A stretch of 64,000 bases of DNA from Pseudarthrobacter siccitolerans. Its GTDB lineage: Bacteria; Actinomycetota; Actinomycetes; Actinomycetales; Micrococcaceae. The stretch covers positions 4,366,417 through 4,430,416 of the forward strand of contig NZ_JAUSXB010000001.1 in assembly GCF_030823375.1 (NCBI RefSeq), read 5' to 3'. Below are positions 1-64,000 of this stretch, piece by piece; positions within the stretch are counted from its first letter, which is position 1; each line of letters opens with the position of its first letter. The notes under the pieces were generated by a model, which was given only the letters and a program-made list of their open reading frames with translations, searched no databases and was not told the DNA's origin. Both the position numbers and the translations under genes were made by a program.

Positions 1-822
1 GTACGGCTGCCTTCAGCGGCACCCGGCACCTATGTGCGGGAAACAGGCAGCGACGTGCGGGCCGGCGAGACCGCTTTGGCAGCGGGTACGTTCCTGGGCC
101 CGGCCCAACTGGGGCTGCTCGCGGCACTGGGCATCCCCGAAGTCACGGTCCATCAGGCCGTGAAAGTCCTGCTGGTCACTACGGGTGACGAGGTGGTGGC
201 CCCCGGCCAGGACCTTCCGCCCGGCAAGATCTATGACTCCAACGGCACCCTGCTCGAAGCTGCGATGAGGCAGGCAGGACTGGAGGTCCGCCGGGCGGAC
301 ATCGTCACGGACAACCCGGACCGGCTTCGCACGCTGCTGAGGGCCGAGGGTGGGGAGGCGGATCTCATCGTCACCACCGGAGGGGTCAGCAAGGGAGCTT
401 ACGAGGTGGTCCGGCAGGCCATGGAGGACCAACCGGTGGAATTCCTGCATGTGGCCATGCAGCCGGGCGGCCCGCAGGGGATCGGAACCTTCGAAGGGCG
501 CCCCTTCCTGGGATTCCCCGGTAACCCGGTCAGCTGCCTGGTGTCCTTTGAAATGTTCCTCCGCCCGGTGCTGGGCAGCCTGCTCGGCACTCCTGTGCCA
601 CGCCTGCCCCTTCGCGCCCGCCTTGGCCAGCCCCTCACGTCACCGGAACATAAGCATCAGGTCCGCCGCGGCACCCTGCAGCCCGACGGAACCGTAGAGC
701 TGCAGGGCGGCGACAGTTCACACCTGATGCATGCGCTCGCGGGCTCCAACGTGCTGGTTCATGTCCCGCAAGGAGTGGCCGCGCTCGCGGCCGGGGCGGA
801 GGTGGAAGTATGGATGCTGTGA
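1..822 (+). CDS. moeA: Molybdopterin molybdenumtransferase MoeA, C-terminal part (5' end outside window)
   Basis: MoeA inserts molybdate into adenylylated molybdopterin in the last step of molybdenum cofactor synthesis, in the cytoplasm. The frame is open from base 1 and 273 residues are visible; family members have about 400-430, so roughly the first third lies upstream. Visible family motifs are TTGDEVV near codon 60, YDSNG soon after, TTGGVSKG near codon 125, MQPGGPQG and FPGNPVS near codon 174. A GTG at 34 is internal, because the residues before it ([11 protein letters not shown]) also match the family. The 3' end overlaps moaC by 13 bases, so the genes are probably translationally coupled. 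The MQPGGP stretch is slightly unlike the more usual MQPGKP. Confidence 0.93.
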
Positions 823-1304
823 ATGCAGAACAATCTCCCGCCGCGCTGACGCACCTGCGCCAGGACGGCAGCGCCCAGATGGTGGACGTCTCCGCCAAAG
901 CCGAGACCACCCGCGAAGCCACCGCCACCGCCACGGTCCACACCACCGCGGAAGTCATGGGCCTGCTCGGCTCCGGCGGACTGCCCAAGGGCGACGCCCT
1001 CGCCGTGGCCCGGGTGGCCGGAATCATGGCCGCCAAAAAGACTCCCGAACTGATCCCGCTCTGCCATCCGCTGCCACTGTCCAAGGTCACTGTGGACTTT
1101 GAACTCGCTCCGGATTCAGTTTCGATCCTGGCCACAGTCAAGACCCGCGGCGTCACCGGCGTTGAGATGGAGGCCCTCACCGCAGCTTCCGTTGCCGCGC
1201 TGAGCGTCTACGACATGATCAAGGCCGTGGACAAACACGCCGTCCTGAACGACATCAAGGTCCTGGCCAAAAGCGGCGGCAAGAGCGGGGACTGGACACT
1301 GTGA
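810..1304 (+). CDS. moaC: Cyclic pyranopterin monophosphate synthase MoaC
   Basis: MoaC converts the MoaA product (3',8-cyclo-GTP) to cyclic pyranopterin monophosphate, an early step of molybdenum cofactor synthesis. The 164 residues are full length for the family. Clear signatures are CHPLPL (residues 85-90), [13 protein letters not shown] (111-123) and IKAVDKH (137-143), where Asp141 corresponds to the catalytic Asp. The C-terminal KSGGKSGDW is also typical. It overlaps moeA upstream and moaB downstream (4 bases), which marks a tight moeA-moaC-moaB-moaE operon. No moaA or moaD is visible in the window. Confidence 0.97.
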
Positions 1305-1831
1305 GCACCTCAAGCACCCTCAACGCTCCCGAGCCGCACCGCCACGGCGACGTGCAGGGCCGGAAGGCCGGCGTCGTCATCGCCTCCACCCGGGCCGCCG
1401 CGGGCATTTACGACGACGAAACCGGCCCCGTGATCACCGACTGGCTGACCGAACACGGCTTTGACGTGTTCCCGGCCATGGTGGTTCCCGACGGCGAGCC
1501 CGTGGGCGCGGCCATCCGTGCCCTCCTCACCCAGCATCCCGCCGTCGTTATTACCAGCGGCGGAACGGGCCTCAGCCCGGACGACCGCACACCGGACGTC
1601 ACGCTGCCCCTGCTGGACCGCGAAATTCCCGGCATCATGGAAGCGATCCGCAGCGCCGGCGCCGCGAAAACCCCGCTGGCGGTGCTTAGCCGTGGCTACG
1701 CGGGCGCTTCCGGGAACACCTTCATCATCAACCTGCCCGGATCACCCAAGGGAGTCATGGACGGACTGACCGTCCTGGACCCGGTGATCGGGCACCTCTG
1801 CGACCAGCTGGAAGGCGGACATGGGCACTGA
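1301..1831 (+). CDS. moaB: MoaB/Mog-family molybdopterin adenylyltransferase
   Basis: This 176-residue protein belongs to the MoaB/MogA family, which adenylylates molybdopterin before MoeA loads the metal. The hallmark loop [11 protein letters not shown] is at residues 85-95, followed by RTPDVT and LPGSPKG near the C-terminus. The first 20 residues form a polar, poorly conserved extension. It starts with GTG inside the moaC stop region and overlaps moaE by 11 bases. MoaB and MogA cannot be separated by motif alone. Because moeA is a separate gene here, the MogA adenylylation role is the likelier one. Confidence 0.92.
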
Positions 1832-2303
1832 AACATCATTCGAGGTGGTCAACGCCGTCCTCAGCGCGGAGCCAATCTCCGTGGACCAGGCCATCGCGGC
1901 GGTGGAGAGCGATGCCGCGGGTGCGGTGGTCAGCTTCAGCGGCGTGGTGCGCAACCACGACGGCGGCAAACCAGTTGAGCGCCTCAGCTACAGTGCGCAC
2001 CCCACGGCCCACCAGGTGATGGCCGACGTCGTTGCCCAGCTGGTCGCTGAACAAACGGCGGCCGGCAGCTCTGCCGGTCAAGGCGGCGGGTCCCCGCAGT
2101 CCGTCCGCATCTGGGCAGCCCACCGGATCGGCATGCTGGAGATCGGGGACCCCGCACTGGTCTGCGCCGTGTCCGCGGCCCACCGGGGCCAAGCCTTTGC
2201 CGTGTGCTCCGAGCTGGTGGACCGGATCAAGGAGCAGGTTCCCATCTGGAAGGAACAGTTCTTTACTGACGGAACGGTGGAATGGGTGGGCGCGGGAAGT
2301 TAG
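1821..2303 (+). CDS. moaE: Molybdopterin synthase large (catalytic) subunit MoaE
   Basis: MoaE, with thiocarboxylated MoaD, adds the two dithiolene sulfurs that make molybdopterin. The 160 residues carry the family core: GAVVSFSGVVRNHDGG, LSYSAHPTAHQVM, the AAHRIGMLEIGD strand, the AAHRGQAF stretch with its conserved Arg, and the lysine-rich KEQVPIWKEQF near the C-terminus. It is the last gene of the molybdenum cofactor cluster. The partner moaD is not next to it and must lie elsewhere. About 95 bases without a gene separate it from dapB. Confidence 0.95.
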   Translation: MGTETSFEVVNAVLSAEPISVDQAIAAVESDAAGAVVSFSGVVRNHDGGKPVERLSYSAHPTAHQVMADVVAQLVAEQTAAGSSAGQGGGSPQSVRIWAAHRIGMLEIGDPALVCAVSAAHRGQAFAVCSELVDRIKEQVPIWKEQFFTDGTVEWVGAGS

Positions 2304-2384
2304 TCCTGCACCTCCCGCCATGAAGAGGGGCCCAGTGCGAGGTAACGCACAGTCCCCGGTTCCTGTGCGGCCTGGGGCCACCGG

Positions 2385-2390
2385 TAGGCT
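2385..2390 (+). promoter_or_regulatory. -10 box of a likely leaderless promoter (dapB)
   Basis: TAGGCT ends exactly 7 bases before the dapB ATG, where a transcript would begin at or next to the start codon. No Shine-Dalgarno sequence precedes the ATG. Confidence 0.55.
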
Positions 2391-2397
2391 TAACGGC

Positions 2398-3168
2398 ATG
2401 ACCGAACAACTCTCTGCTCCCATGCCCGTTGCCGTGCTGGGCGCGAACGGGCGCATGGGCGCCGAAGCCGTAAAAGCCGTCGAAGCCGCGCCGGACATGA
2501 AGCTCGTCGCGGCCCTGGGCCGGGGTGACTCGTTGGACCAGGTCACTGCAGCAGGTGCACGCTTTGTGGTGGACCTGACGGTCCCCGAAAGCACCGAAGC
2601 GAACGTCCGTTTCGCCGTCGAACACGGCATCCACGCTGTTGTGGGCACCACCGGCTGGGACAGCGCGCGCCTGTCCGCTCTTGAGGACCTGTTGGCTGGC
2701 CGGCCCGAAACCGGTGTCCTGATCGCCCCCAATTTTGCCCTTGGCTCGGTCCTTGCCTCAGCTTTCGCCGCGAAGGCAGCCAAGTACTTTGAGTCGGTGG
2801 AGATCATCGAACTGCACCACCCGGACAAGGTGGACGCGCCGTCCGGGACCGCCGTCCGCACGGCACAGCTGATCGCGGCCGAACGCGCCGCCGCGCAGGT
2901 CCCGCCGAGCCCCGATGCCACCACCAGCGAACTCGCCGGTGCCCGCGGCTGTGAGGTGGACGGCGTGCGTGTCCACAGCGTGCGCCTCCGTGGCCTCGTG
3001 GCCCACCAGGAAGTCCTCCTTGGCAGCGCCGGCGAGCAGCTGACGCTCCGCCACGATTCCTTTGACCGTGCCTCCTTTATGCCCGGCGTTCTCCTTGGCC
3101 TGCGCAATGTGGCCGGCCACCCCGGACTCACGGTGGGCCTGGACGGCTACCTGGACCTGGGGCTGTAG
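2398..3168 (+). CDS. dapB: 4-hydroxy-tetrahydrodipicolinate reductase DapB
   Basis: DapB reduces the DapA product with NAD(P)H in the diaminopimelate/lysine pathway that supplies peptidoglycan cross-links. The 256-residue chain has the nucleotide-binding loop GANGRMG (15-21), GTTGWD (83-88) and the diagnostic ELHHPDKVDAPSGTA (138-152) with the catalytic His pair and Lys. I chose the ATG at 2398: the reading frame stays open upstream, but that stretch overlaps moaE and lacks family similarity. A TAGGCT hexamer 7 bases upstream suggests a leaderless message. dapA and dapF lie elsewhere in the window, so the pathway is not one operon. Confidence 0.96.
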   Translation: MTEQLSAPMPVAVLGANGRMGAEAVKAVEAAPDMKLVAALGRGDSLDQVTAAGARFVVDLTVPESTEANVRFAVEHGIHAVVGTTGWDSARLSALEDLLAGRPETGVLIAPNFALGSVLASAFAAKAAKYFESVEIIELHHPDKVDAPSGTAVRTAQLIAAERAAAQVPPSPDATTSELAGARGCEVDGVRVHSVRLRGLVAHQEVLLGSAGEQLTLRHDSFDRASFMPGVLLGLRNVAGHPGLTVGLDGYLDLGL

Positions 3169-3171
3169 GCC

Positions 3172-3651
3172 ATGGCAGGACTTGCAGCTGCCTTTCGGAA
3201 AAACCGCACCAAGATCTGGGTCGGCGCCGTCACGCTCCTCCTGGTCTTCTACCTGGTGGTGTCCTTCCAGCGTTCGGTCCTGCTGCTGACGGACAGCAAT
3301 CCTGCAGCCGTGGCCATCGGGGCGGCGTACCTGGTGCTGCCCGTCATCGGTGCCTGGGCGCTGGTCCGCGAACTGATGTTTGGCGCCCGCACCGAACAGA
3401 TGGCCAAAGTCCTCGAAGCCGAAGGCGGGCTTCCCGTGGACGAACTCCCCAGGACGCCCGCCGGCCGGATCGTCCGGTCGGCAGCTGACGCCGAATTCGA
3501 GAAGTACCGGGCCGAGGCCGAAGCAGCTCCTGGGGACTGGCGCTCCTGGTTCCGGCTAAGCTGCGCCTACGACGCCGCCGGCGACCGCAAACGCGCCCGC
3601 GCCTCCATGCGTGACGCCGTCAAGCTCTTCCGGGGCAACGTTCCGGCTTAG
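3172..3651 (+). CDS. Small membrane protein with C-terminal tetratricopeptide-like helices
   Basis: This 159-residue protein starts 3 bases after the dapB stop and is probably cotranscribed with it. Hydrophobic spans at about residues 15-32 and 47-64 suggest two membrane helices. The cytoplasmic tail contains a TPR-like pattern (GDWRSWFRLSCAYDAAGDRK) in its last 50 residues, a fold used for protein contacts. I do not recognise a defined function; conserved membrane proteins of this type are common next to dapB in actinobacteria. Its last 4 bases overlap the convergent acyltransferase gene. Confidence 0.75.
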   Translation: MAGLAAAFRKNRTKIWVGAVTLLLVFYLVVSFQRSVLLLTDSNPAAVAIGAAYLVLPVIGAWALVRELMFGARTEQMAKVLEAEGGLPVDELPRTPAGRIVRSAADAEFEKYRAEAEAAPGDWRSWFRLSCAYDAAGDRKRARASMRDAVKLFRGNVPA

Positions 3652-4883
3652 CGGACGGCTTTTATCCCGCCCCGCCCCACCTGGTTCGCGGCGTGCCCCA
3701 CCCATTCCAGCGGCCCGCGCCACTTCAGCAGCACAAACACCATGCCCACGATCACCGCGCTGGCGGCCTGGGCAAAGTACATGGCCTCCTCGGTCCAGCC
3801 GGCCGGGAGGGGTTTCAGGTAGAACGCCGAAACCACCCAGACGTGGACGGAGTACAGGGTCAGCGTCATGGCGCCGGCGCCGCGCAACGGCAGCAGCAGG
3901 TCCAAAGCGACCCACTCGGCCAGCCTGCCCAGCAGCAGGAACGCCCCAATCACGGCCGCGGCCACCGCCGACGTATGCAGCAGGTCCAAGGTTGTGGCCG
4001 AATGGGGTGCAGCGGATGCCAGCCACCACCAGGAACCCTCCTGCGGAATGCCCGTGAGGTTGACCTGCAGAACACTGCCCAGCGGATAGCCGGGGGAGTT
4101 CAGCACCTTCTCCAGCGCCGCGCGGCCGCCCCAGTCCTCCATGGCCGCGGTGCCCAGGGCCTTGGCCAGGACTGCCGCGGTGGTGCCGCCAATCAACAGC
4201 GTCCAAGGCACCAGCGCCTTGTTCAGCATCAGGCGGCCGACGACGAGCCCCACCAGGAGGTAAGACAGCCACTGGAAGACGGGGTAGTAGCCCGTGAAAA
4301 AGACGTCGGCCAAAAGCCGGCCGGGTGTGGACAGATCCTCCCACGAAGGGTTGTGCCCCAGTTTGAGCGGCGGGTTCGCCGCAAGCAGCCACGGACGCAG
4401 GAGGTACGCCAATACCGGAGACACCAGGATCCAACCAGCGGCCCAAGCGCAGAGGGCCTTCAGGCGCAGGCCCAGGAACGGCAGGATGCACAGGAACAGC
4501 ACTGCGTAGTGGACCAGGATGATGGCCACGTTCACTTCCAGGCCGCCGAGGCTGAGTCCGACGGCGGCAATCACCAGGGCTCGCAGGGCCACACCCCGCC
4601 GGGCACCGGACAGTTCACGACCCGCCAGCGGCTTGTGCTTTCCAGTGGACAAAGCAAGGCCTACGCCCGCCAGGACCGCGAACAGCGCGGCGGCCCTGCC
4701 CGAAAAAACCAGGCCCACCCATGTTGGGGTGAGGCTGGCGTTCGCCTCGAAAGTAGGAAGCAGGTGGGTGGCCATCATGCCCACCAATGCCAGCCCACGG
4801 GCTGCGTCGATACCGTACAGGCGCGCCGGAAGCGACCGGCCGGGAGACGTCCTGGTGGAAGCGGCGGCATTACGGGAGGTCAT
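3648..4883 (-). CDS. Multi-pass membrane acyltransferase-like protein (HGSNAT/DUF418-type)
   Basis: The 411 residues form about ten hydrophobic spans. The start of the first, GIDAARGLALVGMMATH (about residues 24-40), is the signature of membrane acetyltransferase-like proteins grouped as heparan-alpha-glucosaminide N-acetyltransferase or DUF418 families. A C-terminal block with LYSVHVWV also fits. These proteins are thought to move acetyl groups onto envelope sugars, but substrates are mostly unknown, so the role is inferred from family only. It is transcribed toward the dapB unit and away from the SOS-linked gene at 4969. No convincing ribosome site precedes the ATG. Confidence 0.75.
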   Translation of the reverse strand: MTSRNAAASTRTSPGRSLPARLYGIDAARGLALVGMMATHLLPTFEANASLTPTWVGLVFSGRAAALFAVLAGVGLALSTGKHKPLAGRELSGARRGVALRALVIAAVGLSLGGLEVNVAIILVHYAVLFLCILPFLGLRLKALCAWAAGWILVSPVLAYLLRPWLLAANPPLKLGHNPSWEDLSTPGRLLADVFFTGYYPVFQWLSYLLVGLVVGRLMLNKALVPWTLLIGGTTAAVLAKALGTAAMEDWGGRAALEKVLNSPGYPLGSVLQVNLTGIPQEGSWWWLASAAPHSATTLDLLHTSAVAAAVIGAFLLLGRLAEWVALDLLLPLRGAGAMTLTLYSVHVWVVSAFYLKPLPAGWTEEAMYFAQAASAVIVGMVFVLLKWRGPLEWVGHAANQVGRGGIKAVR

Positions 4884-4939
4884 GCCCAGATCGTCTCACA
4901 CCCGGCTGTGCCTGCCCTGTCAACCAAATCCCCTTGTAT

Positions 4940-4955
4940 TCGAATATATGTTCGA
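4940..4955. promoter_or_regulatory. LexA-type SOS box
   Basis: TCGAATATATGTTCGA is a near-perfect palindrome of the actinobacterial/Gram-positive LexA operator type (CGAACatnnGTTCG). It lies just upstream of the -10 box of the gene at 4969 and 57 bases from the divergent acyltransferase start. Confidence 0.8.
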
Positions 4956-4956
4956 A

Positions 4957-4962
4957 TAAGAT
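4957..4962 (+). promoter_or_regulatory. -10 box of a likely leaderless promoter
   Basis: TAAGAT ends 6 bases before the ATG at 4969. The LexA box sits directly upstream, where a bound repressor would block RNA polymerase. Confidence 0.6.
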
Positions 4963-4968
4963 GAACCC

Positions 4969-5310
4969 ATGCAGATGCCATCAACCGGAGTCCCCTCCGG
5001 AGCCCCAGCCAACGAATCCCGTCATGACGGGCCGCTGAAGGCCATGAGCCCTGGGGTGGTTGATTACCTCTTCCGCCAGCTGGTGACAGGAAAGACTCCC
5101 GAGGATATCCAGTGGGAACAGGAAGGCATCAGCCTGTCCGCCCAGCCGGAGGGGGCTGAACTTGCCCGGCGGCTGGCCGAGACGGACATCGACGCCCTGA
5201 CGCCCGTAGAACTGTTCCACTACGTCCGGGCCGCCCAGCGCCTGGCCGCGTGGGCAGAAGGGCTTCGCCAAACAGCGGTGGCCAGGTATTGCCACCCCGG
5301 GCCTGTCTAG
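4969..5310 (+). CDS. Short SOS-controlled protein resembling the DUF222/13E12 N-terminus
   Basis: This 113-residue protein contains ALTPVELFHYVRAAQRLAAW (about 76-95), which resembles the start of the DUF222 domain found in actinobacterial 13E12-repeat HNH endonuclease genes. Those proteins are normally several hundred residues, so this is either a truncated copy that lost its HNH part or an independent small protein. The stop codon is 140 bases before the next gene and I see no HNH motif after it. The promoter is overlapped by a clear LexA box. That fits known LexA control of 13E12-family genes in Mycobacterium tuberculosis. Family assignment is tentative; the gene and its SOS control are better supported. 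Confidence 0.6.
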   Translation: MQMPSTGVPSGAPANESRHDGPLKAMSPGVVDYLFRQLVTGKTPEDIQWEQEGISLSAQPEGAELARRLAETDIDALTPVELFHYVRAAQRLAAWAEGLRQTAVARYCHPGPV

Positions 5311-5438
5311 CCGCAGCGCGGAGCAGCCCCAGCAGGAGAAAAGGGCCGCAGCGCAACAGAGGTGCGGGGCAGGGGGAGCGCCCACGGGTCAGAGGGGTGC
5401 CCGGCAGGACACGCAGGCATAGCCAGCACCACGGTGCC

Positions 5439-5444
5439 TAGGAT
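5439..5444 (+). promoter_or_regulatory. -10 box of a likely leaderless promoter (nitrilase-family gene)
   Basis: TAGGAT ends 6 bases before the GTG start at 5451. The GGAGG between them is only 1 base from the GTG, too close for ribosome binding. Confidence 0.6.
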
Positions 5445-5450
5445 GGAGGC

Positions 5451-6200
5451 GTGTCAGACACCCTTCCTGTCTCCGTCATTCAGTACCGGCCGCTCGACGG
5501 AGGCGTCCCGGCCAACGTTGACGAGCACGTACGCCTTATCGAGGACGCCGATGACCACGGCGCGCGCCTGGTGCTCTTCCCGGAACTCTCCCTGACCGGC
5601 TATCGGCTGGATCTGCTCGAAAGCCCTGACTCCTGGCTGGTGCCGGGGGACGAACGACTGGGGGATATCCGTGAGATCTGCCGCAGGACGGGGATCACCG
5701 CAGTTCTAGGGGCAGCCCTTCGCGAAGCCGATGGCACGCCCCGGCTGGCATCAGTTGCTGTTCATCCGGATGGCAGCACCGAGGCGGCCTTCAAGACGCA
5801 CCTGCATGGGCCGGAGCGCGAACTCTTCACGGCGGGGGAGGGGCCAACCCTCATCCGGGTGGATGGGTGGCACGTTGCGCTGGCGCTCTGCCTGGACACG
5901 TCCGTGCCCGGGCATGCCGGGGACGCCGCTGCCGCCGGAGCCGACCTTTATTGCGTCTCCGCGCTCTACACCAAAGACGAGGACCACCGGCTGGCACTCC
6001 ATTTGGGTGCCCGCGCCATGGACAACCGGATGTTCACGGCGCTCGCCAACCTCGGCGGCAGCAGCCCGTTGGGCGAATCGTGCGGCCTGAGCGGCTTCTG
6101 GGGGCCGGACGGCTTTCCCTTGAAGCAGGCGGCGGGGACCGGCACGGAAGTCGTTTCGTCCGTCCTGCAGCGGAGCCGCCTCGAAAAGTTCCGGCAGTAG
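5451..6200 (+). CDS. Carbon-nitrogen hydrolase (nitrilase superfamily)
   Basis: The 249-residue protein shows the complete nitrilase-superfamily catalytic triad: Glu45 in LFPELSLTGY, Lys115 in AAFKTHLHG and Cys147 in ALCLDTSVPG. Such enzymes split or form amide bonds in small molecules; the substrate cannot be read from the sequence. A length near 250 and no extra domain argue for a free-standing omega-amidase- or deaminated-glutathione-amidase-like enzyme rather than an NAD synthetase domain. The GTG start is fixed by the -10 box 6 bases upstream. It is followed by dapA with its own promoter, so they are probably separate units. Confidence 0.85.
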   Translation: MSDTLPVSVIQYRPLDGGVPANVDEHVRLIEDADDHGARLVLFPELSLTGYRLDLLESPDSWLVPGDERLGDIREICRRTGITAVLGAALREADGTPRLASVAVHPDGSTEAAFKTHLHGPERELFTAGEGPTLIRVDGWHVALALCLDTSVPGHAGDAAAAGADLYCVSALYTKDEDHRLALHLGARAMDNRMFTALANLGGSSPLGESCGLSGFWGPDGFPLKQAAGTGTEVVSSVLQRSRLEKFRQ

Positions 6201-6257
6201 ATTCCGGAAGTAAAAAATCGAGCCGGGAACCGGCAGCGCCGCGCCGGAAACCCCTAT

Positions 6258-6285
6258 TTGACGTTCATCACGCCCGCCCTATTGT
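6258..6285 (+). promoter_or_regulatory. Probable housekeeping promoter of dapA
   Basis: TTGACG (6258-6263), a 16-base spacer and TATTGT (6280-6285) form a reasonable sigma-70-type promoter. The start site would be near 6292, about 28 bases before the dapA ATG. Confidence 0.5.
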
Positions 6286-6319
6286 CCTAACCAGCCACGG
6301 ACAGGGTAACGTTTTTTCC

Positions 6320-7228
6320 ATGGCTGACACTTCCGCGCACATCCCTGCCCTCGGTACCCTCCTGACCGCCATGGTCACGCCGTTCGCCAAGGACGGTTCA
6401 GTGGACTACCAGCAGGCGGCGGAACTGGCCACCAAACTCGTGGACGACGGCTGCGACGGCCTGGTGGTCACTGGAACCACCGGCGAAACCTCCACCCTCA
6501 CCGACGAAGAGAACCTCGGCATGTTCCGCGCCGTCAAGGAAGCCGTCGGCGGCCGCGCCGCCATCATCGCCGGTACCGGCACCAACGACACCGCGCACTC
6601 CGTGCACCTCTCCCAGCAGGCCGCAGCCCTCGGCGTCGACGGCATCCTGCTCGTGACCCCCTATTACAACAAGCCGAGCCAGTCCGGCCTCCGGGCGCAC
6701 TTCGAGACCATCGCCTCTGCCGCTGACGTGCCCGTGATGCTCTACGATATTCCCGGCCGTTCCTCCATCGCCATCGAACCGGAAACCATGATCCGGCTGG
6801 CGCAGCACCCCAACATCGTTGCGGTGAAGGACGCCAAGGCGGACTTCGTTGCGGCCACCCGCGTGATGAGCGAGACGGACCTGCTCTTCTACTCGGGCGA
6901 CGACGGACTGACCCTGCCCTGGATGGCATTGGGCGCCGTCGGCCTCGTCGGCGTCACCACGCACGTGGCCACCCGCCGCTTCCGCGAACTTATCGACGCT
7001 GTCAACGCCAACGACCTCGGCACCGCACGCAAGATCAACTTCGAGCTCCAGCCGGTGGTCCGGGCCACCATGACCCGGGTCCAGGGGGCTGTTGCAGCCA
7101 AACAGATTCTTAAATGGCAGGGAGTCCTGCCCAACTCGATTGTCCGTTTGCCCCTCGTGGAGCCGGACGAAGCCGAGATCGAAACCATCCGCGGGGATTT
7201 GGCGGAAGCGGGGCTGGTCTTTTCCTGA
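6320..7228 (+). CDS. dapA: 4-hydroxy-tetrahydrodipicolinate synthase DapA
   Basis: DapA condenses pyruvate with aspartate semialdehyde, the first committed step of lysine and diaminopimelate synthesis. The 302 residues carry GTTGE (52-56), YYNKPSQ (115-121), LYDIPGR (141-147) with the proton-relay Tyr, and VAVKDAK with Schiff-base Lys170. The ATG at 6320 is preferred because the open frame before it overlaps the nitrilase gene and lacks similarity. rnj follows after 42 bases in the same direction; a dapA-rnj pairing is common in actinobacteria. Confidence 0.97.
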   Translation: MADTSAHIPALGTLLTAMVTPFAKDGSVDYQQAAELATKLVDDGCDGLVVTGTTGETSTLTDEENLGMFRAVKEAVGGRAAIIAGTGTNDTAHSVHLSQQAAALGVDGILLVTPYYNKPSQSGLRAHFETIASAADVPVMLYDIPGRSSIAIEPETMIRLAQHPNIVAVKDAKADFVAATRVMSETDLLFYSGDDGLTLPWMALGAVGLVGVTTHVATRRFRELIDAVNANDLGTARKINFELQPVVRATMTRVQGAVAAKQILKWQGVLPNSIVRLPLVEPDEAEIETIRGDLAEAGLVFS

Positions 7229-7270
7229 GGGCTGAGACCGGCACCCCTGCCGCCTGGAAAGTAGTGCAAT

Positions 7271-8962
7271 ATGACCCAAATCGCCCTGACCGGCCTCGTC
7301 ACCCCGCCCCGCCTGCCGAACGGCACGCTGCGGATCGTCCCGCTTGGCGGACTGGGGGAGATCGGCCGGAACATGGCCGTGTTCGAAATCGACGGCAAAC
7401 TGCTGATCGTCGACTGCGGTGTCCTCTTCCCGGAGGAAACCCAGCCCGGCGTTGACCTGATCCTCCCGGATTTCTCGTACATCGAGGACCGGCTGGATGA
7501 TGTTGTAGCCGTCGTCCTCACCCACGGCCACGAGGACCACATCGGTGCTGTCCCGTACCTGCTGCGCCTGCGCAACGACATCCCGCTGGTGGGCTCGCAG
7601 CTGACCCTTGCCCTGATTGAGGCCAAGCTGCAGGAGCACCGCATCCGGCCCTACACCCTCACGGTTGAAGAGGGCCAGGTAGAGAAGTTCGGCCCCTTCG
7701 AGTGCGAATTCGTGGCCGTCAACCACTCGATTCCTGACGCCTTGGCCGTCTTCATCCGCACTGCAGGCGGCACTGTCCTGCACACCGGCGACTTCAAGAT
7801 GGACCAGCTTCCGCTCGATGGCCGGATCACTGACCTCCGGCACTTCGCGAAGCTCGGCGAAGAGGGCGTTGACCTCTTTATGTCGGACTCCACCAACGCG
7901 GACGTCCCGGGATTCACCACCGCGGAAAAGGAGATCGGCCCGACCCTGGAGCGGCTGTTCGGCCAGGCCACGAAGCGCATCATCGTGGCGTCCTTCTCCT
8001 CGCACGTCCACCGCGTCCAGCAGGTCCTGGACGCTGCCGCCAAGCACAACCGCAAAGTGGCTTTCGTTGGCCGCTCCATGGTCCGGAACATGGCCATCGC
8101 GGAGAAGCTGGGTTACCTGGATGTTCCGCCCGGCCTGATCGTGGACATCAAGAACATCGACAACCTGCCGGACAACCGCGTGGTCCTGATGTCCACCGGT
8201 TCCCAGGGGGAGCCGATGGCGGCGTTGTCCCGGATGGCCAACGGCGACCACCGCGTGGTGGTGGGCGACGGCGATACCGTGATCCTGGCGTCCAGCCTCA
8301 TCCCCGGAAACGAAAACGCAGTCTTCCGCATCATCAACGGCCTGCTGAAACTCGGGGCCGACGTCATCCACAAGGGCAACGCCAAGGTCCACGTCTCCGG
8401 CCACGCCGCGGCCGGCGAACTCCTCTACTGCTACAACATCCTTGAGCCCCTCAACGCCATGCCCGTGCACGGCGAGACCCGGCACCTGATCGCCAACGGC
8501 AAGATCGCCATCGAGTCCGGTGTCCCGGAAGCCAGCGTGATCCTCGCAGACAACGGTACCGTGATCGACCTGAAGGACCACCGCGCCGACGTGGTGGGAC
8601 AGGTTGAAGTGGGCTTCGTCTACGTGGACGGGTCCAGCGTGGGCGAAATTACCGACGCCGACCTCAAGGACCGCCGCATCCTCGGCGACGAGGGCTTTAT
8701 CTCCATCATCACGGTCATCAACCGGACCACCGGCAAGGTTGTCTCCGGTCCGGAAATCCACGCACGCGGCGTGGCCGAGGACGATTCTGTCTTTGATGAC
8801 ATCATCCCCAAGATCAATGCAGCGCTGGAAGAAGCAGTGCTGAACCACGCGGACCACACCAGCCACCAGCTCCAGCAGGTTGTGCGCCGGGTGGTCGGCA
8901 CCTGGGTCAACCGCAAGCTCCGCCGCAAGCCGATGATCATCCCCGTGGTCCTCGAGGCTTAA
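7271..8962 (+). CDS. rnj: Ribonuclease J
   Basis: RNase J is a metallo-beta-lactamase-fold enzyme with 5'-3' exonuclease and endonuclease activity that matures and degrades RNA. The 563 residues are full length. Metal ligands are visible in THGHEDHIG (about 84-92), HTGDFKMD and SDSTNAD, and the beta-CASP region contains VGRSM and STGSQGEPM. The HGETRH motif follows in the C-terminal half. Only one copy is present in the window. A strong inverted repeat follows the stop (8978-9021). Confidence 0.96.
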   Translation: MTQIALTGLVTPPRLPNGTLRIVPLGGLGEIGRNMAVFEIDGKLLIVDCGVLFPEETQPGVDLILPDFSYIEDRLDDVVAVVLTHGHEDHIGAVPYLLRLRNDIPLVGSQLTLALIEAKLQEHRIRPYTLTVEEGQVEKFGPFECEFVAVNHSIPDALAVFIRTAGGTVLHTGDFKMDQLPLDGRITDLRHFAKLGEEGVDLFMSDSTNADVPGFTTAEKEIGPTLERLFGQATKRIIVASFSSHVHRVQQVLDAAAKHNRKVAFVGRSMVRNMAIAEKLGYLDVPPGLIVDIKNIDNLPDNRVVLMSTGSQGEPMAALSRMANGDHRVVVGDGDTVILASSLIPGNENAVFRIINGLLKLGADVIHKGNAKVHVSGHAAAGELLYCYNILEPLNAMPVHGETRHLIANGKIAIESGVPEASVILADNGTVIDLKDHRADVVGQVEVGFVYVDGSSVGEITDADLKDRRILGDEGFISIITVINRTTGKVVSGPEIHARGVAEDDSVFDDIIPKINAALEEAVLNHADHTSHQLQQVVRRVVGTWVNRKLRRKPMIIPVVLEA

Positions 8963-8977
8963 CAGGTCCCGCACCGG

Positions 8978-9021
8978 CTCCGGCCCGTATTCCCGCCACG
9001 TGCAGGAAGTACGGGCCGGAG
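8978..9021 (+). terminator. Hairpin after rnj, likely terminator
   Basis: CTCCGGCCCGTA and TACGGGCCGGAG pair perfectly over 12 base pairs around a 20-base loop, followed by a short GTGTTTAAA. It lies 16 bases after the rnj stop and before the ftsK promoter. Confidence 0.6.
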
Positions 9022-9103
9022 GTGTTTAAACGGCCCGAACCGGCCTGCTTGATTGAGGGGGATTGGCGGGCTCCAAATCCCCGGGAAACCCGTGCTGTTC
9101 CGG

Positions 9104-9109
9104 TACCGT
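9104..9109 (+). promoter_or_regulatory. -10 box of a likely leaderless promoter (ftsK)
   Basis: TACCGT ends 7 bases before the ATG at 9117, and no Shine-Dalgarno sequence is present. Confidence 0.45.
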
Positions 9110-9116
9110 GGCTAGT

Positions 9117-12005
9117 ATGGCCACTCGTACTACTTCCGCGCCCAATGGTTCCAGCAGGGCCGGCTCCGGCAGCAAATCCGGCGGCTCCGGCGGCCGCGGG
9201 TCCGGCTCCACGGCAGCCAAATCCCAGGCCAGGCCCGCGCGGTCCGGCACTGCCAGGACGCGCCAGCTTCCCGCCGTCGAACACCACCAGCCGTGGCTGC
9301 TCCGGGTGGTCGGCGGAGCATGGCTGGCCATTGGCCACCTTGTGGGTGGGGGAGTGCGGCGCATCGGATATGACGTCAGCGACCTCCCGGCTGACGAGCG
9401 CCGCGACGGCGCAGCCCTCTTCAACCTGGCCTTGGGTATTTTCATCGCCACTTTCGCCTGGTGGGGCCTGACTGGCTGGTTCCCAGACGCCGTCTATAGC
9501 GTGGTGAACGGCACGTTCGGCTGGATGTCACTGCTGCTTCCGCTGATGCTTTTTGTCTGCGCCTTCCGCCTCTTCCGCCAGCCCTTCGACGGGCGCGGCA
9601 ACAACAGGGTGGGCATCGGATTCCTCATCATGACGTTTGCCGGCTGCGGCCTGGCCCACATTCTGGGCGGACAGCCCACCGTGGCCCAGGGCTTTGACGG
9701 CCTGCGCCAGGCCGGCGGAATGCTCGGCTTCCTTGGCGCCTCCCCACTGGCCGCGATCCATCCGGCCGTGCCGCTGGTGCTGTACGGGCTGCTGGCTTTT
9801 GTGTCACTGCTCATCATTACCGCCACGCCGTTCGGTGCCATCCCGCGGCGGCTGCGCGGCGCGTATGAGCACCTGATGGGCATCGACCTCCTGGACGAGG
9901 AACAGGACGGGAACAAGCACGACCGAAGCTACCTTGAGCGGACGCCGCCTGCGGCGCCCAAAAAGAAGAAGCGGCGCTTCTTCGGCAAGGATAAAGATGC
10001 CGACGCCGGCCTGGAAGGTTACGTGGGCGACGAAGCCTTCGAACATGCCGTCGTCGATGACGATGATCCACAGCCCCCACATCCCGCCCCCGGTGTCCGC
10101 CGCCCCACCCAGGCGGAGATCGCCGTCGAAAAAATCAAGGCCGCGCAGGGGCTTGGCCCTGCTGCCGCCGGCCACGACAACGCGACCGAAGCCATCCCGA
10201 TGGTCACCCCCGGTATGGCCGCACCCGCGGGCAAGCCGGCCGCCCCGCCAACCGTGCCCTCCAACCCGGTGGCTCCCGCACCGCCGCCCGTGCCGATCCC
10301 GCAGCGCACCGAGCAGCTGTCCCTCGCGGGCGACGTGACCTACACGCTCCCTGCCTCCGACTACCTCACGCCCGGATCCATCCCCAAGGAGCGCACGGAA
10401 GCCAACGATGCCGTCGTCGCTGCCCTGACCGACACGCTCCAGCAGTTCAACGTCGACGCCACCGTGACTGGCTTCAGCCGCGGCCCCACCGTCACCCGGT
10501 ACGAGATCGAACTCGCGTCCGGGACCAAGGTGGAGCGGGTCACGGCGCTGTCCAAGAACATCTCCTACGCAGTGGCCTCCAGCGACGTGCGGATCCTCAG
10601 CCCCATCCCGGGAAAATCCGCGATTGGCATCGAAATCCCCAACACGGACCGCGAGACTGTGTCCCTGGGCGATGTGCTCCGCAGCCAGAACGCCCGCCGC
10701 ACCGAGCACCCGATGGTGATGGGCGTGGGCAAGGACGTCGAAGGCGGTTACGTGGTGGCCAACCTCGCCAAGATGCCCCACCTGCTGGTAGCCGGCGCTA
10801 CCGGTGCCGGTAAGTCCTCCTTCGTGAACTCCATGATCACCTCCATCCTCATGCGCGCCACCCCGGACGAGGTGCGGATGGTGATGGTGGATCCGAAGCG
10901 GGTGGAACTCACCGCTTACGAAGGCGTCCCGCACCTCATCACCCCCATCATCACCAACCCCAAGAAGGCCGCCGAAGCCCTCCAGTGGGTGGTCCGCGAG
11001 ATGGACGCCCGCTATGACGACCTCGCCAATTACGGGTTCAAGCACATCGACGACTTCAACAAGGCCGTCCGTGCCGGCAAGGTCCAGCCGCCGGTGGACT
11101 CCAAGCGCGTCATCCGCCCGTACCCCTACCTGCTGGTGATCGTGGACGAGCTCGCAGACCTCATGATGGTCGCCCCGCGGGACGTTGAAGACTCGATCGT
11201 CCGCATCACCCAGCTGGCCCGTGCTGCCGGCATCCACCTGGTCCTGGCTACCCAGCGGCCATCGGTGGACGTGGTGACCGGCCTGATCAAGGCCAACGTT
11301 CCCTCCAGGATGGCCTTCGCCACCTCCTCCGTGACCGACTCCCGCGTGGTCCTGGACCAGCCGGGCGCCGAAAAGCTCATCGGGCAGGGTGACGCGCTCT
11401 TCCTGCCCATGGGCGCCTCCAAGGCCATGCGTGTCCAGGGAGCCTGGGTCACGGAGTCTGAAATCCACAAGGTGGTGGAGCACGTCAAGGGACAACTCCA
11501 GGCCACCTACCGCGACGACGTTGCGGCGGAGGCGCCCAAGAAACAGATCGACGACGACATCGGGGACGACCTCGAGGTACTGCTGCAGGCCACCGAACTG
11601 GTGGTCACCACACAGTTCGGCTCCACCTCCATGCTGCAGCGCAAGCTGCGCGTCGGATTCGCCAAGGCGGGCCGCCTCATGGACCTGCTCGAATCAAGGG
11701 GAGTGGTGGGCCCTTCCGAAGGATCGAAGGCCCGCGACGTGCTGGTGAAACCGGACGACCTCGCCCCCGTCCTGGCCGCCATGAAGGGCCAGGAGGCTCC
11801 GGCCGCACCGGATGCCCAGACGGCCGCGCTCAGCGACAACGCCAACGCGAACATTGCCCAGGGCGGGTACGCCGAAGACCTGGTGGCCGCGGACTTGGAC
11901 CAGCGAAAGCAGAACGTGGAATATTACGACGGCTCCGATTCCCCGCCCGGCGGGTATGACGACGAGGACGGCTCCGAAGACGCCTGGTCCCTCACCGGGC
12001 GCTAG
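9117..12005 (+). CDS. ftsK: DNA translocase FtsK/SpoIIIE
   Basis: FtsK pumps chromosomal DNA through the closing septum. The 962 residues show the usual layout: a Ser/Gly/Ala-rich N-terminus, four or five hydrophobic spans (about 70-250), a linker rich in Pro/Ala, then the motor with Walker A GATGAGKSS (near residue 560) and Walker B LLVIVDELADLM (near 675). A C-terminal gamma winged helix (about 820-890) contains TTQFGSTSMLQRKLRVGFAKAG, which reads DNA polarity sites. I chose the ATG at 9117 over an upstream TTG at 9063 because of the -10 box position. A Gly/Asp/Ser-rich acidic tail closes the protein. Confidence 0.95.
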   Translation: MATRTTSAPNGSSRAGSGSKSGGSGGRGSGSTAAKSQARPARSGTARTRQLPAVEHHQPWLLRVVGGAWLAIGHLVGGGVRRIGYDVSDLPADERRDGAALFNLALGIFIATFAWWGLTGWFPDAVYSVVNGTFGWMSLLLPLMLFVCAFRLFRQPFDGRGNNRVGIGFLIMTFAGCGLAHILGGQPTVAQGFDGLRQAGGMLGFLGASPLAAIHPAVPLVLYGLLAFVSLLIITATPFGAIPRRLRGAYEHLMGIDLLDEEQDGNKHDRSYLERTPPAAPKKKKRRFFGKDKDADAGLEGYVGDEAFEHAVVDDDDPQPPHPAPGVRRPTQAEIAVEKIKAAQGLGPAAAGHDNATEAIPMVTPGMAAPAGKPAAPPTVPSNPVAPAPPPVPIPQRTEQLSLAGDVTYTLPASDYLTPGSIPKERTEANDAVVAALTDTLQQFNVDATVTGFSRGPTVTRYEIELASGTKVERVTALSKNISYAVASSDVRILSPIPGKSAIGIEIPNTDRETVSLGDVLRSQNARRTEHPMVMGVGKDVEGGYVVANLAKMPHLLVAGATGAGKSSFVNSMITSILMRATPDEVRMVMVDPKRVELTAYEGVPHLITPIITNPKKAAEALQWVVREMDARYDDLANYGFKHIDDFNKAVRAGKVQPPVDSKRVIRPYPYLLVIVDELADLMMVAPRDVEDSIVRITQLARAAGIHLVLATQRPSVDVVTGLIKANVPSRMAFATSSVTDSRVVLDQPGAEKLIGQGDALFLPMGASKAMRVQGAWVTESEIHKVVEHVKGQLQATYRDDVAAEAPKKQIDDDIGDDLEVLLQATELVVTTQFGSTSMLQRKLRVGFAKAGRLMDLLESRGVVGPSEGSKARDVLVKPDDLAPVLAAMKGQEAPAAPDAQTAALSDNANANIAQGGYAEDLVAADLDQRKQNVEYYDGSDSPPGGYDDEDGSEDAWSLTGR

Positions 12006-12016
12006 GCCGAAGACTG

Positions 12017-12022
12017 TAGCCT
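12017..12022 (+). promoter_or_regulatory. -10 box of a likely leaderless promoter (pgsA)
   Basis: TAGCCT ends 6 bases before the GTG start at 12029. Confidence 0.5.
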
Positions 12023-12028
12023 AGAAAG

Positions 12029-12667
12029 GTGACAAGTACCGATGCAACCGCCGCCGGCCGTGCCGGGGTCTGGAACCTTCCCAATATCCTGACCATGCTC
12101 CGCATCGCGCTGGTGCCGTTCTTCGTCTGGTTCCTGATCGCGGACGCGCCCGGACTCCACAGCCAGTCCGGGCCCTGGCGCTGGGCAGCAGCGGCCGCGT
12201 TCGCCGTCGCGATTTACACTGACAAACTCGACGGCGATATCGCCAGGAGCCGGAACCTGGTGACCGATTTCGGCAAGATCGCCGACCCCATCGCAGACAA
12301 GCTGCTCATCGGTTCTGCCCTGGTGATGCTGTCCGTGCTCGGCGAACTGCCCTGGTGGGCCACCCTGGTGATCCTGGTGCGTGAATGGGGCGTCACCGCC
12401 CTGCGCTTCTTCGTCATCCGTTACGGCGTTATTCCCGCCTCGCGGGGCGGGAAGCTTAAAACCGTGGTCCAGACCCTGGCCATCTTCCTGTACCTCCTCC
12501 CGCTGGCCGCCGTTGCGCCGTGGCTCACCTGGGCGGCATTCGCCGTCATGATGGTGGCCGTGGCAATCACCGTCTGGACCGGCGTCGAGTACGTGATCGA
12601 GGCGATGCGCCTGCGCGCCAAGGGGAAAGTCCAGGGAACCAAAAACAGCGGACAGGAACCGGCATGA
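12029..12667 (+). CDS. pgsA: CDP-diacylglycerol-glycerol-3-phosphate 3-phosphatidyltransferase
   Basis: PgsA makes phosphatidylglycerol phosphate, the precursor of phosphatidylglycerol and cardiolipin, in the membrane. The 212 residues contain the CDP-alcohol phosphotransferase signature, with the spaced Asp residues of DKLDGDIAR and, ten residues on, FGKIADPIADK. About five hydrophobic spans surround it. Position between ftsK and the cinA-type gene, with a 4-base overlap downstream, is the usual actinobacterial order. The GTG start is supported by the -10 box 6 bases upstream. Confidence 0.93.
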   Translation: MTSTDATAAGRAGVWNLPNILTMLRIALVPFFVWFLIADAPGLHSQSGPWRWAAAAAFAVAIYTDKLDGDIARSRNLVTDFGKIADPIADKLLIGSALVMLSVLGELPWWATLVILVREWGVTALRFFVIRYGVIPASRGGKLKTVVQTLAIFLYLLPLAAVAPWLTWAAFAVMMVAVAITVWTGVEYVIEAMRLRAKGKVQGTKNSGQEPA

Positions 12668-13158
12668 ACAACCAGCACCATCTGTCGCTTCACCACCTGT
12701 CGGAGCAGGCCGTCCGCCAGGCCCTCGAGCTCAAGCGTACGGTGGCAACAGCCGAGTCGCTGACAGCCGGCATGGTGTCCGCAGTCCTCGCTGACACTCC
12801 GGGCGCCTCCGGGATGCTGCAGGGCGGAGTGGTGGCCTACCAGAACTCCGTCAAAACGGACGTGCTGAAGGTCTCCGCGGAACTGCTGGCCCGTGTGGGA
12901 TCCGTTGATACCGGGGTGGCCGCCGACATGGCACAAGGTGCCCGGACGGCCCTTGGCGCCGATATTGGCGTCTCCACCACGGGTGTTGCCGGACCGGAAG
13001 CCCACGACGGAAAACCGGTGGGAACGGTGTATATAGGCATTGCTACGGCAGCAGGAACAAACGGCTACGAGTATGTGTTTTCAGGGAACCGGTCGGAGAT
13101 CCGGGGGCAGGCCTGCGGCGCTGCGCTGGAACGGCTGATCGAAGCCCTGGCTTCCTGA
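12664..13158 (+). CDS. CinA-family nicotinamide-nucleotide amidohydrolase (PncC-type)
   Basis: The 164-residue protein is the stand-alone C-terminal CinA domain, which deamidates nicotinamide mononucleotide for NAD recycling. Signatures are TAESLTAGMVSAVLADTPGAS near residue 24, VVAYQNSVK near 60, and VSTTGVAGPEAHDGKPVGTVYIG near 105. It lacks the N-terminal MoaB-like domain of long CinA. The ATG overlaps the pgsA stop by 4 bases, so it is coupled to pgsA. The alternative name, competence-damage-inducible protein, is historical. Confidence 0.9.
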   Translation: MNNQHHLSLHHLSEQAVRQALELKRTVATAESLTAGMVSAVLADTPGASGMLQGGVVAYQNSVKTDVLKVSAELLARVGSVDTGVAADMAQGARTALGADIGVSTTGVAGPEAHDGKPVGTVYIGIATAAGTNGYEYVFSGNRSEIRGQACGAALERLIEALAS

Positions 13159-13243
13159 AGTTACCGGGCTGTAAAGTTGATGGGAACAAAAGCCGGTACC
13201 GATTAGTTATTACATTGTGTCGCTTCCGGAGAGCGGAGGCGCC

Positions 13244-13249
13244 TAGGAT
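13244..13249 (+). promoter_or_regulatory. Possible -10 box of clgR
   Basis: TAGGAT lies 60 bases before the clgR ATG. The predicted start site near 13256 would place the ClgR-like palindrome directly over the first transcribed bases. No good -35 is seen. Confidence 0.35.
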
Positions 13250-13260
13250 GAAAACACCAA

Positions 13261-13282
13261 CGGTTCGCTTCACGGCGAACCG
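13261..13282. promoter_or_regulatory. Perfect inverted repeat resembling a ClgR operator
   Basis: CGGTTCGC and GCGAACCG pair around a 6-base spacer. The GTTCGC...GCG core matches the published type of ClgR binding site upstream of clp and clgR genes in actinobacteria. Position just before clgR suggests autoregulation. Confidence 0.6.
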
Positions 13283-13309
13283 GACTAAACGAGGAGCAAG
13301 GCGATACAG

Positions 13310-13762
13310 ATGGTAAAGCAGCCCGTATCCGTAAACGGCGTTGTCCGCTGGAAGGATGTGGGCCTCGCCGATCAGGCTAAGAGCGAACAGAAGGAGCGCA
13401 AGATGGTGGTACTTCGTCACGAAATCGGTGATGTCCTGCGCGATGTTCGCCAGCGTCAGGGGCGCACGCTCCGTGAAGTCTCGCACAGCGCCCGTGTCTC
13501 CCTGGGTTACCTCAGCGAAGTGGAGCGCGGTCAGAAGGAAGCATCTTCCGAGCTGCTGTCTTCAATCTGCTCGGCCCTGGACGTCCCGTTGTCCAGCATG
13601 CTCCGCGAGGTCAGCGACCGGGTGGCAGTAGCCGAAGGCGTAGCCGTTCCGGACACCGTTCCGCAGGAATTCTCCCAGCGTTACGGACGCGACCTTGAGC
13701 GCGACCTGAACAACGAACTCAACGATGAACTTTCAACGGGACTCCTCTCCGGCGCCCGGTAA
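13310..13762 (+). CDS. clgR: ClgR-type XRE-family transcriptional regulator
   Basis: The helix-turn-helix core ([20 protein letters not shown], about residues 53-72 from the first ATG) followed by [11 protein letters not shown] is characteristic of ClgR, the actinobacterial activator of clp protease and related stress genes. Length from 13310 is 150 residues. A second in-frame ATG at 13403 has a better ribosome site (AAGGAG, 6-base gap) and would give 119 residues starting directly before the DNA-binding domain. The upstream residues [13 protein letters not shown] look protein-like, so I keep the longer form. The acidic C-terminus is of unclear role. It follows pgsA and the cinA-type gene as in relatives. 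Confidence 0.85.
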
Positions 13763-13797
13763 GGATTGATCCACCACACGGTGGAATCCTGCACGTT

Positions 13798-13826
13798 GAA
13801 GCCCCCGGCAATCCGCCGGGGGCTTC
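13798..13826. terminator. Strong bidirectional terminator between clgR and the MarR gene
   Basis: GAAGCCCCCGG and CCGGGGGCTTC form an 11-bp stem, extendable by ACGT pairs on both sides. It sits between two convergent genes and is followed by GTGTTT. Confidence 0.8.
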
Positions 13827-13853
13827 ACGTGTTTCTGCTCACGAACGTGGGCC

Positions 13854-14387
13854 CTACTTCTCCCCGGCCGGGGCGGCAGGCGGACCATCCTGCGGGAAAC
13901 CGTCACGCTCATACGTTGCGTTCAGCTTGGCCATAAACCGGGCCAGCTCCTGCAAGTCCTCCACCGGCCATTCACCCAGCCGCTCCCGAAAGACCTGGCG
14001 GCGCGCGTCCTGGACCTGGTGCATCTTTTCCTCGCCCTTGGGGGTCAGCTGGATGGCCTGGGCGCGCCCGTCCAGCGGATCGGCTTCCTTGGAAACCAGG
14101 CCGATGTTTTCGAGGAATGCAATCTGCCGGCTGACTGACGGCTTGCCCACACCGATGTTCATCGCGAGATCCGTGAGCCGGATAGGGCCCTCCCGGCGGA
14201 TGACTGTCAACAGGCCGTAGGCGGCGGGCTCCATGTCCGGGTGGACCTGGCGGGAAAGCTGGTTGGAGATGGCCCGCGCGCGCCGCCAGAAGAGGCTGAT
14301 CTGGTGTTCGACGTTCTGCAGGGCTGCGTCCACCAAATAATCGTCGTCGCGGCCGTCAGGGGTCGGGGCGGCAGGGGAGTTGCTCAT
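13854..14387 (-). CDS. MarR-family transcriptional regulator
   Basis: The 177-residue protein has the MarR winged-helix layout: an N-terminal dimer helix, ITRLTDLAMNIG-like recognition region (IRLTDLAMNIGVGKPSVSRQ, about 75-94) and the wing VSKEADPLDGRAQAIQLTPKG. Such regulators usually control efflux or stress genes nearby and respond to small aromatic ligands; no target gene is evident beside it. It is divergent from the DUF3046-recA unit and convergent with clgR. A TAGAAT hexamer 7 bases before the ATG suggests a leaderless transcript. Confidence 0.88.
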   Translation of the reverse strand: MSNSPAAPTPDGRDDDYLVDAALQNVEHQISLFWRRARAISNQLSRQVHPDMEPAAYGLLTVIRREGPIRLTDLAMNIGVGKPSVSRQIAFLENIGLVSKEADPLDGRAQAIQLTPKGEEKMHQVQDARRQVFRERLGEWPVEDLQELARFMAKLNATYERDGFPQDGPPAAPAGEK

Positions 14388-14394
14388 GGCAACA

Positions 14395-14400
14395 ATTCTA
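14395..14400 (-). promoter_or_regulatory. -10 box of a likely leaderless promoter (MarR gene)
   Basis: On the minus strand TAGAAT ends 7 bases before the ATG at 14387. Confidence 0.55.
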
Positions 14401-14429
14401 AGGGTGCGCGATCATGAGAGACTTTTCAG

Positions 14430-14654
14430 GTGCGAATCAGCGACTATTGGCGACTTATGGACGACGAATTTGGCGCCGGCTACTCGCGGGTCCTCAGCAG
14501 CACCCTTGTTCTTGCCGGCGTGGGTGGCCGCACCGCGGACCAGGCGCTGGCCGCCGGCGTGGAACCGCGCAAGGTGTGGCTGGCGGTCTGTGATGTCCAG
14601 GATGTTCCCGCCGGACGCCGGCTTGGCCGGGACATGAAGCCCCGCGCCGAATAG
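14430..14654 (+). CDS. DUF3046 family protein
   Basis: The 74-residue protein (start MRISDYWRLMDDEFG, then the Leu/Ala-rich middle and DVPAGRRLGRD near the end) matches the actinobacterial family DUF3046, which is almost always found just upstream of recA. Function is unknown. The GTG start lies 42 bases from the divergent MarR start. It ends about 30 bases before the recA SOS box, so recA can be induced independently of it. Confidence 0.8.
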   Translation: MRISDYWRLMDDEFGAGYSRVLSSTLVLAGVGGRTADQALAAGVEPRKVWLAVCDVQDVPAGRRLGRDMKPRAE

Positions 14655-14684
14655 CCGAATCTTCCTGACACGCCGGGCCATTGT

Positions 14685-14700
14685 TCGAATACCTGTTCGG
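14685..14700. promoter_or_regulatory. LexA-type SOS box of recA
   Basis: TCGAATACCTGTTCGG matches the Gram-positive SOS box with one arm imperfect. It covers the -35 position (TCGAAT) of a promoter whose -10 is TATGCT at 14708-14713, spacer 17. Confidence 0.85.
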
Positions 14701-14844
14701 GTAAAGCTATGCTTTTCACAGCGGGTTATCCACATAGCTGCCGTCCTCCGGCCGGAATGTCAGTGGGTCCCATTAGCGTCAGAGATGACCAATAAACGGC
14801 CCCTGAGGCCACTCCAAAGCGAGAAAGCATTAGAGGTGTGAACC

Positions 14845-15900
14845 ATGGCGGCAGCCCCGGATCGTGCAAAAGCGCTCGAAGCAGCGCTGGCCCAGATCGA
14901 CAAGCAGTTCGGTAAAGGCTCAGTCATGCGGCTCGGCGACGAAGTCCGGGCACCCATCGAGGTTATCCCCACCGGCTCCATTGCCCTGGACGTAGCACTG
15001 GGAATTGGCGGCCTTCCCCGCGGCCGCGTGGTTGAGATCTACGGCCCGGAATCCTCCGGTAAAACCACCGTGGCACTGCACGCCGTGGCCAACGCCCAGC
15101 GCCTGGGCGGCATCGCTGCCTTCATCGACGCCGAGCACGCCCTTGACCCCGAGTACGCCGCCAAGCTCGGTGTGGACACGGACGCGCTCCTGGTCTCCCA
15201 GCCGGACACCGGCGAGCAGGCGCTGGAGATCATGGACATGCTCGTCGGTTCAGGCTCCCTCGACGTCATCGTCATCGACTCCGTCGCCGCCCTGGTGCCC
15301 CGCGCCGAAATCGAGGGCGACATGGGCGACAGCCACGTGGGCCTCCAGGCCCGGCTGATGAGCCAGGCCCTGCGTAAGATCACCGGCCGCCTGAGCCAGA
15401 CCAAAACCACGGCGATCTTCATCAACCAGCTCCGTGAAAAGATCGGCGTCTTCTTCGGTTCCCCCGAAACCACCACCGGTGGTAAGGCCCTGAAGTTCTA
15501 CGCCTCCATCCGTATCGACGTGCGCCGCATCCAGACCCTCAAGGAAGGCGCGGATTCGGTCGGTAACCGCACGAAAGCCAAGATCGTCAAGAACAAGATG
15601 GCCCCGCCCTTCAAGGTGGCCGAGTTCGACATCATCTACGGCCAGGGCATCTCCCGCGAGGGCGGCATCATCGACATGGGTGTTGAGCACGGCATCATCA
15701 AGAAGTCCGGCTCCTGGTTCACGTACGACGGCGACCAGCTGGGCCAGGGCATGGAAAACTCCCGCCGGTTCCTCCGGGACAACCCGGAGCTCGCCGCCGA
15801 GTTGGAGCGGCTGATCAAGGAAAAGCTTGGAGTCGGCGTGAAGCCTGCCGAGGCCGAGTCCAAGGACTCCCCGAAGCTGAAGGCTGTTGACGGGTTCTAA
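14845..15900 (+). CDS. recA: Recombinase RecA
   Basis: RecA coats single-stranded DNA for homologous recombination and triggers LexA self-cleavage. The 351 residues are full length and uninterrupted by an intein. Walker A GPESSGKT is at 67-74, the [20 protein letters not shown] block follows near 140-160, and the [20 protein letters not shown] loop is intact. The SOS box upstream and recX 3 bases downstream give the usual SOS-inducible recA-recX pair. About 130 bases of untranslated leader precede the ATG, with no strong structure noted. Confidence 0.98.
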
Positions 15901-15903
15901 CCG

Positions 15904-16542
15904 TTGAGGGGTACTGACGATGCGCGTCCCCGCCGGTCCCGGACCGGCGGGCGGCGCGCTGCTTCCTTTGCAGATTCTTACCCGGACGGCCCGGAACCTG
16001 ACTCTCCGATTTCGGAGGACCTCGAACCGGATCCCTTCTCGGTGGCCCAGGCCATTGTCTACCGGCAGTTGACCGCGTCGGCGAAAAGCAGGCTTCAACT
16101 GGCCCGCAAGCTTTCCGAGCGGAACATCCCGGAGCACGTTGCTGAGGCGGTCCTGGACAAGTTCGAGGAAGCCCGCCTCATCAATGACGCCGATTTCGCT
16201 GACATGTGGGTGCGGAGCCGTTCGCAGTCCCGCAAGCTGGCCAAGGGTGCGCTCCGCCGGGAACTGGCGGAAAAAGGTGTGGACCAGGAAACCGCTGCGG
16301 CGGCCCTGGAGCAGATCTCCGACCATGATGAGGAAGCCGCTGCGAGGAGCCTGGTGGAGCGGAAGCTGCGGCCCGGCGCCGATCTGGCAGACCAGGCAGA
16401 GCGGGACAAAGCCACGCGCCGGCTGGCATCGATGCTGGCGCGGAAGGGTTACCAGCCGTCCCAGGCCTTCCGCATCGTCACCGAGGTCCTGGACGCCCAT
16501 CCGGCTCCAGACCATGATGAGCCTTTGAACCGGTACCCTTAA
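15904..16542 (+). CDS. recX: Regulatory protein RecX
   Basis: RecX binds and restrains RecA filaments. The 212 residues have a disordered Arg/Pro/Asp-rich N-terminus of about 50 residues and three RecX helical repeats (AIVYRQLTASAKSRLQLARK, then LINDADFADMWVRSR, then the C-terminal ARKGYQPSQAF). The only early in-frame start is a TTG 3 bases after the recA stop, so translation is probably coupled to recA. The weak start would keep RecX well below RecA levels. A later GTG at 16042 would delete only the disordered tail. Confidence 0.9.
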   Translation: MRGTDDARPRRSRTGGRRAASFADSYPDGPEPDSPISEDLEPDPFSVAQAIVYRQLTASAKSRLQLARKLSERNIPEHVAEAVLDKFEEARLINDADFADMWVRSRSQSRKLAKGALRRELAEKGVDQETAAAALEQISDHDEEAAARSLVERKLRPGADLADQAERDKATRRLASMLARKGYQPSQAFRIVTEVLDAHPAPDHDEPLNRYP

Positions 16543-16545
16543 CAG

Positions 16546-18120
16546 GTGAGTTTGACCATTCCTTCCCCCGTTTCCGGCCCAGGCGCTGTTGTGGAGTTGG
16601 GCGCTGCCCAGGCTGCGTCCATCTTGGAAAACGGTACCCAGAAGCCACGCACCTACGAGGTCCGTACCTTCGGCTGCCAAATGAACGTGCATGATTCCGA
16701 GCGTATGGCGGGCATGCTGGAGAATGCAGGCTACGTGCCGGCGGACGGCGGGCAGGCCGACGTCGTGGTCTTCAACACCTGTGCCGTGCGGGAAAACGCG
16801 GACAACAAGCTCTACGGCAACCTCGGTATGCTGGCCCCCGTGAAGGCAGCCAACCCGGGAATGCAGATCGCGGTGGGCGGCTGCCTGGCGCAGAAGGACC
16901 GGGAGACGATCCTGAAGAAGGCGCCCTGGGTGGACGCCGTCTTCGGCACGCACAACGTTGGTGCCCTGCCCGCCCTGCTGGAGCGGGCCCGGCACAACCA
17001 CGAGGCCCAGCTGGAGATCCTCGAGTCCCTGGACGTTTTCCCGTCCACCCTCCCCACCAAGCGCGATTCCGTCTACTCGGGCTGGGTTTCCATTTCGGTG
17101 GGCTGCAACAACACCTGCACCTTCTGCATCGTTCCGGCCCTGCGTGGCAAGGAGAAGGACCGCCGCCCCGGCGACATTCTCGCGGAGATCCAGGCCCTCG
17201 TTGATGACGGTGCCATCGAAGTCACCCTGCTGGGACAGAACGTGAACTCCTACGGCGTGGAGTTCGGCGACCGGCAGGCCTTCTCCAAACTCCTTCGCGC
17301 CTGCGGTGACATTGAGGGACTGGAACGCGTCCGTTTCACCAGCCCCCACCCGGCCGCCTTCACAGACGACGTCATTGACGCCATGGCCGAAACACCGAAT
17401 GTGATGCCGCAGCTGCACATGCCGCTGCAGTCGGGCTCGGACAAGGTCCTGCGCGACATGAAGCGCTCCTACCGGTCGGCGAAGTTCCTGGGCATCCTGG
17501 ACAAGGTCCGTGAAAAGATTCCCCATGCCGCCATCTCCACGGACATCATCGTTGGCTTCCCGGGTGAAACCGAAGAGGACTTCCACGCGACCCTCGACGT
17601 CGTGGAGAAGTCCCGCTTCGCCACGGCCTTCACGTTCCAGTACTCCAAACGCCCCGGAACCCCCGCTGCGGACTTGCCGGACCAGCTTCCCAAGGCAGTG
17701 GTGCAGGAACGCTTCGAACGGCTCACCGAACTCCAGGACCGCATCGCCGCCGAGGAAAACCGCAAGCAGCTCGGCCGCAAAGTTGAGGTTATGGTCACTG
17801 CGCAGTCGGGACGGAAGGCCGGGGAAACCCACCGCTTGTCCGGCCGGTCCCAAGACCAGCGGCTGGTGCACTTCTCCGTCCCTGACGGCGCTGAAGCACC
17901 GCGCCCGGGCGACCTCGTAACGGTCACCATCACGGAGGCCGCAGCCTTCCACCTCGTGGCCGATCCCACCCTTGACGATTACAGCCTCCGCCGTTCCCGC
18001 GCCGGCGACGCCTGGGACAGGTCGCAGGCCGATTCCTGCGGTGTTCCCGCCCCGGGCACCGGCGACGGCAGGACCGGGGTTTCCCTCGGCATGCCCTCGC
18101 TGCCTGTGCGCACCCGCTGA
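16546..18120 (+). CDS. miaB: tRNA-2-methylthio-N6-dimethylallyladenosine synthase MiaB
   Basis: MiaB is a radical-SAM enzyme that adds a methylthio group to i6A37 in tRNAs reading UNN codons. The N-terminal MTTase domain begins with [14 protein letters not shown], the radical-SAM CxxxCxxC is in [16 protein letters not shown], and a TRAM domain near 415-480 ends with [14 protein letters not shown]. The 524 residues exceed the usual 450-510 through a low-complexity C-terminal tail after TRAM. The GTG start follows recX by 3 bases, and the next gene miaA makes its substrate. Confidence 0.96.
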
Positions 18121-18123
18121 CCG

Positions 18124-19020
18124 GTGGGCTCCCAGCCTGTTATCGCCGTCGTCGGTCCCACCGGCTCAGGCAAGTCAGACCTGGCGGTCAACCTGGCACT
18201 CGAACTGGACGGCGAAGTCATCAACGCCGACGCCATGCAGTTCTATCGCGGCATGGACATCGGTACGGCGAAAATGAGCCCCGCTGAACGCAGGGGAGTG
18301 CCGCACCACCTTCTGGACATCCTGGATGTGACCCAGGAGGCCAGCGTCTCGCAGTTCCAGGAGCAGGCAAGGGCCGCCATCACCGATATCCACGCGCGCG
18401 GCAAGCGGGCCATCCTCGCCGGGGGTTCCGGCCTGTACGTGCGGGCCGCCCTGGACGTCCTGGAATTCCCCGGAACAGATAAGGCGCTGCGGCAGCAGCT
18501 TGAGGAAGAGCTGGCGGCCCAGGGCTCGGCGGCACTGCTGGCCCGGCTCCAGGCCGTTGATCCGGTGTCCGCCGCCCGGCTCCTCGATGACCGGCGCATC
18601 ATCCGCGCATTGGAGGTCCATCACCTCACCGGCCGCCCGTTCAGTTCCTTTATGCCGCAACGGGAGTACTTCCAGCCTGCAGTGCAGATCGGCCTCACCG
18701 TGGACCGGGACCAACTGCGCGAGCGGCTGGCGCTCCGCGTGCACCGCATGGTGGACAGCGGGCTGCTTGCCGAGGTGGAGCGGCTCGAAGCCCAAGGACT
18801 GCGGGAGGGCAAAACAGCGCCCCGCGCCCTGGGCTACGCACAGTTCCTGCGGGTGCTCGACGGCGCAGCAACAGTCGCGGAGGCCGTTGACGAAACCATC
18901 GTGGCCACGCGCCAGTTCGCCCGTCGCCAGCTGACCTGGTTCCGGGCTGACCCGCGCATCAACTGGCTGGACTGGCAGGACCTCGGGCTGACGTCCCGCG
19001 CGGCAGCACTCTGCGGCTGA
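18124..19020 (+). CDS. miaA: tRNA dimethylallyltransferase MiaA
   Basis: MiaA transfers the dimethylallyl group from DMAPP to A37 of tRNA, giving i6A for MiaB. The 298 residues include the P-loop [13 protein letters not shown] (about 9-21), [25 protein letters not shown]-like [14 protein letters not shown] and the C-terminal [13 protein letters not shown]. The GTG start lies 3 bases after miaB. Together miaB-miaA form a coupled tRNA-modification pair inside the recA-dapF cluster. Confidence 0.97.
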
Positions 19021-19127
19021 AGGGCTGCTTTGCTAAGGAGGTCCTTGTCCGCGTCTGGGGCAGTTCCTGCCGCGGGGGTCGCGTTATGGAGAGACACTTC
19101 GGTTTCGGGCCTGCTCAGCCCGGCCGG

Positions 19128-19133
19128 TACGCT
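19128..19133 (+). promoter_or_regulatory. -10 box of a likely leaderless promoter (dapF)
   Basis: TACGCT ends 7 bases before the dapF ATG at 19141. Confidence 0.5.
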
Positions 19134-19140
19134 TGACAGC

Positions 19141-20085
19141 ATGAATGAAACCCTTGCCGAGTCAACCGGGCACGCCTTCCGCACGCTGGGCGGGCTCCGC
19201 TTCTCCAAGGGCCACGGCACCGGCAACGATTTTGTCCTGGTGGCCGATCCGGAGGGCGAACACACCATAGCGGCTGAGCAGGTGGCCGCCCTGTGCGACC
19301 GCCACCGCGGCATCGGCGGCGACGGCCTGATCCGGGCGGTCCCGTCCCGATTCCTGCCCGAAGGCCGGGAGCTGCTGACCGGCACCCCTGATGCCGAATG
19401 GTTCATGGACTACCGCAACGGCGACGGATCACTGTCCGAGATGTGCGGCAACGGCGTCCGCGTCTTCGTGCACTTCCTCCGCACGGAGGGCCTGATCGAC
19501 CTGCCCGACGGCGGTGCACTCACCATCGGCACCCGCGCCGGCACCAAAACAGTGGTGCGCACAGGCGAGGATTACGCCGTCGATATGGGACCGTGGGAGT
19601 TCATCTTCCCCGGCGAGGCCACCGCCAAGGCCATGGACTCGCTGGTGACTGCTGACGGACTGGAAGTTCCCCGTCCCGCGTTATCCGTCAGCATGGGCAA
19701 CCCCCACACCGTGGTTGCCCTCGCGGAACTCTCGGAACTGGCAGGGACCAGGCTGTACACCGCGCCCGAGGTGGACCCGGTGCCCGCCAACGGCACCAAT
19801 GTGGAGTTTGTGGTTCCGTCCGACCCGCTGGTGCACGACGGCGTCGGTTCCGTCACCATGCGAGTCCACGAACGCGGCGTGGGGGAGACCCAGTCCTGCG
19901 GCACAGGCGCATGCGCCGCCGCCGTCGCCATCCGGCACTGGGCAGGAGCGGAAGCTCCGGACACCTGGCGGGTCAACGTTCCCGGAGGTGTAGTAGGCGT
20001 GAAGTTTTTCGCCGGCCCCGGTGGCCATGAACACGTGGAGCTCAGCGGGCCCGCCGTTATTGTGGCAACAGGGACGCTTTCCTGA
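19141..20085 (+). CDS. dapF: Diaminopimelate epimerase DapF
   Basis: DapF converts LL- to meso-diaminopimelate, used for lysine and peptidoglycan. It is a PLP-independent two-cysteine racemase: the catalytic Cys pair lies in MCGNGVRVF (first) and [13 protein letters not shown] (second). [14 protein letters not shown] near the N-terminus is also diagnostic. The length is 314 residues from the ATG at 19141; an in-frame TTG at 19030 was rejected because the -10 box lies between them. The 3' end overlaps the convergent methylase gene by 29 bases. Confidence 0.96.
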
Positions 20086-20680
20086 CCTTCAAAATCCGGA
20101 ACGACTTGGATGTTGATTCCCGGGTTACGGCAAAGGAATCATCCAGTTCGGCCGCCAGCCAGCGCTGCAGGGAGTCCGAGCCCAGGTTTTTTTGCACCAC
20201 GAGCCATGCCGTTCCACCCGGTGCCAGGCGGGGCAGCCACAGCTTCAGCAGGGAATGCAGTTCGTCCTTGCCGATCCGGATGGGCGGGTTGGACCAGATG
20301 GTGTCGAAACGCACGCCCGGATCTACAGCATCGGGCGCGCTGGCCACCACGTTAGTCAGTCCCAGCGCTGTCGCATTCTCATTGGTCAGGGTGATGCAGC
20401 GTTCGTTGACGTCCACCGCGTAGACCTTTGAATGCGGCGCCCGCAGGGCCATGGTCAGCGCAATGGGGCCCCAGCCGCAGCCGATGTCCAGCAGGTTGCC
20501 GGTGGGCGAAGGGGCGGGGACCTCGGCGAGGAGCACCGCCGTTCCCTTGTCGATGCCGTCCGGGCTGAAGATCCCGCTTGAAGTCTGCAGCCGCCGCGTT
20601 TCCCCTGCCAGTTCCACCGTGAGCGGCTTGCGGGTAAACGGGCCGGCGGGGGATGAACTGAAATAGTGTGCGGACTCCAT
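20057..20680 (-). CDS. RsmC-like class I SAM-dependent methyltransferase
   Basis: The 207-residue protein has a methyltransferase-small domain: SAM motif [14 protein letters not shown] and the NPPIR motif ([13 protein letters not shown]), typical of guanine N2 methylases acting on rRNA such as RsmC/RlmG. It has only the catalytic half, as is usual in actinobacteria. I place the start at MESAHYFSS, which aligns with the usual beginning of the family. A start at 20755 is possible but would run into the hflX promoter and leader peptide. The gene is antiparallel to both neighbours. Confidence 0.8.
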
Positions 20681-20740
20681 AACTGGCCAGAGTAGTTCCC
20701 CTTGCAGCGTAATGGGAAACCGCCGCGGGGGACGGTCTGT

Positions 20741-20746
20741 TAGGGT
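20741..20746 (+). promoter_or_regulatory. -10 box ahead of the hflX leader
   Basis: TAGGGT ends 7 bases before an ATG that opens a six-codon reading frame. This fits the leaderless pattern seen elsewhere in the window. No clear -35 is visible. Confidence 0.5.
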
Positions 20747-20753
20747 AGAACCC

Positions 20754-20774
20754 ATGTTCCTGATCTTCGAGTAG
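20754..20774 (+). CDS. Candidate leader peptide MFLIFE upstream of hflX
   Basis: ATG and five hydrophobic or acidic codons (MFLIFE) end in TAG, starting 7 bases after a TAGGGT -10 box, so the mRNA would begin at or beside this ATG. It is too short to have been found by length-based gene calling. Short hydrophobic leader peptides act as antibiotic sensors before some ribosome-rescue or resistance genes; that role here is inference from position ahead of hflX and the hairpins between them. Chance occurrence is possible. Confidence 0.4.
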   Translation: MFLIFE

Positions 20775-21107
20775 CCGGCACGGGCCACGCCCGTCCCGAA
20801 GAAACTGTCCCACAGCGATGCAGGCATTTACGCCTTCCGCACATGTGCACCGGACCACGCATAGGCGTTCGCTCCGGCCGCCGGACAATACTCGAAAGTC
20901 AGCCTCCTGCTGTCCCTTTCGGCGATTCTCCGGCCTCTTCCGCTTCGCCACCTCGCGTGAGGTGGCAACCACCCGCCGGACCGCTTGCTGCCCGGCGGGA
21001 CAATCCAGGAGAACTACATGACCGCAGGCCGTCAGCCCAGCGCGAATACTTCCCCAATCACCACCAATCGGCACTATTCTGGAAATGCCGAACCTTCTAA
21101 GGAGACC
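20775..21107 (+). promoter_or_regulatory. Structured leader region of hflX
   Basis: This 330-base stretch holds no clear gene. It contains two adjacent perfect hairpins: GCCACCTC/GAGGTGGC at 20947-20966 and CCCGCCGG/CCGGCGGG at 20972-20999. A 67-codon Arg/His-rich frame (20818-21021) ends in an ATGA overlap with an in-frame hflX start at 21018, which has its own AGGAGA 5 bases upstream. No terminator U-tract is seen, so control would be at translation or by Rho rather than by an intrinsic terminator. Confidence 0.45.
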
Positions 21108-22688
21108 ATGACCAGCCAGCCCAACACCGGATCCGATCCAGCCGCCCAGGACATGAGTCCTGAGGAAATACAGGCTGTCATCGACCGGATTCTCTCCAAG
21201 GACGTACCGGCCAAAACCGTCAGCACGCCAAGCACAACGCAACGCGGCGACGGAAAAGGGGTACTGGGGAAAGCCCAGGCAATCTCCCGCCTGGATGAAG
21301 AACATTCAACGTACGACGGCGACCAGCAGGACCTCGAGGAACGCCGCGCCCTGCGGCGCACGGCCGGGCTGTCCACCGAACTCGAAGACGTCACCGAAGT
21401 CGAATACCGGCAGCTGCGCCTGGAACGGGTGGTCCTTGCAGGCATTTGGTCTGAAGGAACCCTGGCGGACGCGGAAAACTCGCTGCGCGAACTCGCCGCC
21501 CTCGCCGAAACCGCCGGTTCAGAGGTCCTGGACGGACTGGTCCAGCGCCGTGACAAGCCGGACCCCGGAACGTTCCTGGGCTCCGGCAAGGCGCTGGAGC
21601 TGAAGGACATCGTGATGTCCACCGGCGCCGATACCGTGGTGGTGGACGCCGAGCTGGCTCCGTCCCAGCGCCGTGGCCTTGAGGACATCGTCAAGGTCAA
21701 GGTGATCGACCGGACCGGACTGATCCTCGACATTTTCGCGCAGCACGCCAAGAGCCGGGAAGGCAAGGCCCAGGTGGAGCTGGCGCAGCTCGAATACCTG
21801 CTGCCGCGCCTCCGCGGCTGGGGCGAGTCGATGTCCCGCCAGGCCGGTGGCCAAGTGGGCGGCGCTGCGGCCGGTATGGGTTCACGTGGTCCCGGTGAAA
21901 CCAAGATCGAACTGGACCGCCGGAGGATCCGCACGCGCATGGCCAAGCTGCGGCGGGAGATCGCCGCGATGAAGCCCGCCCGCGAAACCAAACGCGCCAA
22001 CCGCCGTCGTAATGAGGTGCCCTCGGTGGCCATCGCCGGGTACACCAACGCCGGCAAGTCCTCATTGCTGAACCGGCTGACGGACGCCGGCGTGCTGGTG
22101 GAGAACGCACTGTTCGCCACGCTGGATCCCACGGTCCGGAAGGCAGAAACTGCTGACGGCCTCGGCTACACGCTGGCGGATACCGTCGGTTTTGTCCGCT
22201 CGCTGCCCACGCAGCTGGTGGAGGCCTTCCGCTCCACGCTCGAAGAGGTGGCGGACTCCGATCTGATCCTCCACGTGGTGGACGTTTCACACCCGGACCC
22301 CGAAGGCCAGATCGCTGCTGTCCGCAAGGTCTTCAGCGAAGTGGACGCCCGCAAGGTTCCGGAGATCATCGTCCTGAACAAGGCTGACGCCGCCGATCCT
22401 TTTGTGGTGGAACGGCTGAAGCAGCGCGAACCGCGGAACGTCGTGGTCTCGGCACGTACCGGGGAAGGCATCCCCGAACTGCTGCAGGCCATCAGTGAGG
22501 CCATCCCGCGTCCGTCCGTCAAGCTCGAGCTGCTCATTCCCTACGACCGTGGGGACCTGGTCAGCAAGCTGCACGAATCGGATGCCGAGATCATCAGCGT
22601 TGACCATGATGAAGCCGGTACCCGGGCAGTTGTCAAAGTCCGGGAAGGCCTCGCGGCTGAACTGGAATCATTCGTCACCCATGACTGA
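21108..22688 (+). CDS. hflX: Ribosome-splitting GTPase HflX
   Basis: HflX binds the 50S E/P site region and splits stalled or antibiotic-bound ribosomes. The 526 residues contain the HflX N-domain (PDPGTFLGSGKALELK, VVDAELAPSQRRGLEDI, RTGLILDIFAQHA), the Gly-rich RGPGETKIELDRRRIR linker and the G domain: GYTNAGKSSL near 310, DTVGFVRSLP, NKAD. The start at 21108 has an excellent TAAGGAG site. An in-frame upstream ATG at 21018, also with a good ribosome site, would add 30 residues (MTAGRQPSANTSPITT...), so two forms are possible. The dinG-type helicase gene overlaps its stop by 8 bases. Confidence 0.94.
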   Translation: MTSQPNTGSDPAAQDMSPEEIQAVIDRILSKDVPAKTVSTPSTTQRGDGKGVLGKAQAISRLDEEHSTYDGDQQDLEERRALRRTAGLSTELEDVTEVEYRQLRLERVVLAGIWSEGTLADAENSLRELAALAETAGSEVLDGLVQRRDKPDPGTFLGSGKALELKDIVMSTGADTVVVDAELAPSQRRGLEDIVKVKVIDRTGLILDIFAQHAKSREGKAQVELAQLEYLLPRLRGWGESMSRQAGGQVGGAAAGMGSRGPGETKIELDRRRIRTRMAKLRREIAAMKPARETKRANRRRNEVPSVAIAGYTNAGKSSLLNRLTDAGVLVENALFATLDPTVRKAETADGLGYTLADTVGFVRSLPTQLVEAFRSTLEEVADSDLILHVVDVSHPDPEGQIAAVRKVFSEVDARKVPEIIVLNKADAADPFVVERLKQREPRNVVVSARTGEGIPELLQAISEAIPRPSVKLELLIPYDRGDLVSKLHESDAEIISVDHDEAGTRAVVKVREGLAAELESFVTHD

Positions 22689-24738
22689 CCTCGTGGCTGA
22701 CGAAGCCACAGGAACGGCCGGCGAGCAGTTCGTCATCGAACTGCTCGACCGGGCCGTTGCAGGCATGGGCGGGCAGAGCCGGGACGGCCAGCACGAGATG
22801 GCCAGGCACGTGGCGCGGGCCATCGAAACCGGGGACCACCTGCTCGTCCAGGCCGGCACGGGTACCGGAAAGTCGTTGGCGTATCTCATACCCCTGATAG
22901 CCCATGCCCTGGAGAGCAACAAGCCGGCCCTGGTGTCCACCGCGACCCTCGCCCTGCAGACCCAGATTGTGGGGAGGGACCTTCCCCGGCTCCTGAAAAA
23001 CATCACTCCCGCCCTGGACCGGCCCGTCAAAGTGGCGCTGGTCAAGGGCCGGTCCAACTATGTGTGCCTGCATAAACTCGAAGGTGGTTTTCCCTCCGAG
23101 GAACCCGCCGAGGGCCAGCTGTTTTCCCTGGGGGAAGACACCAGCGTGCCGCACTTTGCCGCGGCCGTAGGCGGTCCTGCCTCCCAGCTCGGCAAGGAAG
23201 TGGTCCGCCTCCGGGAATGGGCGGAGAAGACCACCACCGGGGACCGGGACGAGCTCCTGCCCGGCGTCACGGACCGCGCCTGGCGGCAGGTCTCCGTCAC
23301 GTCAATGGAATGCCTGGGGGCGCAAAAGTGCCCCATGGCGGCAGAATGCTTCAGCGAGCTGGCCCGCCAGAACGCCGACGAAGCCGATGTTGTGGTCACC
23401 AACCATGCCATGCTCGCCGTCAGTGCTTTCGAAGGTTTGGCCGTGCTGCCCGAGTATGACGTGGTGGTGGTTGATGAGGCCCACGAGCTCCAGGACCGGG
23501 TGACCGGGGCTGTTTCCGGGCAGCTCTCGGTGGCCATGGTCCATGCCGCTGCCGCAGGTGCCCGCAAGCACACAGCCATCACCGTGGATGCGCTCAACGC
23601 CGCTGCCGCCAACCTCGAGCTGGCCCTGGCGGGAGTCCCCAACGGACTGCTGCCCAACGGCCTGAACGATGAGCAGCTCGACTGCGTGGACCAGCTTCGC
23701 GAGGCCTGCCGGGCGGCCCTGTCCGATTCCAAGGGGGACAGCAGTACAACTGCCGACGGCGGACGGCAGCTCGCCCGTTCCCGGCTGATGGTCATCCTGG
23801 AACTGTGCGAACGGCTCCTCGCGGCCCGCGAAAACAGGGAAGTGGTGTGGTTCTCCCGCACCAGCTCCTTTGACCCGCAGCAGGGATACTCCCAGCCGGA
23901 CGAGACCGCGCCCGCGCTAATCAACGTTGCCCCGCTGTCCGTGGCGGGACGGCTGCGGGAGGGCCTGTTCGCCGGGCATACGGTGGTGCTGACCTCGGCA
24001 ACCCTGGCCATCGGTTCCGCGTTCGAGCCCGCCGCCGGAGGCCTGGGCCTCGTCGGCGAGGGCGCGCCCAGCTGGACCGGCGTCGATGTGGGATCGCCCT
24101 TCGACTACCCCAAGCAGGGCATCCTCTACGTGGCCGGGCACCTGCCCAAGCCCGGCCGTGGAGCGTCCCCGGAATCCCTGGCCGAACTGGAAGCCCTGAT
24201 CCGGGCATCCAGCGGCGGTGCGCTGTGCCTGTTTTCGTCCCGCCGGGCGGCTGAGGAAGCGGCCGATGCGCTGCGGCCAAAGCTGGGAATGACCATCCTC
24301 TGCCAGGGCGACTCCACCATGACGGCCCTGGTGAAGCAGTTTGCGGACGAACCCGATACCTGCCTGTTCGGCACCATGTCCCTATGGCAGGGGGTGGATG
24401 TTCCCGGCGGGTCCTGCCGGCTGGTGGTCATTGACCGGATTCCGTTCCCGCGGCCGGACGATCCACTGATGACGGCCCGCTCCCGCGCCGTGGCGCAGGC
24501 CGGCGGTAACGGCTTTATGTCCGTTTCAGCCACCCATGCTGCCATCCGCCTGGCCCAGGGAGCCGGACGGCTGATCCGCTCGACGGGCGACAAGGGCGTG
24601 GTGGCCGTACTGGACTCCCGGCTCGCCACCGAACGCTATGCAGGCTTCCTTCGCGGCGCGCTGCCGCCCTTCTGGCCCACGACGGACCGGAAGACGGCCA
24701 TCGCGGCGCTTGAGCGGTTGGCGCAGGAGAACTCCTGA
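22681..24738 (+). CDS. dinG: DinG/XPD-type ATP-dependent DNA helicase
   Basis: This superfamily 2 helicase unwinds DNA 5'-3' and clears R-loops or repair intermediates. The 685 residues have Walker A GTGTGKS (about 60-66), a DEAH box VVVDEAHELQDR (near 265) and the C-terminal QGAGRLIRSTGDKG arginine-finger motif. Four cysteines (SNYVC, then ECLGAQKC and AAEC) are spaced as in the iron-sulfur cluster of DinG/XPD enzymes. It begins inside the last codons of hflX and is convergent with lexA. No SOS box precedes it, so SOS control, as for E. coli dinG, is not supported here. Confidence 0.92.
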   Translation: MTDLVADEATGTAGEQFVIELLDRAVAGMGGQSRDGQHEMARHVARAIETGDHLLVQAGTGTGKSLAYLIPLIAHALESNKPALVSTATLALQTQIVGRDLPRLLKNITPALDRPVKVALVKGRSNYVCLHKLEGGFPSEEPAEGQLFSLGEDTSVPHFAAAVGGPASQLGKEVVRLREWAEKTTTGDRDELLPGVTDRAWRQVSVTSMECLGAQKCPMAAECFSELARQNADEADVVVTNHAMLAVSAFEGLAVLPEYDVVVVDEAHELQDRVTGAVSGQLSVAMVHAAAAGARKHTAITVDALNAAAANLELALAGVPNGLLPNGLNDEQLDCVDQLREACRAALSDSKGDSSTTADGGRQLARSRLMVILELCERLLAARENREVVWFSRTSSFDPQQGYSQPDETAPALINVAPLSVAGRLREGLFAGHTVVLTSATLAIGSAFEPAAGGLGLVGEGAPSWTGVDVGSPFDYPKQGILYVAGHLPKPGRGASPESLAELEALIRASSGGALCLFSSRRAAEEAADALRPKLGMTILCQGDSTMTALVKQFADEPDTCLFGTMSLWQGVDVPGGSCRLVVIDRIPFPRPDDPLMTARSRAVAQAGGNGFMSVSATHAAIRLAQGAGRLIRSTGDKGVVAVLDSRLATERYAGFLRGALPPFWPTTDRKTAIAALERLAQENS

Positions 24739-24821
24739 CGCTGCCGGGAGTGCCTTCGCGCTGCCGGCGGCCTTCAGGTTCGCGCAACACCTTCGCGTTG
24801 CGGGTGAACGCCTGACGCTTT

Positions 24822-25556
24822 CTAGAGCGAGCGGAGCACCGACACAACCTTGCCCATGATGGTGGCGTGGTCGCCCAGGATGGGTTCGTACTGGGTGTTC
24901 TGCGGCAGCAGCCAGGTGTGGCCGTCCCGCTGACGGAAGGTCTTGACGGTGGCTTCGTCGTCCAGCAGCGCCGCGACGATATCCCCGTTGGCGGCGTCCG
25001 CCTGGCGGCGTACCACCACCCAGTCGCCGTCGCAGATCGCTGCGTCCACCATCGAATCGCCGGCCACCCTGAGCATAAACAGTTCCCCCTGGCCCACGAG
25101 CTGGCGGGGCAGCGGCAGGACATCCTCCACCACCTGGTCGGCCAGGATGGGACCACCGGCGGCGATGCGGCCCACGAGGGGAACCATCGCAGTGTCCATG
25201 GCGGTGGGAAGTTGGGTCACCGTGCTGCCGCTGCCCGGCAGCAGGACAGAAGGCTCGGTTGCCGGCTTGGTTGAACCACCATCCAACGTCAGAGGCATCA
25301 GCACCTCCATGGCGCGGGGCCGTTTCGGGTCGCGGCGAAGGTAGCCGAGCTTTTCCAGCTGCGACAGCTGGTGCGTAACGCTGGACAAGCTCGCCAGGCC
25401 CACGGTGTCACCGATTTCCCGCATGGACGGCGGGTAGCCGTTGTCATTGACCGAGCGCTGGATAGTTTCAAGGATTTTCTTTTGCCGCGGCGTCAGGCCC
25501 TTGGCGGTCTTCTTCGGTTGGGAGGTTGCCCTGCCCCCGGCGGCTGCTGCTGCCAT
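24822..25556 (-). CDS. lexA: SOS repressor LexA
   Basis: LexA represses SOS genes until RecA filaments stimulate its self-cleavage. The 244 residues have an N-terminal winged helix ([21 protein letters not shown]), the cleavable Ala133-Gly134 bond in RIAAGGPI, Ser168 in GDSMVDAAI and Lys205 in TVKTF. I start at ATG 25556; a TTG 9 bases upstream, directly after GAAAGG, would add MAN. The promoter is overlapped by its own SOS box, so it is autoregulated. It is convergent with the helicase gene. Confidence 0.97.
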
Positions 25557-25666
25557 ATTCGCCAATGCCTTTCAGTTTGCCCTTGCCGTTTGGCCCGGAC
25601 CTGGAGTTGCCGCCGTAATTGTCAGACCCTGCTGATCAACTTCAGAGGTGGTTGTTCTTGTCTTCC

Positions 25667-25696
25667 AAGCTAGGCCAGCCACATTGCATTTTCAAA
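25667..25696 (-). promoter_or_regulatory. Probable lexA promoter
   Basis: On the minus strand TTGAAA (25696-25691), an 18-base spacer and TAGCTT (25672-25667) face lexA. The SOS box covers the -35 element. Confidence 0.5.
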
Positions 25697-25708
25697 CATT
25701 TGTTCTAG
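25693..25708. promoter_or_regulatory. LexA-type SOS box (lexA side)
   Basis: TCAAACATTTGTTCTA fits the SOS box pattern and overlaps the lexA -35 element. A second box lies 50 bases further right for the divergent gene. Apart from the two boxes and promoters I see nothing else in the 320-base lexA-LysM intergenic region. Confidence 0.8.
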
Positions 25709-25758
25709 CGAGTCTCGACATTATTCGTTGATAAGTGCTAAAACAGAGAAAGCAAAGT

Positions 25759-25774
25759 TCGAACATCTGTTCTA
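25759..25774. promoter_or_regulatory. LexA-type SOS box (LysM gene side)
   Basis: TCGAACATCTGTTCTA is the best-conserved left arm (CGAAC) of the boxes seen here. It lies 102 bases before the LysM gene start. Confidence 0.85.
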
Positions 25775-25876
25775 CTCGGCTTCAAGCCATTCGAAAACCA
25801 GGACCACGTCCCGGGGACATCGACGGCCACCGGGCGAACATCGGGCAGCACGGTCAGGTCCAGGAGGGCTCAGTTC

Positions 25877-26278
25877 ATGTCAGCTACATCTGCTTCACAG
25901 GGTTCACGTCCGCAGCTTCTTTCAGTGCATCAACTCATGGCGCAGCCGGCGCGCCCGGCCCCCCTGCCGCCGCTGCGCCTGACCCGGCGCGGAAAGATCG
26001 TCCTGATCGGCATCCCCCTGGTCCTGCTGGCGGCGTTGCTGCTCTCCCTCGCCGGCTTCTTCAACTCGCCGGCAAAGGCCTCAGACTCCGCGGCGGACCT
26101 TTCCCTTACCCCCACGGTTACTGTCACCGTACAGCCGGGCCAGTCACTGTGGGCCATAGCCGGTACCGTCGACCCGGAGCGTGATGCCCGTGACGTTGTG
26201 GCAGACATCGTCCAGCTCAACAACCTGACTGCCGGCGTGGTCCATCCCGGGCAACAGCTCTACGTACCCACGCCCTAG
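25877..26278 (+). CDS. SOS-induced membrane LysM protein (Rv2719c/DivS/YneA-like division inhibitor)
   Basis: The 133-residue protein has a basic N-terminus, one membrane span (about 39-61) and a LysM peptidoglycan-binding module (about 79-131: TVTVTVQPGQSLWAIAG to VHPGQQLYVPTP). A small membrane LysM protein divergent from lexA, each with its own SOS box, is the arrangement of the SOS cell-division inhibitors Rv2719c of mycobacteria and YneA of Bacillus. The function is inferred from that context. AGGAGGG about 10 bases upstream supports the ATG. DNA damage would induce it to delay septation. Confidence 0.85.
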   Translation: MSATSASQGSRPQLLSVHQLMAQPARPAPLPPLRLTRRGKIVLIGIPLVLLAALLLSLAGFFNSPAKASDSAADLSLTPTVTVTVQPGQSLWAIAGTVDPERDARDVVADIVQLNNLTAGVVHPGQQLYVPTP

Positions 26279-26358
26279 CGCCAGGCACTGTCGCAGCGGA
26301 GCTGCACGCTGAGCGCGAACAGCGCACCGTCACATTTTCCGGTCTCCCGCACGGGCAC

Positions 26359-26364
26359 TAAACT
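26359..26364 (+). promoter_or_regulatory. -10 box of a likely leaderless promoter (hisC)
   Basis: TAAACT ends 6 bases before the GTG at 26371; TTTCCG at 26336-26341 is a possible -35 with a 17-base spacer. Confidence 0.6.
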
Positions 26365-26370
26365 GTTCAG

Positions 26371-27489
26371 GTGAATGACCAGCTAGAGCGCCTGAACCGG
26401 CTTCCCCTCCGCAACAACCTTCGTGGCCTTACCCCGTACGGCGCGCCCCAGCTGGATGTCCCCATCCTCCTCAACGTCAACGAGAACACCCATGGTGTGC
26501 CCGCGGATGTCCGCGCCGCCATCAGTGCGGCAGTGACGGAGGCCGCTGCAGGGCTCAACCGGTATCCTGACCGCGAATTTACCGAGCTGCGCACGGCCCT
26601 CGCGGAGTATCTGGGGCACGGGCTCGATGCATCGAACGTGTGGGCGGCCAACGGCTCCAACGAGGTACTCCAGCAGATCCTCCAGGCTTTCGGCGGCCCC
26701 GGCCGCAGCGCGCTGGGCTTTCCCCCCACGTACTCCATGTACCCGCTGCTGGCCAGCGGCACGGACACCGAATACATTGTTGGCGAACGGGCTGACGGTT
26801 ACGGCCTCACTGCTGAATCTGCCGCCCTGCAGGTCAAGGAACTCCAGCCCAATATCGTTTTCCTCTGCTCCCCGAACAACCCCACGGGTACCGGCCTTGG
26901 ACTTGACGTGGTGGAGGCCGTATACGAGGCCGGCGAAGCCAGCCAGACGATCGTCATCGTGGATGAGGCGTACCACGAGTTCGCCCATGACGGCACGCCC
27001 AGCGCCCTTTCCCTCCTGCCAGGGCGGGAGCGGCTGATTGTCTCGCGCACCATGAGCAAGGCATTTGCCCTGGCCGGGGCGCGCCTCGGCTACATGGCCG
27101 CAGCGCCAGAGGTCACCGATGCGCTGCGGCTGGTACGGCTCCCGTACCACCTGTCCGCCATCACCCAGGCCACCGCCCTGGCTGCCCTTCAGCACCGCGA
27201 GGCGCTGATGGCGGACGTTGAAGACATCAAGAAACAGCGCGACCGGATTGTGGCGGAGCTGACCAGGATGGGCCTGAAGCCCGCCGCCTCGGACTCCAAC
27301 TACGTATTCTTCGGCGGGCTGGAGAACCCACACCAGGTCTGGCAGGAGCTGCTCGACGCGGGCGTGCTGATCCGGGACGTCGGAATTCCTGGCCACCTTC
27401 GCGTCACCGCAGGCACTGAGACGGAAACCACAGCCTTCCTCACGTCCCTGGAAAGCATCCTTGCCGGCCAGGCCAGGCTTCCGGCCTAG
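26371..27489 (+). CDS. hisC: Histidinol-phosphate aminotransferase HisC
   Basis: HisC transaminates imidazole acetol-phosphate to histidinol phosphate in histidine synthesis. The 372-residue class II aminotransferase carries [12 protein letters not shown] substrate loop near 35, [30 protein letters not shown] and the PLP Lys230 in [17 protein letters not shown]. The GTG start is set by a -10 box 6 bases upstream. It heads a hisC-hisB-hisH-priA run. A hisD gene, usually just upstream in relatives, is not seen here. Confidence 0.95.
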
Positions 27490-27548
27490 ACTGGAAGTAC
27501 CGGCGCTGGACGCCTGAACCACTCCTTCTTCCCAAAGGACACTTGACC

Positions 27549-28169
27549 ATGAGTTCCACCGGATCCAATGCGGCCAGGACCGCGCGCATGGAGCGTGCCA
27601 CCAGCGAGTCCTCCGTGCTCGTGGAGATCAACCTTGACGGTACCGGCATCTCGGACATCGACACGTCGGTGCCCTTCTACGACCACATGCTCACCGCGCT
27701 GTGCAAGCACTCGCTCATTGACCTGACGGTGAAGGCGACCGGAGACACCCACATCGACGTCCACCACACGGTGGAGGATGTTGCCATCACGTTCGGAGAG
27801 GTGCTGCGAACGGCCCTGGGGAACAAGGCCGGAATCCGCCGCTTCGGTGAAGCCACCGTGCCACTGGACGAGGCACTGGCGCACGCCGTGGTCGACGTCT
27901 CCGGCCGCCCGTACCTCGTGCACGGCGGGGAACCTGCAGGCCAGGAGTACCACCTGATCGGCGGCCACTTCACCGGCTCGCTGACCCGCCACGTCTTTGA
28001 AGCGATCACCCTGCACGCGGGGATCTGCCTGCACATGAACGTCATCGCGGGAAGGGATCCGCACCACATCGTCGAGGCCCAGTTCAAGGCGTTCGCCCGT
28101 GCCCTGCGCGCAGCTGTTGAGTCCGATCCCCGCGTCGAAGGCATTCCCTCCACCAAGGGTGCGCTGTGA
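27549..28169 (+). CDS. hisB: Imidazoleglycerol-phosphate dehydratase HisB
   Basis: HisB is a manganese enzyme that dehydrates IGP to imidazole acetol-phosphate. The 206 residues contain the paired His-rich metal sites: [20 protein letters not shown] ([16 protein letters not shown]), [15 protein letters not shown], and later YHLIGGHF and [17 protein letters not shown]. It is the monofunctional form without a phosphatase domain. I chose the ATG at 27549 with AAAGGA upstream, not the TTG two codons earlier. hisH overlaps its stop by 4 bases. Confidence 0.97.
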
Positions 28170-28900
28170 GCGGCCAGGTCCTTCGGGACGGCGCCATCAT
28201 CGATCCCTCTGCTTCACAGAAGCTGCCGTCACCCGAGGGGAAACCCACGGTCACGGTCCTCGACTACGGTTCCGGGAACGTCCGCTCGGCAGTCCGTGCG
28301 CTGGAGCGCGCTGGCGCCGAGGTGATCCTCAGCTCCAAGCCCGAGGATGTCCTGAACGCCGACGGCCTGGTGGTCCCCGGCGTGGGCGCTTTTGAAACAG
28401 TTATGCGCGAACTCAAAGCAGTGGACGGCATCCGCCTCATCGGCCGGCGCGTCGCCGGCGGCCGCCCCGTCCTGGCCATCTGCGTAGGCCTTCAGGTGCT
28501 GTTCGAAGCAGGCGTGGAGCACGGTACCGAGGCTGAAGGCATCGGCGAATGGCCCGGCAAGGTGGAACTCCTGCCCGCGGAGGTTGTTCCGCACATGGGC
28601 TGGAACACCGTCAAGGTACCGGAAGGCTCAAAGCTTTTTGCCGGCGTCGAAAACGAACGGTTCTACTTCGTGCACTCCTACGGTGTGCAGGAATGGAACT
28701 TCGACGTCATCCAGCCACGGATGGCCGCGCCCCTGGTCACCTGGTCCGAGCACGGCGCTCCATTCATCGCTGCCGTGGAAAACGGCCCGCTCTGCGCAAC
28801 CCAGTTCCACCCGGAAAAGTCCGGCGACGCCGGTGCGCAGCTCCTGCGCAACTGGGTGGAAGCCCTCCGCCGGCCCGCCCCGGCCGGCGGCGACGCCTAA
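28166..28900 (+). CDS. hisH: Imidazole glycerol phosphate synthase glutaminase subunit HisH
   Basis: HisH is the class I glutamine amidotransferase that feeds ammonia to HisF. Catalytic features are the Cys in [13 protein letters not shown] and the His-x-Glu in [26 protein letters not shown] is the oxyanion strand region. Length is 244 residues, about 30 longer than typical because of an N-terminal extension before [12 protein letters not shown]. The GTG start overlaps hisB. HisF is not in the window. Confidence 0.95.
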
Positions 28901-29059
28901 ATGTGGTCTGTCCTCCTGATGGGCCTCGCCGGCCTGCTCATCGGCGGCGGTATTTCCTTCCGTCAGCAGCGCAAACCGCTCTGGACCCAGGTTTCCTTCT
29001 ACGTCCTGGCGGGCATGGCACTGCTGGCCGCCTACCTGCTGACGCTGCCGGCCAACTAG
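28901..29059 (+). CDS. Small two-helix membrane protein between hisH and priA
   Basis: A 52-codon frame begins with ATG directly after the hisH stop (no spacer) and ends in TAG. The product has two hydrophobic segments (about 2-17 and 29-48) with a basic turn (RQQRKPLW), a clear two-span hairpin. The tight placement in the operon and GC-rich third positions support a real gene. I do not recognise a function. Similar small proteins are known at this position in other Micrococcaceae, as far as I recall. Confidence 0.75.
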
Positions 29060-29102
29060 CCGCACCCTACCCATCCGTTCCCCCCAACTTTCGAGGATAT
29101 TG

Positions 29103-29849
29103 ATGAACACCGCTACCGACCTGCCGGTTCTTGAACTGCTGCCCGCCGTCGACGTCGTCAACGGCCAGGCCGTCCGGCTGGTCCAAGGCGAAGCGGGCAG
29201 CGAAACAAGCTATGGAACCCCGCTGGAAGCGGCCCTGAACTGGCAGCAGCAGGGTGCGGAATGGGTCCACCTGGTTGACCTGGACGCCGCCTTCGGCCGC
29301 GGTTCGAATGCCGAGCTGCTGCGGGAGGTAGTGGGCCGGCTGGACATCAAGGTTGAACTCTCCGGCGGCCTTCGCGACGACGAAACCCTCGAAGCAGCGC
29401 TGGACTTGGGCGTGGCCCGGGTGAACCTGGGGACGGCAGCGCTGGAAAACCCGGAATGGACCCGCCGGGCCATTGAACGCTTCGGTGACAAAATCGCCGT
29501 CGGCCTGGATGTCCGCGGAACCACCCTGGCAGGCCGCGGCTGGACCAAGGAAGGCGGGGACCTCTGGGACGTCCTGGGCAGGCTCGAGGAGGCCGGGTGC
29601 TCGCGCTACGTGGTCACCGACGTGACCAAGGACGGGACCCTGCAGGGGCCCAACGTGGAACTGCTCCGCCAAATGGTCGACAAAACCGGCAAGCCCGTGG
29701 TGGCCTCGGGTGGCATTTCGAGCCTTGATGACCTCAAGGTGCTCCGCTCCCTGGTGCCGCTGGGAGTTGAAGGCGCCATCGTGGGTAAGGCCCTGTACGC
29801 CGGTGCCTTTACGCTGCCCGAGGCCCTCGACGTCGCCGGCCGCCGCTAG
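29103..29849 (+). CDS. priA: Bifunctional phosphoribosyl isomerase PriA (HisA/TrpF)
   Basis: This (beta-alpha)8-barrel isomerises ProFAR in histidine synthesis; in actinobacteria the same enzyme usually also serves tryptophan synthesis because trpF is absent. Visible are [19 protein letters not shown] with the N-terminal catalytic Asp17, the FGRGSN loop, [14 protein letters not shown] with the second Asp, and [11 protein letters not shown]. Length 248 fits. The ATG at 29103 follows GAGGA; a TTG one codon earlier is less likely. Dual function is inferred from taxonomy and motif style. Confidence 0.92.
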
Positions 29850-29874
29850 GCAGCCAGGCCAAAAAGGCAGCACC

Positions 29875-30759
29875 ATGGCCAGCACCGAACCCGGATCCGG
29901 CACTCCCCAACGCCACCTCCCCGGCCATATCGCAGCAGCACTGGCCGGCGCAGGTGGTGCCACCGACTCTGCCGGCCAGCCCTGGGCAGGGCGCAGCCTG
30001 GCGGGGGAGCACGCCAAGATCCATAACTTTGATAACGACGACGGACTGGCCGACCCCCGCTACCTCACCGCCGTCGCGGCCCTGCAGGCAGGGCACGGGG
30101 ACGAAGCAGCCGTGGTTGCCGCCCTCGCCACCGCCCGTGTCTTTATCCCGATCGTTGCCCAGCTCGCCGAAGAAGCCGAAGGCCGGGACGGCCTGCAGGC
30201 CGACAAGCAGTCGGACATGGCGCTGGTGACCCTCAAAGCCGCTGACGGCAGGACCGCCATGCCGGCGTTCACCTCCGCGGAAGCGCTCAGTTCCTGGCAT
30301 CCAGAGGCGCGGCCGGTAGCGGTCTACGCAGCCCGCGCAGCCCTTTCCGCCGTATCCGAAGGAGCCGAACTGCTGGTCCTTGACCCGGGCTCGGCAGTGA
30401 CGTTTGTGGTCCGGCGGCCTGCCATGTGGGCACTGGCCCAGCAGCACGAGTGGATTCCGTCGTACACCGATGACGCCCTCGCCCTCCAGATGCGGCAGGC
30501 TGCAGCGGGCTTCCCGGCGGTGCGGAGCCTGGAGCTCCTGCCGGGCAGGGGAGTGGCAACCCGCACGGCTGCCGGCGCCACCCTCGGCGGCGGGGGCGCC
30601 GGTCCCGAACTGCAGGTGGTCCTCTACCTTGAGGACGGCCTGGACGCCGCCGCCGTCCAGGAGTTGGTGGCCGGACTCCAGGCTGAGTGGTCCCGGAATG
30701 TATTGTTTGGTGAGCGGGTCGATTCCATCGAGGTAAAACTGCGGCGCGCTGTCCACTAG
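29875..30759 (+). CDS. SseB-family protein
   Basis: The 294-residue protein shows the SseB N-terminal domain pattern: FDNDDGLADPRYLTAVAAL, RVFIPIVAQL, SDMALVTLKAADGR, and MPAFTSAEALSSW. SseB-like proteins were named for effects on serine/sulfur metabolism, but their function is poorly known. It follows priA by 25 bases and is probably part of the his operon. Homologues at this place are common in Arthrobacter-like genomes. No catalytic motif is visible. Confidence 0.82.
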   Translation: MASTEPGSGTPQRHLPGHIAAALAGAGGATDSAGQPWAGRSLAGEHAKIHNFDNDDGLADPRYLTAVAALQAGHGDEAAVVAALATARVFIPIVAQLAEEAEGRDGLQADKQSDMALVTLKAADGRTAMPAFTSAEALSSWHPEARPVAVYAARAALSAVSEGAELLVLDPGSAVTFVVRRPAMWALAQQHEWIPSYTDDALALQMRQAAAGFPAVRSLELLPGRGVATRTAAGATLGGGGAGPELQVVLYLEDGLDAAAVQELVAGLQAEWSRNVLFGERVDSIEVKLRRAVH

Positions 30760-30813
30760 CTGCGGCGAGGAGGGGGATCCCCGGCCGGCTGCGGCAGACC
30801 GAAGGATTCTTTA

Positions 30814-32111
30814 GTGAATTTCGCTCTCTACCGGGAGTTGCTCGCCGTGCGGCCCATCAGGCGGCTGCTCCTGGTGGGTATGATCGCCCGGATCCCGCAC
30901 TCGGCAGCCGGCGTGCTGCTGACCCTGCACATCGTCCTTACCCTCGGCCAGGGATACGCCGCTGCCGGCGCGGCCGCCGCGGTGATGACCATCGGCATCG
31001 CCGTTGGCGCACCCTGGCGGGGCCGCCGGGTAGATACGGTGGGCCTGCGCAAGGCCTTGATTCCTTCGGTGGTGTCCGAGACGGTCATTTGGTCCGTTGT
31101 ACCGCATGTGTCCTACCAGTGGCTCCTGCCGCTGGTCTTTGTGGGCGGACTCCTCACATTGCCCATCTTCAGCGTGGTGCGGCAGTCCTTGGGCGTGCTG
31201 GCCGACGGCGATCAGCGCCGCACCGCCTTCGCCCTCGACGCGATCACCACGGAAGTGGTGTTTATGATCGGTCCGGCCGCCGGGGCCATCGTCGCCACCA
31301 GCGGCTTCAGCGTTGCCGGCCTGACGATTGTGGGCGTGTCCACGTCACTGGCCGGACTGTTCCTGATGTGGTTCAACCCACCCACCCGCAGCGTCACAAT
31401 CGTTGACGACTGCGAGGCGGACCAGCAGCGCGCGGCCGAGGCTGCCGTCGTCGCCACCGCCCCCGCCCACGTTCAGGAAGCGGCCGCGGACCTGGCCCCC
31501 GCGGGTGCACACACTGCCCGCAGCGCCGGTTTGAGGGAGAGAGTGGCGGTCAGCTTTACGTGGTTCACCGCCTCTGTGGCAGCACTCTTCGCGGTTGCCG
31601 CCGGGGCAGGAATGGTTCTCAGTGGCACCGACGTGGGAATCGTCGCCGCGCTCGAAAGGGGCGGACACCAGGCCGAAATCGGCATCGTCTTCCTGTTCTG
31701 GTGCGCTGCCTCGGTAGTGGGCGGACTCATCTACGGTGCGATGCACCGGCCCATCTCGCCCATTCTCCTGCTCCTGGGCATGGCCGCCCTGACCATCCCC
31801 ATGGGCTTCGCCCACGACACCTGGACCCTCGCCCTGGTCTCGCTGCTCCCCGGCCTGCTGTGCGCTCCGGTGCTGTCCTCGGCATCGGAGAATTGGCGGA
31901 CCTGGTGTCCGAGGAGCGCCGGGGCGAGGCAATGGGCTGGTACGGCTCGGCGCTCACGGCCGGCGTGGCGTTTGGCGCTCCGCTGGCGGGCGTCTTCATC
32001 GACCAGGTGGGGCCGTCCGGAGGTTTCGTCGCGGTGGGTGCGGCGGGAGTTGCGCTGTGCCTGGTGGGGTTGGTGCTCCAGCGCCGGCGGCGCCGCAGGT
32101 GGGCCGCCTGA
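30814..32111 (+). pseudogene. MFS transporter interrupted by one frameshift
   Basis: The first 355 codons (from the GTG at 30814) encode a convincing major facilitator protein with about nine membrane spans. Near 31880 the protein-like sequence jumps to the frame one base earlier: PGLLCAPVLSS is followed by IGELADLVSEERRGEAMGWYGS, two spans and a basic tail, ending in TGA at 32109. One missing base between about 31876 and 31890 would restore about 432 residues. The uncorrected frame runs on to 32148 with Arg/Trp-rich nonsense. It may be a sequencing error, a recent null mutation or recoding; I cannot tell. GAAGGA precedes the start. Confidence 0.75.
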
Positions 32112-32213
32112 CCCCCACCCTTCATCGATTGCCCGTAACGGCCTCTAAAGTTCGCCAAGACGGCAGTTACGGAGCAACCGTTGGTCCCGACGGGGCTGGC
32201 ACTGCCGGAACCG

Positions 32214-32258
32214 ACGACGGCGGCGGGCGGCCCGTGTGGGCCGGCCCGCCGCCGTCGT
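32214..32258. terminator. Very strong hairpin between convergent MFS and DUF1844 genes
   Basis: ACGACGGCGGCGGGC, one bulged C, then GGCCC pair with the matching downstream arm around a GTGT loop, about 20 base pairs. There is no U-tract. Its position between convergent genes suggests a two-way terminator. Confidence 0.65.
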
Positions 32259-32295
32259 AATCATGTGAGGTGCTCGTGGCGTGGTACGGCAGTCC

Positions 32296-32682
32296 TTAGT
32301 TGACGGCGCCCGTGTACTTTTCGCCCGGGCCCTTGCCGGGGGCATCGGGGATCAGCGACTCTTCGCGGAAAGCCAGCTGCAGCGACCGCAGGCCATCACG
32401 CAAGGGTCCTGCGTGCTGGGAGCCGATTTCAGGAGCCGCAGCGGTCACCAGGCCGGCCAGCGCGGTGATCAGTTTCCGGGCCTCGTCCAGGTCCTTGAGC
32501 TCCTCGGCGTTCTCTTCCGCTGCCAGGCCAAGTTTGACGGCAGCGGCACTCATCAGGTGGACGGCTGCGGTGGTGATGACCTCAATGGCCGGCACTTCGG
32601 AAATGTCGCGGATTTGCTGGGAGACGTCGCCGGCGGCGCCGGCGGGCTCGAAAACGTGTGAATTACTGTCTGGGGTGCTCAT
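32296..32682 (-). CDS. DUF1844 family protein
   Basis: The 128-residue acidic, helical protein (VITTAAVHLMSAAAVKLGLA, LDEARKLITALAGLV) matches DUF1844, a small family found beside infC across actinobacteria and other phyla. Function is unknown. It is transcribed divergently from infC. Its upstream region overlaps the proposed infC leader promoter. The C-terminal 30 residues are Gly/Pro/Lys-rich and probably disordered. Confidence 0.82.
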   Translation of the reverse strand: MSTPDSNSHVFEPAGAAGDVSQQIRDISEVPAIEVITTAAVHLMSAAAVKLGLAAEENAEELKDLDEARKLITALAGLVTAAAPEIGSQHAGPLRDGLRSLQLAFREESLIPDAPGKGPGEKYTGAVN

Positions 32683-32692
32683 ACTGGTAAGC

Positions 32693-32721
32693 TTGACACA
32701 GACCGACTGGATGTCGTTATT
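32693..32721 (+). promoter_or_regulatory. Possible promoter upstream of the infC leader hairpin
   Basis: TTGACA (32693-32698) with a 17-base spacer to GTTATT, or 18 to TTATTT. The -35 is consensus but the -10 is weak. A transcript would meet the hairpin at 32750 after only about 20 bases. Confidence 0.35.
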
Positions 32722-32749
32722 TCAGAGATTGTTCCCAAAAACGATCAAG

Positions 32750-32784
32750 GTTCCCAGCAACGCCTGCGTTGTGGGGAACTTTTT
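32750..32784 (+). terminator. Terminator-like hairpin with T-tract upstream of infC
   Basis: GTTCCC and GGGAAC enclose CAACGC and GCGTTG in a nearly continuous 14-bp stem with a tiny loop, followed directly by TTTTT at 32780-32784. A second GTTCCC copy at 32731 could compete for the same GGGAAC arm. There is no plus-strand gene for it to end, so an attenuator role is possible. Confidence 0.6.
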
Positions 32785-32787
32785 CTG

Positions 32788-32793
32788 TAGAAT
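32788..32793 (+). promoter_or_regulatory. Possible -10 box of the infC operon
   Basis: TAGAAT lies just after the hairpin. Transcription from here would give a leader of about 225 bases before the ATT start, holding a small CCGGC/GCCGG hairpin near 32900 and no gene that I can support. Confidence 0.4.
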
Positions 32794-33026
32794 GGCATGC
32801 AGTTTGCAAGCGGAGTTCTCTCCCACCCGCGTCAGCCGCTGTTCCGGAAGTTTTATGGAACGCAAGGTTGCCGGGTACCTGGTTGGCAGCGGAACCGGCA
32901 TACGCCGGCACCAAACGTGCTGTTCCTTTTTGGACGCACCCACCCAGTCTTTGAGGCCTTCGATTGCTCCGGCAATTGGGGGCCTTCCCTATTTTCCGGA
33001 TCCCACAACAACACAGGAGCTTTAAC

Positions 33027-34133
33027 ATTAGCGAGCCAAGAATCAATGAGCGTATCCGCGTCCCCGAGGTGCGGCTGGTCGGCCCTGCAGGTGAACAGGT
33101 AGGAATCGTCCGTATTGAGGATGCCCTGCGTCTGGCCGCCGAGTCCGATCTTGATCTCGTTGAAGTTGCACCTCAGGCGAAGCCTCCGGTGTGCAAGCTG
33201 ATGGACTTCGGCAAGTACAAGTACGAGGCCGCGGTCAAGGCACGTGAAGCACGGAAGAACCAGACGAACACTGTTCTGAAGGAAATCCGCTTCCGCCTGA
33301 AGATTGACACCCACGACTACGAGACCAAGCGCGGGCACGCACTGCGCTTCCTCGGCGCCGGGGACAAGGTCAAGGCCATGATCCAGTTCCGTGGCCGTGA
33401 ACAGCAGCGTCCGGAAATGGGCATCCGCCTGCTCCAGCGCTTCGCCGAGGACGTCGCCGAAGTCGGCGTGGTTGAATCCAGTCCCCGCATCGACGGCCGC
33501 AACATGGTCATGGTGGTTGGGCCGCTGAAGAACAAGGCTGAGGCCAAGGCCGAAGCACGCCGCGCCACGCAGCGGGCAGAAGCGAAGGCACAGAACGAAG
33601 CCAAGGCATCTGGCCGCATCGACGTGTCCGGCGACGACCAGGCACCCCTGACGCAGTCCCTCGCGGACCTGCTTCCTGAGGGATTCACGGTTTCAACGGA
33701 ACCGGAAGCAGCGCCTGAGGCTCCCGTGCAGGAGGCGGCACCCGCCGTCGAACCTGCTGCTGAAGAAGTTCCGGCCAAGGCAGCCGAAGCTCCTAAGCAG
33801 GAAGCCCCGAAGCAGGAAGCTCCTAAGCAGGAAGCCCCGAAGCAGGAAGCTCCCAAGCAGGAAGCCCCCAAGGCTGCGGCTCCGAGGCAGGAAGCTCCCA
33901 AGGCTGCGGCTCCGAGGCAGGAAGCTCCCAAGGCTGCCGCACCCAAGGCTGCTGCACCGGCTCCCCAGCCGGCCGCGGCAAAGCCCGAAGCCGCCAAGCC
34001 GGCAGCCGCGGCGCCGAAGCCCGCAGCAGTCCCTGCTCCGCCGAAGCCGGTGGCCAGGCCAGCTGCACCCAAGCCCGCTGCCCGCCCTGCCCCCAAGGCA
34101 GTGCCGAAGCCCGCTGGTAAGAAGACCACTTAG
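33027..34133 (+). CDS. infC: Translation initiation factor IF-3 with ATT start and long C-terminal extension
   Basis: IF-3 checks start-codon pairing and keeps 30S subunits free. The frame opens with ATT at 33027, 6 bases after AGGAG, giving (M)[18 protein letters not shown], the usual IF-3 N-terminus; rare AUU starts are a known feature of infC and underlie autoregulation. The normal N- and C-domains ([38 protein letters not shown]) end near residue 175. About 190 further residues form a disordered Ala/Pro/Lys/Glu tail with PKQEA repeats, much longer than the 170-200 residues of ordinary IF-3. It heads infC-rpmI-rplT. Confidence 0.93.
33792..33956 (+). repeat. 15-base tandem repeat in infC coding [10 protein letters not shown] units
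   Basis: Eleven consecutive 15-base units encode five PKQEA, then alternating PKAAA and PRQEA, ending with two PKAAA. Higher-order 30-base duplications are visible: 33792-33821 equals 33822-33851, and 33867-33896 equals 33897-33926. Such identity points to recent slippage or unequal exchange. Confidence 0.85.
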
Positions 34134-34140
34134 TTCACAG

Positions 34141-34164
34141 CTGCCGGAGGTCGCCCTCCGGCAG
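34141..34164 (+). terminator. Perfect hairpin between infC and rpmI
   Basis: CTGCCGGAGG and CCTCCGGCAG pair over 10 bp around TCGC, 7 bases after the infC stop. With no U-tract it may be a processing or partial-termination site within the operon rather than a full terminator. Confidence 0.45.
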
Positions 34165-34249
34165 TCCGCAACCAGCACGCCGCCCCCAGGGGCAGCTGCG
34201 CGATAGAACTGCAGGCCCCGCCTGCGGATACGTAAGGAGATCGGTTCCC

Positions 34250-34444
34250 ATGCCGAAGATGAAAACCCACAGTGGTGCTAAGAAGCGCTTCAAGCTGACC
34301 GGCAGCGGCAAGCTGCGCCGCCAGCAGGCCAACCGCCGCCACTACCTCGAGCACAAGTCCTCCAGGCTGACCCGCCGCCTTGCCGGCGACAAGATCGTCT
34401 TCAAGGGCGACGCCAAGGTCATCCGGAAGATGCTCGGCATCTAA
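34250..34444 (+). CDS. rpmI: 50S ribosomal protein L35
   Basis: The 64-residue basic protein [20 protein letters not shown]... is an unmistakable bacterial L35, with the C-terminal KVIRKMLG. A good ribosome site (TAAGGAG) precedes the ATG. It lies between infC and rplT as in nearly all bacteria. The 116-base spacer before it holds the hairpin at 34141. Confidence 0.98.
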
Positions 34445-34560
34445 TTTCCAAGTTCTTTGACTGGCACCACCTGGTGTAAGTCACCTGCCAAAAAGCCTTC
34501 TCAGGCCGCCGGAAATCCGGCAGTAGATGCTTGGGATCAGAATTTCGAAGGAGTACGCAC

Positions 34561-34950
34561 GTGGCACGTGTGAAGAGGGCGGTCAACGCCCACAAGAAGC
34601 GCCGGGTTATCCTTGAACGCGCAAAGGGCTACCGTGGACAGCGTTCACGCCTGTACCGCAAGGCCAAAGAGCAGCTGCTGCACTCGTTTGTGTACAGCTA
34701 CGGCGACCGCAAGAAGAAGAAGGGCGACTTCCGCCGCCTCTGGATCCAGCGCATCAACGCTGCATCCCGCGCCAACGGCCTCACCTACAACCGTCTCATC
34801 CAGGGCCTGAAGGCCGCCGAGGTTGAGGTTGACCGCCGCATGCTGGCCGAGCTGGCTGTCTCCGACGCCAACGCTTTCGCCGCACTGGTCCAGGTTGCCA
34901 AGGACTCGCTGCCCGCTGACACCTCCGCCAAGAAGGTTGCCACGGCCTAG
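34561..34950 (+). CDS. rplT: 50S ribosomal protein L20
   Basis: The 129-residue basic protein begins [15 protein letters not shown] and contains the L20 block [19 protein letters not shown] and [12 protein letters not shown]. It is an early 23S rRNA assembly protein and in other bacteria also represses its own operon. The start is GTG at 34561 after GAAGGAG. The 116-base gap from rpmI contains a short CCGCCGG/CCGGC hairpin and nothing else I can support. Confidence 0.98.
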
Positions 34951-35006
34951 CAGCTGATGCCTTCCCTCCCAGGAGGGGCAGTTCAGGAACAGGTGGCCCT
35001 AGCCAC

Positions 35007-35012
35007 TAAAGT
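35007..35012 (+). promoter_or_regulatory. -10 box of a likely leaderless promoter (rRNA methylase gene)
   Basis: TAAAGT ends 7 bases before the ATG at 35020, giving this gene its own promoter after rplT. Confidence 0.5.
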
Positions 35013-35019
35013 TTCCTAT

Positions 35020-35931
35020 ATGAACGAAACCGGGCGCCCGCAGGATTTTCCACTCTCCAACCCCCGAGCTGATCGGGTCAGGGATGTGGCAAAACTTGCC
35101 GGGCGCCCGGCCCGTTTAAAGCGCGGACAGTTCCTGGCTGAAGGCCCGCAGGCGGTACGCGAAGCCTTGAAGCTCCATCAACAGCGCCTCGCCGGGGGAG
35201 CCCCTGGTGTTGTCACCGAGGTGTTCGCCAGTGAAGCCTGCCTGGACAAATTCCCGGAATTCGAAGAACTTTCCGAAGGCAGCAATGCGCGGCTGGCCAC
35301 CGACGAGGTCCTGGCCGCTATGGCGGACACAGTCAACCCGCAGGGCATCATTGCCGTCTGCCGGTTCGTCGATGTGGCACTTGAGGAAGTGCTCGACGCC
35401 GGCCCGCGCCTCATCGCCGTACTCTGCCAGGTCAGGGACCCGGGGAATGCCGGAACGGTCCTGCGCGCCGCGGACTCGGCGGGAGCGGACGCCGTCATCC
35501 TTACCGGCTCGAGCGTGGATATCTATAACCCCAAGGCGGTCCGTTCGACGGCGGGCTCCCTGTTCCACCTTCCCGTTGTGCTGGGCGCGGACGTCACCGA
35601 ACTGACCGCTGCCTGCCGGGCCCGGGGGATCGGCATCCTCGCCGCAGACGGGTACGGTTCCCTCAACCTGGACGCGCTGCAGGACGAGAACGCCCGCCGC
35701 CGCCTGACGGGGGACAATACCCCGTCGGAGTATGACCTGGAAAAACCCACCGCCTGGCTCTTCGGCAACGAGGCGCAGGGGCTGTCCCAGTCCGAGCTTG
35801 ACCTGGCCGACCACCGGGTGGCGGTGCCGGTATACGGGGCGGCGGAAAGCCTCAACCTCGGCACCGCTGCCACCGTCTGCCTTTATGCCAGCGCGCGCTC
35901 CCAGCACCTGCCGGCAGCCCTGCCGAGGTAG
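35020..35931 (+). CDS. TrmH/SpoU-family RNA 2'-O-methyltransferase
   Basis: The 303-residue protein has the SPOUT signature motifs: VRDPGNAGTVLRAADSAGADAVIL, LFGNEAQGLS and VPVYGAAESLNLGTAATVCLY, the last forming the knotted SAM site. The N-terminal substrate-binding domain includes RFLAEGP-like GQFLAEGPQAVREAL. Placement after rplT matches the 23S rRNA methylase gene of many actinobacteria. The exact RNA target is not evident. I chose the ATG at 35020; an upstream ATG at 34957 is less likely given the -10 box between them. Confidence 0.9.
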   Translation: MNETGRPQDFPLSNPRADRVRDVAKLAGRPARLKRGQFLAEGPQAVREALKLHQQRLAGGAPGVVTEVFASEACLDKFPEFEELSEGSNARLATDEVLAAMADTVNPQGIIAVCRFVDVALEEVLDAGPRLIAVLCQVRDPGNAGTVLRAADSAGADAVILTGSSVDIYNPKAVRSTAGSLFHLPVVLGADVTELTAACRARGIGILAADGYGSLNLDALQDENARRRLTGDNTPSEYDLEKPTAWLFGNEAQGLSQSELDLADHRVAVPVYGAAESLNLGTAATVCLYASARSQHLPAALPR

Positions 35932-35952
35932 CTGAATCCGGGTACCAACGGC

Positions 35953-35984
35953 AGCGAGGGCCCGGATCAACCGGAGCCCTCGCT
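35953..35984. terminator. Bidirectional terminator
   Basis: AGCGAGGGC and GCCCTCGCT pair, with an inner CCGG/CCGG, between the convergent methylase and GlsB-type genes. A short TTGTGTG follows. Confidence 0.65.
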
Positions 35985-36011
35985 TGTGTGAAACGGAAAT
36001 TTACCGGGAAC

Positions 36012-36287
36012 TCAGGGCGCGCGTGTTGCCTTGCCGCGTCCGGTGATGGCACCGTAGATGCCGGCAACCACCAGGCCGCCTACGATGGCGAGAATCCACG
36101 TGCCGAGATCGAAGAAGGCCATATCGCCTTTGTTGAAGAGCAGGCTGCCGATCCAGCCGCCTACTATTGCGCCAACCACACCCAGAACAAGGCTGGTGAC
36201 CCAACCGCCGCCCACCCTGCCGGGCATCACGGCTTTAACAATGGCCCCCACGATGAGGCCGAGAATAATCCAAGCAAGAAAACCCAT
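36012..36287 (-). CDS. GlsB/YeaQ/YmgE-family small membrane stress protein
   Basis: The 91-residue protein has three Gly-rich membrane spans (GFLAWIILGLIVGAIVKAVMPG, VTSLVLGVVGAIVGGWIGSLLF and WILAIVGGLVVAGIYGAI regions), which is the transglycosylase-associated/GlsB family. Such proteins accumulate in general stress; the molecular role is unclear. A strong AAGGAGGAG site is placed 4 bases before the ATG. It is monocistronic between a terminator and a divergent transporter gene. Confidence 0.88.
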   Translation of the reverse strand: MGFLAWIILGLIVGAIVKAVMPGRVGGGWVTSLVLGVVGAIVGGWIGSLLFNKGDMAFFDLGTWILAIVGGLVVAGIYGAITGRGKATRAP

Positions 36288-36483
36288 GTCTCCTCCTTAT
36301 AGTGACCGGGATAAACCGTCCCGATGAGGTTCAAGCTAACATAGGGCCCCGTGGTTGTCAGCAGGCTTATGGCCTGTCGCTGGTGCGTGTCTGCAAAGGG
36401 GGAGGGTACGGTAACTATGGGCGGAGCCGAGGCAGGATCCGCAGATTGAGTGTGTTCCCAAACCATAAATGAGGTGAACCCCA

Positions 36484-37443
36484 TTGGCTGCAAGTGGCGG
36501 TACAAAGGCGATTATTGCGGCTCTTGCCGCCAACCTGACCATCGCCCTCCTGAAGTTTGTTGCGTACTTCCTGACGAGTTCGTCGTCGATGCTCGCCGAA
36601 GCCATCCACTCGGTGGCGGACTCCGGCAACCAGATGCTTTTGCTGGTTGGCGGCAAGAAGTCCCAGCGGGCTGCCAGCCCGGAGCATCCCTTCGGCTATG
36701 GCCGCGAGCGGTATATCTACGCCTTCATTGTGTCCATCGTGCTGTTCAGCGTCGGCGGCCTCTTTGCCCTGTATGAGGCGTGGGAGAAGTTCCAGCATCC
36801 GCACGCCATCGAGGGCGACTTCTGGTGGGTTCCCCTGGCAGTTCTGGTGGGGGCGATCGCCGCCGAATCCTTCTCGTTCCGGACTGCCATCAAGGAATCG
36901 AACCACCTCCGCGGACAGCAGTCCTGGGCCAAGTTTGTGCGCAGCGCGAAGCAGCCGGAACTGCCCGTCATCCTGCTCGAGGATTTGGGGGCGCTGCTGG
37001 GCCTGGCGTTCGCCCTCGTGGGCGTCAGCATGACGCTTGCTACTGGTAACGGACTCTGGGACGCTGCGGGCACAGGCATGATCGGCCTCCTGCTGGTGGC
37101 AATTGCCGTGATCCTTGCCCTGGAGACGAAGTCCCTGCTCCTGGGTGAATCAGCTTCCAAGGATGACGTGGAGCGTATTGCGCAAGCCATCGAGGCGGAC
37201 GGTAGCCGGATCATCCACCTCAAGACGCTGCACCTCGGGCCGGAGGAACTGCTGGTGGCCGCCAAGATCGCCATCAACCGCAACGCCACCGGCGAAGAGA
37301 TCGCCAGGGAAATCGATAGCGCCGAGTCACGCATCCGTTCAGCGGTGCCTATTGCCAGGGTGATCTACCTGGAGCCGGACCTGCACCGTTCCGATGCAGC
37401 AGGTGCCGGCCATCAACCTGCTGCCGCAGCACCGGGACCCTGA
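36484..37443 (+). CDS. Cation diffusion facilitator (CDF) family transporter
   Basis: The 319-residue protein has the CDF layout: six membrane spans and a C-terminal cytoplasmic domain. The metal site HSVAD (His42, Asp46) is in span 2, but the matching motif in span 5 reads EDLGALLG instead of HxxxD, as in the SLC30A9-like branch, so ion specificity may be unusual. Substrate would be Zn, Mn or Fe; it cannot be assigned. The start is TTG with AGGTGA upstream. The 180 bases before it hold no gene. Confidence 0.85.
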   Translation: MAASGGTKAIIAALAANLTIALLKFVAYFLTSSSSMLAEAIHSVADSGNQMLLLVGGKKSQRAASPEHPFGYGRERYIYAFIVSIVLFSVGGLFALYEAWEKFQHPHAIEGDFWWVPLAVLVGAIAAESFSFRTAIKESNHLRGQQSWAKFVRSAKQPELPVILLEDLGALLGLAFALVGVSMTLATGNGLWDAAGTGMIGLLLVAIAVILALETKSLLLGESASKDDVERIAQAIEADGSRIIHLKTLHLGPEELLVAAKIAINRNATGEEIAREIDSAESRIRSAVPIARVIYLEPDLHRSDAAGAGHQPAAAAPGP

Positions 37444-37469
37444 CCGCGCCCGGCCAGACCATCAACGCC

Positions 37470-37488
37470 AGGCAGCCGCTGGCTGCCT
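37470..37488. terminator. Hairpin between convergent transporter genes
   Basis: AGGCAGCC and GGCTGCCT pair perfectly around GCT. It lies in the 49 bases between the CDF and MFS genes and probably ends both transcripts. Confidence 0.5.
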
Positions 37489-37492
37489 CACA

Positions 37493-38701
37493 TCAGGCGG
37501 CCAGCGGCTTTTTGCGCTCCAGCAGGCCGCTGGTGACGGCAACGCCCAGGCCCAGGATGGCCAGGCCGGCGCCCACCAGGGCGGGGGCAACATAGCCCCA
37601 GCCCCAGGCGATCACGAGCCCGCCCAGGAATGCTCCCAGTGCGTTGGCCACATTCAGGGCGGCGTGGTTCAGGGATGACGCCAGGGACGGTGCGTCGGGG
37701 GAGGCGTCCAGGAGGCGGGTCTGCAGCGCCGGTATGAGCATGGATCCGGAAGCGCCCACCACAAACACCATCACCAGGGCCGACCAGGGCCAGTGCGCGG
37801 CGATGGCGTACACCACCAAGGCCACGGCGATGGCCGGCAGCACGCTGTAGAGCGTGCCCATTACGGATTCGTCCGCGAGCCTGCCGCCCACCATGTTGCC
37901 GGCCACCATGCCCAGCCCGTAGAGGGCCACCACCAGTGGAATCAGCGAGGAGGGGAGGCCGGCAACGTGGGTCATGGTGTGGGAGATATAGGTGTAGGTG
38001 GCAAAGAAACCGCCAAAGCCCACGATGCCGATCAGGATGGCAAGCCAGACCTGGAGCCGCTTGAGCGCCCCGAGTTCGCGGCGGATGCTGGCATCCGGAT
38101 GGGCCTCGTGGAAGGGAACAAACCGCCAGATCAGCACCAGGGTCAGCATTCCAAGCAGGCCCACCAGGATAAAGAGCAGCCGCCAGCCGTAGGTCTGGCC
38201 CACCCAGGTTGCTGCCGGAACACCAATGACATTGGAGATACTCAGGCCCGCCATCACCATGGAGATCGCCCATCCGCGCCGGGTGGGCGGCACCAGCGAG
38301 GCGGCGATGACGGCGGCAACGCCAAAGAATGCGCCGTGTGGGAGCCCGGCCGCGAAACGTGAAACCAGCATGGTTCCGTAATCGGGGGCCAGGAAGGAAG
38401 CCAGGTTGGCCACGGTGAAGAACAGCATCAGGCCCAGGGCCAGGTTCTTCCGGGGAAGTTTGGCGCCGACGGCGGCCAGCAGCGGTGCGCCGACCACCAC
38501 TCCCAGCGCGTAGGCGGAGATGAGGTGCCCGGCTTCGGGGGTGCTGATGTTCAGGCCCTGTTCAACTTCCTTGAGCAGGCCCATCATGGTGAACTCGGTG
38601 ACGCCGATTCCCACCCCGCCCATGGCGAGGGCAATGATGGCCATGGCGAGGTTGGGGGCGGTGGTGCGGGTTGCCGTGGCGGACTGTACGACGCTGCTCA
38701 T
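37493..38701 (-). CDS. MFS transporter, AraJ/YdhP-like drug or sugar exporter family
   Basis: The 402-residue protein has twelve hydrophobic spans and MFS motifs such as GLPHGAFFGVAA after span 4 and RRGWAISMVMAGLSISNVIGVP in span 5. The start GGVGIGVTEFTMMGLL in the first span is typical of the arabinose-efflux (AraJ/YdhP) group of drug:H+ antiporters. The substrate is unknown. The start is ATG 38701; the frame extends upstream but over low-quality sequence. No regulator is adjacent. Confidence 0.88.
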   Translation of the reverse strand: MSSVVQSATATRTTAPNLAMAIIALAMGGVGIGVTEFTMMGLLKEVEQGLNISTPEAGHLISAYALGVVVGAPLLAAVGAKLPRKNLALGLMLFFTVANLASFLAPDYGTMLVSRFAAGLPHGAFFGVAAVIAASLVPPTRRGWAISMVMAGLSISNVIGVPAATWVGQTYGWRLLFILVGLLGMLTLVLIWRFVPFHEAHPDASIRRELGALKRLQVWLAILIGIVGFGGFFATYTYISHTMTHVAGLPSSLIPLVVALYGLGMVAGNMVGGRLADESVMGTLYSVLPAIAVALVVYAIAAHWPWSALVMVFVVGASGSMLIPALQTRLLDASPDAPSLASSLNHAALNVANALGAFLGGLVIAWGWGYVAPALVGAGLAILGLGVAVTSGLLERKKPLAA

Positions 38702-38851
38702 GTGCCTGCTTTTCGAATGCTGGAGATACAAGGTGGGCTGCAGCCACGGCAGTGGGGCTGGATGAGGCCTGGACCACCGGGACAACCCCCGGTTCGGCGC
38801 AGGTATTCCCGGAAACGGAAGTGAGCGCCCGGGCCTTCCCATTGTCCCTCA

Positions 38852-38857
38852 TAGAAT
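38852..38857 (+). promoter_or_regulatory. -10 box of a likely leaderless promoter (Nudix gene)
   Basis: TAGAAT ends 6 bases before the GTG at 38864. Confidence 0.6.
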
Positions 38858-38863
38858 GGGGCG

Positions 38864-39313
38864 GTGACTGGACTGATACAGGTGGTGGGCGGAGCCGTAG
38901 TGGACAGCCTTGCGCAACCTTCCATGCTGCTCGTGGCGCGCCGCAGTGCCCCCGAGAAGCTGGCCGGCCTCTGGGAGTTCCCGGGCGGTAAAGTGGAGCC
39001 GGGCGAGGGACCGGAGGCGGCGTTGTGCCGTGAGCTGGGCGAAGAGCTGGGAATCGAGGTGCGCCTCGGCGCTGAGCTTCCGGCGCATTCCCCCCATGGC
39101 TGGCCTCTGAATGACCGGGCCAGTATGCGCGTCTGGTTCGCAGAGATCCTGGAGGGTGAGCCGGAGCCCCTCGAGGACCATGACGAACTGCGGTGGGTGT
39201 CATTGGCTGATCGGGACGAGGTGCTTGGCCTGCCTTGGATTCCCGCCGACTTCCCGATCGTTCGGGAATTGTTGGCCGCGCTCAGCGTGCCGGCGGCGTG
39301 CGGGCGCCCGTAA
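38864..39313 (+). CDS. MutT-type Nudix hydrolase
   Basis: The 149-residue protein carries a full Nudix box in GGKVEPGEGPEAALCRELGEELGIEV (about 41-66; key residues Gly41, Glu48 and REL-EELG). The flanking LWEFPGGK and the late LDHDELRWV-like EDHDELRWVSL fit MutT, which removes 8-oxo-dGTP to avoid mutations. The GTG start is supported by the -10 box. Four 31-base tandem repeats follow it. Confidence 0.85.
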   Translation: MTGLIQVVGGAVVDSLAQPSMLLVARRSAPEKLAGLWEFPGGKVEPGEGPEAALCRELGEELGIEVRLGAELPAHSPHGWPLNDRASMRVWFAEILEGEPEPLEDHDELRWVSLADRDEVLGLPWIPADFPIVRELLAALSVPAACGRP

Positions 39314-39352
39314 AATCCCACTTCTGGAAACTGCACTCCTGGGACCGTGCCC

Positions 39353-39476
39353 CTGAACCTGTACTGCCGGGACCTGCGCTGGCCTGAACCTGTACTGCCG
39401 GGACCTGCGCTGGCCTGAACCTGTACTGCCGGGACCTTTGCTGCCGTGAACCTGTACCGCCGGGACCTGCCCTTCC
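39353..39476 (+). repeat. Four tandem copies of a 31-base repeat
   Basis: Copies at 39353, 39384, 39415 and 39446 share CTGAACCTGTACTGCCGGGA plus a variable end. The first two are identical, the third differs at three positions near its end, and the fourth is more diverged. A degenerate half-copy may precede them, and CCTGA/CCTGC runs follow up to 39505. It lies between two convergent genes and encodes nothing I can support. Confidence 0.85.
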
Positions 39477-39505
39477 CAGGCCTGACCTGACCTGCCCTGC
39501 CCTGC

Positions 39506-40606
39506 CTAGAAGAGGGTCGCTTGCGTTGCCGGCGTTGCACTGGCGGCGGCCCCTGCGGGTATGGTGGCCGGAATAATGCCTGCGGGGTACTCCGCTTCCT
39601 CGCCGCGGGGATCGTCCAGATCGCGGTGGCTGAAGCCCGACGAATCAGAGAAACCGTACCGGGCTTTGAAGTAGCGGACTCTGCCGGCCAGCCATGCCCG
39701 GTATTCCTTGGAGGCGTAGGAGCCGGCATAGAGCCGGCGATAACGGCCCGCGAGCTCAGGATGATTGGCTGCCACCCACTTCATGAACCACTCCCTGGTG
39801 CCGCCAGGCTTCAGGTACAGTGCGCCGGCAGTCACGCCGGTGGCCCCAGCAGAAGCAAGGGACGCAAAAAGGGAGTCGAGTGCTTCGTCGCTGTCCGTGA
39901 GCCAGGGCAGGATGGGCATGGCCATGACTCCGCAGGGGAGGCCGGCGTCGCGAAGCCGTGAGACCAGCTTGAGCCGTGCCCGGGGTCCCGGAGTGCCGGG
40001 CTCGATGGCTTCCGATAATGCTTCGTCAGTCATGGCGAGCGAGATGCCGATGCCTACCGGCACTTGGGTAGCAGCACTTTTCAACAGCGGAATGTCCCTG
40101 GCCAGCAAGGTTCCTTTGGTGAGGATGGACAGGGGAGTGCCGGACTCGGCCAGGGCGTTGATGATCCCGGGCATCAGTCGGTAGCGCCCTTCGGCGCGCT
40201 GGTACGGATCCGTGTTGGTGCCGAGGGCTACCTGGTGCCGGCCCCAGGATGGCTTGGCCAGCTCTTTCCGGAGGACCTCCGCCGCGTTGACCTTCACCAC
40301 CACCTGGCTGTCAAAGTCCCGCCCGGCGTCGAAATCGAGATACGTGTGGGTTTTCCTGGCGAAGCAGTAGACACAGGCGTGGCTGCACCCGCGGTAAGGG
40401 TTGATGGTCCATTCAAACGGCATGCGCGAGCCTGCGGGAACTTTGTTGAGCACCGATTTGGCGGTGACCTCATGAAAGGTGATGCCCGCAAATTCCGGTG
40501 TGGTGACCGACCGGACCAGCCCCGCCAGGGGAAGGAGTGCAGGAGCGGCATCACCGGCGGCTGTATTTGCCGGCGGCTGCATCAGTGCTTGGGCGTCCCA
40601 TCTCAT
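39506..40606 (-). CDS. Rv2578c-family radical SAM protein, SOS controlled
   Basis: The 366-residue protein has the radical-SAM cluster motif in YRGCSHACVYCFAR (Cys74, Cys78, Cys81) and DFDSQVVVKVN, GTNTDPYQRAEGRYRLM, as in the spore-photoproduct-lyase-like Rv2578c family. The substrate is unknown; a DNA-repair role is suspected because the M. tuberculosis member is in the LexA regulon. Here too a perfect-looking SOS box lies 9 bases upstream. I start at MRWDAQ, the family N-terminus; an ATG three codons earlier (40615) abuts the SOS box. Low-complexity Ala/Thr residues end the protein. Confidence 0.88.
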   Translation of the reverse strand: MRWDAQALMQPPANTAAGDAAPALLPLAGLVRSVTTPEFAGITFHEVTAKSVLNKVPAGSRMPFEWTINPYRGCSHACVYCFARKTHTYLDFDAGRDFDSQVVVKVNAAEVLRKELAKPSWGRHQVALGTNTDPYQRAEGRYRLMPGIINALAESGTPLSILTKGTLLARDIPLLKSAATQVPVGIGISLAMTDEALSEAIEPGTPGPRARLKLVSRLRDAGLPCGVMAMPILPWLTDSDEALDSLFASLASAGATGVTAGALYLKPGGTREWFMKWVAANHPELAGRYRRLYAGSYASKEYRAWLAGRVRYFKARYGFSDSSGFSHRDLDDPRGEEAEYPAGIIPATIPAGAAASATPATQATLF

Positions 40607-40615
40607 GGGTTCCAT

Positions 40616-40631
40616 TCGAATATACGTTCGA
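40616..40631. promoter_or_regulatory. LexA-type SOS box of the radical-SAM gene
   Basis: TCGAATATACGTTCGA is a near-perfect palindrome that differs by one base from the box at 4940. On the minus strand it contains TATATT, a good -10 box, so LexA would cover the promoter. Confidence 0.85.
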
Positions 40632-40694
40632 ACTTAAGTCAAGCAGCTGGCAGTGCTCCGAGCGGGCCTCCGACCGCACCAATGAGACGCAAAC

Positions 40695-41417
40695 TCAAGC
40701 TTCAAGCTCCCAAACCACCCTGATGGCCACACTCACTGAGGTTTCCCCGGCTTCCACCGAGAGCGCTTCCACTGAGACGGCGCGCTGCATCCGGGGGAGC
40801 GGGACCGGAGGTTGGGGCGCCACGGTGTCCGTGATGGACAGGACCCGGCCCAGGCGGCCGGAGGCGAGGCGGGCAAACTGCTGGGCCGAGCTAAGTGCGT
40901 CCAGCCATGCGGCTTCCCGCGCACGTGCCCGGACCTCGGCGTCGTCCGTAAAGGTCAGTTCAAGGCCATTAAGCCGGACGTCATTTCCGCCGGCCTGCAC
41001 AGCGTCGGATATCACTGCCGAGGCAGAACCCGGGGCCCGCAGCCTGACGGTGAGGGTACTGGCCGCGACGTATCCGGTGACACTCTGGCCTTCGCCCTCC
41101 CGCCAGACGAGGTCTGCCCGGACGTTCAGTCCGGTGGTTCGGATGTCCCCGCCGGCGACGCCATGCCGCCGAAACGTTGACGCCACGGTGTCTGAACTGC
41201 TCCCGGCCCGGGACCATGCCGCCTCGACCGATTCGGCGCGGCATTCCACCCCGATGGACACCACCATCAGGTCAGGGGCAGCTTCCGCCGCCCCGGTTCC
41301 GGTGACGCTGACAGTCCCGGCGGCCCCGCCGTCGAACTGAGGGCCGTCCTGCCCCACGACGCTGCCCCCTTCACCGGGCCTGCTCGGGTCAGTGAATCCC
41401 TCAGCTTCCGTTGGCAT
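40695..41417 (-). CDS. SIMPL (DUF541) domain protein
   Basis: The 240-residue protein matches the SIMPL/DUF541 family: VSVTGTGAAEAAPDLMVVSIGVE, GDIRTTGLNV, VTGYVAASTLTVRL, and a C-terminal ETSVSVAIRVVWEL. Members are often periplasmic oligomers of unclear role. This one lacks an obvious signal peptide; its first 30 residues are polar and Gly-rich. GGAGG upstream supports the ATG. It may be cotranscribed with the following radical-SAM gene, though the SOS promoter lies between them. Confidence 0.85.
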   Translation of the reverse strand: MPTEAEGFTDPSRPGEGGSVVGQDGPQFDGGAAGTVSVTGTGAAEAAPDLMVVSIGVECRAESVEAAWSRAGSSSDTVASTFRRHGVAGGDIRTTGLNVRADLVWREGEGQSVTGYVAASTLTVRLRAPGSASAVISDAVQAGGNDVRLNGLELTFTDDAEVRARAREAAWLDALSSAQQFARLASGRLGRVLSITDTVAPQPPVPLPRMQRAVSVEALSVEAGETSVSVAIRVVWELEA

Positions 41418-41420
41418 GGG

Positions 41421-41924
41421 TCACGCCTCCATTCCGGAAGGGCCGGCCATCCCGGGCAGGTGGCGGCGCCGGGGACGGGGCGGGCTGTTGCGCAGCGGGT
41501 ACCCGCCGGCCGCGAGCCCCGCGTGCCGTTCGAAGATGTTGCCGGTCCCCGGATTGCCGGTGCGAAGCACCGACCACCCGGCGGCTGCCAGGTACAGCGG
41601 AATGAAGGGCAGTCCCAGGCACCAGGCGTACTGGCTGCAGTGCCTTTCCTCGTGTCCCAGGAGCGCGGGCCGTGACAGCAGGTCTTCGGCTGTGCTGCGG
41701 CACAGCATCACATTGCCCAGGGTGTAGGCGTGCGCAAACGGCACCCGCCACCGGTAGCCACCGGCCATGATGAGCCCCCGGGGACCCCGGCGGAGCTCCG
41801 TCCGCGCAAGTCCTGCCACGGCGAGGCCCAGGAGGGTGCTGCCGTTCGCAGCGTTCGCGGCCAGCCGCAGCACCTGCGGAACTGTCAGGGGCCCCCGAAG
41901 CGCCCATGGCTCCCGTGGTGTCAT
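41421..41924 (-). CDS. Conserved protein with an HEXXH motif, possible membrane metalloprotease
   Basis: I do not recognise a named family for these 167 residues. HEERH (91-95) fits the zinc-binding HEXXH of metallopeptidases, and Glu132 in FERHAG could be a third ligand. A hydrophobic segment (GLPFIPLYLAAAGWSV, 104-119) lies between them, and another is near 30-40. This resembles small bacterial proteins of the pattern HExxH...G.lY.P, whose activity is untested. A TAGCAT box 6 bases before the ATG suggests a leaderless message. It ends 4 bases before the SIMPL gene start. Confidence 0.65.
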   Translation of the reverse strand: MTPREPWALRGPLTVPQVLRLAANAANGSTLLGLAVAGLARTELRRGPRGLIMAGGYRWRVPFAHAYTLGNVMLCRSTAEDLLSRPALLGHEERHCSQYAWCLGLPFIPLYLAAAGWSVLRTGNPGTGNIFERHAGLAAGGYPLRNSPPRPRRRHLPGMAGPSGMEA

Positions 41925-41930
41925 GAGGCC

Positions 41931-41936
41931 ATGCTA
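41931..41936 (-). promoter_or_regulatory. -10 box of a likely leaderless promoter (HEXXH gene)
   Basis: On the minus strand TAGCAT ends 6 bases before the ATG at 41924. Confidence 0.5.
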
Positions 41937-41951
41937 GCCGGACGTTCAATT

Positions 41952-42132
41952 AGACTGGAGGGCAGTGGCCGCCGGATTTTCCGGTATGCCCTGACCTGGT
42001 CATTGAATGAACCGATATTTGCACGTGAATTAGGGTCATTCATCCATGACCTGCCAGTGACGGACGAGCCGCCGGGAAACCGCGCAGGCTGCCTGTTCAC
42101 CGGCAGCCACGACTCGTAGCTAAGAACAGTAG
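41952..42132 (+). promoter_or_regulatory. pheS leader region
   Basis: TAGACT at 41952 may be a -10 box. The leader then contains the frames MAAGFSGMP and MNRYLHVN (start codons near 41966 and 42007) and a perfect GGCTGCC/GGCAGCC hairpin at 42087-42108. I see no T-box, no Phe-rich leader peptide and no terminator U-tract, so a regulatory role is only a possibility. Confidence 0.3.
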
Positions 42133-43194
<1,062 letters not shown>

Positions 43195-43196
43195 CA

Positions 43197-45740
43197 GTGC
43201 GTATCCCTATTTCCTGGCTGCGTGAATTCGCGGAGGTACCGGCCGGAGCAACGGCCGAAGACGTAATGGCCGAACTGGTGAAGGTCGGCTTTGAAGAAGA
43301 GGACGTGCACCGTCCCACGGACACCCTGAAGGGTCCCGTCGTGGTGGGCCAGGTCCTGAGCCTGGTCAAGGAACCGCAGACCAACGGCAAAACCATCAAC
43401 TGGTGCCAGGTCCGCGTTGTCCCCGAAGGGCAGGAGCAGACGCTCACCGGCGAGGGCATCGACCCGTCCGGCGTGCAGGGCATTATCTGCGGCGCCCACA
43501 ACTTCGTGGAAGGCGACAAGGTGGTGGTCACCCTGCCGGGCGCCGTGCTGCCCGGAGACTTCCACATCTCTGCCCGCAAGACCTACGGCCACCTCTCGGC
43601 GGGCATGATCGCCTCCGTCCGCGAACTGGGCATCGGCGACGACCACGACGGCATCCTGGTGCTCTCCCGCATCGGCCTGGACCCGGAAATCGGCACCGAT
43701 GCCATGGAGCTGCTGGGCCTGTACGACGAAGCCGCCGAAATCAATGTCACCCCGGACCGCGGCTACGCCTTCTCCCTCCGTGGCGTGGCACGCGAGTACG
43801 CGCACGCCACTGGTACCACGTTCACCGATCCGGCGTCGCGCGTCAGCGCCCCCGCGGAACTCTCCGGCGGCTACGGCGTCAAGCTCAACGATGACGCCCC
43901 CATCTACGGCAAGCCGGGCTGCGACCGGTTCGTGGCCAGGACGGTCCGTGGGGTGGACGCCACCAGGCCCACCCCGCCATGGATGACCTCCAGGCTCCGC
44001 CTGGCCGGTATCCGTTCCATCTCCCTGCCGGTGGATATCTCCAACTACGTGATGCTGGAACTTGGCCAGCCCACGCACTGCTACGACCTGGACAAGCTGT
44101 CCGGGGAGATCGTGGTGCGCCGCTCCGCGGCCGGCGAAAAGATCACCACCCTGGATGACAAGGAGCGCAGCCTCGACCCCGAGGACCTGCTGATCACCGA
44201 TGATTCCGGCGCCATCGGCATCGCCGGCGTCATGGGCGGGGCAGCCACCGAGGTGGGGGACACAACTTCCAACATCCTGGTGGAATCCGCGCACTTCGAC
44301 GAGGTGTCCATCGGCCGGTCCCGCCGCCGCCACAAGCTGCCGTCGGAGGCGTCCAAGCGCTTCGAGCGCGGCGTCGACTGGCAGGTGGCCGGCATCGCCG
44401 CCCAGCGCGTGGTGGACCTCCTCGTGGAACTCGCCGGCGGCACGGCAGACGAGGCGGGAACCGACGTCGGAACCGCCCCGGACTCCGTGACGATTCACCT
44501 TCCGGCAGGCTTCGCCGCTGCCCGGATCGGCATCGATTTCACCGAAGAGCAGATCGTCACGTCCCTCGAGGACCTGGGCGCGGCCGTGGTGAAGAACGAC
44601 GCCGGCTGGAGCGTCACTGCCCCCAGCTGGCGCCACGACCTGGAGACCAAGGAGGACCTCTCCGAGGAGGTCGCGCGCCTGGTGGGCTATGACAAGATCC
44701 CCGCCACGCTTCCCGTGGCCCCTCCAGGCCGCGGCCTCACGCGCGTGCAGCAGCAGCGCCGCCGCCTGATCCAGGCCCTGGCTGATGCGGGCCTCACCGA
44801 GGTCCTGGCCTACCCGTTCGTCTCCAAGGCGGCGAATGACACCTTCGGCACTGCTGAAGAAGGCACACTTCGAAGCGCCGTCAAGCTGGCCAACCCGATC
44901 AGTGAGGAGCAGGGATTCCTGCGCACCTCCATCCTGCCGGGGCTCATCGAGGTGGCCAAGCGGAACCATTCCCGCGGCTTCCGCGACCTCGCCCTCTTCG
45001 AGGCGGGCCTGGTGTTCCTGCCCGCCGAAGAGATGGGTACCGCGTCAATCCCGCCGCTGGGCGCCAAGCCCGCCGATGAGGTGCTGGATGCACTGTACGA
45101 CGGCGTCCCCGCCCAGCCGTTCCACCTCGCCGTGGTCCTCACGGGACATGATTCACCGGCCGCCGCCGGGCACGCCCCGCGTGTGTGGGACTGGGCTGAC
45201 GCTTTGGACATTGCCCGGCTCGCCGGCGACGTCCTGGGCGTGGAGCTGGTGGTCAGCCAGGGCAGCCACCAGGCATTCCACCCCGGCCGTACTGCCCGGT
45301 TGTCCCTCCGCACCGGCGAAGTGGTGGGCTACGCCGGTGAGCTGCACCCCAAACTGCTCGCAGCGTCGGACATGCCGGCCCGCTCGGTGGCCCTGGAGCT
45401 CAACGCCGACGCACTGTTTGACGCTGCGCCGGACGTCATTGTGGCACGCCACATCTCCACGTTCCCGGTGGCCACCCAGGACGTGGCGGTGGTAGTTCCT
45501 GCCAAGGTGCCGGCCGACGACGTACTGGCCGCACTCCGCGAAGGTGCCGGTGAGCTGCTGGAAGATGTTGCGCTCTTCGACGTCTACGCCGGCAAGGGGA
45601 TCGAGGAAGGCAAAAAATCCCTGGCCTTCGGCCTCCGGTTCCGCGCCGATGACCGCACCCTGACCGCGGACGAAGCGTCGGCAGCCCGCGAAAGCGCCGT
45701 TGCCCTGGCCGCCGAGCGGTTTGGGGCAGTCCAGCGGTAG
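43197..45740 (+). CDS. pheT: Phenylalanyl-tRNA synthetase beta subunit
   Basis: The 847-residue beta subunit carries the tRNA-binding OB domain (about 40-155), B3/B4 editing domain with LPVDISNYVMLELGQPTHCYD, a B5 domain, and the C-terminal FDX-ACB anticodon-binding domain starting near HISTFPVATQDVAVVVP. The GTG at 43197 opens MRIPISWLREF, the standard N-terminus; the frame extends upstream only as a shadow of pheS. A large hairpin follows the stop. Confidence 0.97.
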   Translation: MRIPISWLREFAEVPAGATAEDVMAELVKVGFEEEDVHRPTDTLKGPVVVGQVLSLVKEPQTNGKTINWCQVRVVPEGQEQTLTGEGIDPSGVQGIICGAHNFVEGDKVVVTLPGAVLPGDFHISARKTYGHLSAGMIASVRELGIGDDHDGILVLSRIGLDPEIGTDAMELLGLYDEAAEINVTPDRGYAFSLRGVAREYAHATGTTFTDPASRVSAPAELSGGYGVKLNDDAPIYGKPGCDRFVARTVRGVDATRPTPPWMTSRLRLAGIRSISLPVDISNYVMLELGQPTHCYDLDKLSGEIVVRRSAAGEKITTLDDKERSLDPEDLLITDDSGAIGIAGVMGGAATEVGDTTSNILVESAHFDEVSIGRSRRRHKLPSEASKRFERGVDWQVAGIAAQRVVDLLVELAGGTADEAGTDVGTAPDSVTIHLPAGFAAARIGIDFTEEQIVTSLEDLGAAVVKNDAGWSVTAPSWRHDLETKEDLSEEVARLVGYDKIPATLPVAPPGRGLTRVQQQRRRLIQALADAGLTEVLAYPFVSKAANDTFGTAEEGTLRSAVKLANPISEEQGFLRTSILPGLIEVAKRNHSRGFRDLALFEAGLVFLPAEEMGTASIPPLGAKPADEVLDALYDGVPAQPFHLAVVLTGHDSPAAAGHAPRVWDWADALDIARLAGDVLGVELVVSQGSHQAFHPGRTARLSLRTGEVVGYAGELHPKLLAASDMPARSVALELNADALFDAAPDVIVARHISTFPVATQDVAVVVPAKVPADDVLAALREGAGELLEDVALFDVYAGKGIEEGKKSLAFGLRFRADDRTLTADEASAARESAVALAAERFGAVQR

Positions 45741-45758
45741 CCGGGAAGTAGACACGGT

Positions 45759-45822
45759 ACAAACGGAAGGTCCCCACAGCCAGGATGAATTGATCCTGGC
45801 GGCGGGGATCTTTCCCGTTTGT
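45759..45822. terminator. Large bidirectional hairpin after pheT
   Basis: ACAAACGG and CCGTTTGT form the base, TCCCC and GGGGA pair inside, and a perfect GCCAGGAT/ATCCTGGC stem closes the top around GAATTG. It separates convergent pheT and the quinone reductase gene. Confidence 0.75.
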
Positions 45823-45836
45823 CCAGCTACGGTGCC

Positions 45837-46803
45837 TTACGGAACCAGGACAACCTTGCCGGTGGTGCGCCGGCCTTCCAGGTCGCGGTGCGCCTGGGCG
45901 GCCTGCGACAGGGGGTAGCGGGCGCCGATCCGGACCTTGAGGCTGCCATCTGCAGCGGCGGCGAAAACCTCGTCCGAACGCCAGCGGCGTTCCGCCGCAT
46001 CCCTCAGGTGGTGCGCAATGGTGGGTCTGGTCAGGAACAAGGATCCGCCGGAGTTCAGGCGTTGGGGATCCACGGGGCGGGACCGGTCCTGATGCCGCTC
46101 CGAAGAGCACCAGCATTCCACGGACGCGCAGTGCGGCAAGTGAGCCGTCAAAGGTGTCCTTTCCCACGCCGTCGTAGACCACGTCGGCGCCGGTGCCGCC
46201 GGTAATGTCCCTGACCCGTTCGGCGAAACCCTCGTACCGCAGCACGTGGTCCGCGCCGGCGTCCAGCGCCAACTCTTCCTTTTCGTCACTGGAAACGGTG
46301 GTGATGACTTCCGCGCCCCTGGCTTTGAGCATCTGGGTCAGGAGCAGTCCTACACCGCCGGCGCCCGCGTGCAGCAGCACGGTATGCCCTGGCTCCACCT
46401 TGAAGGTTGAGTTCATCAGGAAGTGCGCCGTGATGCCCTGCAGGGAGAGCGCGGCGGCGGTGAAGTCATCGATCCCGGGGGGTACGGGCAGCGCGGCGTC
46501 CTCGTCCACCAGCGCATAATCGGCGTAACAGTTGATGCCCTCGGCTGTGGCGATCCTGTCGCCGATGGCGAACCCGGTAACTCCGTCGCCCACCGCTTCC
46601 ACCGTGCCGGCGGCTTCTGATCCGGGGGTGAAGGGATACGGGACCTTGTAAGTGCCGCTGCGCTTATAGGTGTCAATGAAGTTCACTCCCGCTGCGGCCA
46701 CCTTGACCAGCAACTGGCCCGGACCCGGAACCGGCCGGTCCACGTCCGCATACTCAAGGACTTCCGGGCCGCCTGCCTGGCGTGCGACGATGGCATGCGT
46801 CAT
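45837..46803 (-). pseudogene. NADPH:quinone reductase (zeta-crystallin type) with one frameshift
   Basis: From the ATG at 46803 the first 245 codons encode a medium-chain quinone reductase: YADVDRPVPGPGQLLVKV, YPFTPGSEAAGTVEAVGDG, and nucleotide loop HAGAGGVGLLLTQ. After ASGPVPP the protein-like sequence continues in another frame as VDPQRLNSGGSLFLTRPTI... to LEGRRTTGKVVLVP and TAA at 45837. One extra C in the CCCC run at 46074-46077 (minus strand) explains the shift; removing it restores about 321 residues, normal for the family. It may be a homopolymer sequencing error or a real null allele. AAGGAG precedes the start. Confidence 0.8.
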
Positions 46804-46894
46804 GGCTCTCCTTCCCCGGGCCCGGCCTTTCCAGCCCCGGCTGCCGGAACCATCCTAAAGACTCTTCAAGCTAAGCCCGCGTTATCAACCCACG

Positions 46895-46929
46895 ATGCAT
46901 AAATATCGGTACTAGTGAATAATTTTGCT
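46895..46929. promoter_or_regulatory. Two probable ArgR boxes before argC
   Basis: ATGCATAAATAT (46895-46906) and GTGAATAATTTTGC (46915-46928) are AT-rich, resemble ARG-box halves (TGAATAA-type), and their equivalent positions lie 20 bases apart, two helical turns. They overlap the argC -35 region, where ArgR from the same cluster could repress. Confidence 0.6.
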
Positions 46930-46930
46930 G

Positions 46931-46936
46931 TAAGGT
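46931..46936 (+). promoter_or_regulatory. -10 box of a likely leaderless promoter (argC)
   Basis: TAAGGT ends 6 bases before the ATG at 46943. The ArgR-like boxes lie immediately upstream. Confidence 0.6.
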
Positions 46937-46942
46937 GGACCC

Positions 46943-47974
46943 ATGACTATTTCTGTTGCAGTCTCAGGCGCCAGCGGCTATGCCGGCGGAGAGGTGCTCC
47001 GCCTCCTGGCGGGCCACCCGGATGTGACCATCGGGGCAATCACAGCGCACAGCAACGCCGGCTCACGACTGGGCGAGCTGCAGCCCCACCTGCACGGGCT
47101 GTCCAGCCGCATCCTGGAGGACACCACGGTGGAGAACCTCTCCGGCCACGACGTTGTCTTCCTCGCACTGCCGCACGGTGCCTCTGCCGAAATTGCGGCC
47201 CAGCTTCCGGAGGGGACAGTGGTGATCGACGCCGGCGCCGACCACCGCCTGGAGGACCCGGCGGCCTGGGAAAAATTCTATGGCTCAGCCCACGCCGGCA
47301 CCTGGCCCTACGGCCTGCCGGAACTGCCCGGCCAGCGTGAAGCCCTCAAGGGCGCCAGCCGCATCGCCGTGCCCGGCTGCTACCCGACGTCGGCCCTGCT
47401 GGCCCTGACGCCAGGGTTCGCCGCCCACCTCCTCGAGCCCGACGACGTCGTGATTGTTTCCGCGTCCGGCACCTCGGGCGCGGGCAAGGCAGCGAAAGTG
47501 AACCTGATCGGCTCCGAGGTGATGGGATCCATGAGCCCCTACGGCGTGGGCGGCGGACACCGGCACACCCCAGAGATCGAACAGGGCCTGTCGAATGCGG
47601 CAGGGGAGCAGGTGACGGTCTCCTTCACACCCACCCTCGCACCGATGAGCCGCGGGATCCTCACCACCGCCACCGCCAGGGTCAAGCCGGATACCACTGC
47701 TGAACAGCTGCGCCAGGCGTGGACCGAGGCGTACGACGACGAACCCTTTGTGCACGTCCTGCCCGAAGGTCAGTGGCCCGCCACCAAGTCCGTCCAGGGA
47801 TCGAACCACGCTGCCATGCAGCTTGCCTTCGATGCGCACACCGGCCGGGTGATTGTCACCTGCGTGATCGACAACCTCACCAAAGGGACCGCCGGCGGCG
47901 CCGTCCAGTCCATGAATATCGCACTCGGCCTGGCAGAAACCGCCGGCCTTGACCTGCAGGGAGTAGCCCCGTGA
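46943..47974 (+). CDS. argC: N-acetyl-gamma-glutamyl-phosphate reductase ArgC
   Basis: ArgC reduces N-acetylglutamyl phosphate to the semialdehyde, step three of arginine synthesis. The 343 residues have the NADP loop [15 protein letters not shown] (about 7-21), FLALPHGAS and the catalytic Cys in [18 protein letters not shown] follows. It is the first gene of the arginine run argC-argJ-argB-argD-argF-argR-argG-argH and the only one with clear operator-like boxes. argJ overlaps its stop by 4 bases. Confidence 0.97.
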
Positions 47975-49137
47975 CAGTTACCGCACCCCGTGGATTCCGG
48001 GCCGCCGGCGTCACCGCCGGATTGAAAGCGTCGGGCAACCCGGACCTTGCTTTGGTGGTCAACGACGGCCCCGCGAAGGCTGCCGCCGCGGTGTTCACCA
48101 GCAACCGCGTGGCTGCGGCCCCGGTCCACTGGTCCCGACAGGTGGTATCGGACGGCCGCGTGGACGCCGTCATCCTCAACTCCGGCGGTGCCAACGCCTG
48201 CACGGGGCCCACCGGCTTCCAGAACACCCACAGTACGGCCGAAAAAGTGGCCGAAGTGCTGGGTATTTCGGCCACGGATGTTTTTGTCTGCTCCACCGGG
48301 CTGATCGGTGAGCAGTTGCCCATGGACAAGATCCTTCCCGGCGTGGAGGCGGCCGCTGCTGCCCTCAGCACCGACGGCGGACCCGACGCGGCCACCGCCA
48401 TCATGACCACCGACTCAGTGCCCAAGTCCGCGCTGTTCATCGGCACCGACGCGGACGGCCAGGAATTCAGCATCGGTGGAATCGCCAAGGGTGCCGGCAT
48501 GCTCGCACCGGGCCTGGCCACCATGCTGGTGGTCCTCACCACGGACGCCCTGGTGGAGGCGGAGATGCTCGACGTCGTCCTCCGCGACGCCACGCGCGTC
48601 ACCTTCGACCGGGCCGACTCGGACGGCTGCATGTCCACCAATGACACTGTGGTCCTGCTGGCCTCCGGCGCCTCCGGCGCGGTGCCGTCCGCCGAAGCCT
48701 TCGGCTCGGGCCTCACCCAGGTATGCGCCGAGCTCGCACGGAAGCTGATCGGCGACGCAGAAGGTGCCAGCCACGACATCGCCATCCGCACCTTCAACGC
48801 CGCCAGCGAGGCCGACGCCGTAACCGTCAGCCGCTCCGTGGCCCGCTCCAACCTCTTCAAGGCCGCCATCTTCGGCAAAGACCCGAACTGGGGACGTGTG
48901 CTTTCCGCCGTCGGCACCACGGACGCCGTTTTCGAACCTGACCAGCTCAACGTCTCCATGAACGGTATCCAGATCTGCCGCAACGGCAGCATCGGCGACG
49001 ACCGGGCCCTCGTGGACCTGGAGCCGCGCGAAGTGCTGGTGGAGATCGACCTGCAGGCGGGCGACGCCGAGGCCACCATCTGGACAAACGACCTCACCCA
49101 CGACTACGTGCACGAGAACAGCGCCTACTCCAGCTAG
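47971..49137 (+). CDS. argJ: Bifunctional ornithine acetyltransferase/N-acetylglutamate synthase ArgJ
   Basis: ArgJ recycles the acetyl group from acetylornithine to glutamate; many forms can also use acetyl-CoA. The 388-residue precursor cleaves itself before a Thr in the motif [14 protein letters not shown], here Thr184, giving alpha and beta chains. [10 protein letters not shown] and the later [13 protein letters not shown] also match. Presence of argJ and absence of argE point to the cyclic pathway. The GTG start is coupled to argC. Confidence 0.96.
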
Positions 49138-49181
49138 GAGCCCCCGCGCACCCGGCAAGAACCGTTGCGGAAAGTGACAGC

Positions 49182-50137
49182 ATGAACACCCAGACGCGTG
49201 AAACCACCAGCATGTCCGATGCCCAGGACAAGGCCGGAACCCTGATTGAGGCCCTGCCCTGGATCCAGCGGTTCGCCGGCACCATCATGGTGATCAAGTA
49301 CGGCGGCAACGCCATGGTCAACGACGATCTCCGCCGCGCCTTCGCCGAGGACATCGTGTTCCTCCATCACGTAGGCATCCATCCGGTGGTAGTCCACGGC
49401 GGCGGCCCACAGATCAACTCCATGCTCGGCCGGCTCGGCATCGAGTCCGAATTCAAGGGCGGCCTCCGCGTCACCACCCCTGAAGCCATGGATGTGGTCC
49501 GGATGGTCCTCACCGGCCAGGTGGGACGCGAACTGGTGGGACTGATCAATTCCCACGGCCCCTATGCTGTGGGCATGTCCGGGGAAGACGGCGGCCTGCT
49601 GCGCGCAGTCCGGACGGGAACCGTGGTGGACGGCGAAGAAGTGGACCTCGGGCTGGTCGGCGAGGTGGTGGGAGTCGACCCCGCCGGCATCGTGGACATC
49701 CTCGAGGCCGGCCGGATCCCGGTAATCTCGACGGTTGCCCCCGAGATTGTGGACGGCGGAGACGGCGTGCCCGGCACGGCGCGCTTCCAGCCCACCGGCC
49801 AGGTCCTCAACGTCAATGCGGACACCGCGGCGGCAGCCGTCGCCTCGGCGCTGGGCGCCTCCAAGCTGGTCATCCTGACTGACGTCGAGGGCCTGTATGC
49901 CAACTGGCCGGACAAGTCCTCGCTGATCTCCTCGCTGACCGCCTCGGAGCTTCGGGACATGCTGCCGAGGCTCGAATCGGGCATGATCCCCAAGATGGCG
50001 GCCTGCCTCAAGGCCATTGATGAGGGTGTGGAACGCGCGCATATTGTGGACGGGCGCCTGCCCCACTCCATGCTTCTTGAAACATTTACGACGGCGGGCA
50101 TCGGCACCCAGGTAGTCCCGGACGAGGAGATCAACGC

Positions 50138-50141
<4 letters not shown>
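49182..50141 (+). CDS. argB: Acetylglutamate kinase ArgB
   Basis: ArgB phosphorylates N-acetylglutamate and is usually the arginine-inhibited step. The 319 residues include [12 protein letters not shown] near the N-terminus, [11 protein letters not shown], and the C-terminal [15 protein letters not shown]. The N-terminal extension of about 30 residues is typical of arginine-sensitive hexameric forms, which suggests feedback control. An alternative ATG lies at 49212. argD overlaps by 4 bases. Confidence 0.97.
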
Positions 50142-52421
<2,280 letters not shown>

Positions 52422-52422
<1 letters not shown>

Positions 52423-52952
52423 TGTCCGCCCAACCGGCGTCGCCGGGCTCCAGCCCGGCCACCAAAACCGCCCGCCAGGCCCGCATCACCGCCATCCTGA
52501 CGGGTGAATCGGTGCGTTCCCAGGCGGAGTTGGCGGCCCTGCTCGCGGACGACGGCGTGCAGGTCACCCAGGCCACCCTGTCCCGGGACCTGGTGGAACT
52601 CGGGGCTGTCCGCGTCCGCGGGAAAGAGGGTGTGCTGGTCTATGCAGTCCCAGGCGAGGGCGGCGAGCGGGCGGCGAAAAGCGGCGTGAGCCAGGAAATC
52701 CTGGATGCCCGGCTGGCCAGGCTGTGCAGCGAACTCCTGGTCACCGCCGAAGCATCGGCCAACATCGCCGTGCTCCGCACCCCGCCGGGCGCCGCTAATT
52801 TCCTGGCCCTGGCCATTGACCATTCGGTGATGCCGTCCATCCTGGGCACCATCGCCGGGGACGACACCGTACTGCTGGTGTCCCGGGACCCGAACGGCGG
52901 CCAGGACCTCGCCGCCAGGTTCCTGCAACTGGCCGAAGAAGCCGGGCAATAA
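52422..52952 (+). CDS. argR: Arginine repressor ArgR
   Basis: ArgR is the arginine-dependent hexameric regulator of this pathway. The 176 residues have an N-terminal winged helix ([20 protein letters not shown]) and a C-terminal hexamer domain with the arginine-binding [12 protein letters not shown]. Its location inside the operon means its own level follows the operon. The probable targets are the boxes before argC at 46895-46929. The start is GTG. Confidence 0.96.
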
Positions 52953-52998
52953 GCTTGAAGACAACATCTACGAACCCCAATCACAAGGAGCATTTGAA

Positions 52999-54204
52999 GT
53001 GACTGAACGCATTGTGCTCGCCTACTCGGGCGGCCTGGACACCTCAGTAGCCATCGGCTGGATCGGCGAAGCCACCGGCGCCGAGGTCATCGCCGTAGCG
53101 GTCGACGTCGGACAGGGCGGCGAGTCCCTCGAGACCATCCGCCAGCGCGCCCTGGGCTGCGGCGCCGTCGAAGCCTACGTGGCCGACGCCTCCGACGAGT
53201 TCGCCAACGAATACGCGATGCCCACCCTGAAGGCCAACGCCCTCTACCAGGGCCACTACCCGCTGGTGTCGGCCATCTCCCGCCCGGTCATCGTCAAGCA
53301 CCTGGTCAAGGCCGCCCGCGAGTTCGGCGCCACCACCGTTGCCCACGGCTGCACCGGCAAGGGCAACGACCAGGTCCGCTTCGAAGTGGGCATCCAGACC
53401 CTCGGCCCGGACCTGAAGTGCATCGCCCCCGTCCGCGACCTCGCCCTCACCCGCGACAAGGCCATCGCCTTCGCCGAGGAAAAGGGCCTGCCCATCGAGA
53501 CCACCAAGAAGAACCCGTACTCCATCGACCAGAACGTCTGGGGCCGCGCCGTGGAAACCGGCTACCTCGAGGACATCTGGAACGCCCCCACGAAGGACAT
53601 CTACGACTACACCGCCACCCCGGAGTTCCCGCCGGCACCGGACGAAGTCACCATCTCCTTCCAGGCCGGCATCCCGGTAGCGATCGACGGCGTCAAGGTC
53701 ACCCCGCTGCAGGCCATCAAGGAACTCAACCGCCGCGCCGGCGCCCAGGGCGTGGGCCGGATCGACGTCGTCGAGGACCGCCTGGTGGGCATCAAGTCCC
53801 GCGAAATCTACGAAGCACCCGGTGCCATGGCGCTGATCACCGCCCACAAGCACCTCGAGGACATCACCATCGAGCGCGAGCAGGCCCGCTTCAAGGCCAC
53901 CGTTGGCCAGCGCTGGGCCGAGCTGGTGTACGACGGCCAGTGGTTCTCCCCCCTCAAGCGCTCCCTGGACGCCTTCATCGAGGACACCCAGAAGTACGTC
54001 TCCGGTGACATCCGCATGGTGCTCCACGGCGGCCAGGCCATCGTCAACGGCCGCCGCTCGGACACCTCGCTCTACGACTTCGACCTCGCCACCTACGACA
54101 CCGGCGACACCTTCGACCAGTCCATGGCCCGCGGCTTCATCGAGCTGTGGGGCATGTCCGCCAAGGTTGCCTCCGGCCGCGACATCCGCGTCGAAGGAAA
54201 GTAA
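52999..54204 (+). CDS. argG: Argininosuccinate synthase ArgG
   Basis: ArgG condenses citrulline and aspartate with ATP. The 401 residues include the P-loop-like [14 protein letters not shown] (8-21), [13 protein letters not shown] and the [17 protein letters not shown] block. The GTG start has CAAGGAG upstream. The 46-base gap from argR shows no clear ArgR box, so it is probably read through from argC. Confidence 0.98.
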
Positions 54205-55695
<1,491 letters not shown>

Positions 55696-55700
55696 CAGCC

Positions 55701-55805
55701 CAACGCTCTCTCAGTTGATGCCCCTTTTTGGCCAACGCTCTCTCGCTTTCCTTAGGAAAGTGAGAGAGCGATTCCGAAATTCGCGCGTTATCTGAGAGAG
55801 CGTTG
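55701..55805. repeat. Nested double palindrome after argH
   Basis: The outer arms CAACGCTCTCTCAG (55701-55714) and CTGAGAGAGCGTTG (55792-55805) match perfectly over 14 bp. Inside, CGCTCTCTC-G-CTTTCC (55736-55751) and GGAAAG-T-GAGAGAGCG (55755-55770) form a second stem with a 3-base loop. The same AACGCTCTCTC word thus occurs twice direct and twice inverted. It probably ends the arg transcript and looks like a mobile palindromic repeat unit. Confidence 0.8.
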
Positions 55806-55832
55806 CGGGTTAGTGGGGCGCGGACCCGCCGC

Positions 55833-55838
55833 TAGGGT
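55833..55838 (+). promoter_or_regulatory. -10 box of a likely leaderless promoter (PNPOx gene)
   Basis: TAGGGT ends 6 bases before the ATG at 55845; GGAG between them is too close for ribosome binding. Confidence 0.6.
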
Positions 55839-55844
55839 GGAGCC

Positions 55845-56381
55845 ATGAGCGACTCCTTCCGCAGGCAACTCCGGGCCCTTCCCGACTTCCCGGACTCCCT
55901 GCCAGGCTTTGACCCGGATACCGCCCCGGCAGATCCCGCGGAACTGTTCAGGCAATGGCTGGACGAGGCACAGGCCGCGGGGGAGCGCCAGCCGCACGCC
56001 TGCAGCCTCGCCACCGTGGACGGCCAGGGCCAGCCGTCCTCGCGGATGCTGATCCTGAAGAACATCGACGACGACGGCTGGCACTTCGCCACGTCCCGCA
56101 CCTCACGCAAGGGCAGGGAACTCGGCGGCAACCCTCGTGCGGCCCTGAACTTCTACTGGCCGTCGCTGGGGCGGCAGGTCAGGGTAGCGGGGCCCGTGGT
56201 GGAGCTTTCCGCCGAGGCTTCAGCCCGCGACTGGGACGAGCGCCCGCGCTCCGACGGCAGCGATAACCCCAACTGGCAGCTCTACGCCGTCCAACCCGCC
56301 GAAATCGAGTTTTGGCAGGCAAGCCTCGACGGCCCCCACATCCGCCACCGCTTCGGCCCCGATGGCGTTATTCCCGGCTAG
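55845..56381 (+). CDS. Pyridoxamine 5'-phosphate oxidase family protein (PdxH-like)
   Basis: The 178-residue flavin split-barrel protein follows the PdxH pattern: ACSLATVDGQGQPSSRMLILKNID, GWHFATSRTSRKGRELGGNPRAALNFYWPSLGRQVRVAG, and the C-terminal EIEFWQASLDGPHIRHRF. It is shorter than E. coli PdxH (218 residues): the stretch before EIEFWQ and the final residues are reduced. It may be a true PLP salvage oxidase or an F420/FMN relative of other function. The maleylpyruvate-isomerase-type gene starts just after its stop. Confidence 0.75.
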   Translation: MSDSFRRQLRALPDFPDSLPGFDPDTAPADPAELFRQWLDEAQAAGERQPHACSLATVDGQGQPSSRMLILKNIDDDGWHFATSRTSRKGRELGGNPRAALNFYWPSLGRQVRVAGPVVELSAEASARDWDERPRSDGSDNPNWQLYAVQPAEIEFWQASLDGPHIRHRFGPDGVIPG

Positions 56382-56382
56382 T

Positions 56383-57153
56383 ATGAGCGCCATGACAGCT
56401 CCCGCACCTGACGTCCTGCTTGCCGGAATCCATAAAGCCGCCGACGACGTTGCCTCCGATGTTGCCAAGCTCGGCGATGAGGACGTGACGGCTCCCTCCG
56501 CGCTGCCCGGCTGGACGCGGGGCCACGTGCTGGCCCACCTGACCGGAATCTCCAACGCCATGGCCAGGCAGCTCGAGTACGCGGCCCGCGGCGAGACCAT
56601 TGAGCTGTACGACGGAGGCATGCAAGGCCGGAACAGGGCCATCGACATGACTGCCGGGCACGACGCCGCCACCCACCTCACAGACCTGAAGGCAGCCCTG
56701 GACCGGGTGCTGCGGGCTTTCGATGTACTGCCCGGCGTCAAGGATTCTTCGGCCAACGGCACCGGCTGGTGGGCACCCATCAGTTATCGAGGGGGAGTGG
56801 TCCTGGATGGTGGGCTCGCCCTGTGGCGGGAACTCGTCATCCATGCCGCGGACCTGCTGACGGGCAGGGGACCGGAAACCTGGAGCCGGCCGTTCTGCGA
56901 GCACCTGTTCGATTTCCTCGCAGCCCGCGTACCGGCGGAGGACAAACTCGTGCTGCAGCCCCTCGGCCTTCCGCCAGTGAGCATCGGCGGGGGGAACCGG
57001 TCCACAGTGGTCAGCGGAATGATCACGGATATCGCGGCCTGGCTCGCCGGCCGCGAACCTACCCTTGGCAGCCTGCGCGCCTCCGCCGCGGCGGATGGTG
57101 TTGATCTGCCGGCCCTCCTGCCCTGGCCGGCCGGAACGCCTGCCCCCAAGTAA
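56383..57153 (+). CDS. Maleylpyruvate isomerase-family mycothiol-dependent enzyme
   Basis: The 256-residue protein has the DinB-like N-terminal helical bundle of mycothiol-dependent enzymes: DEDVTAPSALPGWTRGHVLAHL with the metal-ligand His, and later LWRELVIHAADLL with a second His. Such enzymes use the actinobacterial thiol mycothiol; the substrate here is unknown. I chose the ATG at 56383, directly after the upstream stop; a second ATG lies at 56392. It converges with ogt over a 42-base gap. Confidence 0.82.
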   Translation: MSAMTAPAPDVLLAGIHKAADDVASDVAKLGDEDVTAPSALPGWTRGHVLAHLTGISNAMARQLEYAARGETIELYDGGMQGRNRAIDMTAGHDAATHLTDLKAALDRVLRAFDVLPGVKDSSANGTGWWAPISYRGGVVLDGGLALWRELVIHAADLLTGRGPETWSRPFCEHLFDFLAARVPAEDKLVLQPLGLPPVSIGGGNRSTVVSGMITDIAAWLAGREPTLGSLRASAAADGVDLPALLPWPAGTPAPK

Positions 57154-57195
57154 CGGTCCGCCCCCGGCACCTTGCGAGAGATGGCAGCAGCGTGC

Positions 57196-57690
57196 TCAGG
57201 CGGCCTCGCGTGCCAGCAGGCTCTCCTTGATGGGCAGTCCCCAGCGGAAGCCGCCCAGCGAGCCGTCCGTCCGGATAACGCGGTGGCAGGGCACAAACAG
57301 GGCTGCAGCATTGAAGGCGCAGGCGCTGGCGGCGGCCCGCACAGCTTTGGGATTGCCCGCCAGCCCGGCGTACTCGGTATACGTGACAGGGGATCCCGGC
57401 CGGACCAGCCGCAGCACGTCCCAGGCGTGCGTACGGAAGGGCCCCGACATCTGGAGCACGGGCACACGCATCGCCGGTCCCGGATCCCCCGCATAGAACG
57501 CCTCCACGGCTGCAGAGACGCTGCCAAGGTCAGTGACCAGCTCAACGGCGGCCGGCCGCAGCGACGGATGAATTTGCCCGGTCAAGTCGCCGGGCTTGTC
57601 GGTCCACCCGCTCGAAAGGACCTGCCCGTCCCGGGCGAGGATGGTGAACGGGCCGTCCGGAGTGGACATCTGAAGCAACTGGGCCTTCAT
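57196..57690 (-). CDS. ogt: Methylated-DNA-protein-cysteine methyltransferase
   Basis: This suicide enzyme removes methyl groups from O6-methylguanine onto its active Cys135 in [21 protein letters not shown]. The 164 residues match Ogt length. The motif before the cysteine ([13 protein letters not shown]) deviates from the common NPxxxxxPCHR. Its ATG overlaps the stop of the Ada/AlkA fusion gene (ATGA), so both are one operon for alkylation repair. The window gives no sign that it carries its own regulator apart from that fusion. Confidence 0.95.
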
Positions 57691-59234
57691 CGTTTCGCTT
57701 TCTCTGCTGTTCCGGTGCCTGCACCGGCAAGCTTCGTTGTGCCGCCCGGACGGGAGGCGGCTGCGGCCTGGGCTGCTGCCCGCCACAAATGCATGGTGGC
57801 GTACGAGCGCCAGGGGCTGACCTCGCGGAAGTCCGGGCTGGCGGTGCCGGCACCAATTCCGCCACCAGGCTCCGCATGCCCTGGCCGGTCGAGCGCCCTC
57901 ATCCCGTTCCGCACCGCCGCGTCGTTGGCCAGGAAGACATCCGGGGCGCCGAGGACCCGCATGGCGAGGTAGCCCACCGTCCATGGTCCCACCCCCGCCA
58001 GCGGCAGCAGCTTCGCGCCGAGGCTGGCCAGGTCATCACCGTAGCCGAAATCCAGCCTGCCCTCAGCGAGTGCGGAGGCTGCCGCACGCAGGGCCTCCGC
58101 ACGTTTCCTGGGTCCGCGAAGGAGGGCGTAGCCGTCAGCGGCAATGTCGGCCGCCGTGGGAAACATCCGCTCCAGGCCTTCGCCGGGGCTTTGGCTGGAA
58201 CGCCCGACGGCGGCCAGTTGCGTGAGTGCCGTCCGCGCCGCAGCCACGGTGATCTGCTGTCCGACCATCGCCCGGACCAGCATCTCGCCGGGGTCCAGGG
58301 CCCCGGGCATCCTGACGCCGGGAGCGGCAGCCACCGAGGCTGAGAGTCGACTGTCCGCTGCCAGCGCGCCGTCGATGGCCACCGGATCGGCATCCAGGTC
58401 GAACAGCCTGCGGACGCGGCTCAGCAATGCCGGCAGGTCGCGAAGGTCCACTGCGCCGACGGTGAGGGTAAGCGGCCGTCCTTGGGCGCCGCCGTCGTAC
58501 TCAATCCGAAAACGTGCGTCGCCCTGCGGCAGCCGCAGGGTACGCGCGTAGGACGTTGCTGATCCTGCTTCGATTCCGGGGATGGCGCGCACGGCCAGGA
58601 ACGTGAAGATGCCGGAATCGAAGGGCTCGCGGTAGGGGAGGCTGAGGGTCAGGGCGGTGGATCCCGCGGGAACTTTTGGGTGCCGTGCGGCGCGGAGGGC
58701 GGTGGGCGTCATGTCGAAGACCTCCACCATGGTCTCGTTGAACTGCCGGACACTGCTGAAGCCGGCCGCGAAGGCGACGTCAGCCAGCTTCATGGACGTG
58801 GACACCAGCAGGGTCCGGGCCGTCTGGGCACGCCCGGCCCGAGCCAGCGACAGTGGACCGGCGCCAAGTTCCTGGCTGAGGATGCGGTTCAGCTGCCGCG
58901 AGGAATAGCCAAGGCGGGCGGCCAGGCCGTCCACGCCGTCCCTGTTGACCACTCCGTCGTTGATCAGGCGCATGGCCCGCCCGGCAATGTCCTGCCGGAC
59001 GTTCCAGGCCGGGGTGCCGGGAACCGCCTCGGGGAGGCAGCGCTTGCAGGCCCGGTAGCCGGCGTCGTGCGCTGCGGCGGACGTTTCGTAAAAGGTGACG
59101 TTCGCGGCCTTGGGCGTCCTGGCCGGGCATGACGGGCGGCAATAGATGCCCGTGGTCCGGACGGCAGTGAAGAACTGCCCGTCGAACCGGGTGTCCCGGG
59201 CGTCTATTGCCCGGTAGCGCTGCCAGAAATCCAT
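57687..59234 (-). CDS. Ada-AlkA fusion: methyl-sensing regulator plus 3-methyladenine DNA glycosylase
   Basis: The 515 residues combine three units: an Ada zinc domain with Cys32, Cys36, Cys63 and Cys66 ([10 protein letters not shown] and CKRCLPE), an AraC-type helix-turn-helix region (about 85-180), and AlkA (about 195-480) with the helix-hairpin-helix [18 protein letters not shown] and the catalytic Asp in LANDAAVR. Methylation of a domain cysteine would switch it to an activator of its own operon, by analogy with Ada. I chose the ATG at 59234; GGAGGA directly precedes it and CAGGAT lies 6 bases upstream. The same fusion is known in other actinobacteria. Confidence 0.92.
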
Positions 59235-59337
59235 TCCTCCATCCTGCCAGCCGCGCACGGTAGGGGCTAGCGGAAATCGGACATGGCCGTGGTGGCGTTT
59301 TTTCTGCTTTGTGCAGGGTATTGCTGCTGGTTTTGGA

Positions 59338-59343
59338 TAGAGT
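59338..59343 (+). promoter_or_regulatory. -10 box of a likely leaderless promoter (3-methyladenine glycosylase gene)
   Basis: TAGAGT ends 6 bases before the ATG at 59350. Confidence 0.6.
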
Positions 59344-59349
59344 CTGGCC

Positions 59350-60012
59350 ATGAGCAGAAGCCCCTCGCCGGACCGGGAACCGTTGCGGGAATTCCTGTCC
59401 GGAGATGCCCGCGAGCTGGGCCCGCTGCTGCTGGGGGCTGTCCTGAGCCACGATTCGAGGGAAGGGCGGGTGTCCGTCCGCCTCACCGAGGTGGAGGCCT
59501 ACCTGGGTCCGGAGGATTCCCTTCATCCCGATCCCGGTTCACACACCTACCGGGGCCCCACTCCGCGCAATGCCCCCATGTTCGGTCCGGCGGGGCACTT
59601 GTACGTCTACTTCACCTACGGGATGCATCACTGCACGAACATCGTGTGTGGTCCGGAGGGGGTGGCCTCCGCCCTGCTGCTGCGTGCCGGGGAGATCGTG
59701 GAGGGTGCCGAGCTGGCCCGGCACCGCCGTCCCACCTCGAAAAATCCTGCCGACCTGGCCAGCGGCCCGGCCCGCCTCGCCAAAGCCCTGGGCCTGACCA
59801 CCGCCTACAGCGGACGTGACGCGCTGGTGCCGCCGTTCGGGCTCACGCTTCCGGACCGCCCGGCCACGCAGGTCAGCTCCGGGCCCCGGGTTGGGGTCTC
59901 CGGCGCCGGTGGATCGGAGGATTACGCCTGGCGGTTCTGGCTCAGCGGCGATCCTACGGTTTCCAGGTACAAGGCAGCGAAGCCCAGGCCGGCCAGGCAA
60001 CACTTGCGTTAG
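59350..60012 (+). CDS. DNA-3-methyladenine glycosylase (AAG/MPG type)
   Basis: The 220-residue protein belongs to the mammalian-type alkyladenine glycosylase family: [45 protein letters not shown] and RLAKALGL with the catalytic Glu in TEVEAY. It removes alkylated purines by a different fold from AlkA. It is divergent from the Ada-AlkA-ogt operon with 115 bases between starts, so three alkylation-repair genes lie together. The GC-rich C-terminus ([18 protein letters not shown]) is also conserved. Confidence 0.92.
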
Positions 60013-60024
60013 CGGAAATGGTTG

Positions 60025-60030
60025 TAGAAT
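60025..60030 (+). promoter_or_regulatory. Possible -10 box of the HelD-type gene
   Basis: TAGAAT 33 bases before the ATG at 60064. AGGGGAA just before the ATG is a good ribosome site, so this gene has a short untranslated leader. Confidence 0.45.
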
Positions 60031-60063
60031 GGACGGTCTGTCTTTTGCGATAGGGGAACGTTA

Positions 60064-62292
60064 ATGCTCGACGCCGATTTGGCCCACGAACGGGACTATG
60101 TTGCCGGGCTGTATGCCCGGCTGGAGGAGCTCCGCGAGGAAAAGCGCAAGCAGCTTGCGCAGGTCCGGCGGGCAGGGGCCGTGGGCACCATGCAGAACGT
60201 TTCCGAGCGTGATGCTTTCGCGGCTTTGTATGAGGACCGCCTGGCGCAGCTGGATGCGGTGGATGACCGGCTGGTGTTCGGCCGCCTGGACCTGGACTCC
60301 GGGGAAGCCCAGTACATCGGCCGCATCGGCCTCACCACCGAGGACCTGCAGCGGCTCATGGTGGACTGGCGCGCGCCCGAAGCCGGCCACTTCTACCAGG
60401 CCACAGCCTTCGACCGGCAGGGCGTCCGCCGCCGCCGCCACCTGATCCTGCAGGGCCGCGAAGTCAAAGCCATCGAGGATGATGTCCTCGACGCCGACAT
60501 GCTGACGGACGACGAGTCCCTTCAGGGCGAAGGCGCCCTGCTCGCGGCCTTGAACTCCAAGCGCACCGGCCGGATGTCTGACATCGTCAGCACCATCCAG
60601 TCCGAACAGGACCGCATCATCCGGTCCTCCATCTCCGGTGCCGTGGTGGTCCAGGGCGGACCCGGCACGGGCAAGACCGCTGTGGCGCTGCACCGCGCCG
60701 CCTACCTGCTGTATACCCACCGGGACCGACTGAAGTCCGCCGGCGTGCTGCTGGTGGGCCCGTCGTCGTCGTTTATGAAGTACATCGAAAGGGTGCTGCC
60801 TTCGCTGGGCGAGACCGGCGTCGTGATGGCCAGCGTCGGCCGCCTGATGCCCGGCATCAACGCCGTTCCGGAACCTGATGCCGACGTCGCCGCCATCAAG
60901 GGACGCCTCGATATGGCTGCCATCGTGGCCAACGCCGTGGCCAACCGCCAGCGTATTCCCGCGGAGAACCGGATCCTGGAGGTGGACGGCCGCAGGCTGG
61001 TGCTGACCCCGCGCCAGGTCCGTCGTGCCCGTGAACGTGCCCGTTCCACTGGTAAGCCGCACAACGAGGCCCGCGTGACGTTCGTCAAGATCCTGCTGCG
61101 CGAACTGACGGAGCAGATGACCGAGCTGGTGGAAGCCGGGAACATCGGCAACAACGCGGACCGCTCCTACCTCGCCGAGGACGTCCGTACCGCCCGTGAT
61201 GTGCGGATTGCCCTCAACCTGTGCTGGATGCCGATGACGCCCGAGAAGCTGATCTCGGAGCTGTTCAGCAAGCCGGCTGTGCTGGAGTTCTGCACTCCGC
61301 ACCTGGCTCCGGCCGAGCGAGCCCTGCTGCTGCGGCCCGCTGACGCGCCCTGGACCGAGTCCGATGTCCCGCTGCTGGACGAAGCCGCCGAGCTCCTGGG
61401 CGAGTTGGACCCCGCAGCCGGCCGGGGCCTGGCGCAGCAGGAGCATGACCGCGCCCGGGATCTGGCCAACGCCAAGCAGACGCTGGTCAACATGGAGGCA
61501 GCCGGGGTTGATCCGCTGATGTCCGCCGAGGAACTGGCAGAGCAGAACCAGGAACAGGAAGCGCGGCTGACCGCAGCGGAGCGTGCCACGAGCGACCGCA
61601 CGTGGGCCTTCGGGCACATTGTGGTGGATGAGGCGCAGGAACTTTCGCCCATGCAGTGGCGCCTGCTGGTCCGCCGCTGCCCGCTGAAGTCCTTCACCAT
61701 AGTGGGGGACATCGCGCAGACGAGTTCCGTGGCCGGGGCGAATTCCTGGCAGGGTGCGCTCGCCCCGATGTTCGGGGACCGCTGGCAGCTGGAAGAACTG
61801 ACCGTCAACTACCGCACCCCGTCCCAGATTGCCGAGGCAGCGGTCCGGATGGCCAACGCGGCGGGGCTTGTGGTTTCCGCGCCGAAGGCCGTGCGGGAAG
61901 GGCGCTGGTCGCCCGTCATTGATGAGGTGGAGCCGGGCCAGGTGGTCAGCCGCCTGCTGGAGGTCCTGCCGGAAGAACTGGGAGCGCTCGACGGCGGCCT
62001 GCTGGCAGTCATCGCCGACGGTCACCTTTTGCCGGAGGCCACCGCCGCCCTGCGCGCCGAGTATGGCCGCCGGATCGGCACCGGTGCCGGCAGCTACGAG
62101 CAGGACATCGTGGTGATCAGCCCCCGTGAAGCCAAAGGCCTGGAGTTCGACGGCGTAGTGGTGCTGGAGCCCGCCACGATGCTGAACCACGAGCATGGCA
62201 AGGTGGGGGACCTGTACGTTGCCATGACCCGCGCCACCCAGCGGCTCCGGCTGATTGCTGCCGAGCCCGTACCGGCCGGCATCAAGCGCTGA
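60064..62292 (+). CDS. HelD/HelR-type superfamily 1 ATPase (RNA polymerase recycling factor)
   Basis: The 742 residues have an N-terminal antiparallel coiled coil (about 5-70), Walker A GGPGTGKTAVALHRAAYLLY near 199, and the C-terminal UvrD-like motifs IVVDEAQELSPMQWRLLVRR, TIVGDIAQTSSVAG, LTVNYRTPSQIA and VAMTRATQRL. This is the layout of actinobacterial HelD, which pulls stalled RNA polymerase off DNA; a relative (HelR) gives rifamycin resistance. I saw no rifamycin-associated element upstream. A true DNA helicase role is less likely. Confidence 0.9.
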   Translation: MLDADLAHERDYVAGLYARLEELREEKRKQLAQVRRAGAVGTMQNVSERDAFAALYEDRLAQLDAVDDRLVFGRLDLDSGEAQYIGRIGLTTEDLQRLMVDWRAPEAGHFYQATAFDRQGVRRRRHLILQGREVKAIEDDVLDADMLTDDESLQGEGALLAALNSKRTGRMSDIVSTIQSEQDRIIRSSISGAVVVQGGPGTGKTAVALHRAAYLLYTHRDRLKSAGVLLVGPSSSFMKYIERVLPSLGETGVVMASVGRLMPGINAVPEPDADVAAIKGRLDMAAIVANAVANRQRIPAENRILEVDGRRLVLTPRQVRRARERARSTGKPHNEARVTFVKILLRELTEQMTELVEAGNIGNNADRSYLAEDVRTARDVRIALNLCWMPMTPEKLISELFSKPAVLEFCTPHLAPAERALLLRPADAPWTESDVPLLDEAAELLGELDPAAGRGLAQQEHDRARDLANAKQTLVNMEAAGVDPLMSAEELAEQNQEQEARLTAAERATSDRTWAFGHIVVDEAQELSPMQWRLLVRRCPLKSFTIVGDIAQTSSVAGANSWQGALAPMFGDRWQLEELTVNYRTPSQIAEAAVRMANAAGLVVSAPKAVREGRWSPVIDEVEPGQVVSRLLEVLPEELGALDGGLLAVIADGHLLPEATAALRAEYGRRIGTGAGSYEQDIVVISPREAKGLEFDGVVVLEPATMLNHEHGKVGDLYVAMTRATQRLRLIAAEPVPAGIKR

Positions 62293-62368
62293 CCCTTTCT
62301 GGCTGGTGTCCCGTTTCGGGGCGCGGGTGCCCGGGCCTTCGTCCGGCGCCCGCGCCCGGTAATACTGC

Positions 62369-62374
62369 TAACTT
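62369..62374 (+). promoter_or_regulatory. -10 box of a likely leaderless promoter (tyrS)
   Basis: TAACTT ends 7 bases before the GTG at 62382. Confidence 0.4.
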
Positions 62375-62381
62375 AGAAGGC

Positions 62382-63695
62382 GTGCCGGAAATCAACAGCC
62401 TCGAATCGCAACAGAACGACCCCACTTTTGCCAACGTCTGGCAGGAACTGAAGTGGCGTGGCCTGGTCCACGTCTCCACCGACGAAGCAGAGCTGGAAAA
62501 GCTCCTCGCCGGTGCACCGGTCACGTACTATTGCGGCTTCGATCCCACCGCACCGAGCCTCCACCTGGGCAACCTGGTCCAGCTGCTCGTGATGCGCCGG
62601 CTGCAGCTGGCCGGCCACATGCCCCTCGGGCTCGTGGGCGGTTCCACCGGCCTGATCGGCGACCCCCGCCCCACCGCCGAGCGCACCTTGAACACCAAGG
62701 ACACCGTGGCCGAATGGGTGGGCTACCTGCAGGCGCAGGTCAGCCGGTTCCTCAGCTTCGAGGGCGGCAACGCTGCACGAATGGTCAACAACCTGGACTG
62801 GACAGCGCCGCTGAGCGCCATCGACTTCCTGCGTGAAGTAGGCAAGCACTTCCGCGTGGGCACCATGCTGCGCAAGGACGCCGTGGCTTCGCGGCTGAAC
62901 TCCGACGAGGGCATCAGCTACACCGAGTTCAGCTACCAGATCCTTCAGGGCATGGATTACCTCCAGCTGTACCGGGACTACGGCTGCATGCTGCAGACCG
63001 GCGGGTCGGACCAGTGGGGCAACCTCACCAGTGGTACCGAGCTGATCCGCAAGGTGGAGGGCAAGAGCGTCCACGCCCTGGGAACCCCGTTGATCACCAA
63101 CTCGGACGGTACTAAGTTCGGCAAGAGTGAAGGCAACGCCATCTGGCTCGACGCCGGCATGTGCAGCCCGTACGCCTTCTACCAGTTCTGGCTCAATACC
63201 GCCGATGCCGATGTTGTGGACAGGCTGAAAGTGTTCACCTTCCTGACCCGGTCCGAGATCGAAGACATCGCCAAGGCTGTGGCCGAGCGACCGTTTGCCC
63301 GTGAAGGCCAGCGGAAGCTTGCCTTCGAAGTCACGTCGCTGGTGCACGGAGTGGAGGCCACCGAAAAGGTCATCGCCGCTTCGGCGGCGCTGTTCGGCAA
63401 CGGTGACCTGTCAGCGCTGGACAAGTCGACCCTGCAGGCGGCGACCTCAGAGCTTCCCTCCACCACTGTTCAGGTGGACGCGCTTGGGATCGTTGATCTG
63501 CTGGTTGCCTCCGGTCTTTCGGACAGCAAGTCTGCTGCCCGGCGCACGGTTGGTGAGGGCGGAGCCTATGTGAACAACGAGAAGGTGCTGGACCCTGAAG
63601 CTGTGATCCCGGAGTCCGAACTCCTGCATGGGCAGTACCTCCTCCTGCGCAGGGGCAAGAAGAACCTGGCCACAGTCGAAGTACTGGTTCCCTAG
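62382..63695 (+). CDS. tyrS: Tyrosyl-tRNA synthetase
   Basis: The 437-residue class I synthetase has the HIGH-equivalent HLGN (61-64) in PTAPSLHLGNLVQLL, the KMSKS-equivalent KFGKS (about 245-249), and a C-terminal S4 RNA-binding domain (about 368-435, DLLVASGLSDSKSAARR). It is the TyrS type with HLGN and KFGKS loops. The start is GTG. A terminator follows the stop. No T-box leader is visible before it. Confidence 0.97.
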   Translation: MPEINSLESQQNDPTFANVWQELKWRGLVHVSTDEAELEKLLAGAPVTYYCGFDPTAPSLHLGNLVQLLVMRRLQLAGHMPLGLVGGSTGLIGDPRPTAERTLNTKDTVAEWVGYLQAQVSRFLSFEGGNAARMVNNLDWTAPLSAIDFLREVGKHFRVGTMLRKDAVASRLNSDEGISYTEFSYQILQGMDYLQLYRDYGCMLQTGGSDQWGNLTSGTELIRKVEGKSVHALGTPLITNSDGTKFGKSEGNAIWLDAGMCSPYAFYQFWLNTADADVVDRLKVFTFLTRSEIEDIAKAVAERPFAREGQRKLAFEVTSLVHGVEATEKVIAASAALFGNGDLSALDKSTLQAATSELPSTTVQVDALGIVDLLVASGLSDSKSAARRTVGEGGAYVNNEKVLDPEAVIPESELLHGQYLLLRRGKKNLATVEVLVP

Positions 63696-63714
63696 CCCAA
63701 AGAAACACACCTTG

Positions 63715-63757
63715 CACGCTCCTCCGCAGGCGATTTGCACGCCCGCGGAGGGGCGTG
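63715..63757 (+). terminator. Terminator after tyrS
   Basis: CACGCTCCTCCGC and GCGGAGGGGCGTG pair over 13 positions with one mismatch, around a 17-base loop, followed by TATTGTTTT. Confidence 0.75.
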
Positions 63758-63759
63758 TA

Positions 63760-64000
63760 TTGTTTTCTGAGTCGCCACCGCCGAGTGGTGACAAACCCCC
63801 AACAAATAAGAAGCAATTCTTGGCCGCGCAAAGCGTGGATTGAAGAAAATGCTTCGCTTTTTTGCTGGGCGGATTCATTCCACCGAGTGAATTCCGGGAA
63901 AATAACCGGATTTGCAAAGTGAAATTGAATGAAATAAGATTGAAACATCGCAGCGAAGAAATACTGAATAGAAATTCACTGAATGAATTGTTTCGGGAAT
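63760..64000 (+). other. AT-rich end region without a gene, possibly upstream of an rRNA operon
   Basis: From 63760 base composition shifts to AT-rich, unlike the rest of the window. A weak hairpin with a T-run (around 63817-63862) may be a second terminator for tyrS. I see no coding sequence; short frames lack codon bias. The promoter at 63912 and the AT-rich upstream DNA are typical of rRNA promoters, but no rRNA sequence is present. Confidence 0.4.
63912..63940 (+). promoter_or_regulatory. Near-consensus sigma-70-type promoter
   Basis: TTGCAA (63912-63917), a 17-base spacer and TAAGAT (63935-63940), preceded by AT-rich DNA. Start site expected near 63947, reading out of the window. It is the best-formed promoter in the window. 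Confidence 0.65.

Follow-up and report, generated by a model that had tools for sequence, protein, structure and literature searches.

HflX is a splitter of 70S ribosomes, and in Streptomyces its gene is reportedly linked to WblC. Mycobacterial hflX has been linked to WhiB7 (PMC12493154), and Listeria hflXr (lmo0762) is induced when ribosomes stall on an ORF in front of it (PMC6310831). Control of hflX by an upstream ORF (uORF) is already known in Listeria, and has been proposed in Bacillales, both with RLR peptides. The closest described peptide is MsrDL, MYLIFM, on which the ribosome stalls while codon 6 occupies the P site, and in which changing L3 or I4 to alanine abolishes erythromycin induction (PMC10314930). 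Initiation by whole 70S ribosomes is possible on leaderless mRNAs (PMC9031893). Our literature search, largely without subscription journals, found no report of a leaderless MFLIFE uORF at hflX, and searching on the peptide string returned unrelated matches alone.

The locus described here lies in a 64,000-nt stretch of DNA (the window) from a 4.5 Mb genome. The gene starting at 21108 was called hflX in an earlier note on this DNA, and its product bears this out, matching TIGR03156 at 438.6 bits where 216.75 is the cut-off. GTP-bdg_N, GTP-bdg_M and MMR_HSR1 also score above their own cut-offs, and the HflX_C domain falls marginally below (25.6 versus 26.4). A small-domain methyltransferase gene (PF05175) diverges from hflX and shares its upstream region. 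The nearest named HflX matches among those listed come from Arthrobacter and Pseudarthrobacter. One record titled Vibrio cholerae strain 35D (L056) carries an Arthrobacter-like hflX with 80% identity and is probably mislabelled or contaminated. An RGRP AT-hook is the criterion for WhiB7; this genome encodes two WhiB proteins (L356, L357), neither of which contains one, and there is no obvious WhiB7.

Upstream of hflX, an extended -10 element is followed at a short distance by a six-codon ORF. TGT (20738-20740) adjoins TAGGGT (20741-20746), a 7-nt gap follows, and the ATG at 20754 opens MFLIFE-TAG (20754-20774; ATG TTC CTG ATC TTC GAG TAG), which from TAGGGT onward is the arrangement that the earlier note had read from the letters. 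When both strands of the window were scanned for TGN-TANNNT-N6/7-ATG followed by a short ORF (at most nine codons before the stop), the uORF before hflX was the single site, and the MFLIFE-stop string occurs once genome-wide. Because of the spacing to the -10 element, the hflX mRNA from this promoter (P1) is likely to start at or next to the uORF AUG, so that the uORF would be leaderless; its conservation suggests that it is translated.

The conservation of this arrangement is extensive. A leaderless short ORF precedes hflX in 147 of the 147 same-genus genomes examined, out of 150 searched (30 + 117); G048 and G119, with partial hflX matches, and G053 were left out. Together with named loci these genomes gave 161 leaders, 152 of them distinct. 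The spacing from the -10 element to the ATG is 7 nt in 160 of the 161 and 6 nt in one, and the T, G, T, A and final T of the -10 element are 100% conserved across the 152 distinct leaders. The ATG is found in 161/161, a count that is not independent because the ATG belonged to the search rule. The stop (TAG 125, TAA 35, TGA 1) follows codon 6 in 160 leaders and codon 4 in one. As for the peptide, which the earlier note had expected to be kept in close relatives if functional, MFLIFE is exact in 123 leaders, followed by MFLNFK (11), MILNFK (6), MILISK (4) and twelve rarer forms. Leu3 is found in 158, Ile4 in 134 and Phe at codon 5 in 152 of the 161; in one subclade Asn replaces Ile4, and MFLNFK and MILISK depart from the LIF core. 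Synonymous codon changes are also present in these leaders. Codon usage is skewed: Leu codon 3 is TTG in 102, CTG in 56 and CTC in 0 of 161, against 0.59 CTG, 0.30 CTC and 0.04 TTG for the 158 leucines of four reading frames in the window, and the Glu6 codon is GAG in 126 and GAA in 2, against 0.49 GAG in the same four frames. These codon counts are inflated by kinship of the leaders, and they suggest selection on the RNA besides the peptide.

A partner for the uORF RNA lies downstream, in a segment that we refer to as the anti-uORF. Eight central pairs between the two have 87.3% of cells paired across the 152 distinct leaders, compared with 83.5% (at most 84.3%) in shuffles and 20-44% in slides. 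The change E6K (GAG to AAG) is accompanied by C20893T, the pair being G-C in 104, A-T in 27, G-T in 17 and others in 4 of the 152. In single sequences the duplex z-scores are weak, averaging -0.89 over 163 leaders with 11% of them below -2, and we therefore used a swap test. Within the genus, with 31 leaders drawn at random, one for each distinct uORF, same-genome pairing was better than swapped pairing by 2.6 kcal/mol at +100 to +190 (p<5e-5); the ranges +40 to +130 (p 0.96) and +190 to +280 (p 0.65) gave no such advantage. In other genera, sampling one locus per distinct uORF (32 uORFs), the advantage was 1.15 to 1.35 kcal/mol in the three ranges tried for them (p 0.0007 to 0.0036); p values in both tests are rough because the sequences are related and kinship was ignored. 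These samples replaced 47 representatives that had been hand-picked after the duplexes were viewed. The leader tree holds few double changes, so that an independent-pairs test could not attain significance. Among 37 close relatives, 95% of the helix is paired, but it is almost invariant, with no two-sided change; the whole entered structure, with the 20780-20794 hairpin one column off, is 71.8% paired in these relatives versus 72.2% in shuffles. We set aside APC-corrected mutual information over the 152 leaders, in which clade signal dominated. Pairing of the uORF RNA with the anti-uORF is supported by the coevolution seen in the swap test. When the uORF is blocked in silico, the anti-uORF of close relatives folds with the next 20-25 nt; coevolution gives this alternative hairpin weak support, at p 0.037 for 31 leaders and p 0.137 for 57.

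Analogous arrangements are found beyond the genus. Among 245 family genomes searched, 60 other-genus loci were assessed for a short ATG ORF after TGN-TANNNT, with a gap of 5 to 8 nt allowed. Such an ORF is present in 27, always with a gap of 6 or 7 nt, against a chance mean of 0.185 for the 60 loci (shuffles, last 600 nt) and 0 on the reverse strand; the remaining 33 have no leaderless short ORF under the TGN-TANNNT rule. The peptides include MTLIFV, MTLFFV, MILIFV, MTFL, MTYI, MLIFL and MLSFL, as well as MKNK, MWNK, MANK and MKK, which have no LIF likeness, and MTNK and MFTS. LIF-type hydrophobic cores recur across separate genera (MFLIFE, MTLIFV, MILIFV, MLIFL). In a further reading of 78 loci (L090 excluded), an extended -10 of the TGN type accompanied by a short ATG ORF is present in 12 (L068, L070, L071, L074, L254 and L256-L262) and absent from 66, including all 42 of L076-L118 without L090. 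Several Glutamicibacter-type leaders (L297-L303, L068, L070) have T-rich tracts after the anti-uORF, and the helix could therefore be an unusual terminator stem there.

Among 396 genomes drawn from the order, 7 contain the strict leaderless MxLIFx-stop pattern, once in each and always at hflX, and all seven are same-genus genomes, of which the draw held 10. A slightly looser pattern was found in 16 of 29 relatives, every match being same-genus and at hflX. A class-wide draw of 394 genomes gave seven matches, three of them same-genus; the other four were rejected as uORFs, being coding starts MRLIFRW. Rfam matched no family to the window.

Several further elements lie between the uORF and hflX. 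The hairpin just 3' of the uORF would fall partly within the expected footprint of a ribosome at the uORF stop. The next hairpin, at 20815-20840, has one exact genomic site for its motif, with positions 96 to 100% conserved in the 152 distinct leaders except 20819 (C or T) and 20834 (78%). The two perfect adjacent hairpins at 20947-20999 to which the earlier note had drawn attention (A and B in the table) are present, yet they are partly kept in the 37 close relatives, and we rejected them as a conserved core. The earlier note had also linked a 67-codon frame (20818-21021) by an ATGA overlap to an in-frame hflX start at 21018. Frame and overlap exist, but the middle base of its ATG, 20819, is C in 66% of the 152 distinct leaders, and we rejected the frame as a gene because its start codon is not conserved.

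The in-frame start at 21018 itself is mostly kept. In 162 leaders (160 same-genus and 2 Glutamicibacter-type) it is ATG in 108, TTG in 35 and GTG in 1, mostly 90 nt 5' of the main start; an upstream in-frame start led by a Shine-Dalgarno (SD) sequence was not found in the other 18. Since this SD-led start is kept, P1 transcripts may yield a longer HflX, and a long isoform made from P1 transcripts alone is possible. Within 21031-21081, GTCAGCCCAGCGCGAAT is 86 to 100% conserved per position, and 27 nt on, TATTCTG is 99 to 100% conserved (152 leaders); a CTATTCT block before the main SD is also found in several other genera, in the g7, g22 and g23 loci and in four named loci. GTCAGCCCAGCGCGAAT and TATTCTG form a candidate second promoter, P2, with an unusual upstream box. 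The earlier note had overlooked the uORF/anti-uORF pairing, the 20815-20840 hairpin, this promoter-like block and the presence of two hflX starts.

Table 1. Features of the hflX leader and gene, in window coordinates.
Feature	Position	Strand	Evidence
Extended -10 TGT-TAGGGT of promoter P1	20738..20746	+	TGN-TANNNT, 7 nt to ATG in 160/161 same-genus leaders
Leaderless uORF MFLIFE-stop	20754..20774	+	Short leaderless ORF in 147/147 same-genus genomes
Hairpin ACGGGC-CAC-GCCCGT just 3' of uORF	20780..20794	+	Each of six pairs forms in 35 to 37 of the 37 close relatives
Hairpin GCGAYGCAGG..CCTTCCGC, internal loop	20815..20840	+	Near-invariant in genus
Anti-uORF	20889..20903	+	Complementary to uORF 20760-20773; central pairs, swap test
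Possible alternative anti-uORF partner when uORF occupied	20905..20925	+	uORF-blocked folding, close relatives
Hairpin A, GCCACCTC/GAGGTGGC	20947..20966	+	Perfect here; 51.7% of cells paired in exact window register, 37 close relatives
Hairpin B, CCCGCCGG/CCGGCGGG	20972..20999	+	Perfect here; 58.5% of cells paired in exact window register, 37 close relatives
Shine-Dalgarno AGGAG (SD1), upstream in-frame hflX start 21018	21007..21011	+	Columns 87 to 97% conserved
In-frame extension of 30 codons at the hflX N terminus (possible long form)	21018..21107	+	SD-led, open in 144/162 leaders
TATTCT, candidate -10 of P2	21075..21080	+	99 to 100% in 152 leaders
Shine-Dalgarno AAGGAG (SD2), main hflX start	21099..21104	+	99 to 100% conserved
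hflX coding sequence, main start	21108..22688	+	TIGR03156 438.6 bits

Given that the uORF peptide and its RNA partner are both conserved, the uORF may be a ribosome-sensing switch. We favour, with somewhat better than even confidence, a leaderless attenuator that responds to ribosome occupancy, probably by an antibiotic-stalled ribosome, and that acts on transcription or mRNA stability. Judging from the -10 spacing, the 5' end of the P1 mRNA would be the AUG of the six-codon ORF or a position beside it. During normal growth, a ribosome would translate MFLIFE and depart, leaving the 5' end free to pair with the anti-uORF about 130 nt downstream, the step to which the coevolution speaks. This closed state would disfavour hflX output from P1. 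A drug acting in the exit tunnel or at the peptidyl-transferase center would hold the ribosome, probably at or near the uORF stop as in MsrDL. The held ribosome would stop the 5' end from pairing, the anti-uORF is predicted, on weak support, to fold locally with the next 20-25 nt instead, and more P1 transcripts would reach and express hflX. P2 would presumably supply a basal hflX level.

The likelihoods that we attach to this and the following explanations are not mutually exclusive, and mRNA stability figures both in the favoured explanation and in one alternative. The best surviving alternative, which we hold to be clearly less probable, is an occupancy sensor with no drug-specific peptide, in which any 70S ribosome lingering at the leaderless start blocks the helix. 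Inhibitors of the start codon step, early elongation or termination, or surplus 70S, would then all act as signals, with peptide identity of minor importance. The features shared most widely are indeed the leaderless start, the very short ORF and the pairing; peptides such as MKK, MANK, MWNK and MFTS exist, and peptide changes accompany changes in the pairing partner. On the other hand, the near-constancy of Leu3 and of Phe at codon 5 within the genus, and the recurrence of LIF-type cores in separate genera, speak for a role of the peptide. In a bolder reading, to which we give a low probability, the leaderless start would itself be the sensor, with surplus or stalled 70S on the 5' AUG blocking the helix, raising hflX and lowering the 70S pool, and the LIF-type peptide would be an added macrolide sensor in some lineages. 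If true, 70S occupancy would form a homeostatic loop gauging HflX's own substrate.

A simple scan of 20600-21200 on the + strand found no U-tailed intrinsic terminator, in agreement with the earlier note's description of a leader without one, and we rejected an intrinsic terminator as the output. We rejected release of a Shine-Dalgarno sequence for now, since folding with the uORF blocked hardly alters SD accessibility: with the first 36 nt blocked in silico in 80 sampled leaders (72 with SD1), accessibility of SD1 was not freed (0.313 to 0.311; 72 leaders) and that of SD2 went from 0.400 to 0.421, rising in 18 and falling in 5 of the 80. Because SD release is unseen in folding, control of elongation or termination, or of mRNA stability, is the likely output of the favoured attenuator; any termination would be without an intrinsic terminator. 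The segment 20904-20952 is 0.43 C and 0.22 G, and on this composition our guess for the leading candidate in P1 termination control is Rho.

A 5'-end stability element, in which the mRNA is guarded from 5' decay by the closing helix or by a ribosome sitting at its 5' end, would suit both the position of the uORF at the likely 5' end and the failure to find SD freeing or an intrinsic terminator, but the helix would shield the uninduced state too, and we regard this explanation as improbable. Lower still stands classical translation attenuation, with the leader masking the hflX Shine-Dalgarno and a stalled ribosome unmasking it; RNAalifold does pair uORF positions 20757-20762 with CAGGAG of SD1 in the 37 close relatives, but the accessibilities given above speak against unmasking. 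That the ORF is incidental, with selection on DNA or RNA structure alone, is highly implausible: the strong nucleotide constraint (the GAG bias at codon 6) and the coevolving pairing would fit, but the stop after codon 6 in nearly every leader, the ATG in all (with the search rule as noted) and the unrelated short ORFs at the same spacing in other genera do not.

Compared with described systems, this locus resembles the known uORF attenuators while appearing to differ from them in its output. Like erm, msrD and rli80, it has a short uORF in cis of a ribosome factor; an intrinsic terminator and Shine-Dalgarno masking, the outputs of that class, were found neither by the simple scan nor by folding, respectively, and we therefore call it a variant rather than the same design. 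The likeness to MsrDL is close, with six codons in both (MYLIFM and MFLIFE) and L3 and I4 shared, a resemblance that falls short of proving drug sensing. However, msrDL is led by a ribosome binding site, ends mostly in UAA and is followed by a Rho-independent terminator and an ABC-F gene (PMC10314930), whereas the MFLIFE uORF is leaderless, ends mostly in TAG, has hflX 3' of it and has no intrinsic terminator that we could find.

Listeria rli80-hflXr shares a short uORF in cis of an HflX gene and an antibiotic-stalled ribosome as the switch, the latter being our proposal here. Its ORF is 14 aa long and contains an RLR motif, and its leader includes an intrinsic terminator (PMC6310831), in contrast to the six-codon, leaderless uORF described here, which has no RLR and no intrinsic terminator detected. 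The candidate uORFC-6-1, mainly of Bacillales, likewise combines a uORF with RNA structure before hflX but has the RLR motif and belongs to another phylum (PMC8632094); none of the 16 same-genus peptide types contains RLR. E. coli toiL, upstream of topAI, is a regulatory uORF responding to several antibiotic classes with premature Rho termination and is proposed to unmask a downstream ribosome binding site (PMC12121999), an unmasking not seen in silico at hflX. Control through WhiB7 or WblC is similarly antibiotic-linked and acts on actinobacterial hflX, but by a trans-acting activator. The proposed switch at this locus is built on a leaderless uORF of six codons that resembles MsrDL and whose RNA supplies one side of the helix. 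It would be a separate design for hflX control, conserved throughout the genus and matched by analogues elsewhere in the family, and it opens to testing a link between a factor that splits 70S ribosomes and initiation by such ribosomes on leaderless mRNA.
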